Source: Rickettsia endosymbiont of Cantharis rufa (GTDB lineage Bacteria; Pseudomonadota; Alphaproteobacteria; Rickettsiales; Rickettsiaceae). Taken from it: a stretch of DNA of 64,000 nucleotides. A program made the position numbers and the translations under genes. The notes beneath the pieces are model-generated. The model was not told the origin of the DNA, did not search any database, and was given only the letters and a program-made list of their open reading frames with translations. Shown here piece by piece: positions 1 to 64,000 of the stretch. The DNA lies in contig NZ_OZ032150.1 of the NCBI RefSeq assembly GCF_964026445.1, forward strand, positions 558,001 to 622,000. Reading direction: 5' to 3'. Every line of letters starts with the position of its first letter. The first letter of the stretch is position 1.

Positions 1-626
<626 letters not shown>

Positions 627-818
627 CTATTTACTATATTACAAATAGATTGAAGAAAAAAGAATTTTTAAATTTTAAAAATTATATGGTTAATTGATTA
701 ATTTATAAAAATTAACTAATTACATTGACTTCATTAAAATAGATTAACATAATGCCGAGTCAACGAAATACCATGAAATATTAAATTTTAATAAAATAAT
801 CAAAAAAAGAAGATAACT

Positions 819-1658
819 ATGCCTAAAATTTCTAAGTTAATAAATGTTTTTAAATCCTGTATAGGAAGGGGGGGTAATACAAAAAAATGCAAAACCGCTC
901 CAGATGTGTTTCATGATTTACGTATTAGTATTAACAATAATCTTAATAGTAAGAACAGTAAAGATGTTAGTTTTGATGTGGTAGATAGCGCAAAAAACAA
1001 AAGTACCCTACATTATGTAACTGACTTAGCAAACCTCAAAGAGTTACTTCAAAAAAATGTTGATCCTAATATACAAGATGAGAATGGTAATACTGCTTTA
1101 GATGTTACAGGTAATTTTGAAAAAGCCAAAATGTTACTTGAATATGATGCTAGGGTGAATGACTATAAACAGATGAGTGAAATATTACATTACTGTGGTC
1201 GTAACTCAGTAGAAAACAAAATTATTCTTTCACTATTAATACATACTAATACTAATACTAATTTTACAAAAGCAAATTTAGTAAGACAATGTAAAGAACC
1301 GCATGAAAAGGCAGAGCGGCTAATAAAACGAATTGAAAAAATAGAAGGCTTAATATATCAAAGTAAAGAAGTAGAGACGTTAAGAGTATATGTTGATAGA
1401 TTACAGAACCTAAAAAATAAATATGAAAAAGCAAAAGATAGTAGCCAAGCTGTTTCAAAAATAATATTAGATTATATTGAAAATCAAGAGAGTTATGCTT
1501 TAAAAGCTAAACTTGTTACTATTTGTCAAAATCTAGGGTTAGTCGAAGATTATTCGGAAGTAGAGTCAGAAAATGAGGTAAGTAATTATTTGGATGAGGC
1601 TTTTGATTTGCTTGATACAGAATTAGCAGGAGAGGAATTTCAAAACTCAGCGTTATAA
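819..1658 (+). CDS. Ankyrin-repeat-like protein, function unknown
   Basis: A 279-residue protein. Residues about 65-118 read like two degenerate ankyrin repeats: an STLHYVTDLANLKELLQK helix pair, an NVDPNIQDENGNTALDV loop, then a KAKMLLEYDARVND second unit. The remainder (about 140-279) is lysine/glutamate-rich and predicted mainly helical, ending in a short acidic tail. There is no signal peptide or membrane segment. The start has AGAAG about 6 bases upstream. Ankyrin proteins in Rickettsia are often considered host-interaction candidates, but nothing in this sequence shows export or a target. Confidence 0.6.
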   Translation: MPKISKLINVFKSCIGRGGNTKKCKTAPDVFHDLRISINNNLNSKNSKDVSFDVVDSAKNKSTLHYVTDLANLKELLQKNVDPNIQDENGNTALDVTGNFEKAKMLLEYDARVNDYKQMSEILHYCGRNSVENKIILSLLIHTNTNTNFTKANLVRQCKEPHEKAERLIKRIEKIEGLIYQSKEVETLRVYVDRLQNLKNKYEKAKDSSQAVSKIILDYIENQESYALKAKLVTICQNLGLVEDYSEVESENEVSNYLDEAFDLLDTELAGEEFQNSAL

Positions 1659-1831
1659 CAAAACCCCCTGCAAAAGCGAGGATTCAAAAAATACTAAAAC
1701 TATAAAGAATTACTTGTTTTAAAAATCACAATTATTAAATATTTATAATATATATTTTAATAATTAGTAATAACTTTTTTAATTTCCAGTAATCTCCCTA
1801 ATTAATGTCTTTTAATATTTAGGATTTAATT

Positions 1832-2468
1832 ATGAAATTACTCGGATTAGTTATGCTTTTAAACCTAACAAATTTATTTTCTATGGTAAAAGTAGCTCCA
1901 ATAAAAGTAGCACCTGATTTTACGGCAGTATCAAAGCAAGGTACAATAGATTATCTATGTGATCATATAAAGCCATCTATTGAATTTTTTATTGTGCATG
2001 GTGACGGAATTAAGCATCAGTTTCAAAAAAAAACTATAGTAATAAAAAGCATGCAAAACTATTATTTGAACAGCATAAAAATAGTGGATTTAAAGAAGTA
2101 AATATGTCTCCTACAAAGCAGTTTATTAAAGAAATGATAAAAGGATGTGTTTCTTTCGTATCTAAACCAGGAGAGTCAATGTGCAAAGCAGTTACAAATT
2201 TAGAAAATTATTTAAAAGAATCGGGCTGGATTAACGAGGGGCAACGTTTTTTTTCATATAGATAGAATAGAGGTTCAAGACTCGACTCCTCTTACTCTAT
2301 TTCTCTGAAAGATATATTTGAATCTATTGAAGACGTTTCTACATATTGTGATAGGAATTGGGTACTAATATCCGGAGAGATAAGTATGTAATTGGGTATA
2401 TTATTAGTGTTGCTACATTTATCGAGCATATTATATTAAATCATGAACCGCTCTTAGTAAGAGTTTAG
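1832..2468 (+). pseudogene. Decayed hypothetical gene in at least four frame pieces
   Basis: The first piece (1832-2101, 89 codons) runs through a nine-A tract near 2026-2034. Beyond it, sense continues in another frame: KKHAKLLFEQHKNSGFKEV, then MSPTKQFIKEMIKGCVSF up to a stop at 2265. Further frames hold HIDRIEVQDSTPLTLF and, near 2310-2390, KDIFESIEDVSTYCDRNWV. The last piece, VIGYIISVATFIEHIIL, ends at 2468 and overlaps the stop of the convergent tlc gene. I do not recognise the family. The parts read as one ancestral protein of about 210 residues broken by one-base shifts. Confidence 0.6.
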
Positions 2469-3988
2469 TGTTGTATCATCTTATTATAATGTTTCGATAA
2501 AACTTTTACGCCGTATAGCCATAATAGACATACGATAATAAAGCTAAACATTAATAATCCGGCTATATCGTTATGTACTGCGTTTGGGAAAATGCTAAAA
2601 GATATAAATTGAATAATAGCACCTATGGATTTACCGATTTTAGTACCCATCACATCAACAGCTGCTTTACCTTTAGTTTTCATTTCACTATCAAGTGGAA
2701 TATAAACCATTTCTTTAGTAGCATCGAAAAGCGAATATTTTACGGATTTAGAAAGTACATGCCAAAGCCCGCCGATAAAAACTATAACAACAAGCGGTGA
2801 ACTATAGCCAAGAGTGTTTACGATATTTTCTAAGTGATTTTCAAAAACTGTAAATGAAAAGAACATAACGCCTGCTCCAAACATCATAATTGGTGTTATA
2901 ATAGCTCCCCAAAACCAACCGCATATTCTAATTAAACTACTCCCTAAAAATGCACTAACTAAAGTAAGTACTCCTGTCCAAAAAAACACTTCACCGTGAT
3001 ATGAAATAAAATCTTTTGTTGTAGGGTAAAGTTGTTTTATTTTTGACATCCATAACCCTTCTATTAAGCTAATACTCATAGAATAAGACATTACAAGAAG
3101 ACAAATAAGGCCAAGATATTTAGAAGTTAATATTACTTTCGCACTTTCGACTAAGCTTAATTTTAATACATCTGTTCTTTGATTTTTAAATTTAATATTT
3201 TTGTCGGTTTCTACAACTGACTTATCAATAAATTTATGGAGAGCTAGACAAATTAATCCGGATATTAAAATAACCGTAATGAATGATTTTAAAAGAATCT
3301 CATTTGAATCATGCAGATGGGAAAATAAAGGTAGTAAGAAATGATTGCTCTTAGCAAAATAAATAATTATAGTTCCTGAGATAAGTAAATTAGTTTGTCC
3401 AAATAAAGTAAAAAATGAGTAAAATCTTGGTGCTTCTTCGATTTTAGTAATTTTATTTGCAAGCTGCCAATATAAAAGGGTAAATACTATTACTGGCCAT
3501 AGTTCCCCCATAATATAAAATAATACTAAACTCCACTGCCCCCAAATTATTAAAAACCATTTTAAATGAGGAAGAAGTGTTGTATAGTGCTTGATTAACT
3601 CAGGATCGGGATGGAAGAAATCTCTATATGGGAATAGAACAAAACCAAAAATTGCGAAGAAAAATAAAAAAGTACCGGTAATTATTCTAAAAACCTGCTC
3701 TGTAGTAATAATATTACAGAGTTTAGAATAAAGAATAACAAATAAAATACCCATGGGCATTTCACCCCAAAGTTTAATAAAACTCAATACTTCTGAGCTA
3801 ATTAAGGTAACAACAAAACTATCTTTAATACTACGAACTAAGTTTTGATTAAGTAAGATAAAGAACATTAGTAAAGCCATCGGAATGAATTTGGTTAATT
3901 CATACGATCTAATCGGCCATACGATATGTCTAAATCTACTATTTCTCGCCCTGTTCCACATTGTGAAATTAGAATTCACGGTACCCAT
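2465..3988 (-). CDS. tlcB: Tlc-family nucleotide translocase (probably Tlc2/TlcB)
   Basis: A 507-residue polytopic inner-membrane protein of the ATP/ADP translocase (Tlc, TC 2.A.12) family, which lets rickettsiae exchange nucleotides with the host cytosol. About 12 hydrophobic segments are visible, and the N-terminal stretch [19 protein letters not shown] is typical of the family. Rickettsiae encode five paralogues. Closeness to mdh suggests the second paralogue, but this rests on remembered gene order and not on an alignment. Substrate cannot be read from the sequence; some paralogues carry ATP/ADP and others CTP/UTP/GDP or GTP/GDP. It is separated from pyrG by an RPE-1. Confidence 0.9.
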
Positions 3989-4009
3989 TAATTTACTATG
4001 AGCTTATTT

Positions 4010-4150
4010 TTTTAGATTTCTTCCCAAACTCTACTTCTAGAGGTAATTTGTACGTCGATCCGGTACTCGAATCCTCGTGTACTAGTGTGTACGCTGTGGT
4101 TCTGTGTTCCGTGTCTCCTTCAAATTCCTTCTTATAAGCGAATTTAGAAA
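4010..4150 (-). repeat. Rickettsia palindromic element RPE-1, intergenic
   Basis: The minus strand is open through the element and would encode [18 protein letters not shown] followed by [18 protein letters not shown], the RPE-1 signature also found in frame in msbA. It lies between tlc and pyrG and is not part of a gene. Confidence 0.85.
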
Positions 4151-4264
4151 GAAATCTAATGCAACCTAGATTATAATAAAAATTATGTCAAGGTCTTTTA
4201 AAATAACCCCATATATTGTTGATTATTTTTATACTCGTTGAACTTTGTGTAACTCTTTTTTATT

Positions 4265-5875
4265 TTATTTCTGAGTATACTCAATTGCAGCTTTAACAAA
4301 CTGAATAAATAACGGATGAGCTTCAAATGGCTTAGATTTAAACTCGGGATGAAATTGTACTCCCACAAACCATCTTAAAAAAGGTAATTCAATTATTTCT
4401 ACAATTTGTTTATCTTCAGAAAAACCGCTAAATACTATCCCGTTTTTTTCAAAAATATTTTGAAAATCATTGTTTAATTTATATCTATGACGATGTCTTT
4501 CGTTTATTTCAAGTTTGTTATAAGCATTAGCTGCAATCGTATTCGGTATTAAACTACAAGGGTAAGAACCGAGCCGCATAGTCTTTTTTACATTTTCTAT
4601 AGTTATTTTCGAGTTTTCACAGCTTTTATTTATTTTCTCAATAATTTTTGTACCGTCTACTTTAAATTCTTCCGTTACTGCATCTTTAATACCGATTAAA
4701 TTTTGAGCTATTTCAATCATCGCAAGTTGCATACCGAGACATATACCTAAAAAAGGTATGTTATTAGTGCGAGCATATTTTATTGCTATAATTTTTCCTT
4801 CAGTTGCTCGTTCTCCAAATCCTCCCGGAACTAAAATTCCATCCACGCCTAATAATTTTTTATTAATACCCTCTTCAGTTAGACTTTCAGCATTTATCCA
4901 TACTAGATCAATTTTATATTTATAATAAATACCGGCATGGTCAAGTGCTTCGATTACTGATTTATAAGCATCTTTTAATTTATGATATTTAGCTATTATA
5001 GCAATTCTTACTTTAGAGTTAGAATTTTTCAGCCTATCAATTATCTCATACCACTTATCTAATTTAGACGGCATAACATTAGTATTAAAAAATTTTAATA
5101 CTTTATTGTCAAGACCTGAATTGTGATATGCAATCGGTACTAAATATATATTTTTTTGATCTATTGCTGGAATAACATGTTCAGACTCTATATTACAAAA
5201 TAAAGCTATTTTATCCATTTCACGTTTTGAAATGTTACGTTCTGCACGACACAATAACATATTAGGCGAAATACCTATAGAGCGTAATTCCTTAACTGAG
5301 TGTTGAGTAGGTTTTGTTTTTAATTCACGGGCGGTTTTAACATAAGGTAATAATGTTAAGTGAATAAATAAACAATTTCTGCTTTTTAATTCATTACCGA
5401 TTTGCCTTATAGCTTCAAAAAACGGTAAACCCTCAATATCACCAACCGTACCGCCTATTTCACAAATAATAAAATCAAAACCCTTGGTGCTTGAGAGTAT
5501 AAAATCTTTTATTATATTCGTAACATGCGGGATAACTTGAACAGTGACGCCGGTGTAATTTCCTAGACGTTCATCTTTAAGTAATTTTGAGTATATCGCT
5601 CCTGTCGTTATGCTATCAAACTTGCATGAGGAAACTCCGGTAAAACGTTCATAATGCCCAAGATCTAGATCGGTTTCTGCTCCGTCATCCGTTACATATA
5701 CTTCTCCGTGTTCGTGAGGATTCATAGTTCCGGGGTCAACATTAAGATATGGATCTAGTTTTCGTACGCACACTTTAAATCCTTTCGCTTGCAATAGCAT
5801 AGCAAGAGATGCGGCGGTTAGACCTTTACCGAGTGACGAAACAACGCCGCCGGTAACAAAAATGAAACGTACCAT
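4265..5875 (-). CDS. pyrG: CTP synthase
   Basis: ATP-dependent amination of UTP to CTP using glutamine-derived ammonia. At 536 residues it is full length. The synthetase domain begins [17 protein letters not shown] (phosphate-binding loop). The C-terminal class-I glutamine amidotransferase domain shows the nucleophile in GICLGMQLA and the catalytic His/Glu in GVQFHPEF. It starts 6 bases after the kdsB stop, so the two are almost certainly co-transcribed. The pairing makes sense because KdsB consumes CTP. No damage or palindromic insertion is seen. Confidence 0.98.
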
Positions 5876-5881
5876 TATTTA

Positions 5882-6622
5882 TTATAAACCTATTTTACTA
5901 ATATTTTCGTAAAATTTTATTGCTTTTTTTAAATCTTCTTCCGTATCTACGGAAATAGGAACATTATCAACTAGACATGTACCTATAGTCATACCATTTT
6001 CAAGAATACGTAATTGTTCTAAACGTTCTGTTTTTTCTAAAAAAGTTGGCTTAAGAGATACAAATTTTTCTAAAGCACTTTTACGAAAGCCATACATGCC
6101 TACATGATATAAAAATTCTTCTGTACCGTTTGGAATAAGACTACGCGAAAAATACAATGCTTTCCCCGCCGAGTCAACGGCTACGGTAATATTACTACTA
6201 GCTTCCACTGATCCCCTATCTACTTTTACTACCGGTGTAACAATATCGTATTCGCTGTTTTTTAAATACTCTATAATTTTCAAAATAGAGCTAGGTTCAA
6301 TGAAAGGCATATCTCCCTGTACATTAACTATGTAATTAATATTTTGATTATTTGGAATTAATTTAAAAGCTTCGTAAGTACGGTCAGTACCGGTTGGGAT
6401 AGCACTATCCGTGAATATTACTTTCCCCCCAGCTTTTTTAATAATGTTTGCTATCTCTTCCGAGTCGGTCGCAACGTATGTATGTTCAAAGTCCGCCTGA
6501 ATTACTTGTTTAAATACTCTCTCGATTAAAGTTATAGAGCCGATAAGTTGTAAAGGTTTTTGTTTAAGCCTAGTTGAACTTAGTCTTGAGGGAATAATTA
6601 TAGCCACGTCCTGATGCCGCAT
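5882..6622 (-). CDS. kdsB: 3-deoxy-manno-octulosonate cytidylyltransferase
   Basis: Activates Kdo: CTP + Kdo to CMP-Kdo + PPi, the donor for the LPS inner core. 246 residues, the usual size. The N-terminal nucleotide-binding motif [19 protein letters not shown] and the [10 protein letters not shown] segment with its metal/nucleotide-binding aspartate are present. It is first in a kdsB-pyrG operon on the minus strand. A 300-base spacer with a palindromic element separates it from the divergent tRNA pair. Confidence 0.96.
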
Positions 6623-6765
6623 AAACTGCCTATATTTAAATTAAAAAATAATTGTTGACAGATTAGCCTTTTTCGGCGATAAAGTAAAACATAATTTTTG
6701 AATATATTTTATGCTTAGGTGTCATCCTGTAGCCTTGCTGGTGTTATTGCATAACTCATTTATAT

Positions 6766-6902
6766 GCCATTCCCGCGTAGGCGGGAATCCAGTAAAACCT
6801 ATAAAAAACTTGTTTTTATAGGTTTATTCTATACAAACATGTAACTTCTGTATCAATATTGAAGTTATTTTTCTGGATCCCCGCCTACGCGGGGACGACA
6901 TC
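6766..6902. repeat. Palindromic element, CATTCCCGCG...GCGGGAAT family
   Basis: The arms CATTCCCGCGTAGGCGGGAA and CCCCGCCTACGCGGGGA pair as a long stem. The interior (GTAAAACCTATAAAAAACTT...) recurs at about 33.3 kb. It lies directly upstream of tRNA-Lys. Confidence 0.85.
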
Positions 6903-6920
6903 AGGTACAAATATATTTAA

Positions 6921-6996
6921 GAGCTCGTAGCTCAGTTGGTAGAGCATTTGACTTTTAATCAAAGGGTCCCGGGTTCGAATCCCGGCGAGCTCACCA
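6921..6996 (+). tRNA. tRNA-Lys (anticodon UUU)
   Basis: Acceptor arms GAGCTCG and CGAGCTC pair. The D-arm is GCTCAGTTGGTAGAGC, the anticodon loop is CTTTTAA, and the T loop is GTTCGAATC. The 3' CCA is encoded. It reads the AAA/AAG codons. Confidence 0.97.
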
Positions 6997-7019
6997 CATC
7001 CACAATATCCTTTAATTGT

Positions 7020-7096
7020 GGGTTTGTAGCTCAGCTGGTTAGAGCACACGCCTGATAAGCGTGAGGTCAGAAGTTCAAGTCTTCTCAAACCCACCA
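7020..7096 (+). tRNA. tRNA-Ile (anticodon GAU)
   Basis: Acceptor arms GGGTTTG and CAAACCC pair. The D-arm is GCTCAGCTGGTTAGAGC, the anticodon loop is CTGATAA, and the T loop is GTTCAAGTC. CCA is encoded. It lies 23 bases after tRNA-Lys, so the two are probably co-transcribed. Confidence 0.97.
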
Positions 7097-7101
7097 CTAA
7101 A

Positions 7102-7212
7102 TCCATTATACTTTTTCTTAATATTCAAACATACAATTTAGCATTGCCCGCATGGATCGACTTTTTCGTAATTGCCGCGCTTCTTTTAGTCACTTATCTC
7201 ATGATGATTTAG
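7102..7212 (+). pseudogene. Short membrane-protein remnant
   Basis: One frame after tRNA-Ile reads NLALPAWIDFFVIAALLLV then TYLMMI and a TAG stop. It looks like a lone transmembrane segment of a lost protein. No start or further frame is found. The rest of 7213-7345 shows no gene. Confidence 0.25.
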
Positions 7213-7345
7213 TATCTGCATAACAAAGCTTTATTTTCGCAGAGGAGATATTAAGAATTCGAGTCATGCAATAAAGCCAATATCGCTAAATAATGACGTT
7301 GAGTTTTACTTACTTATTAAATAACATTAAAAAATTAATTATCTA

Positions 7346-7374
7346 TTGATATTATCAATTTTTTTCTATATAAT
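7346..7374 (+). promoter_or_regulatory. Sigma-70 promoter for an orphan 5' gene stub
   Basis: TTGATA, a 17-base spacer and TATAAT form a near-consensus promoter. Downstream, AAGAGG precedes an ATG at 7399 starting MLDYKKA, which is cut after about seven codons by the IS1 at 7420. The remainder of that gene is not in this window. Confidence 0.6.
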
Positions 7375-7419
7375 CCACAAAAAAATTAAGAGGTTAATAT
7401 GCTAGATTATAAGAAAGCA

Positions 7420-8225
7420 GGTCGCGCCCCCCGTATTGCAGCTTAGCATGAATAGTCTATAATCCTCAAACAGTAATAAGAGAGAATTATAGTTAAGGAG
7501 TTATGGCAAGAATAGATGTTAAGTGTAGATATTGTAACGACACAGAAAAAGTAGTAAAGGCGGGATATTCAATTTCAAAACAACAGAGATATCAATGCAA
7601 GCAGTGTAATCGATATTTTCAACTGTAATATATTAATAATGCCTCTAAGCCTGGAGTCAAGGCTCAGATAGTAGATATGTCAATCAATGGCTCTGGAGTT
7701 AGGGATACAGTAAGAGTATTAAAAGTGGGTATCAATACGGTTATCCGTGTTTTAAAAAAATCTAGCGTTAAAAAAGATAAATCATTCTATCAATACGATA
7801 GAAGTAATTATTGCTCCTGAAATAGATGAACAATGGTCTTATGTACAGAATAAATCCAAACAAAGATGGCTTTGATATTCTTTGGATAAGATTTTGTTAA
7901 AAGTAGTTGCTTATACTTTTGGTACAAGATGTGATAGCACATCAGAATCATTACTGAAAAAAACCGGAGGATTTTAAGGTTACTTTTTACTTTACAGATG
8001 GATGGGGAAGTTATGCTAGGTTATTAGATCCCAAAAAACACATTGTTAGTAAAAAATATACTCAACGGATAGAACGGGGTAACTTAAATCTTAGAACAAG
8101 ATGCAAAAGACTGACACGTAAAACAATTTGTTTTTCCAAGTCATTGGATATTCATGATAAAGTCATCGGAACTCTTATTGAACGTATAGCATTTAATATC
8201 CACATCTGCAAAATGGAGGTGCGGC
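7420..8225 (+). mobile_element. IS1-family insertion sequence, transposase frameshifted (copy A)
   Basis: About 806 bases bounded by related ends, GGTCGCGCCCCCCGTATTGC and (inverted) GGCCGCACCTCCATTTTGCA. The transposase reads MARIDVKCRYCNDTEKVVKA, a zinc-finger-like N-terminal domain with paired cysteines, then stops at 7626. Sense resumes in other frames as DEQWSYVQNKSKQRW, FTDGWGSYARLLDPKKH and IERGNLNLRTRCKRLTRKT, the InsB-type catalytic region. Several stops and frameshifts make it inactive. Unlike the other full copies it lacks the 24-base duplication near the start. No direct repeat flanks it. Confidence 0.85.
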
Positions 8226-8454
8226 CTAGAAGATGTTCTATTTCAGGCAAGCTTAACTTCTCACTATTTAAATTCAATATTATATTAAAAGCTTTTTTTA
8301 ATTCTTCTGCTGAGTAGGACATTTTATGAGAGAAATTATACTCAGGAAATAATTCCGGATGTTCACCCGCAAATTTTCCTTGAAGATTTGTATAAAATTC
8401 GTGTACTTTTATATATTGTTCTTGCAAAAATGTAGAAAAACTAGTCATATCCAT
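8226..8454 (-). pseudogene. Hypothetical gene truncated by IS1
   Basis: Begins MDMTSFSTFLQEQYIKVHEF at 8454 and reads about 76 codons (…LSLPEIEHLLG) before running into the IS1 right end. The remaining codons of the open frame belong to the IS. The family is not recognised. It follows a second decayed minus-strand gene upstream. Confidence 0.5.
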
Positions 8455-8501
8455 TGTTTTGATAAGGCTATTATCAAAAATAAGAGGATATACAACGTCA
8501 T

Positions 8502-8985
8502 CTAGCTATAGCTAATACCAAAACCGATCGCTGTTAATAAGGGTAAATTTTTTACGATAAAGTCATTTAAATTATCAAAGTTATTTTTTTATATTAAATA
8601 ATAACTCATTTATATAACCGTTTGTGGTGTGAGTGGCAGGAGCATAAGTACACACCACAATATTTCCTTTAACATCTTGTATATTATGTTGAGCAGTACC
8701 TGAATGGTAGGAAAATATATGTGCAATATTAGGTTTACTTTCTTCTGTATTTTGAGCAAATTCACTAGCATCATTCTTTAGAGCTAATTTTAAATTTGGT
8801 GGTGAAAGTAAATTTTCTTCAGAAAAATACTGATTGCCGCGAGCATAAATAAATATTTCTCTAGCCGAAAGAGTTTTTTGATTAAGATAAGTCAGTATAT
8901 CTTTTTCTTTATAAACAGTTGCTATATTTTCTTGATTATGTAAGCCTCCTAGGTCATAACCTTGTAGTATTATTTCTGCATATTT
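8502..8985 (-). pseudogene. Decayed hypothetical gene without start
   Basis: An open minus-strand frame of about 130 codons without a usable start. It includes AEIILQGYDLGGLHNQENIA, LSAREIFIYARGNQYF and KGNIVVCTYAPATHTTNGY, then stops at an A-rich run near 8590. Sense continues in a shifted frame as NFDNLNDFIVKNLPLL, ending FGISYS at 8502. Function unknown. The 5' end is lost within 8986-9184, where I see no other gene. Confidence 0.5.
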
Positions 8986-9184
8986 TTACCCTATTAAGAT
9001 ATTAAATTTAAGAAAGAATTAAGTAATTGCAATAAGGTAAAAAAATAATAGCAGGTGATAATACGCTACTATCAATAATATATTTTATAGTATTGCATTA
9101 TATACAAATTCTTTTATTTTTACAAGAAAAATAGTTAATTTCTTAATAAATTGAATTTTAATCAAGAGGATTTTTTTTATTATC

Positions 9185-10723
9185 ATGAATTTCACTACTC
9201 AATTACGAAATAATAGCTTAACTAATTCTTGGCTCAAACTTGGTATTTTATCCTTGGGGCTTGCAGGTTTATACTCAATTATTTTAGTGGTATTACGTAC
9301 CCCACAATTATCAAGCTTTTTTCCGAATCCGCATATTTTCAAATCCGCTTTAATTATTCATGTTAATTTGTCAGTATTAATTTGGTTATTGTCTATTACT
9401 GCTAGTGTTTGGTCTTTGTCATACCCGCAATCCTCTATGTCATTCCCGCGAAAGCGAGAACCTATTCTTTTTTTTCTAGATCCCCACTTCCGCGGGAACG
9501 ACATACTGTGCAAACTCGCTTCTCTATCTACTCTCCTGATCGCTATTTCCCCAATAGCAGGGCATAATCCGGTGATTAATAATTATATACCAATGCTTGA
9601 GAATATAATATTTATTTGGGGATTAAGCTTATTTGGCGTTACGCTGATATTATATGCAATAAATATTTTATACCTCTTCGATTGGACGAACTTAAATAGT
9701 CTAGTTAATTTTACCATATTATCAACTATTATAATGTTTATTTTAAGTTTCGTTTGTTTTGGATGGTCTTATAACGGCTTGCAAAATATTATTGAAATTA
9801 TTCCAATTGAGATAGAATTTTATTATGAATTACTTTTTTGGAGCGGTGGTCATTTATTACAATTTATATATACCCAAATATTAATATTTATTTGGGTTAT
9901 TTTATTTAGAGAGTTAATAGCTAGAGAATTAAAATTCCAAAAATTTTATCTATTCTCACTTTATTTGAATTTCATTTTTGGTATTATTACTATATTCGGC
10001 CATGTGTCTTATGACATTATCGACGGAGCATTTAAAGAATTCTATACAAATCATATGAAATATCTAGGCGGCATTGCTCCTGTTTTATGTTTGGTCGGTA
10101 TGGGGATTGAGTTAGTGTGTTATTTCCACGCACCTTTATGTCATTCTCGCGAGAGCGGGAATCTAGAAAAAAAAGAATGGATTCCCGCTCTCGCGGGAAT
10201 GACATCAAATGACAAAGTAATCAAAACCACCTTACTTTGCTCCATTACTTTATTCTTACTCGGTGGGCTTATTGCAATGAATATCACAGGTATAAACGTA
10301 GTAATTCCTGCTCATTATCATGGCTCTATAGTAGGGATCAGTATTGCTTGCATGGGGTATAGTTATTTGGGTATAAATATCATTCCCGCAGGAGCGGGAA
10401 TCCAGAAAAAAATATTAGAAAGAATGGATTCCCGCTCCCGCGGGAATGATATAAAGAAACGCAGGAATGACATAATGAGTATAGCCGTCTACCTCCTAAC
10501 ATTCGGGCAGATTCTGCATATAGTCGGGCTGGCACTTGCTGGTGGTTACGGGGTTATGCGTAAGGATCCAAATAGCGTTATGCCGATGTCAGCTAAGCTA
10601 TTAATGGGAATGATGGGCGGGGGAGGGTTGATTTCTATAGTAGGCGGCTTGATGTTTGTATATATTTGTGTTAAAGTAATGTTTTTTAAAAGCATAAAAT
10701 TAGAATATGACCAAACCGTCTAG
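9185..10723 (+). CDS. Heme-copper oxidase subunit I-like membrane protein with three palindromic insertions
   Basis: 512 residues, polytopic. Histidine-bearing segments [42 protein letters not shown] and [16 protein letters not shown] resemble the helices that hold haem and copper in CcoN/NorB-type subunit I proteins. The CcoN-like assignment is by motif only, and a partner cytochrome-c subunit is absent nearby. Three palindromic elements are read in frame at residues about 84-107 ([12 protein letters not shown]…HFRGND), 318-340 (CHSRESGN…) and 398-422 ([10 protein letters not shown]…RSRGND). They appear to fall in loops between hydrophobic segments. The frame is open throughout, and the stop overlaps folE by 17 bases. 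Confidence 0.65.
9438..9505. repeat. In-frame palindromic element 1 of 3 in the oxidase-like gene
   Basis: Arms CATTCCCGCGAAAGCGAGAA and CCCCACTTCCGCGGGAACGA. It adds about 22 codons. Confidence 0.85.
10139..10205. repeat. In-frame palindromic element 2 of 3
   Basis: Arms CATTCTCGCGAGAGCGGGAA and TTCCCGCTCTCGCGGGAATG. The stem core GAGAGCGGG/CCCGCTCTC matches exactly within this copy and differs from the neighbouring copies. Confidence 0.88.
10379..10451. repeat. In-frame palindromic element 3 of 3
   Basis: Arms CATTCCCGCAGGAGCGGGAA and TTCCCGCTCCCGCGGGAATG; the core GGAGCGGG pairs with CCCGCTCC. A lone half-arm (GCAGGAATGACAT) follows at about 10461. Confidence 0.85.
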
Positions 10724-11279
10724 AGAAGAAGCTAAGGAAGCGGTAAGAACATTATTAAAATTTATCGGCGAAGATCCAAATAGAGAAGGGTTACTTAAAA
10801 CGCCTGATAGGGTCATTAACAGCTATACGGAAATATTTTCCGGTTATGAAAAGGATGTAGCGGAAATATTAAATACAAAATTTTACGATACTTGTAATTT
10901 TCAAGATTTTATTTCGTTGGAAGGCATAAGATTCGCCTCTTTTTGCGAACATCATATGTTGCCTTTTAACGGTACGGTACATATAGCTTATATTCCCGAT
11001 AATTGCATTGTTGGCATAAGTAAGCTAGCACGAATAGTAAATGTTTTTTCTAAAAGATTACAAATTCAAGAAAAAATGACGGTACAGATAGCAGAAAGTG
11101 TGCAAGAGAATTTAAAGCCGCTTGGCGTTGCCGTTAAGATTTCTGCTCTGCATAGCTGTATGTCAATGCGCGGTGTTATGCAAGATAATAGCTTTATGAA
11201 TACAATGCATTATACGGGTATATTTGCTGAGCAGCAGAAATATCGTCATGAGTTTTTAAACCTTACTGCTAAAAAGTAG
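10707..11279 (+). CDS. folE: GTP cyclohydrolase I
   Basis: Converts GTP to 7,8-dihydroneopterin triphosphate, the first step of tetrahydrofolate synthesis. 190 residues, normal for the bacterial core enzyme. Zinc/active-site motifs CEHHMLPF and [11 protein letters not shown] are intact, as are [15 protein letters not shown] and [20 protein letters not shown]. It begins inside the 3' end of the oxidase-like gene, so translation is likely coupled. No palindromic insertion is present. Confidence 0.96.
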
Positions 11280-11348
11280 AATACGATTTTATCATGCCGT
11301 GATTTGTTGTTATAGTGTGATGTCATTCCTGTGTGGTATTGTGTGGAT

Positions 11349-11470
11349 ACAGATGTCATTCCCGCGAAAGCGGGAATCCAGAAAAAAACATAAATACGGT
11401 AAGTTTTTAAAATTAAAAGCTCGATTTATCACGCTTTACCCTGGATTCCCGCTTCCGCGAGAATGATATA
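11349..11470. repeat. Palindromic element between folE and proS
   Basis: Arms CATTCCCGCGAAAGCGGGAA and TTCCCGCTTCCGCGAGAATG. The interior (AAAGCTCGATTTATCACGCT) is shared with copies at 26.7, 35.1, 39.8 and 58.7 kb. Confidence 0.85.
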
Positions 11471-11516
11471 TGGAGTCGCAGAATGACAAGCTTATATATT
11501 AAACTAAAAAAATTCT

Positions 11517-12800
11517 ATGTTATTATCAAAATATTTTTTGCCTGTTTTAAAGGAAGAACCAAGTGAAGCTCAAGTAACTTCGCATAAATTAATGCTTAGA
11601 AGCGGAATGATTAGACAACAAGCAGCAGGGATTTATACTTGGCTTCCACTCGGTTTAAAGGTACTTATGAATATCGAGAATATAGTACGCTCGAATATGG
11701 ATAAAGCGGGAGCTTTAGAAGTCTTAATGCCTTGCATTCAACCGGCACATTTATGGATGGAATCGGGGCGTTTTGATAATTACGGTAAGGAAATGTTAAA
11801 ATTTCAAGATCGTCACGATAATACCTTACTATTTGGCCCAACTAACGAAGATATGATTACGGATATTTTTCGTCATAATATTAAGTCATATAAGGATTTG
11901 CCAAAAAACCTTTATCATATCCAATGGAAATTTCGTGATGAGATTAGACCACGTTTTGGTGTTATGAGAGGACGAGAGTTTCTTATGAAAGATGCTTATT
12001 CTTTTGATATAAACGAAGAAAATGCCGTAAAAACTTATAATCAAATGTATAAGGTTTATATTAATACTTTCAGGGATTTAGGCGTATTTGCTATTCCTGT
12101 TATTGCTGATAATGGTCCGATAGGCGGTAATTTAAGCCATGAATTTCATATTATTGCTGAAACTGGTGAAAGTACTATTTATTACGATAAAAGATTTAAG
12201 GCGTTAAAAGATAATTCTGATATTGATGTAGAGGAAATTAAAGGCTGGTACGCAGCCGTCGAAGAAAAGCATGACGTGAATAAATTACCTATATCTGGAC
12301 AAGAAATAACTAGCAGTAAAGGGATAGAAGTTGGGCATATTTTTTATATTGGCTCAAAATATTCGGTTAATATGAATGCTCTTATTAATGATGAGCATGG
12401 TAAACTTACTCCTGTTGAAATGAGTTCTTACGGCATAGGTATTTCAAGGTTAGTGGCGGCTATCATAGAAGCAAATTGTGATGAGAAAGGTATCATATGG
12501 CCTTCTAGCATTGCTCCCTTTAAAGTTTCTTTAATTAATTTAAATATTCATGATAGTAAATGCGTAGAGCTTGCGGCAAAAGCTTATAAAGAGTTATCAG
12601 ATCAAAATATAGAAGTATTGTATGACGATACCGAAGCACGTTCCGGCAGTAAATTCGCTACGCACGACCTTATCGGCTCGCCTTATCAAATTATAATCGG
12701 TCCTAAAAAAGCCGCAAATAATATCGTTGAATTAAAAGACCGTAAAATCGGAGTGATGGAGGATATTGTGGCAGATAGTCTTATTAATTGTATCAAATAA
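11517..12800 (+). CDS. proS: Prolyl-tRNA synthetase
   Basis: Charges tRNA-Pro with proline. 427 residues, the short form usual in Alphaproteobacteria, which lacks the large editing insertion. Class-II motif 1 lies around [19 protein letters not shown], motif 2 around [19 protein letters not shown] and motif 3 around [17 protein letters not shown]. The C-terminal anticodon-binding domain ends with [17 protein letters not shown]. The fic remnant begins 8 bases downstream. Confidence 0.97.
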
Positions 12801-13080
12801 TATAGACAGTGATAGTATCATATCATGAACAACAAACACCTTTTCAAATAACTAGTAAAATCTTGGGATTACCACAAGATATTTCTTATGAGCTCGGTAT
12901 TTTAGCAGGTAGCACGCTATACTCTCAACCTGTAAAACTTCGCAAAAATAATCAAATTAAAACTATCCATTCTTCTTTAGCAATTGAAGGAAATAGTTTA
13001 AGCGTAGAGCAGATAACCGATATAATAAACGGCAAGCGCGTGCTCGCTCCTGAAAAAGATATTTTAGAAGTAAATAATGC

Positions 13081-13253
13081 GGTCGTGCCCCCGTATTGCA
13101 GTTTAGCGTGAATAGTCTATAATCCTCAAACAGTAATAAGAGAGAATTATAGTTAAGGAGTTATGGCAAGAATATATGTTAAGTGTAGATATTGTAACGA
13201 CACAGAAAAAGTAGTAAAGGCGGGATATTCAATTTCAAAACAACAGAGATATC
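13081..13253 (+). mobile_element. IS1-family left-end fragment
   Basis: Starts with the end sequence GGTCGTGCCCCCGTATTGCA and matches copy A through the first part of the transposase (…KAGYSISKQQRY). It then breaks off into an IS3-family fragment. Confidence 0.8.
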
Positions 13254-13257
13254 TATA

Positions 13258-13626
13258 ATGAACTGAAAAAATTGGACAAAAAATAGTTGGTGTATCTTGG
13301 TAATAAGTTAGAATGCAGGCAATAACTTATAGGATATAAAATGACAAGAAAACAGATACGGAATTTCAGTGCTAAAGAGAAGACAAGGATAGTGTTAGAA
13401 TTATTAAAAGAGGATGTAACAATATCACAGTTATCATCTAAATATGAGGTTAGCAGCAATAGCATATCACATTGAAAGAAGTAGTTTTATCAAATGCAGC
13501 GATAGCATTTGAGCCAGCCAAGGTAGTTAGTGAATATCAAGAGCAAATTAATAGACTTAAGGAACAGAATGATGAACTAGCGAAGGATTTGGGGAAAACT
13601 ACAATCGAGAGGGATTGGGTAGTGGG
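13258..13626 (+). mobile_element. IS3-family OrfA fragment
   Basis: From an ATG at 13341 the frame reads MTRKQIRNFSAKEKTRIVLE and VSSNSISH, the helix-turn-helix OrfA of IS3-type elements. A UGA replaces the expected tryptophan. Sense resumes in another frame (EVVLSNAAIAFEPAKVVSEY, EQINRLKEQNDELAKD, leucine-zipper-like) until copy B of IS1 cuts it at 13627. OrfB is missing. Confidence 0.75.
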
Positions 13627-14456
13627 GGCCGCACCTCCATTTTACAGATGTGGATATTAAATGCTATACGTTCAATAAGAGTTCCGATGACTTTATCATG
13701 AATATCCAATGACTTGGAAAAACAAATTGTTTTACGTGTCAGTCTTTTGCATCTTGTTCTAAGATTTAAGTTACCCCGTTCTATCCGTTGAGTATATTTT
13801 TTACTAACAATGTGTTTTTTGGGATCTAATAACCTAGCATAACTTCCCCATCCATCTGTAAAGTAAAAAGTAACCTTAAAATCCTCCGGTTTTTTTCAGT
13901 AATGATTCTGATGTGCTATCACATCTTGTACCAAAAGTATAAGCAACTACTTTTAACAAAATCTTATCCAAAGAATACCAAAGCCATCTTTGTTTGGATT
14001 TATTCTGTACATAAGACCATTGTTCATCTATTTCAGGAGCAATAATTACTTCTATCGTATTGATAGAATGATTTATCTTTTTTAACGCTAGATTTTTTTA
14101 AAACACGGATAACCGTATTGATACCCACTTTTAATACTCTTACTGTATCCCTAACTCCAGAGCCATTGATTGACATATCTACTATCTGAGTCTTGACTCC
14201 AGGCTTAGAGGCATTATTAATATATTACAGTTAAAAATATCGATTACACTGCTTGCATTGATATCTCTGTTGTTTTGAAATTGAATATCCCGCCTTTACT
14301 ACTTTTTCTGTGTCGTTATAATATCTACACTTAACATCTATTCTTGATCTACACTTAACATATATTCTTGTCATAACTCCTTAACTATAATTCTCTCTTA
14401 TTACTGTTTGAGGATTATAGACTATTCATGCTAAGCTGCAATACGGGGGCGCGACC
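13627..14456 (-). mobile_element. IS1-family element, frameshifted (copy B)
   Basis: 830 bases in reverse orientation, with ends GGCCGCACCTCCATTTTACA and GCAATACGGGGGCGCGACC. It carries a tandem 24-base duplication at the transposase start, giving ARIDVKCR twice. Internal frameshifts match copies C and D. No direct repeat flanks it. Confidence 0.85.
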
Positions 14457-15045
14457 ACTTTATTAATGCAGGATTTATTTGATTTTATAAATAAAAATGA
14501 CGGTACTTCCGGAATAATTAAGGCTTGTATATTTCATTATGAGTTTGAGTTTATTCATCCTTTTTCAGATGGTAATGGACGCATCGGTAGGTTATGGCAA
14601 CAATTATTATTAATGCAAACTAATAAAATTTTTGAGCATATTTCCGTTGAAAGTTTAATTAGAAATAATCAAAACGAATATTATAGTGTCTTAAGCAAAT
14701 GTTATAAACTCGGTGAATCAACGTTATTTATCGAGTTTATGCTTAATCAAATAGTTGTAACATTAAGATTATATAGTAATAATGTAGTATATGAAGCGAG
14801 TACTCCTTTAGCCAGAATGGAATTTGCCAAGGTTAATTTAATGGATAAATGGTTTTCTAGAAAAGATTATATTAGTTGTACATAAAAATATTTCTACGGC
14901 AACGGCTAGTAGAGATTTAATTTACGGTTTAGAACATAAACTTTTAATAAGTAAAGGTGATAAGAATCAGACTTATTATAAGTTTGTGTAGTTTTTAATG
15001 TCATTTCCGCAAAGGCGAAGTCCTGTTGTGTGAATCAATTTCACC

Positions 15046-15360
15046 GCTGTCATCCCGTGGCTTGACCACGGGATCCAGAAAAATACTAAAATTATTAGTA
15101 TTTTTTATTGTTTTTATGGACCCCGCGGTCAAGCCTATAGTACCGAACAATTTTTATTCTATGTCATTCCCTCGAAGGCGGGAATCCATTACTTTAAAGC
15201 CTTCTTAAAGCTTAATTTGAAAAGTAAAAAATCTTTGAAATTAAGATTTTTCAAAAGCTCAATTTATCTCGTTTTACCCTTGATTCCCGCTTCCGCGGGA
15301 ATGACACCGAGGGCTTTTTAAAAAATGTCCAGTACTATAGGTCAAGCCACGGGGTGACAC
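15046..15360. repeat. Palindrome with ATCCCGTGGCTTGACCACGG arms, split by a mini-element
   Basis: Left arm GTCATCCCGTGGCTTGACCA. The right arm, once the insert at 15136-15339 is removed, reads CCCCGCGGTCAAGCCACGGG. The family recurs at about 38.7 kb, in slt and in murD. From 14992 to 15045 there is only a half-arm of the other family, and 15361-15423 holds the end of a third repeat type. No gene lies in this stretch. Confidence 0.8.
15136..15339. mobile_element. MITE-like 204-base element with terminal inverted repeats
   Basis: The ends TATAGTACCGAACA and TGTCCAGTACTATA are imperfect inverted repeats. The insert is flanked by GGTCAAGCC at 15127-15135 and 15340-15348. Removing the insert plus one flank restores an uninterrupted right arm of the host palindrome, which strongly supports a true 9-base target duplication. 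Inside it is a CATTCCC…GGGAATG palindrome (about 15160-15316). There is no coding capacity. Confidence 0.75.
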
Positions 15361-15423
15361 AGTGGGTTTTATCGGTCCACGCAACAATACCTCCTCGCAA
15401 TGACAGGTAGTATCCACGTAACA

Positions 15424-17346
15424 ATACCTACTTCGAGTCATGCAACAACGCTTTATTATCTAGTTCGGCTAGTTTGTTTGCTTTCTTCTCCTCTTTTTCT
15501 AACAGTTTGGCTGTGTTCGGTTCAAGTACCTTATATTTTCCTAAATTAATTGCACTTTCTGCAATCACTCCTAAAACTTTTGGATCTGTTGATAACTTTA
15601 ATACTGATCCTATCATAGAAATATATTTACCCTTACTAAATTTATCAGCAATATTAATTAAGTCAGGAGCATGTTCACTTGCTATATTAACTAGCTTTTC
15701 TCAACCTAATTTTAATTTTTGTCCTATAGAAGTTTCTTTTAGGAACTAATTTACTACTGGTCCTAAAGTATTAGCATGTTTTTCTAACAGTTCAAGAAGC
15801 TCTTGTTGAATAACTTTCTTTATCTCTGAACTATCATTTTGTAGTTGTATTACTGAATTAATCAATCCTTTTACTTCTTTTGATTTTTCTTCTTTTGGAA
15901 GTGATTTAATTAACTGGGCTTTTTGTATTATATCAGCAACTTTCTCACTTTCAGCGAGGCTAGGGCTAGCAAGCTTAGTAAACGAGGGCAAAGCGCCTGC
16001 TAAAAAAGCATTGATGTATCTAGGGCTTTACGTATGAGTTCCGGTTTTATGGCCGATGATTTTATTTTTTCTGCTACTATAGGATTACCTAATATACTCA
16101 ATATATCTTGTTTATTAGTATCTAGGTATTTAGGAAGCTCCTCTTTTAATATAGGAGCTAAATTATCGATAGCTTTTTTAGCATTATTTACTAACTTTAT
16201 TACTTCAGTTTTTTTGCCTGTAATAACTCTTTTTTTAATTCAGTGTTTACTCCCTCTAGTCCTAGGTTGGTATTAGTTCAAAGTTGGTTTTCTTTAAATT
16301 ACCTAAAAGCTTCTATAGCAAATGGAGTACTTTCTATTAATTTATCACTAGAATTTGCAATCAGTTCTATGGTATTTTTAAGAAATTCAGGTGCAACGAA
16401 TTTTTGTACTTTGTTGTTTAAAATATTTTCTTTAACCTGAGTTAATTCTTTTTGATTCTCAGGCTTTTTTAAAAATTCTACTAGATTTTCTTTAAGAAGA
16501 GGATTTACTTTATCTGAAGTGATAATGTCATGGATGTTCTTTAATATATTTGCCTGAGACCCGGGAGTTTTTTTTTGTTTAATATTTTTATATACTTCTT
16601 GTACTTTTGGATTTAAATCACCACTTAGTGCATTAGATGCTAAATCTACTCCTAATGTAGTTAATTCCCTGAAGAATCTAGGGCTTAATCCCCCTAACAC
16701 ATTTATTTTTTCTAGCTCTGAGGTCTGAAAGTTTTTTTTAGTTACCTTAGCAAGTCTTTTATTTAAAATTGGTGTAAGTACGTATAGCACAACAGTAGAT
16801 TGCAAGATGGTTTCTTTTGACGCATTAGATATCGATTCAGAATGTAAAATAGAAGAAACTTTTTTTTATAAGAGGTGCTGCGTCCGCTATCATCTTGCTA
16901 GTAGCTTCAATAGAGCTTGATTGATTAGCCGCATTTTTGGCATCTTTCAGGTTATTATATTCTGTTATAAGATCTGGCAGAACTTGTGCTTCTTCCCATG
17001 TAAATTGTAATGCACTAGCACCATCTTCGACTGCCGCCGTAATTCTTTGCATTATGCCTAAATTATTATCAGCAAGTGGTAATTGTAGTTCTAAATATTC
17101 TTTATTTAAATCATCATATTTTTTATTACCGGTGTTTATGCCAAGAGTTACCCATCCAGCTTCAAGATAAGAAAGATTTCGATATTCTTCTTTAAGTTGT
17201 TGTTCAAGTTTTTGTTCTCTTTTCTCTTTATCAATAGCTTCGTTTGACTCTGGACTTTTAGACGCTTCTAATACCTTTATAAGTGTTCTACTTATTGTAA
17301 TAAACCAGCTCTTGGCTTTATAGTTTTTTATTGATATTATTATCAA
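15424..17346 (-). pseudogene. Large decayed gene of unknown function
   Basis: Minus-strand coding sense runs from 17346 down to 15428 but hops between frames. The pieces are AAVEDGASALQFTWEEAQVL, then (after an A8 run near 16860) KVSSILHSESISNASKET and LGGLSPRFFRELTTLGVD, then LAPILKEELPKYLDTNKQ, then SEKVADIIQKAQLIKSLPKE and finally AKLLEKEEKKANKLAEL. The ancestral protein was about 630 residues, helical and charged, without membrane segments. I do not recognise the family. Confidence 0.6.
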
Positions 17347-17387
17347 TATGCTAGACTACCATTGTATAAATATTATAGATTATTGAC

Positions 17388-17594
17388 ATGAAAAATTTTA
17401 TAAAATATTTGCTCCTTACTTTTTTATATATAGCGATAACGGTAATAGTTGCTTATATGATTTTGGCTCAAACGATTCCTAATGACGGGCAATGTCATAT
17501 GATGGATAGACCGCCCGTTATTCATTATATTTTAGCTGCAATTATTACTGCTTTACCGATGTTAGTTTTAATATATAGTAGAAAGAAAAAATAA
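17388..17594 (+). CDS. Small two-helix membrane protein, function unknown
   Basis: 68 residues. Two hydrophobic segments (about 5-26 and 46-63) flank a short loop [12 protein letters not shown], and the C-terminus is SRKKK. It ends 4 bases before ruvA, so it is likely the first gene of the ruvA transcript. I do not recognise the family. Intact length and tight spacing favour a real gene. Confidence 0.6.
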
Positions 17595-17598
17595 TTAT

Positions 17599-18210
17599 AT
17601 GATCGGTAAATTAAGTGGTAAGATTGATTCCCAAGGTGATGATTACGTTATAATTGACGTAAACGGGGTAGGGTACTTAGTCTATGCCCCGGGTAAGACT
17701 TTAGGTAAACTTGCTGAAGGGGAGTTTTACAAACTATTTATCGAAACCCATGTTAGAGAGGAACATATCCATCTTTACGGTTTTTTGACTCTAGAAGAGA
17801 AGAGTTTTTTTAATTTACTGCAATCCGTGAACGGTATAGGTACAAGAATGGCTTTGTCTATCTTATCAAGACTTACGCCTGCGGATATCCAAATTGCTAT
17901 AAATAATGAAGATAAAGATATGTTTAAAGCAATATCAGGAGTAGGAGCTAAACTTGCCGAGCGTATAGTGTTAGAGCTGAAAGGTAAAGTAGCAAAAATA
18001 TCAAGTGGCCCTGCTATTATTAAAGATAGCTTAAATATCAAAAATATCACCCCCGTCGCAAGTAACGAAGTAATAAAAGCTTTAGTAAATCTAGGCTTTT
18101 CTAGGTTTGAAGCCCAAAACACCGTGCAGGGGCTCATTATCCAAAATCCCGAAATTTCTATTGATGATTTAATCAAAACAGCCCTGAAAAATCGAAATTC
18201 ATTAGCTTAA
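17599..18210 (+). CDS. ruvA: Holliday junction DNA helicase subunit RuvA
   Basis: Tetrameric DNA-binding subunit that loads RuvB on Holliday junctions. 203 residues, normal. The N-terminal OB fold starts [20 protein letters not shown]. Helix-hairpin-helix motifs lie at [17 protein letters not shown] and [20 protein letters not shown]. The C-terminal RuvB-binding domain ends [11 protein letters not shown]. That last tail (18141-18200) is repeated twice more before ruvB, showing that the present 3' end was remade by an insertion. The other tail copies would end in RNSNF, so the native end may have differed by a few residues. Confidence 0.96.
18141..18200 (+). repeat. ruvA 3'-end direct repeat, copy 1 (in the live gene)
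   Basis: About 60 bases from CCAAAATCCCGAAATTTCTA to ATCGAAATTC. It diverges from the other copies exactly where the antitoxin cassette begins. Confidence 0.8.
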
Positions 18211-18483
18211 AGAAATATTTAATTTCATTCCTAGAGCTATAGCAGCGCGGTCTAAAGTATCAAGGGTAACATTAGGATTATTAGGGTTTAAAAATCTATC
18301 TACAGCTGATCTACTAGTTTCAATTTTTTCTGCCATTTCTGACTTTGTTATATGTTTTTGCTCCATAATTTGCTCTGCAAGAATACGCTTATGAGCTATT
18401 ACTGCCACTTCTTCTAATATTCCAATTTTATCAAGAAAATCATCAAAATTAGAATCTAAATGTTTTGGATTAATTTTATTCAT
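18202..18483 (-). CDS. XRE-family antitoxin-like transcriptional regulator
   Basis: 93 residues from the ATG at 18483, which is preceded by a strong GGGGTGGAG ribosome site; the longer upstream frame lacks such support. The HTH domain [34 protein letters not shown] and [12 protein letters not shown] is typical of HigA/NadS-like antitoxins. Its stop overlaps the ruvA stop tail-to-tail by 9 bases. No RelE/HigB-type toxin is found beside it. A palindromic operator overlaps its promoter, so autorepression is likely. It appears to be cargo of the segment that duplicated the ruvA tail. Confidence 0.75.
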
Positions 18484-18529
18484 AGCTCCACCCCTTTTCT
18501 TCTTTGTAAGAGTTTTTGATATATTGAGC

Positions 18530-18558
18530 ATTGTAATAATGTACCATAATTGGTACAA
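18530..18558 (-). promoter_or_regulatory. Promoter and palindromic operator of the antitoxin gene
   Basis: On the minus strand TTGTAC, a 17-base spacer and TACAAT form a -35/-10 pair (18558 to 18530). The perfect inverted repeat TGTACC-N6-GGTACA at 18540-18557 overlaps the -35 box and spacer, as expected of an autoregulatory site. Confidence 0.6.
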
Positions 18559-18627
18559 TTTAGCAATTAATAATAAAATAATAATAGACAATTTAGCAAT
18601 TTAAAAATGCCGTTCAAGACACTATTA

Positions 18628-18650
18628 CCCGAAATCTCTATTGATGAATT
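18628..18650 (+). repeat. ruvA 3'-end direct repeat, copy 2 (first half; second half 19481-19526)
   Basis: CCCGAAATCTCTATTGATGA… interrupted by IS1 copy C and continued by GATGAATTAATCAAAACAAC after it. The joined copy would encode [20 protein letters not shown], ending in its own stop. Confidence 0.8.
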
Positions 18651-19480
18651 GGTCGCACCTCCATTTTACAGATGTGAATATTAAAAGGCTATACGTTCAA
18701 TAAGAGTTCCGATGACTTTATCATGAATATCCAATGACTTGGAAAAACAAATTGTTTTACGTGTCAGTCTTTTGCATCTTGTTCTAAGATTTAAGTTACC
18801 CCGTTCTATCCGTTGAGTATATTTTTTACTAACAATGTGTTTTTTGGGATCTAATAACCTAGCATAACTTCCCTATCCATCTGTAAAGTAAAAAGTAACC
18901 TTAAAATCCTCCGGTTTTTTTCAGTAATGATTCTGATGTGCTATCACATCTTGTACCAAAAGTATAAGCAACTACTTTTAACAAAATCTTATCCAAAGAA
19001 TACCAAAGCCATCTTTGTTTGGATTTATTCTGTACATAAGACCATTGTTCATCTATTTCAGGAGCAATAATTACTTCTATCGTATTGATAGAATGATTTA
19101 TCTTTTTTAACGCTAGATTTTTTTAAAACACGGATAACCGTATTGATACCCACTTTTAATACTCTTACTGTATCCCTAACTCCAGAGCCATTGATTGACA
19201 TATCTACTATCTGAGTCTTGACTCCAGGCTTAGAGGCATTATTAATATATTACAGTTAAAAATATCGATTACACTGCTTGCATTGATATCTCTGTTGTTT
19301 TGAAATTGAATATCCCGCCTTTACTACTTTTTCTGTGTCGTTACAATATCTACACTTAACATCTATTCTTGATCTACACTTAACATCTATTCTTGCCATA
19401 ACTCCTTAACTATAATTCTCTCTTATTACTGTTTGAGGATTATAGACTATTCATGCTAAGCTGCAATACGGGGCACGACC
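18651..19480 (-). mobile_element. IS1-family element with target duplication (copy C)
   Basis: 830 bases, ends GGTCGCACCTCCATTTTACA and GCAATACGGGGCACGACC. It is flanked by the 8-base direct repeat GATGAATT (18643-18650 and 19481-19488), marking a simple transposition into ruvA-tail copy 2. It carries the 24-base in-frame duplication and the same frameshifts as copies B and D, so the transposase is not intact. Confidence 0.92.
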
Positions 19481-19585
19481 GATGAATTAATCAAAACAAC
19501 CCTAAAAAATCGAAATTCTAATTTTTAGTTGATAAATTAACAATTATTTTATATTAATCTTAGTAACTAAAAATTAATATAAATT

Positions 19586-20893
19586 ATGTTAGAATTGAAA
19601 ACTTTTTTAGAAAGTATAAATGCTGAAGAAACATTTAAAAAATTAGAACGTAATCCTTCTACCTTATATTTAAAACATGAGCATAATGCTTGGCATTCAG
19701 AAGAGAATTTAAGTAATTTATTTAACCTTTTAAGGGATGCTGGTATTAAAAGTTTGGTATTTATAGGTTTATCTGCAATTAAAAAAATGTTCCGAATTAC
19801 TAGATTAATTTTTAATAGATCCTGAATGTCGTATTACTAATATTAAAATAGATAGCAGTTTTGTAGATCATGAAAAACTTGCGATTATTCTAAAGACTTT
19901 AAAAAAATAATACTCCTCAAAAAATTGATTGGAGAAATACTAGGGTAAAAGCCTGTGAATTTAAGACATTTTTAGCTAATATTTCTCAAAAACCTAATTT
20001 AAAAATTTTATCTCTTCCTAATGTAGAAAATTACTCCTCAGACACAGATAGATAGTCTTAATAAATTTTTTTGCATGAGTAATGTTAATTCGTTTACATT
20101 AAGTTATTGTTTGATACGTAAAGATATAATAGAACTATTCCAATCAATAAAAATAATAAATTCAAGAGTTTATTTGAGGAATAATGCAAAATCTAATTCC
20201 TTACAATTCTTTGAAAAGTTTTTTCGAGATTCTCTTATTAATACTTTAGATATGAAGGGTTTTTATATAGATGATATAGGAGTGGCAGCTATATCTTATT
20301 TTCTAGAAAGGAATAACCACACTATCTCATTAAGCTTTTCTTTAGCTAGCGAAATAAGTGAAGAATCAATAGAAAAATTACTAACTTCAATAGGAAATAG
20401 TAAAGTTATTAGCTGTTCAATTAATATAGAACAAGAACAATAATTATCTAAAGCTATTAGAGAAATTACTGCTATAACTTTGAATAAAATAAAGCATGTA
20501 TCAGAAGAAATAGTAAAGGAAGTAGCTAAGGAAATAATACCAATCTTAAGAAATTTTTATGAAAAGAAGTTAAAAATCGCCGATAGCGAAACTTGTAAAT
20601 ATTTAAAATTATATCGAAATTTACATCTTAAAAAATATTAAAAGAACTAGAAGTAAACTATGACAATTTAGGCGCTATAACTAAAAATACAGATAAATAT
20701 ATTAATGAGTGTTTTTTTTGAAATGACAGGAATTGTAAAAAATACAGCAATAGGTGATTTACCCCTAGAAATAATGAGACATACAGCATCTTGCTTAAAA
20801 TTTTCAGATATAAAATCCACAAATGCGAAACCAGGGAATGTAGTACTCTTATCTGGGGAAGAGGGGACAAGCGAAGAGTGGGTGTTGTTATAA
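19586..20893 (+). pseudogene. Decayed leucine-rich-repeat-like gene with F-box-like end
   Basis: Pieces in sense order: MLELKTFLESINAEETFKKL with LFNLLRDAGIKSLVFIGLSA (LRR-like); shifted DPECRITNIKIDSSFVDHEK; MKGFYIDDIGVAAISYFLER; EEIVKEVAKEIIPILRNFYE; and last IGDLPLEIMRHTASCLKFSD. This last piece fits the L-P-x-E-I…L-x-x-x-D spacing of an F-box-like motif. Several stops and shifts kill it. It sits between ruvA-tail copies 2 and 3, so it looks like the cargo of a second insertion. The F-box reading is a motif-level guess. Confidence 0.55.
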
Positions 20894-20900
20894 TATTGCC

Positions 20901-20965
20901 CCAAATCCTGAAATTTCTATTGATGAATTAATCAAAACAGCCTTGAAAAATCGAAATTCTAATTT
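20901..20965 (+). repeat. ruvA 3'-end direct repeat, copy 3 (next to ruvB)
   Basis: CCAAATCCTGAAATTTCTAT through AATCGAAATTCTAATTTTC. It encodes [20 protein letters not shown] in frame but has no gene in front. Its position directly before ruvB suggests it is the original ruvA end. Confidence 0.8.
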
Positions 20966-21035
20966 TCAATTAAATTAAAATATAGCATAAAACTATTTTT
21001 TAGCTATTATTAGTCATTATATTTAATCTAAAATA

Positions 21036-22067
21036 ATGACTAATATATTATCGCCCGAAAAAAGTGAAAATGATCAAGAATTGCCGATAAGACCGTCATA
21101 TTTGCAAGAATTTGTTGGTCAACAGCAGATTAAAGAAAATCTTTCGGTATTTATTAAGGCTGCAAAATCTAGAAATGAGCATCTTGATCATACTTTATTT
21201 TATGGTCCGCCTGGGCTTGGTAAGACTACACTTGCTAAGATTATTTCCAACGAAATTGGCGGTAATTTCAAATCTACCTCCGGTCCTGCTATACTTAAGG
21301 CAGCCGATCTTGCTGCTATCCTTACCAATCTTGAAAAGAACGACGTATTATTTATCGACGAAATTCACCGCATAAATACTGCGGTTGAAGAGGTTTTATA
21401 TCCTGCTATGGAAGATTTTGAGCTTGATATAATTATCGGTGAAGGACCTGCCGCAAGATCGGTGAAAATAACCTTGCCGCAATTTACGTTAATCGGTGCT
21501 ACCACACGACTTGGTTTGCTTAGCAATCCTTTGCGTGATAGGTTCGGCATCCCTGTGCGTTTAAATTTTTATAATACGGAAGAACTTAAGAAAGTTCTAA
21601 ATAGAGCAAGTAAACTATTCGGTATTGATTTGACCGATTCGGGTTCTGAAGAAATAGCTAAAAGAAGTAGAGGAACACCGAGAATTGCCTTAAGGTTACT
21701 GCGTCGTATAAGAGATTTTGCGGCAGTTGACGGTAAATCAACAGTAGATAAAAAAATCTCCGATTTTGGTTTAAATCGTTTGGAAGTTGATGCGATTGGG
21801 CTTGATAGCAATGATTATCGTTATCTAAAATTCATAGCGGATAATTATAACGGTGGTCCGGTTGGTATTGAAACGATCGCTGCTGCCTTGTCTGAACAGC
21901 GTGATGCACTTGAAGAAACTATAGAGCCGTACCTAATACAGATAGGTTTACTACAAAGAACCCCTAGAGGTAGGGTAATCACTATTGCTGCTTTTGAGCA
22001 TTTGAAAATGCCAGTGCCAAATCAACCACATCATCAATTTAATATTTTTAACGAGAATGAGCAATAA
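21036..22067 (+). CDS. ruvB: Holliday junction DNA helicase RuvB
   Basis: AAA+ hexameric motor driving branch migration with RuvA. 343 residues, full length. Walker [12 protein letters not shown], Walker [10 protein letters not shown], sensor-1 region [20 protein letters not shown], and the C-terminal winged helix ([19 protein letters not shown]). It is now about 2.8 kb from ruvA, although the two are normally adjacent. It overlaps the msbA start by 11 bases. A promoter for ruvB must lie in the inserted segment or transcription must cross it; I could not identify a convincing one. Confidence 0.97.
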
Positions 22068-23967
22068 TAATTTGAATAATAGACCTCTTTCCAAAGTCGC
22101 TTATAGCGAGGAATTTGTAGGAGACACGAAACGCAGCACCGTAGCGTACAAAAAAGTACGTGAGGATGCGAGTATCGGATCGACGCACAAATTACCTCTA
22201 GAAGTAGAGTTTGGAAAGAGGCCTGATGATTATACAGCTATTTATGTTATAAAAAGGCTGATAAAAGATCATGTTAAACCTTATGCAAATAAAATATATT
22301 TTGCAATATTCTGTATGGCTATTGCAGCAATTTGTACTGCTGTTATCGTGCATGCAGTTAAGCCTATTATCGATAAGGTTTTTCTAACGCATGATAGGAA
22401 GATGCTTATAATAATGCCGATAGTGCTGACTACTACTTTTTCCATAAAAGGAATTTCGGAATATTATCAGAATTATCTAATAAAATTTGCAGGTCAGAGA
22501 GTATTAAACGATTTGCAGATGAAAATGTATGAGCATTTGTTATTTGCCGATATTTCTTTTATCCAAAAACAAACCTCAGGGCGTCTTATATCTCGTTTTA
22601 CTAACGATATTTCTTTGATGCGTGGTGCTGTTTCTAATTTACTTGTCGGATGTGCTAAACATTTCCTAACGGTAGTATTTTTAATAGGATCAATGTTTAA
22701 CTTAGAACCGGTATTATCGTGTGTAGTTTTCCTTGTTTTCCCTTTGGCCGTTTATCCGGTACAAAAAATGGGAAGAAAGATACGTAAAATATCATCGCAG
22801 TCCCAAGAGGAATTAGGACATTATACTTCTAGGCTTGATGAAGCATTCCAGTCAATTAAGATTATTAAATCTTTTGTCGGCGAAAAAATAGAAAGTAATA
22901 GAGCATCCTTGATTATTAATAATATTTTAGAGTTTTATAAGAAAACTTCTAAATTAGATGCGATGGTTTCACCGATTATGGAGATTTTAAGCGGTCTTGC
23001 GGTTGGAGGGATGGTATGGTATGGAGGTAATTTAGTGCTTGAGGGGAAAAGTACACCCGGTGCTCTTTTTGCTTTTTTAGCTTCTTTTGCTGCGGCTTAT
23101 AGACCTTTTAAAAGCTTGGTATCCTTAAATGTCAATTTACAAGAAGGAATTGCGGCAGCTAAAAGAGTATTCAGTATTTTAGATACTGAACCTCTTATTA
23201 AAGATTGTGAAGATGCTAAAGAAATAAATTTGTATAATCCACAAATTACTTTTGAGAAGTTAGCTTTAAGTTTTGAGAGTAAAATAGCTATAAAATATAT
23301 AGATTTAAAGTTAGAACCTCATAAAATGATTGCGTTTGTTGGGCGTTCCGGTAGCGGCAAGACTTCTCTTAGTAATTTATTAGTACGTTTCTATGATCCA
23401 ATTGATGGAAGAATTTTAATTAATAATCATGATATTAAAGATATTAAGCTTACTTCGCTTAGAGGTCAGATTTCTTTAGTTACGCAAGATACTCATTTAT
23501 TTGATACAAGTGTTGCAGAAAATATAGCATATGGTCACGGAAACGCTACAAAAGAAGAGATAATAGAAGCGGCAAAATATGCTGATGCTCATGAGTTTAT
23601 TAGGCATCTACCGAATGGTTACGATACGCAGATAGGAGTGCAGGGGGCGACGCTTTCAGGTGGTCAGCGTCAGCGTTTATCTATTGCTAGAGCTTTCCTA
23701 AAAGATGCGCCTATTTTAATTTGGGATGAAGCAACGAGTAGCTTAGACCAAGCTTCCGAACAGAAAATTTTAGAATCTTTAAAGAAATTACGCCAAGGAA
23801 AAACCACTTTAATTATTACGCATCGTTTAAGTAGTATTATCGATCTTGATAACATTATCGTTATGAAAAACGGTGAAATTTGTGAGCGGGGTACTCACAT
23901 TCAATTACTTAAGAATAAGGATGAATATTATAGGTTATATAATAAAGAATTAAGAGAAAACAGTTGA
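22057..23967 (+). CDS. msbA: Lipid A/LPS export ABC transporter MsbA with N-terminal RPE-1
   Basis: Half-transporter (636 residues) that flips lipid A-core across the inner membrane. The transmembrane domain spans about residues 75-360 and the nucleotide-binding domain about 385-630: Walker [12 protein letters not shown]-loop VTQDTHLFD, signature [14 protein letters not shown], Walker [15 protein letters not shown]-loop ITHRLSS. Residues about 12-56 are an in-frame RPE-1 ahead of the first helix, where a cytosolic tail can tolerate it. The start overlaps ruvB. The subfamily assignment is by overall similarity; another ABC exporter is possible but less likely. Confidence 0.88.
22090..22224 (+). 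repeat. RPE-1 read in frame in msbA
   Basis: Encodes [20 protein letters not shown] then [20 protein letters not shown], matching the intergenic copies at 4.1, 54.4 and 63.8 kb. Confidence 0.9.
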
Positions 23968-24013
23968 TTTATAAAGTAAATAGTTTATATTTCTTAATCT
24001 TTATTAACTAATT

Positions 24014-24130
24014 CTATGTCATTCCTGCGAAAGCAGAAATCGAAAAAAATATACATACAGCAGATTTTTGAAGTTAAAAGCTCAATTTTCTTGCTTTATG
24101 CTGGATTCCTGCTTTCGCAGGAATGACATA
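24014..24130. repeat. Palindromic element between msbA and ampG
   Basis: Arms CATTCCTGCGAAAGCAGAAA and TTCCTGCTTTCGCAGGAATG. The core pairs in its own T/A-variant version of the arm. Confidence 0.85.
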
Positions 24131-24186
24131 AGAGCCACCAAGACCTGTTAAAAGTAAGAACGACACCAACACCAAGGAATAACACA

Positions 24187-25431
24187 ATGCTCATTACCAA
24201 GATTTTTAAAGACTATCGATTATTTGAAATATTTATTTTAGGAATAGTTAGCGGTATGCCGCTGGTTATAATTTTCTCTACTCTTTCTGTATGGTTAAAA
24301 GAATCCGGGATAGATATCGCTGTTATTACTACTTTTGCGGTTGCAAGGTTATCATATTCGTTAAAAGTATTTTGGTCACCTCTAGTCGATAATTTTAAAA
24401 TACCTTTTTTAAGTAGATGGGGACATCGAAAAAGCTGGCTAATATTATGTAGCTCTTTAATGGTTCTAGTGTTAATTGCTATAAGCAAGACAGATCCTAA
24501 GGTTTCCTTAGCTTCTTTATATTTTTTGACTATAGCATTAGGTTTTTTATCTAGTACTTTTGATATTGCCGTTGATGCGTTGCGTATAGATAAGTTTGAT
24601 CAGGAAACACAAAGCATAGCTAGTGCAGCTGCCGTATTCGGTTACCGAATCGGTATGCTAATTACTGGTGCAGGTGCTTTATATCTTGCAGAAATAACAG
24701 GTAATGATTGGCAGCTAACTTTCTTTGTTATAGCTATAATATTTGCTGTTGCAACGATATTTATAATAACCGTAAACGAAAAAGAATTAGTAAGAGAAAA
24801 AATTAATATTACTTCTATTTCTTCATGGATTTCTACAGTAATTAATCCGTTCAAAGATTTTTTCAAAAGAGAGTTTGCCGTAACTATTTTACTCGCGGTA
24901 ATATTTTTTAAATTAGGCGATGCTATGCTTGGAGCGGTTGCTTCACCGTTTTATATAGAGCTTGGCTATACAAAAGGCGAAATAGCAACAATAGCTAAAC
25001 TTTATGGATTAATTGCGACCTTAGTCGGTGGTTTTGCCGGTGGTATTGTAATGCATAGGATGGGAAACTTTAAAGGTTTGATTATTACCGGTATTGCCCA
25101 AAGTCTAACACATTTTGCTTTTATTTGGCTTAATCACCAACCTCCTTCTCTTGAAGCTTTGTTAATTGCTATTACTATAGAGAATTTTGCCTGTGCTATG
25201 GGTGCTGTTGCTTTAGTCGGATATATCGGTAATTTATGTAATAAGAAATATTCCGCAACGCAGTATGCTTTACTTAGTAGTGCTAGTAGTTTATGTAACA
25301 ATACTGTCACTATTTATGCCGGAAAACTTGTAAATATGATGGGTTGGGACGGTTTTTTCATCTTTACTATAATTTTAGCCTTGCCTGCCTTGTTTATATT
25401 AATGTATCTTAATAAAAAGGTTAAAGTATAG
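24187..25431 (+). CDS. ampG: AmpG-family muropeptide permease (MFS)
   Basis: Inner-membrane major-facilitator protein importing anhydro-muropeptides for cell-wall recycling. 414 residues with about 12 hydrophobic segments. The family N-terminus [20 protein letters not shown] is followed by [20 protein letters not shown] and the cytosolic loop [11 protein letters not shown]. Rickettsiae hold several AmpG paralogues and which one this is cannot be told. In these cytosolic parasites the paralogues may carry other solutes. It stands alone between two palindromic elements. Confidence 0.85.
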
Positions 25432-25482
25432 TAAGGTTTATTTTAAACGTCATTGCAAGTGATTGTAGATATTGTTGCGTTT

Positions 25483-25592
25483 ATGTCATTCCCGCGTAGG
25501 CGGGAATCCAGTAAAAAGTTATAAAACAAAGAAAATTATATAAAAAATATAATTTGCTTAAAAAACTGGATTCCCGCCTACGCGGGAATGAT
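25483..25592. repeat. Palindromic element after ampG
   Basis: Arms CATTCCCGCGTAGGCGGGAA and TTCCCGCCTACGCGGGAATG are perfectly complementary over 20 bases, with the GTAGG/CCTAC core variant in both arms. Confidence 0.9.
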
Positions 25593-25666
25593 ATCGAGTC
25601 GATTTTTGAGCAATGCCATGAAAAATCCTACTTGATTTAATTTGAATAATATTTCATTTATTTAAA

Positions 25667-26584
25667 ATGTTTAAAAAATTCTTATTACCTTATATTTTTG
25701 TCATAACGTTTTTCTTTGCTCCAATAAGCGAAGCAAAGAAAGCTGTAAAAAATTCTCCTAAACCTCCTGTTCAAACTAGCTTAGTAATTGATTCGAAAGG
25801 TAATGTTTTACATACTCATAATTCACAAATTCGGATTTACCCTGCTTCTTTAACAAAATTGATGACGTTATATTTAATGTTTGAGTCAATTGAAGCGGGT
25901 AAGTTACCTTTGAATAAAAAATTACTTGTTTCACAGAAAGCAGCAAAAATGCCGCCTTGTAAACTTGGTTTAAGAGCGGGGGAAGCTATAACTGTTCGAG
26001 AGGCAATTAATGGATTAATCATAAAATCCGCTAATGATGTTGCTGTAACGGTTGCTGAGGGGATGAAAGGTTCTGAGAAAACTTTTTCTCATTTAATGAA
26101 TGTTAAAGCTAAACAGCTCGGTATGAAAAATACCTATTTCAAAAATGCTTCAGGTTGGCATGATCCATTGCAACAAACTACCGCAAGAGATATGGCTAAA
26201 CTTGCTATGGCCCTGAAGAGAGATTATCCAAAATATTACCCGTTATTTTCTAAAACCAGCTTTATATTTCGTGGAAATATAGTAAATGGACACAATAGAA
26301 TTACTAAAAATTATCAAGGTGCGGAAGGCATGAAAACAGGCTTTCATACCCCAGCAGGTTATAATCTAGTAACTACTGCTTCTAGGAACGGTAAATCACT
26401 GATTGCCGTTGTTACAGGCGGCAAAAGTGCCGCATCTCGTGATCAAAAAATGATTGGATTGTTGGATCAGCATTTTGGCGTTAAGCCTATAGTCGCTAAA
26501 TCTTCAATCAGACTTGCCTCTAACAATAAATCTACTACAAAAACTAAATCAAAAATAATAAAGAAAAAGAATATACGTAGCTGA
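25667..26584 (+). CDS. D-alanyl-D-alanine carboxypeptidase (S11 family)
   Basis: Periplasmic low-molecular-weight penicillin-binding protein that trims the terminal D-Ala from peptidoglycan stem peptides. 305 residues with a signal peptide (about 1-23, ending EAK). The active-site triad motifs are intact: SLTK (YPASLTKLMT), SAN (IKSANDVAVTVAEGM) and KTG (GAEGMKTGFHTPAGYN). The usual C-terminal beta domain is short, replaced by a Lys/Ser/Thr-rich tail. DacC/DacF-like; the exact paralogue is not assigned. Confidence 0.92.
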   Translation: MFKKFLLPYIFVITFFFAPISEAKKAVKNSPKPPVQTSLVIDSKGNVLHTHNSQIRIYPASLTKLMTLYLMFESIEAGKLPLNKKLLVSQKAAKMPPCKLGLRAGEAITVREAINGLIIKSANDVAVTVAEGMKGSEKTFSHLMNVKAKQLGMKNTYFKNASGWHDPLQQTTARDMAKLAMALKRDYPKYYPLFSKTSFIFRGNIVNGHNRITKNYQGAEGMKTGFHTPAGYNLVTTASRNGKSLIAVVTGGKSAASRDQKMIGLLDQHFGVKPIVAKSSIRLASNNKSTTKTKSKIIKKKNIRS

Positions 26585-26644
26585 TATGTATCGTCATTAG
26601 CGAGGAGGCATAGGCTTTGTCGCATAGATCGAAAAATACGCTCG

Positions 26645-26762
26645 ATGTCATTCTCCCACGAGAGCGGGAATCCAGCGTAAAGTGAGATAAATCGAGCTTT
26701 TAATTCCAAAAATTTGCTGTATTTATACTTTTTCTGGATTCTCGCCTGCACGGGAATGACAT
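26645..26762. repeat. Palindromic element between D,D-carboxypeptidase and rlpA
   Basis: Arms CATTCTCCCACGAGAGCGGG and TTCTCGCCTGCACGGGAATG, more decayed than other copies. The interior AAAGTGAGATAAATCGAGCT is shared with the family. Confidence 0.8.
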
Positions 26763-26787
26763 AAAATAAAAATCGTAGGGTACTATT

Positions 26788-27756
26788 TTAAGGATTTACT
26801 GCTAGCCTGTACTTTAAATTTACAAGTTTTATATGACAATTAACGCTACATTTAGTGTTTTTTGTAACTTTAGTAGATGAAGGTTTTTTAGAGTTTTTAA
26901 CTAAAGTTTTACTTTGTGGTTTTTTTAAATTAATATTTTTTAGAAATTTCTCGGTTTCATCAGGTAAATACTCTATTTTTACTTTAGTTATACCTTGATT
27001 TTTAAATGCTAAAATTTCAGCTGCTTTTTGTGAAACATCTATTATACGATTTTTCTTAAAAGGACCCCTATCATTAACCATTAATATTACTGATTTATTA
27101 TTGGATTTATTGGTAACTTTAACTAAGCAAGGAAGAGGAAGAGTTTTATGTGCGGCAGTTAATAGGTTTTTATTAAATTTATCACCGTTAGCTGTTTTTT
27201 TACCGTGGAAACCGTCCTTGCGTCCACCGTACCATGAGGCATAACCTGTTTCGGTAAAAGATTTAGGGTTGTGAGGTTTGTAAGTTTTCCCCTCTATTCT
27301 ATAATTTTTTCCAACTTTATAATGTCCTTTATAAGTTAGATTATGAGGATCATCTTTTGATAACTCCTTGTATGAATATTTGCGGGAATAAGGTAATTTT
27401 TTTGAGCTATTACAGCCGCTTAGTCCTAAACAAAAAATTAATAAAAGTAATATACTTGTTGAACAACCAAAATTGGCGACAATGTCTGTGTAAGTCCTTG
27501 GATGCTGAACGTTTATTATACGCTCCGCTCCTCGGATTACAGACCAATTACTCTTTTTCAAGTTGAACTTCGCATAACAACTCTTTATTTTACAGGAGTA
27601 TAGACCTAATTTGTACGTCAATCCGGCGCTCGCATCCGCATGTGCTTTTTTGTACGTTGCGGTGGTGAGCACTTCCGTGTTTTCTTCAAATTCCTCTTTA
27701 TTAGCTTCGTTTTGCAAAGGGTCCAAGTTGAATTTATAATTCTTCACTATTATCAC
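26788..27756 (-). CDS. rlpA: RlpA-like septal-ring lipoprotein with RPE-built N-terminus
   Basis: The double-psi beta-barrel domain covers about residues 165-255: [44 protein letters not shown] and VNDRGPF. The motif set matches RlpA, a septal lytic transglycosylase in some bacteria. The lipoprotein signal [14 protein letters not shown] sits at about 100-114 and not at the N-terminus. The first 98 residues are palindromic sequence: an RPE-1 (about 17-54) and a second RPE family (about 55-98). No ATG, GTG or TTG start lies between the repeats and the signal. The annotated start overlaps the BON gene by 23 bases. Export may be impaired unless an unusual start is used. Confidence 0.82.
27463..27730 (-). 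repeat. RPE-1 nested in a second RPE family, in rlpA
   Basis: RPE-1 part (27595-27708) reads [20 protein letters not shown] and [11 protein letters not shown]. Around it, AATTCAACTTGGACCC on one side and GAGCGGAGCGTATAATAAAC on the other belong to the second family seen at 30.2, 31.5 and 54.3 kb. Confidence 0.7.
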
Positions 27757-28366
27757 TATCTGTGTTAAAGTTATCCATTATTTTAGCGTAACACACAACT
27801 TTTTCAACGCCCTTTATTTTTGATGCAATAGAAGCAAATTTTTTTAGCTCTTCTTCTGATCTTGCAATTCCAAATAAATAAACAATATTATCTATAGTTA
27901 GAATAGTATAATTAGCAAATTTAATATCTTTTTTGACTAAATTTTTAGCTTTAATTTGTGTTGTTATCATACTATCTTTAGTATATTGTGCTAAATCAAA
28001 ATGATTACTGCTTTTATTTATTTTTAACTCATTGATAACTTCTTTTACGCCTTTTTGATTCCAAGCAATTTCTACGGCTTTTAAGACATCCGGTTCTTTT
28101 TGAATATTTCCTGTTAATAATACTCTTCCTTGGGATACTTCGACCTTTATTTTAGCTCCTAAATCCTTAAAATTATTTTTTACTAAATCAGCTTTAATGC
28201 CGGCAGAAATCCTTGAATCATTTAATGTTTCGGACATTGGTTGATCTTTTGAGGCAACAATACCAGTGGTGGTTGCTGCGGCAAATATGACCGGTAAACA
28301 GGCAGATAAATTGAAAGAGATAGTTGTGAAAATTAAAATTCTTAATAGACTTTTTATAAAAATCAT
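27734..28366 (-). CDS. BON-domain outer-membrane lipoprotein (DolP/OsmY-like)
   Basis: 210 residues. A lipoprotein signal ([13 protein letters not shown], lipobox cysteine near residue 23) is followed by two BON domains: about 50-118 ([42 protein letters not shown]) and about 125-195 ([36 protein letters not shown]). BON domains bind phospholipid membranes, and DolP-type proteins help outer-membrane integrity. The start overlaps the yciB stop (ATGA), so the two are translationally coupled. Confidence 0.88.
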
Positions 28367-28905
28367 ATCTTACTATCCGGTAATTTATTCTTTAATAAAA
28401 GAGGTATTTGAAGTAAAATAAATATAAAGGTAATAGGTATTACGCCGAATACTTTAAATTTTACCCATGTTTCATCTGAGAAATTACGCCAAACTATTTC
28501 ATTAACTATAGCCATAAAAAAGAAAAAGGATGCTGTTCTATAGCTTAGAGTTATCCAGCTTTCTTCTTTAAGACGCACTATACTCTCTAAAGCATATTTG
28601 ATAAAAGGATTTTTTCTTATACCGCTCATAAGAAAAATTATTCCAAAAATAGTATATAATATAGTCGGCTTGATTTTTATATACATTGAATCGCCGCTAA
28701 TTAAAGTTATACTTCCCGAAACTAATAAAACAGATGAAGAAATAATAGAAAGCTTTGATACTTTTTTGTCTATAAAATAACAAAGAGTAATACAAATAAC
28801 AGAGGTAATAAGCATATAAAGAGTGGCATTTTGTATGCCACCGCCATAAAAAAAGCCTCCAAAAAATGCTATTACTGGACCAATTTCTGATAAAAGTTTA
28901 AACAT
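28363..28905 (-). CDS. yciB: YciB/IspZ inner membrane protein (septation protein A family)
   Basis: 180 residues, five or so membrane helices. The family opening LLSEIGPVIAFFGGFFYGGG and the later KIKPTILYTIFGIIFLMSGI, NPFIKYAL and SWITLSYRTASFFFFMAIVNEIVWR match YciB. The protein is linked to envelope maintenance and division. It lies 31 bases after the FTR1 gene and overlaps the BON gene by 4 bases, so one transcript is likely. Confidence 0.9.
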   Translation of the reverse strand: MFKLLSEIGPVIAFFGGFFYGGGIQNATLYMLITSVICITLCYFIDKKVSKLSIISSSVLLVSGSITLISGDSMYIKIKPTILYTIFGIIFLMSGIRKNPFIKYALESIVRLKEESWITLSYRTASFFFFMAIVNEIVWRNFSDETWVKFKVFGVIPITFIFILLQIPLLLKNKLPDSKI

Positions 28906-28936
28906 ATTTAATTTAATTACTCTCTCTTTGATAAAA

Positions 28937-29773
28937 TTAATTTGATTCGTTTTTTTGTACTGTTCTAGAATATCTTAATTTTATTTGTATAAAAATATTT
29001 ATTAGTAATATAGTAGTAAAATAGGCAAGTACTTGCAGTCCGTTAGGTCTTGCAATATAACCGGTAACAATATGTAAGATTTTGCCAATCATACTTCTAT
29101 CTGCTACTAACCATGAACTATCCCAAAGTTGATCGGATAAAAACATAACTAGACCGGAAGAAGTTAGAATACCTGTCGCACTTGCTGCAAACCCTCCCGC
29201 TATCAGCATTAATAATACAGAAGAGATTTTAAAAATATATTTTTGATTAGCAATCTTAATTAAACCGAAATATATTACTAAACCAAGTAAAAAACCACTT
29301 GTAGCACCTATTATTACTCCTTGCAAGTAAATACTGCTTGATATTGTTTCAACTGAAGATATACTATATACTAAAATAATGATTTCTGCACCTTCTCGTA
29401 GTATAGTAGTGGCAACTAAAAAAACCAACATGAAATAACTGGCATTACCTTCATGAATTTTTACGGATAAGTCGTTTATATGTTGCTTTACTTTTATACC
29501 GTAACCCTGCATCCATATTATTGTCCAGCTAATCAGAATTGTTATTAGTATCATAATTCCGGAATCGAATAACTCGTCTCCTATTCCACCAAAAGATAAA
29601 GATAATTTACGCGTAAAAAATGCAAAAATTGAGGCAAATACTACCCCAAGCATTACTCCGGCAATAATATAGAGACGAGATTTTTCTATTTGTTTTGTTA
29701 CGGCTAGTATTACACCAAGTAATAAGGATATCTCTAAACATTCACGAAACACTACCAAAGCAATTTTAAACAT
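28937..29773 (-). CDS. FTR1-family iron permease (EfeU-like)
   Basis: 278 residues, seven predicted helices. Both family iron-binding R-E-x-x-E motifs are visible: FRECLEISLL near the N-terminus and LREGAEIIIL around residue 128. FTR1/EfeU permeases move iron across the inner membrane together with an EfeO-type periplasmic cupredoxin protein. A cupredoxin-like gene lies 8 bases upstream, so the pair looks like a reduced Efe system. No EfeB peroxidase is seen. Confidence 0.9.
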   Translation of the reverse strand: MFKIALVVFRECLEISLLLGVILAVTKQIEKSRLYIIAGVMLGVVFASIFAFFTRKLSLSFGGIGDELFDSGIMILITILISWTIIWMQGYGIKVKQHINDLSVKIHEGNASYFMLVFLVATTILREGAEIIILVYSISSVETISSSIYLQGVIIGATSGFLLGLVIYFGLIKIANQKYIFKISSVLLMLIAGGFAASATGILTSSGLVMFLSDQLWDSSWLVADRSMIGKILHIVTGYIARPNGLQVLAYFTTILLINIFIQIKLRYSRTVQKNESN

Positions 29774-29781
29774 ATTTTTAT

Positions 29782-30162
29782 CTAATCATTAACAATTATA
29801 AGACCCTGAGCTGTATCTTGATGAAAATCCCCAAAAATTTCATACTTCCCAGGAGCGAGTGGTGCAAGTATAATATTTATTGATTCATGTGGCATAACTA
29901 TTTTTTCACGATGTAAATCATGGCTTTCAAACTCTTCTACCGTATCATCTTCATTATGAACAATTAACTTTATCTTAGTAGATTTTGGTACTTCAACTAT
30001 ATTTGGAACAAATTTATGATCTTTTATAGCTATCTTCACTTCTAATATATTATCATTTGTTTTATTACCTGGAATCTTACTTGTAGAGATATAAATAATT
30101 ACTGCTAAAAATATTAAACCTACTACTATAATAATATTTTTATTTTTTTGAATGATTTCCAT
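29782..30162 (-). CDS. Membrane-anchored cupredoxin-like protein (EfeO N-domain type)
   Basis: 126 residues. An N-terminal membrane segment (about 7-26) acts as signal anchor. The rest is a cupredoxin fold, with IKDHKFVPNIVEVPKSTKIK, VHNEDDTVEEFESHDLHREK, MPHESINIILAPLAPGKYEI and GDFHQDTAQGLIIV. Histidines in ESHDLH and FHQD, and a Met in place of the usual copper Cys, could bind metal. It is the probable periplasmic partner of the FTR1 permease 8 bases downstream. The full EfeO peptidase-like domain is lacking. Confidence 0.82.
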   Translation of the reverse strand: MEIIQKNKNIIIVVGLIFLAVIIYISTSKIPGNKTNDNILEVKIAIKDHKFVPNIVEVPKSTKIKLIVHNEDDTVEEFESHDLHREKIVMPHESINIILAPLAPGKYEIFGDFHQDTAQGLIIVND

Positions 30163-30180
30163 ACTAAACTCCTAGCTTAA

Positions 30181-30335
30181 TTAAAGTTTAAAGTAAGAAT
30201 ACTCGTTTAATTTAAAAAATGGCTAGTCATTTTATAAGATCTACGGTGCTCACGTATTATATTATACGCTCCGCCCCTCGACTTATAGACTTCCTGCTCT
30301 TTTCTAAATTAAACTTCGTCTACTAAATTGTCCTT
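30181..30335. repeat. Second-family RPE between cupredoxin gene and small ORF
   Basis: TACTCGTTTAATTTAAAAAA at one end and TTTCTAAATTAAACTTCGTC at the other are inverted. The centre CGTATTATATTATACGCTCC is palindromic. Related to 31490-31615. Confidence 0.75.
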
Positions 30336-30371
30336 CTCATCTAAGTTTCAAATTTTTGATAAACACAAAAT

Positions 30372-30488
30372 TTATCCTGCAATTTTTATTAAAGCTATAA
30401 GATATACAATTATTATCATTATGACAAGGATAGATAACAAAATATAATTTTTTTGTTCTTTATTATCCGATATTTTAGATTGTTTCAT
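30372..30488 (-). CDS. Small single-span membrane protein, unknown
   Basis: 38 residues: a charged start MKQSKISDNKEQK, then one hydrophobic span YILLSILVIMIIIVYLIALI, and a stop after KIAG. It starts 6 bases after the stop of the FKBP gene, which supports co-transcription. No family is recognised. Short length makes the call tentative. Confidence 0.45.
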   Translation of the reverse strand: MKQSKISDNKEQKNYILLSILVIMIIIVYLIALIKIAG

Positions 30489-30494
30489 ATTTAT

Positions 30495-31490
30495 TTAATT
30501 TTGTTTAAAGTCTCCTAGTTCAAGCAAAAGATATTCATTTATCGGTAAAGATTCATGAGAAATAATTTTATTTATGTTAGAACCTAAGGCTTTAAATGCT
30601 TTACCTTCAGCAATAACACTACGTGTTCCAACCGTTACTTTACCTTGCAAAGCGTAAGAAAAAATTAAAGGATATGTAATATCGCCGATCTTCATATCTA
30701 TTTTTTGTCCTTTTGCTTTTGAATCATATAGTATTTTACCGTTTGATAAGCGAGTAATTTTAGCATTAAAACTTACTTTTTCACCACATAATAAAGGAAC
30801 ACGATAAGCTATCTCATCATCATAAATTCTAACTTCATCATTTTTAACAAAATTTTGTGGTAATACTGCTTTTAACATTACATTTACTTTGTAATTATAA
30901 GCATTATCGAAGATAATATCATTACTATTATTAACGGCGTATTTTGCCGGAATAATAGCTTCTCGTGCTTCTCCTACCATCATACCTATTATTACATTAT
31001 CTAAGCCATGCATTATAGGACTCGATCCTAAGGTAAAAGTTTTAGTATCTTCAGATATTAAAGTATTATTCATATCTAATATTTGATAAAATACAGTAAC
31101 TACATGTCCACAAGAAGCGGGACCGATATTACCGCTACCGAGCGTATTAATTTTAAATAGTGTTTTTACTAAATCCTTACGTACTTCAATAGTGTACTCA
31201 TTAGGGTTGATAGGTCCATTTAACGGCTGTAAAATATTTTCAAAGAATGTTTTCCCTTCTTCGGTTTTAAGAGCATTTATTACTATTTTTGAAACCGTAC
31301 GTTCAAATAAATTACCATTTAATGAAATAGGTGGTTCATTATTTATACTAGTTCGGTTTTCATTGGTAGATAAATTATTTGAAGCCGTTTGTTCCACAAC
31401 TGTAGGATTATTGTCGTCGGGGGATATTTTTAACTTTACTATATTGTAAAGTATTAAAATTACAATTACTAAAGATAAAAATTTTTGCAT
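30495..31490 (-). CDS. FKBP-type peptidyl-prolyl isomerase-like envelope protein
   Basis: 331 residues. An N-terminal signal anchor (about 3-17) leads into a Ser/Asn-rich linker. An FKBP-like domain covers about 125-210, with [40 protein letters not shown] and [13 protein letters not shown]. The GLD-x-x-I-x-G-M pattern is the FKBP active-site helix. A second, poorer copy follows ([34 protein letters not shown]). Likely a periplasmic folding factor; aromatic active-site residues are partly lost, so activity is uncertain. Confidence 0.8.
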
Positions 31491-31615
31491 GGATACTCGT
31501 TTAATTTGAAAAATTGGCTACGTCGTATTATAAGATCTGCGGTGTTCACGTATTATTATACGCTCCGCTCCTTGCCTTATATACTCCTTGCTCTTGTCCA
31601 AATTAAACTTCGTCT
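31490..31615. repeat. Second-family RPE upstream of the FKBP gene
   Basis: ATACTCGTTTAATTTGAAAA pairs with TCCAAATTAAACTTCGTCTA, and the centre contains ACGTATTATTATACGCTCCG. It sits exactly at the FKBP start codon, so the promoter must lie within or beyond it. Confidence 0.75.
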
Positions 31616-31774
31616 ATCTTCTGTTCTGCCATTTATCAGGAGTATATTTTAGTACAATAAAGTTTACTATAACAATCAATTACTTAATAATCAAATGAGA
31701 ATAAAAATAATTTGATTAATATAAATAATTGGTCTAAATTTAAATGCAGAATTCTATAAATATAGTGGTGAAAA

Positions 31775-32401
31775 GTGAAAAAATTTATATTTTGTTCTTT
31801 ATGTTTTTGGACATTAAACATATTTGCTGCTTCTGAAATTTATCCTAATAAGCTTAATCGTTGTAAAATTACTAGAAATATATTCAATGATTATGAACCA
31901 AAAGTTTTTGAACCTACTAATAATTTATTACGTAAAACAGGAAAATTATCAAAGTTTTATGGTGAAAAAATATTAATTAAAGGGAAAATATTAGATCAAA
32001 ATTGCGTGCCGGTGGCAGATGCTAAAGTTTATTTATGGCAAGCAGGAAGCAGCGGTAAATATCCCTATGAACCTTTAAAAACTCGAATCGATAAAAAAAG
32101 ATTCACAAGTAAAAGCGATTCAAGTTTCACTGGCTCCGGCATCGCTACTACCAATAACAAAGGAGAATATTACTTTATTAGCATGTTACCTTATAAATCT
32201 TCTCGTTATTTAAGAAGTGCAAATATAAGAATAGAACATTCCAGTCTTGCGCCCCTTGAAACACGTTTAGATTTATCTAATAAAAATATGTGTGATAATG
32301 AGTGCGGTGAAGTAAACCCGATATTGATCGAACCGCAGGAAAATATGATGTCGTATTGTTTTGATTTAGTATTACAAGGTACGACGCTTAAGAGATATTG
32401 A
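31775..32401 (+). CDS. Exported intradiol-dioxygenase-fold protein, probably lacking iron ligands
   Basis: 208 residues from a GTG start, signal peptide about 1-18 ([15 protein letters not shown]). The middle part follows the protocatechuate 3,4-dioxygenase fold: [27 protein letters not shown] and [17 protein letters not shown]. In active enzymes a P-H-I-H segment supplies an iron histidine; here the equivalent reads SANIRIEH, with Asn and Arg in place of the H-x-H pair. It is therefore probably not a ring-cleaving enzyme and may be a structural or binding protein. An intradiol-type label is common for this rickettsial family. Confidence 0.72.
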
Positions 32402-32404
32402 TAG

Positions 32405-32502
32405 TAACGTCATTGCGAGCGACTGAAAGGAGCGTGGCAATCTCAGGACTTTGGTACAAGATTGCTTTGTCAAAACTTACAGTTTTTCCTCGCAATGACG
32501 TT
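32405..32502. repeat. Palindromic element with GTCATTGCGAG ends
   Basis: AACGTCATTGCGAGCGACTG pairs with TTTTCCTCGCAATGACGTTT. The inner GGCAATCTCAGGAC and ATTGCTTTGTC recur at 52.2 kb. Confidence 0.8.
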
Positions 32503-32599
32503 TTGCCTCTTGCACGGGAGACTCCAAAGGTTTTTTTATACCGCAACCGCATAATATAACGCATATAAACGTTAATAAGAATAAATAAAGTGTTTTCAT
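32477..32599 (-). CDS. LptM/YifL-like small lipoprotein with repeat-derived tail
   Basis: 40 residues: signal MKTLYLFLLTFICVILCGC, followed right after the lipobox by G-I-K-K-P-L-E-S-P. This matches the C-G-x-K-G-P-L-x-x-P signature of LptM/YifL, a partner of the LPS translocon LptD, except that Lys replaces the second Gly. The last dozen residues (KRHCEEKL) are encoded by the palindromic repeat at 32405-32502. Its first 10 bases overlap, on the opposite strand, the GTG start of the TlpA-like gene. Confidence 0.6.
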   Translation of the reverse strand: MKTLYLFLLTFICVILCGCGIKKPLESPVQEAKRHCEEKL

Positions 32600-33300
32600 T
32601 ACCTAAATTATTATATGATTTTTTATATATTATAGTATTTTTATTACCTATAACAATCTTTATTCCTAAAATTTATGCTAAGCATCAGGAAAAACTAGAG
32701 CATTTAAGCGGTTCAAGCGTTCCTGATAATGTAATTTTTTTTGATGAAGAAAAAAATCAATATTCTCTTGATCAGTTTGAAGGAAAAACTATATTGTTAG
32801 TATTTTGGGCTACTTGGAGCGCTTCTTGTGTTAAGGAAATGCCTGATCTTGATATGTTACAAAAAGATTTTAGAAAACTACCTTTTTTGGTAATTCCAAT
32901 TTCAGAAGATTATCAAGACATAAAAGTTGTTAAAGAATACTTTAAAAGCTATCAAATAAGATATTTGCAGATTTATCATGATTATAGAAATGAATTATTT
33001 AAAGTATTAGGTGTTATTAGTTTACCAACTAGTATATTAATAGACCCAAACGGCAAAATAATAACTAGCTTTGTCGGTAATACAAATTGGTATGACGAAA
33101 AAATTAGAGAAACTATTTTATCCGCTATCCCTGGAAATTATCCTGAGCCGAAAAATAGTTATAATGAACAATCTCTTAATAAACCGGCTAAGCCTTTGCT
33201 GCCAATGAAGGAAGGTGTGGCTAAGGAAATAATAAATCAAAAAAGTACCGAAGAAGTTCCGGTATTTAATGTCATTCCTGCGAAAGCTGGAATCCAGTAA
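32590..33300 (+). CDS. TlpA/ResA-type thioredoxin-like protein with altered active site
   Basis: 236 residues, N-terminal membrane anchor (about 9-29) then a periplasmic thioredoxin fold: FFDEEKNQYSLDQFEGKTIL, LVFWATWSASCVKEMPDL and VLGVISLPTSILIDPNGKII (cis-Pro). The normal W-C-x-x-C is W-S-A-S-C here, with the first, nucleophilic cysteine replaced by Ser. Thiol-disulfide exchange is therefore unlikely in the usual form. The start must be GTG at 32590; no other start codon is in frame before the anchor. The C-terminus [10 protein letters not shown] is encoded by a palindromic element. Confidence 0.82.
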   Translation: MFSLPKLLYDFLYIIVFLLPITIFIPKIYAKHQEKLEHLSGSSVPDNVIFFDEEKNQYSLDQFEGKTILLVFWATWSASCVKEMPDLDMLQKDFRKLPFLVIPISEDYQDIKVVKEYFKSYQIRYLQIYHDYRNELFKVLGVISLPTSILIDPNGKIITSFVGNTNWYDEKIRETILSAIPGNYPEPKNSYNEQSLNKPAKPLLPMKEGVAKEIINQKSTEEVPVFNVIPAKAGIQ

Positions 33301-33400
33301 AACATATAAAAAACAAGTTTCTTACATGTTTATTTTATCAAATGCGTAATATTTGTATCAATATTAAGGTTATTTTTTGGATTACGACCTTTAAGAGCTA
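33268..33400. repeat. Palindromic element forming the tlpA-like 3' end
   Basis: Left arm GTCATTCCTGCGAAAGCTGG provides the last codons and stop of the gene. The interior GTAAAACATATAAAAAACAA matches the copy at 6.77 kb. The right arm is decayed. Confidence 0.75.
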
Positions 33401-33460
33401 TGCCCAAGCTTCATAAAGAATAATATTGAATTTAGTATAAGGTTAATAATAGGTAAATTA

Positions 33461-34375
33461 ATGAATGAAGTAAATAAATCGGCTATTGCGGGTGCAGAAT
33501 TTGAGCAGGTAATAGCAAAACGTCAGATAAGTAAAATAGAACAGTTATTTGCTTCGGTTTTTGGCGATTCTAAAGACATAATTGCTGTTTTACGCCTCAG
33601 CGGTGTTATCGGTAAAGTAAGTACCGTGCAATCAGGTCTTACGTTAGAATCATTAAATGAATTAATAGAAAAAGCTTTTAAAATAAAGAAACTAAAAGTC
33701 TTATGTTTAATTATTAATTCCCCAGGAGGTTCGCCTGTACAATCTGAACTTATTGCAAAACGTATTCGCGACCTTGCTAAAAAAAATAAAATAAAAATTT
33801 ATAGTTTTATTGAAGATATGGCGGCTTCAGGCGGATATTGGCTTGCTTGCAGCGGAGACCGGATATATGCTTTGCCAAGTTCGGTTATCGGTAGTATTGG
33901 AGTAGTATCAAGCGGGTTTGGTTTTCATGAAGCGATTAACAAACTTGGAATAGAGCGAAGAGTTTACACAGAAGGGAAAAATAAATCGGTATTAGATCCT
34001 TTTCAGCCTGTTAACAAAGATGACCTTAAAATTATAAAAAGTCTACAAAAGCAGGTTTATGAGCGTTTCGTAGATTATGTTAAAACAAGAAGAGTAGGGA
34101 AGTTAACACAACAAGACGAAATTTTATTTAACGGTGAATTTTGGGCAGGACAAACGGCTCTTGATTACGGCTTGATTGATGGTATAGGGGATATGTATAG
34201 TGTGATGAAAGAAAAATTCGGCGATAATATTAAGTTTCAATATCTGTGTGCTAAACAACCTTGGCTTAAAAAGAAACTTGGTATGGGAAGCAAGATATTA
34301 ACCGATAATTTTGCTAATTCTTTAATTGATGCCGTTGAAAATAAAATTATTAACGATAAATTTGATATAAAATAA
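33461..34375 (+). CDS. SppA/SohB-like signal peptide peptidase (S49)
   Basis: 304 residues. S49 serine-lysine protease fold: VLRLSGVIG strand, LIINSPGGSPVQSELIAKRI, nucleophile in EDMAASGGYWLACSGD, SSVIGSIGVVSSGFGF, and general-base lysine in RRVYTEGKNKSVLDPF. There is no clear N-terminal membrane segment, so it resembles the short cytosolic or peripheral SppA forms. It degrades signal peptides after cleavage in other bacteria. Isolated between palindromic elements. Confidence 0.9.
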   Translation: MNEVNKSAIAGAEFEQVIAKRQISKIEQLFASVFGDSKDIIAVLRLSGVIGKVSTVQSGLTLESLNELIEKAFKIKKLKVLCLIINSPGGSPVQSELIAKRIRDLAKKNKIKIYSFIEDMAASGGYWLACSGDRIYALPSSVIGSIGVVSSGFGFHEAINKLGIERRVYTEGKNKSVLDPFQPVNKDDLKIIKSLQKQVYERFVDYVKTRRVGKLTQQDEILFNGEFWAGQTALDYGLIDGIGDMYSVMKEKFGDNIKFQYLCAKQPWLKKKLGMGSKILTDNFANSLIDAVENKIINDKFDIK

Positions 34376-34378
34376 ATA

Positions 34379-34488
34379 GGCATTGCCTAAAAAGAGTTGA
34401 TATAAAGTTTCTATATCATTCCTGCTTCCGCGGGAATGATATCTGAAGGCTAAACTATACTATAAAACAACTTTTTTTAGGCAATGCC
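34379..34488. mobile_element. Second MITE-like element before dut
   Basis: Terminal inverted repeats GGCATTGCCTAAAAAGAGTT and AACTTTTTTTAGGCAATGCC bound about 110 bases. AATAAAT occurs at 34371-34377 and 34489-34495, a possible target duplication with one extra A on the left, though the sequence is low in complexity. The centre is a CATTCC…GGAATG palindrome. Confidence 0.55.
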
Positions 34489-34529
34489 AATAAATGTACC
34501 AGATCAACCCTTCGCTTATGAGAAGTATT

Positions 34530-34976
34530 ATGAATATAACGCAAGTTAAAATTAAGAAATTAGAAAATTTTTCAGACAGTTTGCCGGAATATGCTACAGA
34601 GCATAGTGCGGGGATGGATTTAATAGCTGCAAACGACCAACCTATAACAATAAAAGCAGGTAGTATACAGCTAATCCCGACAGGCATTGCTATAGCACTA
34701 CCGGATTCGTTTGAAGCGCAGATAAGACCTCGTTCAGGTCTTGCCGTTAAACACGGTATTACGGTTGCTAATTCGCCAGGTACTATTGATGCAGATTATC
34801 GAGGTGAAATAAAAGTTATTCTTATTAATCTAGGTAAAGAAGATTTCGTTATAGAAAAAGGCATGCGAATTGCACAGATGATAATCGCAAAGTATGAACG
34901 TATATTATGGGAAGAAAGTAGCGCGCTTGAAAAAACGATGCGTGGTAGTGGTGGTTTTGGTTCTACTGGTGTTTAG
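34530..34976 (+). CDS. dut: dUTP pyrophosphatase
   Basis: Hydrolyses dUTP to dUMP + PPi, keeping uracil out of DNA and feeding thymidylate synthesis. 148 residues from ATG 34530 ([20 protein letters not shown]). The longer frame from 34494 adds 12 residues encoded just after a mobile element and is less likely. The five trimeric dUTPase motifs are present: [36 protein letters not shown] and [10 protein letters not shown]. Confidence 0.95.
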
Positions 34977-34983
34977 TTAGTCT

Positions 34984-35128
34984 CTATGTCATTCCTGCGA
35001 AGAGGTGTTATTGCATGATTCGTTTTATGTCATTCCCGCGAAAGCGGGAATCCAGAGTAAAGCGAGATAAATCGAGCTTTTAAAAAGCCTTAAAGTACTA
35101 GATTCCCGCTTTCGCGGGAATGACATAA
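34984..35128. repeat. Palindromic element before slt
   Basis: Arms CATTCCCGCGAAAGCGGGAA and TTCCCGCTTTCGCGGGAATG are perfectly complementary. An extra half-arm ATGTCATTCCTGCGAAGAGG precedes. Interior AAAGCGAGATAAATCGAGCT is shared with the family. Confidence 0.9.
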
Positions 35129-35144
35129 AAACACTTATAAACTT

Positions 35145-37130
35145 ATGAAAATAAAATTATTAATTACGATATTCTTGTTAGCTTTGAACTGGATCCCGTG
35201 GTCAAGCCACGGGATGACGGCTGGAGTAAATGCTAATTCCGGTCCTGTAGATAATATAAAACAAATTTTTACCTATATCGATCAAAAAAATTGGTCACAA
35301 GCTGAAGATTTAGCTTTAGAAGTAAATAATAAAGCTTTAACAAAAATCGTTTTTTCACAAAAATTTTTGAATAATAAATATTCAGATAATAGTTTTGAGC
35401 AGGTAATAAAGTTTTTACGTGATAACCCAAATTGGCCTCAAAATAAACTACTCGAAGAAAGAGTCGAAGAATATCTAAATAATAATACAAATAAAAAAGT
35501 AATTTTTGATTGGTTTAGTAAACATCCACCGCTTACTGGTAAAGGTTATAAGTTTTATGCGGCTGCTGCAAGTAGCTTAATTAAAGATCAGAAAATATTA
35601 TTGCCTATTATTAAAGAAGCGTGGATATACGCCAATTTCACTCCTGAAGAAGAAAAGGCGTATTATAGTAGATGGCATAAATATTTAACTGCGAGCGATC
35701 ATTTAGAGCGAATAGAAGAACATTTATGGAAAAATGATATTAGGTCTGCTGAGCAGTCGCTAAAATATGTAGAAAGCTATCGTAATTCTTTTAAAGCACA
35801 AATTGCGATTATAGGTAAATCATCAAACGCTGAGAAGCTTTTTAGAAGCGTTCCTGAAAAATATTATACTTCCGGTTTGTTATATCGTTATTTGGATTCT
35901 AAGAAAACGCAAAAACCGACAAAGGAAGATATTACCTTATTTAAGAAAGCCAAAAATAACCGTAAGCATTTTGCTAAATGGTGCCGCATTCAATCTTATT
36001 ATGCTCGTGAATTCATAGATTACAAAGATTTTACCAATAGTTATAAAATAGCAACGCTTCCTTTTGCTACTTGTCCTGAAACTATAAGAGAGCAGGAGTG
36101 GCTTGCAGGTTGGCTTTCTTTAAGCTTTTTAAAGAAGCCGGATCAGGCATTAGTGCATTTTAATAAATTTATTAAGGTAGTTAAAACCCCAATTAGCTTG
36201 GCACGCGGGTTTTATTGGTTAGGTCGCAGCTATGAAGTAAAAGGCGATAAGCAAACAGCTAAGAAATTTTATGAGCAGGCAGCCAAATATTCTTTTACCT
36301 TTTACGGACAGGTAGCAAATATTGAATTAAATAGAACAAAGTTAGTTTTGCCTCCTATTCCCGTAATAACTTCTGAAGAAAGGAAAAACATAGAAAATAA
36401 AGAGATTATTAAAGCAATTAAATTACTGGTTAAATATAATAAAAACCATTTAGCTATGATATATTCCAAAGCAGCGATTACAAATACTAAAAATCCTGCA
36501 GAAATTCAAGTAATTGTGAATATTATTAAGGGATGTAATAATACCCATTATATGGTTGATGTAGCAAAAATTGCTGCTCAAAATAATATTTTTATTCCAG
36601 AATGCGCTTTTCCGACGCCTTATAATCTAGCAGGTTTACCTATCTCATCTCATTTAACTTATGGAATAATTAGACAGGAATCGGTTTTTGATCATTCGGC
36701 AATAAGTAGTGCGAGTGCTATGGGCTTAATGCAGCTTATAGAAAAAACTGCTTGCGATACTGCAAGATCTATAAATGCAAAATGTAATGTAGTGGATTTA
36801 ACTAGGAATCCGGTATATAATATTAAACTCGGTACTCATCATTTTAAACAATTGCTAGGTGACCATAGAGGCTCTTATATTTTGTCTATTGCTTCTTATA
36901 ATGCCGGAAGTCATAAGGTAGTAAAATGGATTGATAGATTCGGTGATCCAAGAGATATAAAAGATACTAGAAAAATCGTAGATTGGATAGAGCTTATACC
37001 TTATCGTGAGACAAGAGATTATGTTCAAAGAGTATTTGAAAATATTCAAATTTATCGTATAATTTTAGGTGAAAATAATACTCTAAAATTCAAACAAGAC
37101 TTGCATGCTTGTGATATATCAAAAAATTAA
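35145..37130 (+). CDS. slt: Soluble lytic murein transglycosylase with palindrome behind the signal peptide
   Basis: 661 residues. Cleaves the MurNAc-GlcNAc bond with 1,6-anhydro product. A long alpha-solenoid (about 30-480) precedes the C-terminal SLT domain: ISSHLTYGIIRQESVFDHSA (catalytic Glu in RQES), ASAMGLMQL, ISIASYNAG-type LSIASYNAGSHKVVKW and ELIPYRETRDYVQRV. Between the hydrophobic start and the mature protein, residues about 15-25 (NWIPWSSHGMT) come from a 30-base perfect palindrome (35189-35218). This changes the signal-peptide cleavage region. Confidence 0.92.
   Translation: MKIKLLITIFLLALNWIPWSSHGMTAGVNANSGPVDNIKQIFTYIDQKNWSQAEDLALEVNNKALTKIVFSQKFLNNKYSDNSFEQVIKFLRDNPNWPQNKLLEERVEEYLNNNTNKKVIFDWFSKHPPLTGKGYKFYAAAASSLIKDQKILLPIIKEAWIYANFTPEEEKAYYSRWHKYLTASDHLERIEEHLWKNDIRSAEQSLKYVESYRNSFKAQIAIIGKSSNAEKLFRSVPEKYYTSGLLYRYLDSKKTQKPTKEDITLFKKAKNNRKHFAKWCRIQSYYAREFIDYKDFTNSYKIATLPFATCPETIREQEWLAGWLSLSFLKKPDQALVHFNKFIKVVKTPISLARGFYWLGRSYEVKGDKQTAKKFYEQAAKYSFTFYGQVANIELNRTKLVLPPIPVITSEERKNIENKEIIKAIKLLVKYNKNHLAMIYSKAAITNTKNPAEIQVIVNIIKGCNNTHYMVDVAKIAAQNNIFIPECAFPTPYNLAGLPISSHLTYGIIRQESVFDHSAISSASAMGLMQLIEKTACDTARSINAKCNVVDLTRNPVYNIKLGTHHFKQLLGDHRGSYILSIASYNAGSHKVVKWIDRFGDPRDIKDTRKIVDWIELIPYRETRDYVQRVFENIQIYRIILGENNTLKFKQDLHACDISKN
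35189..35218. repeat. Palindrome inserted in the slt signal region
   Basis: CTGGATCCCGTGGTCAAGCC joined to its complement ACGGGATGAC. Same family as the copies at 15.05 and 38.7 kb, here only the core hairpin. Confidence 0.85.
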
Positions 37131-37148
37131 TTTTTATCAGTATTTTAT

Positions 37149-37176
37149 TTTGACATGTGGTAATATATAAGTATGA
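37149..37176 (+). promoter_or_regulatory. Sigma-70 promoter of the dead tandem-repeat gene
   Basis: TTGACA, a 16-base spacer and TATGAT, followed by an AAGGAGG ribosome site at 37204 and ATG at 37216. Control signals remain consensus-like although the gene is broken. Confidence 0.55.
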
Positions 37177-37215
37177 TACGAGGGCTAATTAAAAACATAA
37201 ATTAAGGAGGTGGTC

Positions 37216-38595
37216 ATGAAAAAAAATAGAGCAACACATTAAAAAACAGCGTAATGATACAGATACTCAAGTAAAGAAATATAAACAAGATCTTGATGTA
37301 ATCGGCATTAGACATGACCATAAGTCTGCACATGTTGAAGTTCCGAATCATGCTACTGGCGAGTTTGAATATTTTAAATGGGACTGGATGACAAGCATTA
37401 CGGGTAGTCATTCAGAAATAGTAAAATATTTAAGAAAATAGTAAGAACTTTAAAAGAAACTAAAAATAACCTAGCTCAGTATGAAAACTCAGTATCTAAC
37501 TTGGATGCTAGTACTAAAAATGAACTTGATGTTAATATTAAGAAGCATAATATTATTGCACCGATACAAGACACTAATAAGTTAATATCATAAATATTAA
37601 CAGGAATGCAAACCTGGTTAGACACAAAAAGTCATATCCCTATAGACCTTAAGTAAAAATTCTTAGAGTTAGGTTCTAATAATTTAGAACTATTCATAAA
37701 AGCTGCTTATAACAAATTTAACAATAAGTGGATAGTTAAAGAGTTTATTGATAATGCTGTAAAAACTGAAGAAGAAGGTAGAAAATATCTAGCCGATTGT
37801 GATTGTAGTTCGACAGACCAGCTATGGACAAAACTTGTTGAATCTGAAATAGAAAGTCTTATAATCCAACAAGATACTAATAAGTTAATAGATTAAGTAT
37901 TAACAGGAATGCAAACCTGGTTAGACACAAAAAGTCATATCCCTATAGACCTTAAGCAAAAATTATTAGAGTTAGACTCTAATAATTTAGCAAAGTTTAT
38001 AGAAAGTGCTTTTAATAAATCTAACAATAAATGGACAGTTAAAGAATTTATTGATAATGCTTTTGTACCACCTAGAGAGGGAAATAACAAATATCTAGCT
38101 GATAGCGGTTATGATTCAACTGAGCAGTTATGGACTAAAATGGAAAACCTTAGAGCAAGCGAGACTTTAAATAAAGCTGCAACGTCGAGTGTAAGCTCTA
38201 GTGACCTTAAAGGTAACACGTCAGATTAAGATTCCGATGATGATATAGAAGTTATATCAAAAATACTTGGAACTGAAGTAACGCTTACTAATGGTGCTAA
38301 ATACGAAGTTAAGAAGATTATAGATTTATTAGATAAACCAAATTTTATAAAACAATTAACTAATATTTAAAGCAAATTATCGCCCGAAGATTCTAATCTT
38401 GTTAAAAAGGAAATAGCATTAAAATTAGCATATATTTCTAATAACGATATGGATAAATATGAAGCTGTACATGAGATAGTCGATAATATACCACAAACGT
38501 TTATTGATGAATTCAATAACTATGATATCCTTACTTTTGACCAAATGAAAATTGAAAAAGCAAAAATCTTAGGCGGCGGTGTTTCGTATTTATAA
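37216..38595 (+). pseudogene. Dead gene with a 303-base tandem duplication and repeated in-frame stops
   Basis: The ATG frame fails after a poly-A run at 37219-37226. The next frame carries KKQRNDTDTQVKKYKQDLDV, IRHDHKSAHVEVPNHATGEF and YFKWDWMTSITGSHSEIVKY; after a stop at 37441 sense moves on. From 37442 one frame reads to 38595 apart from five TAA codons. It contains two copies of MQTWLDTKSHIPIDLK…SNNLA…KEFIDNA…STEQLW. The only open ORF is the second copy, 37909-38229 (106 codons), which could still be translated. The last part reads YEAVHEIVDNIPQTFIDEF and ends GGGVSYL. The family is unknown. Confidence 0.6.
37601..38206 (+). repeat. Tandem duplication, period 303 bases
   Basis: CAGGAATGCAAACCTGGTTA begins at 37601 and again at 37904, and similarity extends through each unit (101 codons, frame kept). 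Unit 1 has TAA where unit 2 has CAA in the LK-Q-K segment. Confidence 0.8.
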
Positions 38596-38642
38596 TAATT
38601 TCTTGAGGTTATTCTTGGCTCCTATGTCGCCCCCGTCTCTTT

Positions 38643-38767
38643 CTATGTCATCCCCGCGAAAGCGGGAATCCGGTTTTCCCTTCTGTGTCATCCCGTGATT
38701 TATTCATGGGATCTAAAAAAATAAAATAAGGACTAGACCCCGTGGTTAAACCACGGGGTGACATAGT
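38643..38767. repeat. Two palindromic elements in tandem before ldcA
   Basis: A half element ATGTCATCCCCGCGAAAGCG is followed by a GTCATCCCGTGATTTATTCA…CCCCGTGGTTAAACCACGGG palindrome. The remaining bases of 38596-38808 show no gene. Confidence 0.75.
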
Positions 38768-38808
38768 AGATTTACCTGTTAATGTAACAATACCTATCAA
38801 TTATATCT

Positions 38809-39756
38809 ATGATTCTTAAAAATTTATCTTTACTAGTAATATTATTCTTTTCAATATCAGCTTTTTCTGCTGCCAATAATCTAAAAAATATCTCTATTAC
38901 CGTTGTTGCTCCGGCAACAGGTGCTGATAATAAGACTTTATCGGATTTAAAAAATATTAATGCTTTAAATTTGTGGATTCCGGCTAAGTGTCTTGTTAAA
39001 GGCAAGTTACCGTTTCTTGCAAGTAGCGATGAGGTAAGATTTAATTGTCTGCGGGATGCATTATTTGATAAGTCTGATAATGTAGTATGGAGTTTACGAG
39101 GTGGCTATGGCTCGGCTAGATTAATTCCCGATTTACTAAAACTACCAAAACCAAATAAAGAGAAATTTTTTATAGGGTATAGCGATATAACGGCTTTACA
39201 TCTTTTTTTATCACAAGAATGGGGATGGAAAACTATTCACGGCAGTAATATAGCCGATCTTTTAAAGCCCGAAAAAGATCAAAGCAATTTTACTAAGCTT
39301 GCTGAAATATTAAAAGGTAAAGTAAAGAAAGTTACTATAGATAATTTATTACCGCTTAACGATACAGCAAAATCAAGCGATCTTGTTAATGGCAAACTAA
39401 CCGGTGGTAATTTAACTATGGTGCAGACTAGTATAGGAACGAGCTGGCAGATAAAAACCAAAGATAAAATTCTTTTTTTAGAAGATGTGAATGTAGCTGC
39501 TTTTAGATTAGATCGTGAGCTTTTGCACTTAAAGCAAGCAGAATTGCTTGAGGATGCTAAGGCCATAATATTTGGTTCATTTGATAAAGATTCGGAAAGC
39601 ACAATGTTAGTGCTTCGTAATTTTGCAGGTAGTTTAAATATTCCGGTATTTAAAACAAATAAATTTGGTCACGAAAAAATTAACGACCCGATTATTTATA
39701 ATACTGATAGTAAGATTATTAAAAATAAAGGATTCAAGTTAGTGATGGGACTGTAA
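38809..39756 (+). CDS. ldcA: LD-carboxypeptidase (S66 family)
   Basis: Removes the terminal D-Ala from murein tetrapeptides during wall recycling. 315 residues. N-terminal signal (about 1-21, ISAFSAANN) suggests a periplasmic location, unlike the cytosolic E. coli LdcA. Motifs: VVAPATGADN, WSLRGGYGSARLIPDL, nucleophile in FIGYSDITALHLFL, IHGSNIADL, LTGGNLTMVQTSIGT, FLEDVNVAAFRLDREL, and the late His in NKFGHEKI. Works with Slt and the D,D-carboxypeptidase in this window. Confidence 0.92.
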   Translation: MILKNLSLLVILFFSISAFSAANNLKNISITVVAPATGADNKTLSDLKNINALNLWIPAKCLVKGKLPFLASSDEVRFNCLRDALFDKSDNVVWSLRGGYGSARLIPDLLKLPKPNKEKFFIGYSDITALHLFLSQEWGWKTIHGSNIADLLKPEKDQSNFTKLAEILKGKVKKVTIDNLLPLNDTAKSSDLVNGKLTGGNLTMVQTSIGTSWQIKTKDKILFLEDVNVAAFRLDRELLHLKQAELLEDAKAIIFGSFDKDSESTMLVLRNFAGSLNIPVFKTNKFGHEKINDPIIYNTDSKIIKNKGFKLVMGL

Positions 39757-39767
39757 ACATTATGCCA

Positions 39768-39925
39768 CCCCGTGGCTTGACCAGGTTTGTTGCATAGCTC
39801 TTATGTCATTCCCACCCAGCATAAAGCGAGATAAATCGAGCTTTCAAAAAGCTTTAAAGTACCGGATTCCCGCCTACGCGGGAATGACATCGAGTCTTAT
39901 CATGCACCTTCGCAGGAATGACATA
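39768..39925. repeat. Palindromic elements between ldcA and addB
   Basis: A fragment CCCCGTGGCTTGACCAGG, then an element with right arm TTCCCGCCTACGCGGGAATG and interior AAAGCGAGATAAATCGAGCT; the left arm is partly deleted. Confidence 0.75.
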
Positions 39926-39931
39926 ATTAGC

Positions 39932-42568
39932 CTATCGACCCAAATGCAAATAATCATTATATTTTGATAAATTCAAATCATAAGAAAAGGATTTATTTGT
40001 AACGTAATATTCAAGTAATTTTATGAGCCCTGCTTTATGTCTATTTAAAGTCTCGATGCTTAAAGTTATTTCCGTTGTTTGCACATAAGGTTCGGTACTA
40101 GTTATTTTCACGTAGGCGATAATATAGCCAATTGATTTAGACTTACCTACATCGTTACTCATTGTCTCGCCTATTATTATAGGCTCTACCCTCGGTGCCT
40201 TGTATCCAAGTCCAACTGAATTGACTATATTATTTTCATTTTTAATATTAAATCCGTTGTCTAGTAACATCAAGCTTCCTATAATAAGTTGAGGAGAGAG
40301 TCCAAGCTCTATTTCTTTCTTGGTTGGAATAGTACCGGTTTTATAATCCAGTATAGTTATATTGTTTGATTTACTTATTTCAATGCGGTCAGCTATACCG
40401 ATTATTTTTATATCTTGACCTGCAATATTTAATCGTAATCCCCCTTTAATCTCAAAATAGATTTCTTTACAGTTTTTTCGACGTTCTATATCAAATAAAA
40501 TAAAGGCTTTGCTGAAAGCTGTAAGTTTTATTTGCCAAGCTTTTTTTGTGTAAGTGGGTAGAATAGTGCCACATAAAATATGATTACCGATATTTATTAA
40601 GGCAACTTGTTTATCAAGCAAATTTAAATCAATATATTGTTTGTCATAATTTTTAGAATATTCCTCTAAAACTTTATGAATAAAATTACCAAAATCCGAT
40701 ATTTTAGGCTCTTCCCATATATTATCTTTTTTACGTAATTCAAGGATTTTCTTAGCATAAAAACCGTACGGGTTTCTTATTAATGTTTCTATATCGGTTA
40801 CGGATAAGATTGTTGGGAAAGTAGTGCTAAGAGCTGTGGATTCGCCCCTTGTGTCATTCCAGCACCCCTCTATGTCATCCCCGCGAAAGCGGGGTTCCAT
40901 ACCTCGGTTTGTATTAAGCTGAATTCCTGCTTCCGCAGGAATGACATATGGTAGTATAGGAACGACATTCTGTAATTTCAAAAATAAATTAGAAGGAGTT
41001 GACAACTTTCCATCATATTTTTTAGCATTTAGTATAATTACTTGTTTATTTTGTAGAAATAAATTGAAGTAACTTGAATATAGAGTAGTGCCAATTTCAC
41101 CATAATCTATATTTAATATCTGCAAAGCTTTCTTGCTAAGCCATGGGTGAGCCTTGTTATTAGGAGACCAATTTTCGCTATTAAAATGAGGTAATATGAT
41201 TAAGTCAAATTCGCATAATGTTAAATCCTCAGGTTTTCCTATAATAACATTAGCAGAGTCGGTATTTTTATAATATTTGTGACTTACAAGTAAAAAAGAG
41301 AAAATTTTGGGAAAGTCTTTTTTATCATTGGATTCCTGCTTTCGCAGGAATGACAGGGGAGACAGAAAAGACATAGAGAGATATGAGGTTAAATTTGTTA
41401 AAAATCCAAGTAGTTCTGCTCCTCCTTCTTTTTCCCAAATTTCAGGTACAAGTTTTTCAGCTATTTCTTTAGTTAAGGTTAGAATATCTTGTATACTATG
41501 CGGAGTATCGTTAAATAAAATATCTATTAGGTTACGGCAATATTCTTTTACCTCTTCATTATCAAATTGTAATTGTAATAAATATTTTGGTGAAGATATA
41601 AAACGGTTTTTACCTGATATCATTAGCTCTAACTTCTGTACGACAGAGCAGTTAATTAAAGGGTTTTTAAGTAATAAAAATAAGATCTTTAAATCAAAAT
41701 TATTACATAATATTTTAATAATAGATATCAGTAAATCGGCAATATTCGTAAAAGCTAGATCATTACCGATTAAATCTTCAAAAGCTAAGCAATATTTATC
41801 TAAAAAATTACAATATATTTTCTTAAGTTTGTTATTATTTGTAACAATTGCTATCTTTTTATTACTATTTTGAGTGCATATATAAGCTACTGCTGCTGCC
41901 TCGTCATAAATATTTGTGGTGTCGTAATAGTATATATTATCCTTAATTGTAGTTAAGTTGGGATTGTAGTAAATTACATAATCCTTTAATTCTTCTTCAA
42001 ATTTTTTTAAGAAAGGATCAGGTTTGAATATTCCTGCTAGTATTACGTGCCTATGATTCGTTTTTATCCTTATTATCTCTTCTTGTAATCGCTCCCTATA
42101 AGCAAGTTTCCGAAGAGGTCTAGTTTGTTTTTGAGTAAGCGATATTCCTTCTTGCCATCTCAAAAAGCAATATTCTAGAAATTTATAAATCTTTTGCCAA
42201 TAGTTAAAATTATTATAGGTTTCTATTAATTTTATATCGATATTATTGATTATAAGATCATTAAATAGTTTTCTTAGAATTTCTGCGGCTTTTAACGATC
42301 CTTCAATATTAAAAGGTAATTCTTTATATTCAGTGATAATGGATGATAAAATAAGTAATTCTTCTATTTCAGATATATAATCAGAATCATTTTTTTTTGA
42401 AAGGATAGAACTAAAAGGAATAATGATAGGTAATTTAATTTGATATTTATCGGTTAAAATCTTCTTTAATTCTAGGCATGAGAAATTATTAGGCAATATT
42501 ATTTGAACTTCGTTACCTTTACCCAATTTATCAATGATATACTCAGCAAAATTTTCTAAAAAAGTCAT
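39932..42568 (-). CDS. addB: AddB-type double-strand-break repair nuclease with two palindromic insertions
   Basis: 878 residues. C-terminal PD-(D/E)xK nuclease: [71 protein letters not shown] and [11 protein letters not shown]. The N-terminal half is a degenerate helicase-like region ([20 protein letters not shown]). With AddA it forms the RecBCD-equivalent end-resection complex; addA is not in this window. In-frame repeats: a half-element at residues about 404-413 ([11 protein letters not shown]) and a full one at about 541-571 ([10 protein letters not shown]…PRFRGDD). The frame is open throughout. Confidence 0.85.
40854..40945. repeat. In-frame palindromic element in addB
   Basis: ATGTCATCCCCGCGAAAGCG and TTCCTGCTTCCGCAGGAATG arms. 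It lies just before the nuclease domain, in the linker. Confidence 0.8.
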
Positions 42569-42719
42569 AAAATATATTTTTAGACTAACTATAACATATT
42601 GGATATTTAAAACAAATTATAATAAAAAAATCATATTTTATGACAAATAATACTTGATCACTAATTTTTATTAATTTTTCTATACAAAAATTTTTAATAT
42701 AAATTAAGGAGTATGTAAC

Positions 42720-44297
42720 ATGTCTAATATAACATATATAGTAAATACAAGAGAGCAAGATCAATATTTAGTTTTAAAAAAGAAATCTTATCTTAGCTAT
42801 CTAAAGGTAAAATTAAAGGTTTAGTAGCTAAAATTTTTAATAACGATTTATACCGGATACCTAATGATTCTCATACTACTATTTTAAATGAGGAAGTATA
42901 TGCACCAATTGCTGAATTATTATATATAGTTAGTGGAATTAGTTTATATAAGTACAAGTCTTTTATTAATTCTTTAATACCCTTAAAGGAGATAAATCCT
43001 ACTTCACCTATTCCTTATGGTGTTGCAATGTTAGAACCTACTAAAGAAAAAATATTACAAATTATTAAAAGTAGTAAGATATTATCTATTTTGGCACATA
43101 ATCCATCGGAATTATTAAGTTATAAAGATGAAGATATAGTAACTGTAAAAGATTTAACATTAAAAAGATTTTGCTTTTTAGTAGCAAATAACGAAAAGCT
43201 TAGAATATCTAAAGGTTTAGAAGCGGAGCTTTTATTATCGGAAACAAATAATGAAAAGCTTGAAACATCTGAAGGTTTAGAAGTAGAAGTCTTGCTATCA
43301 GATGAGATATCTGAAAGTTCAGTCGAAGCTTTATTATCGGAAGCAAATAATGAAAAGCTTGAAATACCTAAAGATTCAGAAACAGCAACTTTATTATTAG
43401 AAGAAGAAGCTTTATTAAAAATTATTAGTTTTAATAATAGCAATTATGATATTTACGATAATTTAAAAAAAAATATTTAGTAGAAGAATGCGAAACTTAT
43501 GAAAATTTTAAGAAAATACTAGGTTCTTTTAGCGATAAAATAAGGGAGATAATTAAATTTGAGGATAAATTAGTATCTAAGCTTTTAGATTGGGAAAAAA
43601 TTTTGAAGATAATGTAGATCTATTAACTAATGAAATTGAAAAATTATTAAATCCAAATTTTGAAAATATATTACCTAAAAATGTGTTTTTAAGGCCTGTT
43701 GATAATAAAAAAGAAGAAGAAATTAATAAAAATGATAAGAAGTTACTGGAAAATAATTTAAAATTTTTTACCATTCCAAGTATTTTTGCAGTTCTTGGAT
43801 ACGGTCCATTCAATGAGAATGAATATAATTCCTCTCTTACATATTACCAAAATAATCCAGAAAGCTTAATACCAAACTTAATATTATTAAAAACCACACA
43901 TGATGGGGCAAAAATTTCTAAGCTGAAAGATATTTTAAATAATCATTATTTAAAAGCTAAATCTGCAGTAGGAAATTGTTTTAATGTTATTTTAAAGTAT
44001 CATGAATGTTATAAAAGCTTAGAAACTATAAATTTAAGCACTGATGTAATTAAGCAAGATTTATTAGATAAATTACCTGGATTAACAGATAAAATAGAAA
44101 TAGTACTAAATAGTCTTGAAGTAGAAAATGTTAAAAACATTACTTTATTATGTAAAGAGGCAAAAGACTTTTTAAATATTTCTCCTATTACTTCTGTATT
44201 TGAAGAGTATGATGATAATTATCAAGCTCTTAAGTATGATGTTGATAAAGCTGAAGAAATTTTAGGCGAAATAGGTATAGAATGGAGTTTTAGTTAA
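42720..44297 (+). pseudogene. Broken unidentified gene with short internal repeats
   Basis: Starts MSNITYIVNTREQDQYLVLK at 42720 behind AAGGAG. A shift near 42800 moves sense to KGLVAKIFNNDLYRIPNDSH, which continues through the 43028-43480 frame. There, units of about 21 residues with the core NNEKLxxSxGLExExLLSE repeat three times. A shift in the A-run near 43470 leads to YLVEECETYENFKKILGSFS, and one near 43600 to NFEDNVDLLTNEIEKLLNPN, ending at 44297. The ancestral protein was about 520 residues. I recognise no domain; the repeats suggest a surface or scaffold role only weakly. Confidence 0.6.
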
Positions 44298-44322
44298 GTA
44301 TTGAGTAAAGAGCTAGTAGTGC

Positions 44323-45069
44323 TTACACCATACTAGCTTTTATGAGTTCTTTAAATAATTCTAAATCTACTCCATTATCGTTAAGATATTCAGGATGCCA
44401 CTGAACGCCGATAACGAATTTATGTTTTGTTGATCCAATGGCTTCAATTATCCCGTCTTCTGCTTTTGCAGACACGATAAGATCGTTACCTAGTTGTTTA
44501 ACAGCTTGGTGATGAGTTGAATTAACCATAGTTTGTAGCTGATTATTAGCTATCTTAGCAAGTTTAGTATTTGCTTCTATATTGATTGAATGCGAAACTA
44601 TGTTTTTAGGTGAAGGTTGTATATGATTAATTATTATGGATTGTTCTGTTTCTTTAATATAATCAGGAATATGCTTAATAAGAGTACCTTTGAAAATAAC
44701 GTTTAATAACTGCATTCCTCGGCATATTCCTAAAATCGGAATATCCTTCTCTAATGATTTCTTTAAAACTAATATCTCGAAATTATCACGTTCTTCATTA
44801 GAAATTACTACATCTTCGGCATACCTTGGTTCATAAAATTTAGGATGTATATCCTCATCACCGCCTGGAATTACAACACCGTCAACAAGGTCCATAAGTT
44901 CATTTATTGTTTCGCTTTGATATGGTAGTAATAGCGGTACACCGCCGGCTGCAATAATCGCATCAGTATAGTTTCTTCGCAAGGCATACCATGGAAAAAC
45001 AGCATAAGTGTATTTTTCACAATTTTGAGCTAAATCAGAGGTAATACCTATTATCGGTTTCTTTTTCAT
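44323..45069 (-). CDS. Class-I glutamine-amidotransferase-like hydrolase (peptidase C26, PuuD-like)
   Basis: 248 residues, the usual size. Motifs: PIIGITSD start, DGVVIPGGDEDIHPKFY, nucleophile in ILGICRGMQLLNVIFKGTL, STHHQAVKQLG and the His-Glu in GVQWHPEYL. Family members hydrolyse gamma-glutamyl amides such as gamma-glutamyl-GABA. No polyamine genes are nearby, so the substrate here is open. It is 4 bases from an RDD gene on the same strand. Confidence 0.88.
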   Translation of the reverse strand: MKKKPIIGITSDLAQNCEKYTYAVFPWYALRRNYTDAIIAAGGVPLLLPYQSETINELMDLVDGVVIPGGDEDIHPKFYEPRYAEDVVISNEERDNFEILVLKKSLEKDIPILGICRGMQLLNVIFKGTLIKHIPDYIKETEQSIIINHIQPSPKNIVSHSINIEANTKLAKIANNQLQTMVNSTHHQAVKQLGNDLIVSAKAEDGIIEAIGSTKHKFVIGVQWHPEYLNDNGVDLELFKELIKASMV

Positions 45070-45073
45070 TTTG

Positions 45074-45463
45074 TTATCGTTTTACTACCTTGGTGCTAAA
45101 AAATATATTATGGAGCATTTTTTCATCTTCATTAAATAACATAAAAATAATGCTTACCATAAGACCTATTATTGTTATATTTATAAGAAAACAGGCGATA
45201 AACCTAAAAAATGCAGTAGTGCCGTCTATTGCATTGCCATCATATATATTTACTATTTTTATACCTAATATTCTCTTTCCAATAGTCCCTTGCGTTTTTG
45301 ATGAATCTAAATAATAAAAGTAAAAAGCCGCGATAATAAAAGATGTAAAGAGCCATATTGCATCAGAATTTGAGAGAAATCTAATAAATATAAATAGGAT
45401 TGTTGATATAATTGTAAGTAAAAGCTTATCAATTAGTATAGCAAAAAATCTTCTGAAAATCAT
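45074..45463 (-). CDS. RDD-family membrane protein
   Basis: 129 residues, three hydrophobic segments. Family features: RRFFAILIDKLLLTIISTIL with the R-x-x-A-x-x-x-D pattern, and SKTQGTIGKRILGIKIVN, the conserved T-x-G-K-x-x-x-G-I-K motif. RDD proteins are poorly understood; some act as ion exchangers. A dead paralogue lies directly upstream. Confidence 0.85.
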   Translation of the reverse strand: MIFRRFFAILIDKLLLTIISTILFIFIRFLSNSDAIWLFTSFIIAAFYFYYLDSSKTQGTIGKRILGIKIVNIYDGNAIDGTTAFFRFIACFLINITIIGLMVSIIFMLFNEDEKMLHNIFFSTKVVKR

Positions 45464-45524
45464 AAAAACCCTAAATTTATATATTAGATTTTATTTAAGC
45501 TTATTTATTCATCGTCTTACTACT

Positions 45525-46001
45525 CTAGTACCACAAATCATATCCGGTATAGATTTTCTGTTTGGTAAATACTATGCATAAAACACTGACAGTTACTAGT
45601 ATTAAATGTATAATTGATATTATTTGTACATTCATTAAGTCATCTATCATACCTAAGACAAAACTTAATGATACTCTAAAAAAAGATTCTAAAAAACTCA
45701 TCCTAGCTCCATCTGCTTTAATAATTATCTTCATATTCAATAAATATTCCCTGAGATAGCTTGTAATTTAGAGCTTTCAAACAAAGCATAATATAACATT
45801 ACAGCGATTGTAGTAAGAATAATATTGCTTGTAATTGTAAGGTAAGCAAGATAATTTTCTAGAGCTAGTAGCGGTGTAGCAGGGTAAAAAAAATTTTAAT
45901 TTACAAAATAACAAACAAAATGTAATAAATAGTTGTATTGCTCCGTCAATGAACGCTGATCCGCTTCTTCTCCAAAATCCGCAATATGTGTAATCACTCA
46001 T
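45525..46001 (-). pseudogene. Second RDD-family gene, frameshifted
   Basis: Begins MSDYTYCGFWRRSGSAFIDG (R-x-x-S-x-x-x-D), shifts at an A/T run near 45895 to PATPLLALENYLAYLTITSN, then again near 45745 into NMKIIIKADGARMSFLESFF, ending at 45525. The conserved G-K-x-x-x-G segment is missing or shifted. It starts 4 bases after the coxA stop on the same strand. Confidence 0.7.
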
Positions 46002-46004
46002 AGC

Positions 46005-47624
<1,620 letters not shown>

Positions 47625-47644
47625 TTAAATTGATTTCTTAAAAT

Positions 47645-48555
47645 TTACGTTGATTTTTGAAAACTAGAAACATTAAGTTTAATCTTTTGTCTCTCAAGGT
47701 TATTTACATATAATTTTAGCATTTTCTCAAGCTTCACCTGATCCTTTTGTTTATTTTTAGTCATTATATATTCTATAACTGACGGAGTCTTTAATTGAAC
47801 AGAATAGTATTTTTTCAAAAGCGGAATTATTTTTATGCGTAATTTTGGTATCATAATTACAATGTTCCCTAATAAAGATCATGCATCCCACCATAGATCA
47901 GAGCCTATAGAAGAATGTTTTAAATATTTTGCGATAAAAGGTAATATGGCCTTAAGTTTTATTTTTTGAAATCTTGCTATTATATAAGTAAGCCCAACAA
48001 AAGCAGCTGTGTTTATTTCTATACTTTCATTTTTTTAGGAAGTATAAACAAATTTCTAAAGCTTCTCGATAATTTAAAGAATTTTGACAGAAGCTTAAAA
48101 TAAACTCTCTTTTCTTTCTCATTTTCTTAAGAAATTTATTAATGTTTTATCTGTAAGTATTTTTAATTTTTCATCGCTTAAAAATTTCAAATTATTTTTA
48201 AAATATTCTAAATAAACTTTTCTTCTTAATCTTAGTATACAAATGACAATGCTGAATAATATTAAACTAGTTTCATTTAAAATTTTTTCACTAATTCCTT
48301 TCAAATTTTCAAATAATAAAGGTAATATCAGATATTCTTTAACATTATAAAATCTCTCAACCAAAAGACCTGTAGCTTCAATTGCCCCAACTTGTATTAA
48401 TTCCTCCGGATTTCTTAAATTTTTGGCAAGGCAATTTATTGAGTCATCATAACCTTCATAACGCCCTACATCTATAAGATAAAAAAAGTTTTTCTCCATT
48501 CAGGCAAATCAACTATATCGGGGTGATTTTCATACCCTTCTTCACTCATTATCAT
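47645..48555 (-). pseudogene. Decayed HEAT-like hypothetical gene
   Basis: Begins MIMSEEGYENHPDIVDLPEW at 48555. A T-run near 48485 shifts sense to NFFYLIDVGRYEGYDDSINC and AIEATGLLVERFYNVKEYLI, then on to NYREALEICLYFLKK, NTAAFVGLTYIIARFQKIKL and AILPFIAKYLKHSSIGSDLW. A UGA follows DLWWDA, and the last part, MIPKLRIKIIPLLKKYYSVQ, ends at 47645. Repeating helical pairs suggest HEAT-like architecture. Not recognised further. Confidence 0.55.
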
Positions 48556-48580
48556 ATATTTGCTAAACTTCTTATTATTA

Positions 48581-49194
48581 CTAAGCCTGTTTTAATTTCT
48601 CAATATCAGCTCCGGCTATTACCGGAATATTCCGAGTGATTTTATCATAATCCCAATCCCACCACTTAATTTCAAGTAATCGCTCAATTATCTCATCAGG
48701 AAATCTATAGCGTACTATCTTTGCAGGATTACCGACAACAATACTATACGGTGGTACATCTTTAGCTACTACTGAGCAAGCACCGATAATTGCCCGTCAC
48801 CTATATTAACTCCGGGCAAAATGGTAGAGTTTGTACCAAACCATACATCATTTCTTATAACAGCGCCTCTTCTTTTGCCAGGCGAAGGTGTATAATTATC
48901 CCAATTTTCAAAAATAAAGAAAGGATAAGTAGAAAATCCGTCCATAGGATGATTCGTATCATCGGTTATAAAACTAGCACCCATAGCAATAGCACAAAAT
49001 TTCCCTATAATCAATTTAACAAAATAAGCTCCTCTAACATTTTCATATTCAAATTTCTTAGGGTGATTAGCGTCGTTGTAATAAGTGTAATCTCCGACTA
49101 TTATATTTGGATTATGGATAAAATGTTTTAAAAATATCGTTTCTTTCGCTTGTTTAGGAAAAAGATGTGGACAAGGGTTGTTGTGGTTGGTCAT
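48581..49194 (-). pseudogene. Xenobiotic (Vat/CatB-type) acetyltransferase, single frameshift
   Basis: A left-handed beta-helix acetyltransferase. Frame 1 from 49194 holds HFIHNPNIIVGDYTYYND, IGKFCAIAMGASFITDD, the catalytic-His segment NHPMDGFSTYPF, and AVIRNDVWFGTNSTILPGVN. At about 48797 one base appears lost (GACGGGCAATT). The rest is in another frame: [40 protein letters not shown] and [10 protein letters not shown], ending at 48581. Intact homologues acetylate streptogramin A, chloramphenicol or unknown substrates. It sits between coxB and coxA. Confidence 0.8.
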
Positions 49195-49210
49195 ATATTT
49201 AAAAAAGTAA

Positions 49211-50011
49211 TTAATTGGCGACTAACTTTTGATTCCCAACATTCATAGCAACCTTATTCTTGCTCGCAATCCAATTGTCGAAATCTTCTTTACTCACTAC
49301 TTCTATAGCAATCGGCATAAAGCCGTGATTGATGCCGCAAAGCTCCGAGCATTGTCCGTAATATACGCCTTTTTTGGCCACTCTTGTCCATGTTTCATTA
49401 ATTCTTCCAGGCACTGCATCTATTTTAAACCCAAGTGACGGAACGGCAAAACTATGTATTACATCGCCTGCAGTAATGAGAAATCTTACGGTAGCATTTT
49501 CGGGAATAACAACTCGATTATCGACGTCTAATAATCTTTTCTGGTCAGGCTTTAGATTCTCATCAGAGATCATTACGCTATCAAATTCTAGATTATCATG
49601 ATCGGGATATATATAATGCCAATACCACTGGTAACCTACTACTTTAATAGTTAAATCCGTTTCGGGTATTTTTTCGGCATGACGCAATATTCTAAAAGAC
49701 GGCACGGCAATAATAATCAAGATTATTATCGGGATTACAGTCCATATTATCTCTATTAAAATATTATGTGAAAATTTTGCCGGTACGGGATTATTTTTAG
49801 CGCTAAATCTAATACATACATAAATAAGTAGCCCAGTAACAAATAAAACAATAGCTGTTGAGATATAAAGCAGAAAATTATGAAAATGATGTAATTCTTC
49901 CATAATCGGGCTTGCTGGCGGCTGGAATGTTACTTGCCAAGGTAACGGCTCGGAAGCAAAGCAGCTACTACTAACAATCAAAAAACAAATTAAAGCAATA
50001 ATATTTTTCAT
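49211..50011 (-). CDS. coxB: Cytochrome c oxidase subunit II
   Basis: 266 residues. Signal peptide (about 1-19, CFASEPLPWQ), two membrane helices (about 45-65, 85-105), then the periplasmic cupredoxin domain that accepts electrons from cytochrome c through the CuA centre. Features: VVGYQWYWHYIYPD (aromatic electron-entry patch), AGDVIHSFAVPSLGFKIDAV and the CuA ligands in GQCSELCGINHGFMPI. Intact and full length. Confidence 0.97.
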   Translation of the reverse strand: MKNIIALICFLIVSSSCFASEPLPWQVTFQPPASPIMEELHHFHNFLLYISTAIVLFVTGLLIYVCIRFSAKNNPVPAKFSHNILIEIIWTVIPIIILIIIAVPSFRILRHAEKIPETDLTIKVVGYQWYWHYIYPDHDNLEFDSVMISDENLKPDQKRLLDVDNRVVIPENATVRFLITAGDVIHSFAVPSLGFKIDAVPGRINETWTRVAKKGVYYGQCSELCGINHGFMPIAIEVVSKEDFDNWIASKNKVAMNVGNQKLVAN

Positions 50012-50093
50012 AACACATATAAAGTTATTTACATTTAATATAAATGGATATGTATTTTTATTAAAGTAAAAATCAATAAATTTTTATAAAAAA

Positions 50094-50648
50094 CTATATA
50101 TTTTTAATAATATTTGAGCTAGAAAGTGTATCTATACTAGGATGTTGCAATAAGTCAATAACTTCTATTACTTTCGCATTTATTAATTTTGCTTGAATTT
50201 GTTTATTTATTAACTGAGGATCGTGCTTTGTTACAGCGATTACAGAGGGACAAATATTCTGCACCAACCGAGCATAATCATTAAAATCTTTCAGTTTAGG
50301 CAATATAAGTACTTTATCGACAAACGTTAAAGAGCTTAAAATTTTTGCTCGTTGCAATTGATTATGGATAGGTTGACGTTTTTTTATATTTAATAATTGT
50401 TTCGTCCGGCTCTACAACGATTAAGTATTTATCTTGTTTTTTTTAGCTTCGTGTAGAAATTCTATATGACCGTAATGTAATAAATCAAAACAACCGCCTA
50501 CTAGAACTACTTTACTATTTATAGAGCAGTTTTTATTTAAAGAAATATTATCATAATACTCTATTTTAAGCATTTTGACAGCATTATAGTTAGATGAGTA
50601 GGAGATAAGATTTGTAAAAATTAATAAAAATAGAAAAAGTCTAAGCAT
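50094..50648 (-). pseudogene. Nucleotidyltransferase (HxGH superfamily), frameshifted twice
   Basis: The first part, from 50648, has an odd hydrophobic start and then VVLVGGCFDLLHYGHIEFLH with the H-x-G-H motif of cytidylyl/adenylyltransferases. Shifts in A-runs near 50435 and 50380 move sense to DKYLIVVEPDETIIKYKK and RQPIHNQLQRAKILSSLTFV, continuing DKVLILPKLKDFNDYARLVQ to 50094. It resembles RfaE-N/TagD-like enzymes; the substrate is unknown. The N-terminal hydrophobic stretch is unusual for the family. Confidence 0.7.
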
Positions 50649-50834
50649 AATCTTCGTCTTTATATAAGTTAATTTTTATTAATTTATATAAAGGATTTAA
50701 TTTTAATTAATAAAAAACTAATAAAACAAAAATAAAACAAAATTTTACAATTTTCTATTGTAATTTGTTTGTATATAGTTCATATTATTATTAGTAATGA
50801 AAAATTGATTCAAATAATCTTCAGAGCAATTTTA

Positions 50835-52199
50835 ATGAATGATACCGCACTATCTTATGATTTAAATGGCATACTACCATCATCTTTTATTAGTGCACGT
50901 CTTAGGAAAATCCTCACCCCTGCCTCCTTATTATTATTTATAGGATTAGTTGTCTTTGTTTCTTTTGCCGTTAATAATTATGTTAACGACACTTTGTCTA
51001 TAAGTTTAGTACAGCCTGATAGTAGTGAAGAAGAAACAATTTTATTTAAAGAAGTAGTAGTAAAAAAAGGCGATACTATAAAATCAGTTTTGATAGAACA
51101 AAATATCCCTAAAAATGAAATAGAAAAAATTGTAAATTTAGTAAAAGAGGGTAAATTATCTTCTACTCTTAAAATAGGGCAACAAATTACTTTTGAATAT
51201 GAAACAAAAATCACCGAAAACGAGAATGAAGATTTAGCCTCAGAGATAATGTTCTTAAATAAAATCGTTATAATTATCGATAAGCTAAAAACTATTAAAG
51301 TAATTAGAGAGAGTGATAATTTTAAAGTTGAAGAAATTGTAGTGCCTTTAAGTAAAAAAGTTGCTAAATCGTCGGTAAGTATTGAATCAAATTTCATGTC
51401 AGCCCTTAAAAAACTAGGTTTATCGAATAATAGTATAATAGAGCTGATTAATGCTTACGCCTATCAAATCGATTTTCAGCGTCAAATAAAAAGCGGTGAT
51501 ACTGCAACCGTAATAACGGAAAAATACGTAACGGAAGACGGTAAATTTTCCCACCACGGTAAAATTCTATATGTTTCATTAAATCTTTCAGGAAAAGAAT
51601 ATAATATATATCGTTATTCCCATGATAATAACGCAAATAATCAGGTATTTTTTTCTGAAGACGGTAAAAGCGTAAAAAGAAGCTTACTTAAAACCCCGCT
51701 AAAAGTTATAAAAGTTTCTTCACATTATGGTAATAGAAAGCATCCGATACTTGGTTATACTAAACTGCATAAAGGAGTTGACTTCGCAGCTCCAACCGGC
51801 ACACCTATATATTCCGCAGGAAACGGAGTTATAACAGAAATAGGGTGGAAGTCGGGTTACGGAAAATTTATTCAGGTAAAACATAGCGGGACGCTATCTA
51901 CTGCTTACGCCCATGCTTCAAATTTTGCAAAAAATTTAAAAGTGGGAAGTATAGTAAAACAAGGGCAGATCATAGCATATGTTGGAAGTACGGGTAGAAC
52001 TACAGGACCACATTTACATTATGAAGTTAAAATTGACGGCAAACACGTTAATCCTATGTCAGTTAAGACAACACCGGGTGTAGAATTAAACGGAAAAAAT
52101 TTAGAGAAATTTAAACAATTTAAAAAAGAAATAAAAACTTTAAATGTTAAGCTTGATAAGGAATTGCAAGCAGAGAAATCAGTTGAGGTTTTATTGTAG
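50835..52199 (+). CDS. M23-family zinc metallopeptidase (MepM-like murein endopeptidase)
   Basis: 454 residues from ATG 50835; the frame extends to 50769 but the downstream start fits the signal anchor better. Membrane anchor about 32-52, LysM-like/OapA region (KKGDTIKSVLIEQNIPKNEI, LKIGQQITFEYE), then the LytM domain about 305-405: SSHYGNRKHPILGYTKLHKG (first His), VDFAAPTGTPIYSAGNGVIT (Asp), and TGPHLHYEVKIDGKHVNP (H-x-H). All zinc ligands are present. It cleaves peptidoglycan cross-links to allow insertion of new strands. Confidence 0.92.
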   Translation: MNDTALSYDLNGILPSSFISARLRKILTPASLLLFIGLVVFVSFAVNNYVNDTLSISLVQPDSSEEETILFKEVVVKKGDTIKSVLIEQNIPKNEIEKIVNLVKEGKLSSTLKIGQQITFEYETKITENENEDLASEIMFLNKIVIIIDKLKTIKVIRESDNFKVEEIVVPLSKKVAKSSVSIESNFMSALKKLGLSNNSIIELINAYAYQIDFQRQIKSGDTATVITEKYVTEDGKFSHHGKILYVSLNLSGKEYNIYRYSHDNNANNQVFFSEDGKSVKRSLLKTPLKVIKVSSHYGNRKHPILGYTKLHKGVDFAAPTGTPIYSAGNGVITEIGWKSGYGKFIQVKHSGTLSTAYAHASNFAKNLKVGSIVKQGQIIAYVGSTGRTTGPHLHYEVKIDGKHVNPMSVKTTPGVELNGKNLEKFKQFKKEIKTLNVKLDKELQAEKSVEVLL

Positions 52200-52202
52200 G
52201 AT

Positions 52203-52303
52203 AGTCGTTATTGCGAGGAGCGAAGCAACGAGGCAATCTCGTGCTAAGGTCCTGAGATTGCTTCGTCGAAACTTGCAGTTACTTCTCGTAATGACGATAA
52301 AAC
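52203..52303. repeat. Palindromic element with GTTATTGCGAGG ends
   Basis: AGTCGTTATTGCGAGGAGCG pairs with TACTTCTCGTAATGACGATA. Inner GGCAATCTCGTGCTAAGGTC and GAGATTGCTTCGTC match the 32.4 kb copy. Confidence 0.8.
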
Positions 52304-52322
52304 CGATCCACGCAAAAACATC

Positions 52323-53648
52323 GGCTCTGTCCAAATAAGTGTGTAAAATTCTCAAAGGTTATATAAAAGAAAATATAACAAAAAGAGAAATTACAATGAC
52401 ACAGAAACAAAATGCTGCAATGGATCAAGCGATAGATTTATTGATCAATAATGATACAGATGTATCAACTTTATTTAAAGAAGATGGTTTATTAAAAGAA
52501 CTAACCAAGCGTCTTGTAGAGAAAGCTTTACAGTCTGAGATGAATAATCATTTAGAATATAGCAAGTATAATCAAAGTGATGCTCAAAATGCACGTAATG
52601 GTTATAACACAAAAAATCTGATTACAAAGAATGGTGCTGTTGAGATTGAAGTGCCAAGAGATAGAAATAGTAGTTTTGAACCATCATTAGTAGCAAAGCG
52701 TCAAAGAAGACTTGATGGTTTTGATGATAAGGTACTATCTTTGTATGCTAAAGGGATGAGTTTATTAGATATAAAATTACAGCTTCAGGAGTTATATGGA
52801 GCTGATGTAAGCGAGAGTTTAATTAGCCAAATCACAGATGATATAATAGAGGATGTTAAGCTATGGCAGAGCCGTCCATTAGATCCAGTATATGCTAAGT
52901 ATTTTTTGATTGTTTAATAGTAAAAGTGCGTCAAGATAAGCGGATTATAAATAAACCGGTATATGTTGCCTTAGGTATTGATTTAGAAGGAAGAAAAGAT
53001 ATTTTAGGATTGTGGGCCAGTGAGAATGAAGGAGATAAATTTTGGCTTGGTAATTTTACTGAGATGAGAAATAGAGGTATGCAAGACATACTGATAGCAT
53101 GTAGTGATAACCCTACTGGTATGTCTGAAGCTATAAGTGCTGTTTTTCCAAAGACGGAGCATCAATTATGTACTGTACATCAAATTAGAAATAGTTTACG
53201 ATATGTATCATACAAGGACCGAAAAGAGCTAGCCGGTGATTTAAAACCTATTTATACAGCTAGCACAGAAAAAGAAGCACCTTCCACTTTAGAGGCTTTT
53301 GAATCTAAATGGAGTAAACAGTATCCTCAAATTGCTAAATCTTGGTACGTTCATTGGGATAATTTAATGATTTTCTTAGAATACCCTGAAGAAATACGAA
53401 AAATAATTTACACAACTAATGCTGTGGAATCCGTTAATAGTCAACTCCGAAAAGTCACTAAAAATAAACGTGTTTTTCAAATGATAATGCTGTTTTTAAA
53501 AGCTTGTATTTAGCAATTGATTACATGACCAAGAAATGGTCCATGCCTATATCAAATTGGAATGCGGCTATGGCTCATTTTTTAATAAAATTTAAAGATA
53601 TAATCTAGGCCTTTGAAAAAAAGTTTACACACTTAATTGGGAAGACTC
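52323..53648 (+). mobile_element. IS256-family insertion sequence, transposase frameshifted
   Basis: Inverted ends GGCTCTGTCCAAATAAGTGT and (inverted) GAGTCTTCCCAATTAAGTGT. The transposase starts MTQKQNAAMDQAIDLLINND at 52396, runs through AKGMSLLDIKLQLQELYGAD, and stops at 52917 because a T is missing from a T-run near 52900. Restored frame gives FFDCLIVKVRQDKR (first DDE aspartate), LIACSDNPTGMSEAISAVFP with PKTEHQLCTVHQIRNSLRY, and YTTNAVESVNSQLRK (Glu). A second shift near 53500 ends the protein early. No clear target duplication. Two one-base defects make it inactive unless frameshifting occurs. Confidence 0.88.
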
Positions 53649-53679
53649 GTAACATAAGAGCCATCATTCACAAACATTT

Positions 53680-54273
53680 ATGTTCCCACTATTTAAAAAA
53701 CTATACCTAACATTCGCTCGTAGTAGTCGTATAATAATAACATTAGTTATTATTGATCAGTTAAGCAAATGGTGGTTTATTGATAATTTAAGATGGAAAC
53801 CGAGCTTAATGCTTAAGGTTACTTCTTTCTTAAATATGGTTTATACTTGGAATTATGGCATCAGTTTTGGATTAATGCGTGAATACTATCAATATAGTAA
53901 TGCTATTTTCTTAATAACGAATACGCTTATTGTCTGTTACTTATACTACCTGATGGCGTGTTCAAAAACGATTGGAGGCTTTGCAGGTTATAGTTTTGTA
54001 ATAGGTGGTGCCGTCGGTAATCTAATTGATAGATTCTTTAGAGGGGCAGTCTTTGACTTCATTCATTTTCATTATCAACATTATAGTTTCCCCGTATTTA
54101 ATTTAGCTGATTGCTTTATTACAATAGGAGTAATTATCTTAATAGAAGATTATTATAGTACTAAAAAAGTTATTGAAGAAAAAGCTAAAGAGAATTATGA
54201 TAATACCCAAATTGGAGCTATGGCTGAAAAAATTTGTAACACCGATCATAGCGGTGACGATATAGTGAATTAA
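53680..54273 (+). CDS. lspA: Lipoprotein signal peptidase II
   Basis: Cleaves signal peptides of diacylglyceryl-modified prolipoproteins in the inner membrane. 197 residues with four helices. Conserved blocks: [44 protein letters not shown] (first catalytic Asp region) and [15 protein letters not shown] (second Asp). The C-terminal 40 residues beyond the last helix are a charged extension. It starts 31 bases after the IS256 end, so its promoter may have been affected. It serves the lipoproteins seen here (RlpA, BON, LptM-like, DUF3035). Confidence 0.95.
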
Positions 54274-54274
54274 C

Positions 54275-54530
54275 TTAGACCAAGGACGGTTAATTTAAAA
54301 GCGAAACTGCACAGCGTATATATAATACGTGAGCACAGTCGAAGCGTGCAAAATTAGACTCCCTATATAAGTTATCTTCTAAAGGTAATTTGTACGTCGA
54401 TCCGGTACTCGAATCCTCACGTACGTTTGAGTACGCTGCGGTTCTGCGTTCCGTGTCTCCTTCAAATTCCTCTTTATAAGATGACTTATGCAAGAAGTCT
54501 GTTGATTATCCCTAGTCCAAGTTAAAAAAC
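54275..54530 (-). repeat. RPE-1 nested in a second-family RPE
   Basis: The outer ends TTAACTTAGACCAAGGACGG and ATCCCTAGTCCAAGTTAAAA are inverted. Inside, 54375-54485 on the minus strand reads KSSYKEEFEGDTERRTAAYS and [14 protein letters not shown], an RPE-1. Same architecture as in rlpA. Confidence 0.75.
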
Positions 54531-54563
54531 TATGAAATATAATTTTAATTAAAGGTGTATTAA

Positions 54564-54812
54564 GTGAAAAAGATTTTTTTATTATTTACTGTTTTATTAA
54601 TTACTTCTGCTTGTAGTAAAAAGTTAAAAGAAACAGTAGGTATATCAACAGCTGGACCTAATGAGTATCAAGTACAGCGTACTAAAGCACTAGAAGTGCC
54701 TCCTCATTATTATTTACCTGATCCTAGGAATAGTCAACCAACTTATAATAATATAAAAGAACAAGGTGAGTTTAATGAAGGTGAGCAAGCATTAATGCAA
54801 GAGATAAACTAA
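54564..54812 (+). CDS. Short DUF3035/BamF-type lipoprotein
   Basis: 82 residues: lipoprotein signal LLFTVLLITSAC (lipobox ITSAC), then GISTAGPNEYQVQRTKALEV and PPHYYLPDPRN. The D/N-E-(F/Y)-x-V…R…L-x-x-P-P pattern matches DUF3035, found in Alphaproteobacteria downstream of lspA and described as the BamF subunit of the outer-membrane assembly machine in Caulobacter. Much shorter than typical members, keeping only the conserved N-terminal motif. The BamF link is from family knowledge and not proven here. Confidence 0.7.
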   Translation: MKKIFLLFTVLLITSACSKKLKETVGISTAGPNEYQVQRTKALEVPPHYYLPDPRNSQPTYNNIKEQGEFNEGEQALMQEIN

Positions 54813-54845
54813 GTAAGTTTGTTATGGCTTCGTTGCAGCATGTAT

Positions 54846-54970
54846 ATATGTCATTCCTGCGAAGGCAGGAATCCAGTAATCAACAAACACAAATGTTACT
54901 AGTTTTTAAAACTAGTATATTTAAAATTACCTCTCTTTTTCCAGATTCCCGCTTTCACGGGAATGACATG
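54846..54970. repeat. Palindromic element before murD
   Basis: Arms CATTCCTGCGAAGGCAGGAA and TTCCCGCTTTCACGGGAATG. The right arm ends just before the murD start and supplies the upstream in-frame codons that make a falsely long ORF. Confidence 0.8.
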
Positions 54971-54980
54971 TAAGTTATTC

Positions 54981-56423
54981 ATGAATTCTCATACAAAACA
55001 AAAAATAGGTATTTTGGGGCTTGGTAAAACCGGTATATCGGTTTACGAGGAGCTACAAGATAAATATGATGTAATTGTTTATGATGATTTAAAAGCAAAT
55101 AGAGATATATTTGAAGAATTATTCGGAAAAAGTCTTGTTGCTGCTTTATCCGATTCAAGATGGCAAAATTTAGATAAAATTGTTTTAAGTCCTGGAGTTC
55201 CGCTTACGCACGAAGTAGTAAGAATTGCTCATCATTTCAATATATCAATTACTTCTGATATAGATTTATTATTTGAAAAATCAAAAAATTTAAACTTTAT
55301 CGCCGTAACCGGTACAAACGGTAAAAGTACTACTGCTGCTTTAATAAGCCATATTTTAAATAGTAATGGTTTAGACTATCCAGTTGCAGGTAATATAGGG
55401 GTTCCGGCTTTAAAAGCCAAGAATAGTAAAGATGGGTATGTGCTTGAATTATCTTCTTTTCAGCTAGATTTAGTAAAAACCTTTACAGCTAAAATAGCAG
55501 TACTTCTTAATATAACCCCTGACCATTTAGATAGACATCAAGACATGACCTGCTATATTGCAGCAAAATCTAAGATTTTCGCTCGAATGGATAATAGTTG
55601 TTATGCAGTAATTAATATTGATAATAATTATTGTCATGAAGTCTTTATAAAATTGCAGCAAGAGCAACGTGTAAAACTAATTCCATTCTCGGTTACTAAA
55701 ATCCTTGAAAATGGTGTATCAATAGTTAATAATAAAATTAATGATAATTTTTTTGATGATAGTAGCTTTAAATTGCTGTTTAATAAAAATTTGCAGGGAA
55801 TCCATAATTGTGAAAACATTGCAGCAAGTTATGCGGTAGCTAAGATAATGGGAGTAGAATCTACAAAAATACTTGAGTCTTTAAGTAGTTTTCAAAGTTT
55901 ACCTCATAGAATGCAATATATCGGTAGTATAAATAATATAAATTTTTACAATGACAGCAAAGCAACAAATGCAATATCTGCTATGCAATCAATTAAAGCA
56001 CTTGATAATATTTATTGGCTTGCAGGAGGAATACCGAAAGAGGGAGGTATTGAAGAAGTAAAACCTTATTTTGGTAAAATTAAGAAAGCTTATTTTTATG
56101 GACAGGCTAAAAAAATATTTGCAGATACTGCTCTTGGTATAGTAGATTTTGTAATATGTGATGATCCTGAGCAAGCTTTTGAACTCGCATACAAAGATGC
56201 TTGCAGCGATAATGCAAAGGTAAAAAATATTTTGCTAGCACCTAGTTGTAGCTCATATGATCAGTTTAAAAATTTTGAAGAACGTGGTGAGTTATTTATT
56301 AAATTGTATAACATACTATCACCCCGCGACTTGATTACGGGGTCTAAAAATAATGAATTAGATACCGCGATCAAGTCGCGGTATGACAAAGTAGATTTCC
56401 ACTTTCGAGGGAATGACATATAG
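54981..56423 (+). CDS. murD: UDP-N-acetylmuramoylalanine--D-glutamate ligase with repeat-derived C-terminus
   Basis: ATP-dependent addition of D-Glu to UDP-MurNAc-L-Ala. 480 residues from ATG 54981; the six upstream codons derive from a palindrome. Motifs: [18 protein letters not shown], Walker-type [63 protein letters not shown] and [20 protein letters not shown]. The last about 34 residues ([15 protein letters not shown]…HFRGNDI) are encoded by a palindromic element at 56320-56420. It has replaced or extended the normal end. Followed by ftsW after 2 bases. Confidence 0.95.
56320..56420. repeat. Palindromic element forming the murD 3' end
   Basis: ACCCCGCGACTTGATTACGG and GATACCGCGATCAAGTCGCG form the hairpin, followed by a half-arm of the other family (TTTCGAGGGAATGACATA). 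Confidence 0.8.
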
Positions 56424-56425
56424 CC

Positions 56426-57559
56426 ATGAATAACGAAATATCTAATAGCTTTATTAAATTATGGTGGCGTAGCACCGACCGCCAAATAATAATTTCTTTA
56501 ATAATTTTATTTGCTTTCAGTCTAATGCTGGTTACCACCTCAGGTTCGGCGGTTGCAAATAGAATAGGACTTGAAGAAAATTATTTTGCATCTAGACAAA
56601 TACTTTATTTAGCCGCCGCCTCAGGGTTTATATTATTATTTTCATGCCTTAATAAGAAATGGTTAAGGCGTTTTGCAATAGTTGGGTTTATTGCTAGTGT
56701 AGTTTTATTAATAGCAGTTAAATTTTTTGGCTATGAAGTAAAAGGGGCAGTGCGATGGATTAATATCCTGGGTCTATCTATTCAGCCTTCGGAATTTATT
56801 AAACCGTTTTTTGCGGTTGTTACGGGCTGGATATTATCGCTAAAATTTAATGATGATTTCCCAAGTTTTACAATTTGTGTAATACTTTACTCTATTGTTA
56901 CCATTCTCTTAATTATTCAGCCGGATTTTGGAATGCTTGTAATGATTACGGCAGTTTTCGGTATTCAGCTGTTTATTGCGGGTATGCCGATATTTTGGAT
57001 TGTTCTAGCCGGTTTTTTAGGAATGATAGGAGTAACCATTGCTTATTTTTGGTTACCTCACGTAACGCAAAGAATTAATTCATTTTTAGATCCCGATAGT
57101 AGCGAGAATTATCAAGTGAGTAAGTCCCTTAAGGCTTTTGAGCATGGCGGTTTATATGGACGCGGTCCAGGGGAGGGAGCAGTAAAGCAGGTACTACCCG
57201 ATTCACATACGGATTTTATTTTTGCTGTAGCAGGTGAGGAGTTTGGAGCTATTATTTGCTTGATTGTTATAGGTATATTTGCTTTTATAGTATTAAGAAG
57301 TCTTATTAAATTATTAAACGAAACAGATAAGTTTGTACAATTCGCTGCCAGCGGTATAGTTGCGCAATTAGGACTTCAGGCAATAATTAATATGGGAGTG
57401 ACTTTACATTTACTTCCTACTAAAGGCATGACATTGCCGTTTATTAGTTACGGTGGTTCTTCAACGCTTGCAATTGCTATCGCTACCGGTATGCTTCTTG
57501 GCTTCACAAGACACCGAACACCTTTAAATTCTTATAAAATACATAATATTGAAATATGA
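56426..57559 (+). CDS. ftsW: Division-specific peptidoglycan polymerase FtsW
   Basis: SEDS-family glycosyltransferase, 377 residues, ten helices. Motifs: [20 protein letters not shown] and [23 protein letters not shown] (catalytic Asp), [40 protein letters not shown] and [18 protein letters not shown]. It starts 2 bases after murD and its stop overlaps murG (ATGA). Works at the septum with a class-B PBP. Confidence 0.95.
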
Positions 57560-58677
57560 AAAAAATAATTTTGGTAGCAGGTGGCACTGGTGGGCATTTT
57601 TTTCCGGCAGTCGCTCTTGGAGAGGAATTAATAAAACGAGGGTATGAAGTTCATTTTATTACTGATTTAAGGTGCCAAAAATATATAAATCAGGATATAA
57701 AAGTAATTTTTCATATCTTAGATTTAAAACGATCAAGTAATATTTTTTTATTTTTACCAAGATTATCAATTGCAGTTTTGAAAGCTATTAGATTATTATA
57801 TAATATAAAGTCTTCCGTCATTGTGGGATTTGGCGGTTATCCTGTTATATCTTCAATGTTTGCGGCAATTTTTTTAAGAGTACCGATTATAATTCATGAA
57901 CAGAATTCTTACCTTGGAAAAGTTAATAAATTTTTTGCAAGCTTTACTAAAAAGATAGCTATTTCTTATGAAAATGTAAAAAATTTACCAGAATTTGCAA
58001 AAAGTAAAATAGTAATTACCGGTGGAATAGTTAGAGAGAGTATTAGAAATGTATGCCATTCCCGCGAAGGTGGGAATATAGAAAAATTAAGTCTGGATCC
58101 CCACTTTCGCGGGGATGACATCAAGAGAAGCAAGGATAATATCTTTACTATACTAATCTTCGGAGGGAGCCAGGGAGCTAAATTATTTTCAGAATTAATA
58201 CCGGATAGTATTAAAATTTTGATGCAGAAGCAGCCGGAATTAAAATTGTATGTGGTTCAGCAATCATCATTTGATGATCAAGAAAAAATAAGAAAAATAT
58301 ATTCAGAATTAAATATTGCTTATGAGTTTGCTGAATTCTTTGATGATATGGTATCGCAGTATAAGAAGGCTGACTTAGTAATTTCAAGAGCAGGGGCGTC
58401 TACAATAGAAGAGCTGACATATATAGGGTTACCTGCAATTTTTATCCCACTACCAAGTGCTGCGGATAATCATCAATATTACAATGCAAAATTATTGGAA
58501 GATAAAAAAGGAGGATGGTGTTTAGAGCAGAATAGCATTTCTGCCGAAAAATTAGCCGATAAAATACTTGATTTGATAAGTAATCCAAAGGTATTAGAGG
58601 ATGCCTCACAAAATTTATTAAAAAGAAGAAAAGAAGGGCATGTATTGTTAAGTGATTTAATAGAAGAAGTGATTTAA
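57556..58677 (+). CDS. murG: MurG GlcNAc transferase with in-frame palindromic insertion
   Basis: Adds GlcNAc to undecaprenyl-PP-MurNAc-pentapeptide (lipid I to lipid II) at the inner membrane. 373 residues. Motifs: [28 protein letters not shown]-type [77 protein letters not shown] and [18 protein letters not shown]. Residues about 167-188 ([20 protein letters not shown]) are a palindromic element in the linker between the two Rossmann domains, ahead of the TILIFGGS strand. Confidence 0.95.
58056..58121. repeat. In-frame palindromic element in murG
   Basis: CATTCCCGCGAAGGTGGGAA and CCCCACTTTCGCGGGGATGA arms; 22 codons, placed in the interdomain linker. Confidence 0.88.
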
Positions 58678-58689
58678 GTTTTGGCCCTG

Positions 58690-58812
58690 CCGATGTCATT
58701 CCTGCGAAAGCAGGAATCCAGCATAAAGCGAGATAAATCGGGCTTTTAATTTTAAAAATTTACTGTATTTATATTTCTTTACTGGATTCCCGCTTTCGCG
58801 AGAATGACATAA
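58690..58812. repeat. Palindromic element after murG
   Basis: Arms CATTCCTGCGAAAGCAGGAA and TTCCCGCTTTCGCGAGAATG, interior AAAGCGAGATAAATCGGGCT. Confidence 0.85.
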
Positions 58813-58918
58813 AAATAACAATAATTTAATTAAGCACATAGAATTTTGGTGCTTTACTCTTGCAAATTTGGCTATTATTAGCTACGTTATAATAAAAGTT
58901 TTGGAATAATATAAATAT

Positions 58919-59575
58919 ATGTTAAGAAAAATTATAATATTATTTTTAGGAATGTTTTTACTTTCAGCTTGTACCGATAATTTTAGAAGCTATTTTCAAA
59001 AATCCGCAAATAATAGATTGGTTGATAGTAAAGGTGCTAAAGGCGGTAAAAGAAAGCCGGTATATAATAACAAATATATTACCTTGGCTAAAAAGAATAT
59101 AGTAGAAGATAATCTTGATGATGATAACGACAATGATGATGATTATGATAGCGATAGTCCTTTAAGGGGGGAGAGAATAGATCCAGTGAAGAGAAATCGT
59201 GAAATATATCTTAAAATGATTAAAAGGGATATAGCAAGGCAAAAAGCAGAAGTCGGCATCGCTGAATCCGATGACGATATGACTTTAAGCAGAGCGAATA
59301 AAAAGGTTAGAAAAAGCGATAGCGATAAGGAAAAAAAGATACAAGAGGAATTAAATCAGATAAAAGCAATGCTTAGAGAAACTAAGCGCGATATATCAAA
59401 ATATACTTGTCCAAATGCTACGGTAAACCAAAATTATGCACCGCCCGTTACAAATTATGAGCCTGTAAATTATTCACCGGTAAAAAATAGTAAGCCGTAT
59501 AATAACAATTCTAAGGTAAAGCAAAAATTTATCCGTGAAGATGATGACAATAGCAGTAATGCTTGCTCGATATAA
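58919..59575 (+). CDS. Lipoprotein with acidic and asparagine-rich regions, unknown
   Basis: 218 residues. Lipoprotein signal [14 protein letters not shown] (lipobox LLSAC, Cys about 18). Basic region 30-50, a strongly acidic run of Asp/Asn about 65-80, a charged helix about 95-160 ([20 protein letters not shown], coiled-coil-like) and a Pro/Asn/Tyr-rich end. No known domain is recognised. Low complexity and the lipid anchor suggest an outer-membrane or periplasmic structural role, by inference only. Confidence 0.65.
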
Positions 59576-59698
59576 CATACTATGTGATATATTTATCGCC
59601 ATCTAATAGGTTTATTATTTTCTAAGTAAGATTATTATTTATTAATAAAAATTAATATCTGAATATAGAAATATATTAAATTTACTAATAGGTATATT

Positions 59699-60298
59699 AT
59701 GAAAAGTAAACTCTCCGTAAGTACTACTAGTCTTACCTCTATAAAAGGTCCTCAAAGCCCTATTGTTACTGAAATAAAAGAAATAACAAAAAAATTACAT
59801 TTTAAAGATCAAGGGCTTGAAAAAGCTTATGGAATGGCTTCAGATGATGTTTCTATTCAAGCAACAAGAGAGCAGATATTATATGCTTTAAAAGTTGTGG
59901 AATCTGCAAAACAACATTCGCCAGACAAAACACAAGAATTTTGCAATAAATTAAATGACTACGGTATTTGTGTTACTTATTCATTTGCTAGTTATAAAAG
60001 AAGCGGCAAGGACATATTAGAGTTTATATCACCTTATTTATTAAAGAACGCATTTGATATAGAATATATTAAAGCATATATTCCAGAAGGATATATAAAA
60101 GAGAGTAATAAAAATGATGCTATGGAATTGCTTGGTAAACGAGAAGTAAGAGACTATTTAGAGGTAAAGTCTACTGAATTAGCAAGTAAATCGCCTGTAT
60201 CGTCCACCCCTTCTACAACAGATACATTTAATTATGATAGTGATGAAATGCCAGTTGTTGGAGAAGAGCAAACTACACCAAATACTGAACAAGCTTGA
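59699..60298 (+). CDS. Hypothetical protein, unknown
   Basis: 199 residues without signal or membrane segment. A helical middle (EIKEITKKLHFKDQGLEKAY, REQILYALKVVESAKQHS) is followed by ISPYLLKNAFDIEYIKAYIP and a Ser/Thr/Glu-rich tail from about 165. Upstream spacing and AT-rich leader resemble the ankyrin-like gene at 819. I do not recognise it; Ser/Thr-rich tails occur in some rickettsial secreted candidates, but nothing here proves secretion. Confidence 0.55.
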   Translation: MKSKLSVSTTSLTSIKGPQSPIVTEIKEITKKLHFKDQGLEKAYGMASDDVSIQATREQILYALKVVESAKQHSPDKTQEFCNKLNDYGICVTYSFASYKRSGKDILEFISPYLLKNAFDIEYIKAYIPEGYIKESNKNDAMELLGKREVRDYLEVKSTELASKSPVSSTPSTTDTFNYDSDEMPVVGEEQTTPNTEQA

Positions 60299-60317
60299 TA
60301 TAATTGATGTTATTATA

Positions 60318-60352
60318 GGATGATGTCATTTCTGCGGAATTAGGAATGACAT
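60318..60352. repeat. Small palindrome, probable repeat remnant
   Basis: GATGTCATTTCTGCGGAATT and AGGAATGACATCGATG pair around a short centre. The rest of 60353-60539 has no gene I can support. Confidence 0.5.
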
Positions 60353-60539
60353 CGATGACTTGTTCCCTCCGCTCTTATTCACAATTAATACTCGTGTTGT
60401 CACCCCATTCCATCATTTCCAAACATTTTAATTCTTGTATAGTTTTTACTATACCACAACATCTTGATTTATAAACGGCATATCCAATAGGAAGTCCAAG
60501 TATAAGTGCTATACCGATAATATTGAAATCCAGATATAT

Positions 60540-60585
60540 TCAAATATGGCATACTTTGCTTCCTCTCTAGTTTTAAATTTATATG
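60540..60585 (-). mobile_element. IS3-type transposase 3' remnant
   Basis: The minus strand reads FKTREEAKYAIFEYIW, the well-known end region of IS3/IS481 OrfB proteins, cut on one side by IS1 copy D and on the other by unrelated sequence. Confidence 0.5.
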
Positions 60586-61415
60586 GGTCGCACCTCCATT
60601 TTACAGATGTGGATATTAAATGCTATACGTTCAATAAGAGTTCCGATGACTTTATCATGAATATCCAATGACTTGGGAAAACAAATTGTTTTACGTGTCA
60701 GTCTTTTGCATCTTGTTCTAAGATTTAAGTTACCCCGTTCTATCCGTTGAGTATATTTTTTACTAACAATGTGTTTTTTGGGATCTAATAACCTAGCATA
60801 ACTTCCCCATCCATCTGTAAAGTAAAAAGTAACCTTAAAATCCTCCGGTTTTTTTCAGTAATGATTCTGATGTGCTATCACATCTTGTACCAAAAGTATA
60901 AGCAACTACTTTTAACAAAATCTTATCCAAAGAATATCAAAGCCATCTTTGTTTGGATTTATTCTGTACATAAGGCCATTGTTCATCTATTTCAGGAGCA
61001 ATAATTACTTCTATCGTATTGATAGAATGATTTATCTTTTTTAACGCTAGATTTTTTTAAAACACGGATAACCGTATTGATACTCACTTTTAATACTCTT
61101 ACTGTATCCCTAACTCCAGAGCCATTGATTGACATATCTACTATCTGAGCCTTGACTCCAGGCTTAGAGGCATTATTAATATATTACAGTTGAAAATATC
61201 GATTACACTGCTTGCATTGATATCTCTGTTGTTTTGAAATTGAATATCCCGCCTTTACTACTTTTTCTGTGTCGTTACAATATCTACACTTAACATCTAT
61301 TCTTGATCTACACTTAACATCTATTCTTGCCATAACTCCTTAACTATAATTCTCTCTTATTACTGTTTGAGGATTATAGACTATTCATGCTAAGCTGCAA
61401 TACGGGGGCGTGACC
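60586..61415 (-). mobile_element. IS1-family element, frameshifted (copy D)
   Basis: 830 bases, ends GGTCGCACCTCCATTTTACA and GCAATACGGGGGCGTGACC. It has the 24-base duplication and the shared frame defects. One side abuts an IS3 remnant and the other a truncated istB, with no direct repeat. It probably sits at a recombination or deletion junction. Confidence 0.85.
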
Positions 61416-62596
61416 CGCCAACAACTCTGTTTTTAATATTGACTCAAGGAAATCCGTATAACTTGAGTCTTCTTTACTAGAAGGACTGTGCGATATCAAA
61501 ATAATTTTCAGCTACCTGAACAAGATTTAATGAGTGGCACATCTCTGCTATACGTTGGTGCTGCAGGTTCATAATGCCTCCAATATATCTAGTATACGCA
61601 TAGGGAATGCTGCAAAGAAACTGTAGAAAATCGTTCTTCTTTACCTTCCATAATCTCTAATACCGCAGGATGACTACCGCTATAATCCAATGGTAGTGGT
61701 TGAGGAGTACTCCTCTCAGACTTTAATCTTTTTACAGGTATTTCACCTGTGGTGCCATGCACACGCATATTCGCTATATCTCGCAGCCATTTTAGCACCT
61801 CTGAATTTGCAGTATCCACATCCAACACTAGCTCTGCTGTTTTTAATTTTGTCACTAATGGGTTATAAAAGCTTTCTCTGAGATATCTATTAAATCGCTC
61901 AACCTTGCTCTTGGTTTTTGCTTGATAAGGTCTACACACTCTTAAGCGGAAACCATAATGTTTTGCAAAATCTAGCATTCCTTTATTAAAAAGATGTATG
62001 TCAAGACCATACGTATCTCTACCCAGTATTACTGTTTTCATATTGTCATAAAGCACTTCTTTTGGTACTCCGCCAAAATATTCAAATGCACGCTTATGGC
62101 ATTCTATTAACGTTACAAGCTTCTCATTAGTAACAAATTCCACATAACTTGCTCGACTATATCCTAATGTAGCTACAAAAGCTGATAAAGTGTTCTTGCC
62201 TTTACGAAATTCAATCCAATCAACTTGCATCTGTTTACCGGATGCAGTCTCGAATCTTACCATATCCTCCTGCTTAGCTGCTGGCTTTATGCTTTTTAAA
62301 TAATCTCTGAGTTGGGTCATCTTGCCCGTGTAACCCATCTCCTTTATCTCTTGAAACAATACAGTGCCGGGTAGCGATATAGGATAGGCTGATTTTATTC
62401 TTTCGCTCAAGTACTCCTTATACGGGGCTAGCTTTGTTATCAACTTCCTCCCATCCTTATATTTAGGGCTACCATCATATTTTAAATATTTACGTACTGT
62501 ATTTACTGAAACACTTACTTCTCTTGATATACTTCTTAGGCTTGTGTCTTGTTTATTTAATATTTTTATTTCCATTATTTGCTCCAGTATTATCAT
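61416..62596 (-). mobile_element. IS21-family element: istA intact, istB truncated
   Basis: istA (61589-62596, 335 residues) has the HTH start SLRSISREVSVSVNTVRKYL and a DDE integrase core: SGKQMQVDWIEFRKG, VPKEVLYDNMKTVILGRD and YQAKTKSKVERFNRYLRESF. A GGAGG ribosome site lies 9 bases before 62596. istB begins at 61572 (MNLQHQRIAEMCHSLNLVQV), is frameshifted at about 61476 (continuing SSKEDSSYTDFLESILKTEL) and is cut by IS1 copy D at 61415, so its AAA+ core is lost. Without IstB the element should not transpose by itself. Confidence 0.88.
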
Positions 62597-63125
62597 TATT
62601 TTTTACCTCCTTACCCAGAAGATATTACTTTAATACTGTATCAATTTTTATCCATTGTGCTGTATCATTTTACTTCCGTTGCTAACACTAGGAGCACTAC
62701 GGACAAAACAGCTCTCATCGGTAAATACGATCACTTTCTCTTCCGCTTTATACTTTTTGATCTTATGCTGAAATTCTAGCCTCTCTTCTTCTTTTGCCTT
62801 CGGATGTCTTAAAGCTTTTTTTATACGTAATATTTAACTTATTTAATGCTTTATGTATCCCTGATTTACTAACTCCTAACCGCTCAGCCCTTTCATATTG
62901 GTATGCATCACTATATTGCTCTACGCCTACCTTCAATCTATCAAGCGGTATTTTTGTTGAATCTTTATTTCTACTTCTTAAGGGCGATATTCTTTTTGTC
63001 CATACAAATACTCTATTCTTTCCTATTCCAAAACGTTTTGATATTGATGCAAAACTCATCTTCTTTTTTTTCTTGATTGCTGAAACTTTCTTTCTAAAGT
63101 CTACTGAATATGTTATTACAATGAT
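62597..63125 (-). mobile_element. IS630-family transposase remnant split by IS21
   Basis: The N-terminal HTH region reads YSVDFRKKVSAIKKKKK then MSFASISKRFGIGKNRVFVW, with the expected start codon before ITYS changed to ATA. The open part ends at 62763. Past a frameshift, LEFQHKIKKYKAEEKVIVFT continues to DESCFVRSAPS, the DE segment of the DDE domain. It stops at about 62690 where the IS21 end (TGTTAGCAACGG) begins. The bases 62597-62690 are the IS21 terminal region with repeated CTGTATCA-type motifs. Confidence 0.7.
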
Positions 63126-63176
63126 TTATTTTAATTACTCCATCTTATTGTAACTGCTTTATAGAGGTTTGGTTAT

Positions 63177-63308
63177 ATAATAATAATTGATGGTGATGGA
63201 TATAAAAAAGAAGCCTTGAAATGGCTCAAAGATCAAGTTGGTAGTAATTCAATAGAAGTTTTTAGTATATCTGAATTTACATCTTGGGTAAATAAAAAGA
63301 AAATATAA
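63177..63308 (+). pseudogene. C-terminal remnant of an unidentified protein
   Basis: About 43 codons open to a stop at 63308: IDGDGYKKEALKWLKDQVGS and IEVFSISEFTSWVNKKK. There is no start codon; the 5' part was lost where the IS remnants begin. The tail resembles the end of some restriction endonucleases, which I cannot confirm. Confidence 0.35.
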
Positions 63309-63351
63309 GTTATACAAGTATATAATTCCCAAAACTAATTATACAAATATT

Positions 63352-63726
63352 ATGACCGATAAAAACTTAAATAAAGCAACCTCTTATCATATGGCTATGC
63401 TTAATAAAAATTATGATGGAATGGCCTCGTATATACATACTAATGTTCATTTTATAGGCCCATTAGCGATTATGGACGGCAAAGCATCAGTAGTTGAAGA
63501 TGCTAAAAACTTTTCGATGTTCTTTAAGAATCTTACAATTTGTGAAAAATTTCATAATGAGGATAAGGTTATGTTGGTATTGGAGTTTGATTGTCCTGGG
63601 CCTATAGGTATTTTTAGAGAAGCTTCATTACTATCTTTTACCGACAATCTTATTTCTGGTATAGAATTATTTTATGATGCTCGTCCTTCTGCAAAGAAAA
63701 AAGATGAGATTTTTAATCAAAATTAG
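63352..63726 (+). CDS. SnoaL/NTF2-like domain protein
   Basis: 124 residues forming one cone-shaped NTF2-like fold: NKATSYHMAMLNKNYDGMAS (helices), YIHTNVHFIGPLAIMDGKAS (strand, G-K-x-x-V), FFKNLTICEKFHNEDKVMLV, and LLSFTDNLISGIELFYDARP (final strands). Such domains bind small hydrophobic ligands or act as enzymes; nothing points to a substrate. Intact and free-standing next to IS debris. Confidence 0.75.
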   Translation: MTDKNLNKATSYHMAMLNKNYDGMASYIHTNVHFIGPLAIMDGKASVVEDAKNFSMFFKNLTICEKFHNEDKVMLVLEFDCPGPIGIFREASLLSFTDNLISGIELFYDARPSAKKKDEIFNQN

Positions 63727-63789
63727 TTACGCTATAAATGATGGAAAATAAAAAGATTTAAGTTTTTTTTGCAATTGACCCTCTTGTAT

Positions 63790-63915
63790 AACTTAGCTAA
63801 AAAGAGGGATTTGAAAGAAACGCAAGAGCATAAAACCATAGTGCATAAAGAAGTACACGAAGATTCGGCTATCTTCTCGGCGTACAAATTATATTTAGAA
63901 GCAAGCTGCACAAAA
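63790..63915 (+). repeat. RPE-1, intergenic
   Basis: Reads KKRDLKETQEHKTIVHKEVH then EDSAIFSAYKLYLEAS, the RPE-1 pattern. The open frame through it (from a TTG at 63769) is the usual coding potential of this repeat and I do not treat it as a gene. Confidence 0.75.
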
Positions 63916-64000
63916 AGTCTACTTCAATTCCTAAAATCATTATTTAGTAAATAAGCTGCACTATTCATTTCATCTAGTCTTGAGATAGTGCATATATCCT

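What the first reader, a model, noticed from the sequence alone, without database searches (positions are those of the whole stretch)
18141..20965. Two cargo segments between ruvA and ruvB, each followed by a new copy of the ruvA 3' end
Three copies of an approx. 60-base ruvA tail lie at 18141-18200, 18628-18650 joined to 19481-19526, and 20901-20965. Between copies 1 and 2 sits an XRE antitoxin gene; between 2 and 3 a decayed LRR/F-box-like gene. Copy 1 loses similarity one base before the antitoxin stop codon. Copies 2 and 3 share variants (GATGAATTAATC, TTCTAATTTT) that copy 1 lacks. This looks like two insertions at the same spot, each rebuilding the 3' end of the host gene so that ruvA stays functional. 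I know of no named transposon class in Rickettsia that does this with a protein-coding target.
Basis: partly seen in the sequence, partly recalled or inferred. Interest (0 to 1): 0.78.

Follow-up and report, generated by a model that had tools for sequence, protein, structure and literature searches.

The report
Stacked ruvA tail copies in Rickettsia
In one Rickettsia lineage the end of the DNA-repair gene ruvA occurs three times in a row, each copy followed by different DNA; this is best explained by outside DNA being spliced into the gene's end more than once with the old ends left behind, a fossil of recombination rather than a new kind of transposon.

Summary
In detail: three ruvA 3'-end copies lie between ruvA and ruvB (c1, c2, c3). 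c2 is split by an IS1-like element with an 8-bp target repeat. A same-species genome (G058; record L031) has the three copies without the IS.

The cargos are unequal. The LRR-like gene is an old resident of the gap: 17 of 23 genus genomes have it there, and in 15 of those no third tail was found. The antitoxin is the later arrival. It sits at the same ruvA position, with toxin and no second tail, in G005. c2 continues into the ordinary ruvA-LRR junction of relatives, so it is the displaced resident tail; c1 came with the antitoxin.

c1-antitoxin, c2-LRR and c3-ruvB each match an allele found alone elsewhere in the genus. Best explanation (0.5): serial displacement by recombination, homologous in ruvA and illegitimate at the other end, as proposed for Vibrio T6SS immunity arrays. 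No recombinase was recognised in the cargo proteins scanned, repeat lengths vary, and 464 kb of the genome gave no second case, so a dedicated transposon class is unlikely. One other module locus shows a weak, short version.

The parts
17599..18210 (+). ruvA, 203 aa; C-terminus ends ...KNRNSLA because the last codons come from the antitoxin side
   Evidence: many relatives end ...NSNF or ...NAGL
18116..18200 (+). tail copy c1: end of the working ruvA, joined to the antitoxin end
18202..18483 (-). XRE-type antitoxin, 93 aa from the conserved start, without its toxin
   Evidence: HTH_26 (PF13443) 4.6e-8, HigA model only weak and under its cut-off; toxin not found in G000
18484..18603 (.). operator-like right end of the antitoxin module (TGTACCATAATTGGTACA...); function inferred
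   Evidence: shared with G005, G058 and other loci of the module
18604..18650 (+). tail copy c2, left part: displaced resident ruvA tail
18643..18650 (.). left target repeat GATGAATT of the IS1-like element; right one at 19481-19488
18651..19480 (-). IS1-like element, 830 bp, transposase frame broken; absent from L031
   Evidence: the family name rests on recall of IS1 InsA and end sequences
19481..19540 (+). tail copy c2, right part, running into the normal ruvA-LRR junction (TAGTTGATAAATTAAC...)
   Evidence: 62 of 65 to L042, 61 of 65 to L043
19586..20893 (+). decayed LRR-like gene, old resident of the ruvA-ruvB gap
   Evidence: intact in L031
20895..20980 (+). tail copy c3, starting right after the LRR stop and merging into the pre-ruvB spacer
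20981..21035 (+). conserved pre-ruvB spacer (TATAGCATAAAACTATTTTTTAGCTAT)
   Evidence: fold of 20975-21030 not better than shuffles, z -0.39
21036..22067 (+). ruvB

Best explanation
The locus is a stack of three alleles of the same gap. Allele C is ruvA followed directly by the pre-ruvB spacer; allele B is ruvA followed by the LRR-like gene; allele A is ruvA followed by the toxin-antitoxin module. Incoming DNA from another Rickettsia paired with ruvA (homologous step) and its other end, just past the cargo, was joined by illegitimate recombination to the resident ruvA some 70-90 nt before its stop. That replaced the working 3' end with the incoming one, added the cargo, and left the old tail as a dead remnant. 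Done once (B onto C) it gives c2-LRR-c3; done again (A onto that) it gives c1-antitoxin-c2. Later the toxin was lost, c2 lost 8 nt, and in the window's strain the LRR gene decayed and an IS1-like element landed in c2. Shown: the three alleles exist separately in the genus; c2 is joined to the resident ruvA-LRR junction; all three tails are shared with G058; the IS is not. Inferred: the order, the donors and the recombination mechanism.
For: c2 runs through the stop into the ruvA-LRR junction of relatives: L031 c2 matches L043 at 103 of 111 aligned positions plus an 8-nt gap. Pre-ruvB sequence follows c3 as it follows ruvA in LRR-less G020, G019 and G002. G005 has ruvA-antitoxin-toxin-spacer-ruvB with nearly the same junction (...AATTA|TTAGCTTAA against ...AATTCA|TTAGCTTAA). 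The ruvA-linked antitoxins form one clade (window, G058, G005; support 100/98), and their synonymous divergence is below that of ruvA (G058-G005: 18 of 94 against 53 of 139 same-residue codons, Fisher 0.002), as after transfer. All three tails were found only in G000 and G058 among 23 genus genomes. c2 and c3 start at different points of ruvA, as random illegitimate joints would. The same model is proposed in print for Vibrio T6SS arrays (PMC5361080, passages).
Against: No donor carrying allele A in the window's own clade was found, and c1 does not resemble the G005 tail (L031 against L053: 48 of 60 in the last bin compared, against 53-60 for the 14 clade members other than G012, whose bins are out of register). 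All 13 other genomes of the window's clade have an LRR match at the gap, so an LRR-less recipient for c3 must be assumed. Junction microhomology is short or unclear, and the large deletion typical of such events is not seen. Low antitoxin synonymous divergence is not special to this pair: it was below ruvA in three of four control pairs too. Whether Rickettsia takes up DNA in this way was not examined.
Confidence: 0.5

Rival explanations
1. Duplicative insertion without a donor ruvA allele: a break or stalled fork near the ruvA stop was repaired by switching template to the module (and, in an earlier event, to the LRR region) and back to ruvA some 85 nt upstream, copying the tail.
For: In G058 the two tails bracket the antitoxin module over 85 nt with edges at the module. 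At G014 a 17-nt copy (16 of 17) of the neighbouring gene's start sits at the far edge of the same module, while G004, G020 and G002 show one copy and no module there.
Against: Four of seven module loci in relatives show no convincing edge repeat. The G014 match is AT-rich and weak (E 0.017), and unrelated matches inside the module reach E 0.002 in the same test. The nearly identical ruvA junction in G005 needs a separate explanation.
Confidence: 0.27
2. A dedicated cassette or site-specific element whose attachment site is a gene end and which carries a replacement end.
For: Tails in series at one spot; by eye, the sequence shared between module copies stops at or next to the antitoxin stop codon in the eight copies printed; the module recurs at the same ruvA position in G005. 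An imperfect 55-nt inverted repeat (39 of 55) brackets the LRR gene and c3 in the window and in L031, above 500 and 60 local shuffles.
Against: No recombinase recognised in the cargo proteins scanned; c2 and c3 start at different points, about 17 nt at G014, nothing convincing at four loci; one case only in 464 kb; LRR is an old resident. The inverted repeat was picked by a search, is AT-rich, and exceeded all shuffles in only 3 of 17 loci tested (L031, L043, L048).
Confidence: 0.1
3. c3 is the original ruvA tail left by the first LRR insertion in the ancestor and kept only in this lineage.
For: c3 lies where such a remnant would lie.
Against: It would have to be lost in the 15 other LRR-bearing genomes, and a functionless remnant of that age should differ from the ruvA tails by more than about 10% (the expectation is inference).
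Confidence: 0.06

Closest known systems
Serial effector-immunity displacement in Vibrio cholerae T6SS clusters, and Rhs C-terminal displacement (PMC5361080, passages read; the Rhs work is known to me through what those passages cite)
   Same: New 3' end plus cargo joined upstream of the old 3' end; the old end and its gene are pushed downstream; repeated events make an array; the proposed mechanism is homology-facilitated illegitimate recombination; orphan immunity-type genes remain
   Different: The target is a housekeeping repair gene whose product hardly changes, not a polymorphic toxin; the remnants are only about 85 nt; the orphan is an antitoxin that seems to be drifting
Mobile ORF insertions that replace gene C-termini in fungal mitochondria (Glomus atp6, atp9, cox2, nad3; Allomyces atp6; PMC3630166, passages read)
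   Same: Protein-coding gene with a new C-terminus, a cargo ORF, then the displaced native C-terminus
   Different: There the cargo encodes a homing endonuclease; none was recognised here
Homology-facilitated illegitimate recombination (PMC3240628, passages read)
   Same: Homology on one side only, foreign DNA inserted
   Different: The usual 3-10 bp microhomology and roughly 1-kb deletions were not demonstrated here
Genomic islands that use gene 3' ends as attachment sites (recalled)
   Same: 3' end restored and duplicated
   Different: No integrase recognised, unequal repeat lengths

Membership tests
Serial displacement by homology-facilitated illegitimate recombination | Remnant of the old 3' end downstream of the new end plus cargo | tested here: met
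   c2 continues into the resident ruvA-LRR junction
Serial displacement by homology-facilitated illegitimate recombination | Component alleles exist separately in relatives | tested here: met
   G005 (A), 15 LRR-bearing genomes (B), G020/G019/G002 (C); the A allele is not from the window's own clade
Serial displacement by homology-facilitated illegitimate recombination | Incoming segment of foreign origin | tested here: inconclusive
   antitoxin clade and low synonymous divergence fit, but three of four control pairs show the same; c1 not traced to a donor
Serial displacement by homology-facilitated illegitimate recombination | 3-10 bp microhomology at the illegitimate junction | tested here: inconclusive
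   short A/T-rich matches only, judged by eye
Site-specific integrative element at a gene 3' end | Recombinase gene in the element | tested here: not met
   Pfam and NCBIfam scans of the antitoxin, toxin, LRR protein and LRR pieces; other small ORFs were not scanned
Site-specific integrative element at a gene 3' end | Repeats with the same boundaries at each insertion | tested here: not met
   different starts of c2 and c3; no convincing repeat at four of seven module loci
Transposon | Terminal inverted repeats and a fixed-length target repeat | tested here: not met
   no fixed repeat length; the imperfect inverted repeat around the LRR gene is not general among relatives. Met only for the IS1-like element
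Homing-endonuclease mobile ORF | Endonuclease gene | tested here: not met
Type II toxin-antitoxin pair (Gp49/RelE-type toxin with XRE antitoxin) | Toxin gene next to the antitoxin | tested here: not met
   toxin PF05973 beside the antitoxin in G005, no match in G000: orphan antitoxin
LRR/F-box protein | LRR or F-box profile match | tested here: inconclusive
   no Pfam LRR or F-box match; four of six weak PDB sequence matches are LRR-type proteins (E 0.095-0.47; that they are LRR proteins is recalled); structure prediction unavailable

The most novel reading that the evidence does not exclude
A small toxin-antitoxin module moves among Rickettsia by inserting at gene ends together with a replacement gene end, at ruvA and at a second conserved gene, so that the host gene survives; it would be a minimal, recombinase-free cassette that uses the host's own recombination.
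Probability: 0.12. Interest if true: 0.7.

Novelty: new variant of a known kind. Interest (0 to 1): 0.36.

Why it matters
Arrays of displaced gene ends are known from toxin loci, where selection for variety is obvious. Here the same architecture sits at the end of a conserved recombination gene in an obligate intracellular bacterium, is dated relative to a split of two strains, and its component alleles can still be read in relatives. It offers a marker for recombination between Rickettsia and a way to ask whether gene ends act as landing sites for toxin-antitoxin modules.

Tried and rejected
Chance similarity: rejected. Tandem unequal crossing-over alone: it would repeat the same cargo, but the two cargos differ. 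LRR gene as a recent cassette: rejected, it matches at ruvA-ruvB in 17 of 23 genomes; three weak matches elsewhere (G005, G011 and a second one in G058) were not followed. Direct import of c1 from a G005-like donor: not supported, the tail sequences differ. A general mechanism in this genome: 342 ORFs of at least 120 aa in 464 kb gave no other non-repeat tail copy followed by cargo within 6 kb; the other nearby hits were repeats with copies elsewhere or looked like neighbouring paralogues, judged from the hit table only. An RNA element: no Rfam match at gathering scores in 17000-22600. A pre-ruvB hairpin: fold no better than shuffles. An inverted repeat around the LRR gene: real in the window and L031, not general. 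Module in phages: no match for the antitoxin; plasmid matches of the toxin are all under 60% identity. The ispB-type loci were fetched but not analysed. Papers: searches listed no title or abstract opening about ruvA-ruvB insertions in Rickettsia (one search listed 20 of 31, six of 15). I read passages of four papers (the last, on ruvA in Wolbachia, concerns selection and has no duplication in the text) and nothing of the rest.
Full report
What is there. ruvA (17599-18210) and ruvB (21036-22067) are separated by 2825 bp. The gap holds, in order: the end of ruvA (c1, 18116-18200) joined to the stop codon of an antitoxin on the other strand (18202-18483); a second ruvA tail (c2, 18604-18650 and 19481-19540) split by an 830-bp IS1-like element (18651-19480) with GATGAATT on both sides; a decayed LRR-like gene (19586-20893); a third ruvA tail (c3, 20895-20980); and a short conserved spacer before ruvB. 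c1 and c3 agree at 59 of 65 positions, against at most 37 of 65 in 200 shuffled spacers (a rough shuffle).

Relatives. ruvA was sought in 58 genomes and found in 55. ruvA-ruvB stretches were fetched for 20 other genus genomes, and 26 loci were measured: these 20, the window, L031, and L022-L025. The nearest is G058, labelled the same species by the tool; its contig has the same length as the record behind L031, Rickettsia endosymbiont of Omalisus fontisbellaquei, and I take them as the same. It has all three tails, the antitoxin and an intact 442-aa LRR-like gene, and no IS. Two early-branching genomes (G015, G011) have ruvA and ruvB 7 bp apart.

The alleles. An LRR-like match lies between ruvA and ruvB in 17 of 23 genus genomes (positions compared). 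In G020, G019 and G002 ruvA is followed directly by the pre-ruvB spacer. In G005, an endosymbiont of the beetle Pyrocoelia, ruvA is followed by the same antitoxin plus a toxin gene (PF05973, Gp49-like) and then the spacer; neither an LRR gene nor a second tail was found there. With the ruvA tails of all loci as queries, the 22 spacers longer than 20 nt gave long tail copies only in the window and L031; hits in six others (L040, L042, L043, L044, L049, L050) were weak, the clearest being L044 (G001), a 20-24-nt residue beyond an inserted palindromic-type repeat. A search with the window's c1 gave three places each in G000 and G058, one place in each of 14 other genomes, and none in seven of 23; in those seven even the end of ruvA itself stayed below the cut, so one search is the test that counts for them.

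Which tail is which. Downstream of c2 the sequence is the ordinary ruvA-LRR junction of relatives: L031 c2 aligns to L043 over 111 positions with 103 identities and one 8-nt gap. So c2 is the old resident tail, and c1 is the one joined to the antitoxin. Downstream of c3 is the pre-ruvB spacer, joined as in the LRR-less alleles; in L042 and other LRR-bearing genomes the LRR stop leads to that spacer without a tail between. Tails within a genome agree at 89-92% over the aligned parts (for example 66 of 74 for c1-c2, leaving out the gap, and 65 of 72 for c2-c3 in L031), while the same tail in the window and L031 agrees at 77 of 82, 46 of 47 plus 61 of 65, and 90 of 95. Both extra tails are shared by the two strains and so predate their split; the IS came later, or was lost without trace in L031.

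The antitoxin module. It occurs in 8 of 23 genus genomes: at ruvA in the window, G058 and G005, and elsewhere in five. By eye, the sequence shared between copies stops at or next to the antitoxin stop codon. The ruvA-linked copies form a clade (100/98); the three copies at the second gene do not form one in the best tree, though the data do not reject it (p 0.415). The toxin has no match in G000; G058 has only a remote one elsewhere (34%). Between the window and G058, five of six changed antitoxin codons alter the residue, against 3 of 21 between G058 and G005, so the orphan may be drifting in this strain; the numbers are small. Synonymous divergence of the antitoxin is below that of ruvA for G058-G005 (18 of 94 against 53 of 139) and for three of four control pairs, and above it for G015-G011: the module does not follow its hosts, which fits transfer, but the ruvA-linked pair is not special in this.

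A possible second case. In G014 and G019 the module sits before the start codon of a conserved gene (found in 23 of 23 genomes). In G014 a 17-nt copy of that gene's start (16 of 17) lies at the far edge of the module; G019 has a 16-nt version (14 of 16). G004, G020 and G002 show one copy and no module in the 330 nt printed. The match is weak (E 0.017 for G014, 0.42 for G019), and in the same test unrelated matches inside the module reached E 0.002, so it is suggestive only. G001 carries the module next to the same gene without a repeat; G005, G015 and G011 show none that convinces at their loci (G015: 12 of 13 nt at the edges, E 1.2).

How it most likely works. Each unit of the stack (c1-antitoxin, c2-LRR, c3-ruvB) resembles an allele found alone in the genus. 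The simplest route is serial displacement: incoming DNA recombines with ruvA by homology on one side, its free end is joined illegitimately within the resident ruvA shortly before the stop, and the old tail remains downstream. Only joints that leave one complete ruvA survive, and long remnants would be lost by recombination between direct repeats, so short tails are what one expects to see (inference). The newest unit then lies nearest ruvA. Kirchberger and colleagues propose this for T6SS immunity arrays in Vibrio cholerae (PMC5361080, passages), and homology-facilitated illegitimate recombination is described in PMC3240628 (passages). The fungal mitochondrial gene hybrids (PMC3630166, passages) share the layout but carry endonuclease ORFs, which were not recognised here.

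What speaks against it. No donor of allele A was found in the window's own clade; c1 is not G005-like; all 13 other genomes of the clade have an LRR match at the gap, so an LRR-less recipient must be assumed for c3; junction microhomology is not clear. Template-switch duplication from the cell's own chromosome explains c1-c2 about as well and would need no donor ruvA. I therefore give displacement 0.5 overall, higher for c1-c2 than for c3.

Why not a new transposon class. No recombinase was recognised in the cargo proteins scanned, there is no fixed repeat length, each cargo is known without the tail copy, and 342 ORFs of at least 120 aa in 464 kb (the window plus 20 stretches, about 32% of the genome) gave no second gene with a displaced tail and cargo. 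That sample leaves two thirds of the genome unscanned. An imperfect 55-nt inverted repeat (39 of 55) does bracket the LRR gene and c3 in the window and L031 and exceeds local shuffles (0 of 500 in the window), but of 17 loci tested only L031, L043 and L048 exceeded all of 60 shuffles, so I do not read it as the ends of an element.

Noticed in passing
L071 (G014) 3440-4171; L072 (G019): The same toxin-antitoxin module beside a conserved gene's start, with a short weak copy of that start on its far side; G004, G020 and G002 have one copy and no module there.
   Followed up: partly
L044 (G001) 860-1010: About 130 nt of palindromic-repeat-like DNA (label from recall) inserted about 18 nt before the usual ruvA stop without a visible tail duplication; RuvA there ends ...KNRLSA.
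   Followed up: partly
window 19532-19586 and 20994-21048: Imperfect 55-nt inverted repeat around the LRR gene, 39 of 55, above local shuffles here and in L031 but not in most relatives.
   Followed up: partly
window 13627-14456, 60586-61407, 7429-8226, 13081-13256: Further copies of the IS1-like element, 96-99% identical to the one inside c2, and one 85% fragment.
   Followed up: no
window 22057-22250: The 5' end of the ABC-transporter-like ORF 22057-23967 matches repeats at 54406-54503, 4064-4158 and 27629-27746; looks like a Rickettsia palindromic element carried in frame (gene name and label from recall).
   Followed up: no
window 37606-38229: The head of ORF 37909-38229 is repeated at 37606-37725 at 87.5%, perhaps a local duplication.
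   Followed up: no
L073 (G001) 3591-3878 (in the orientation): Another antitoxin of this family without its close toxin, at the same conserved gene as in G014.
   Followed up: no
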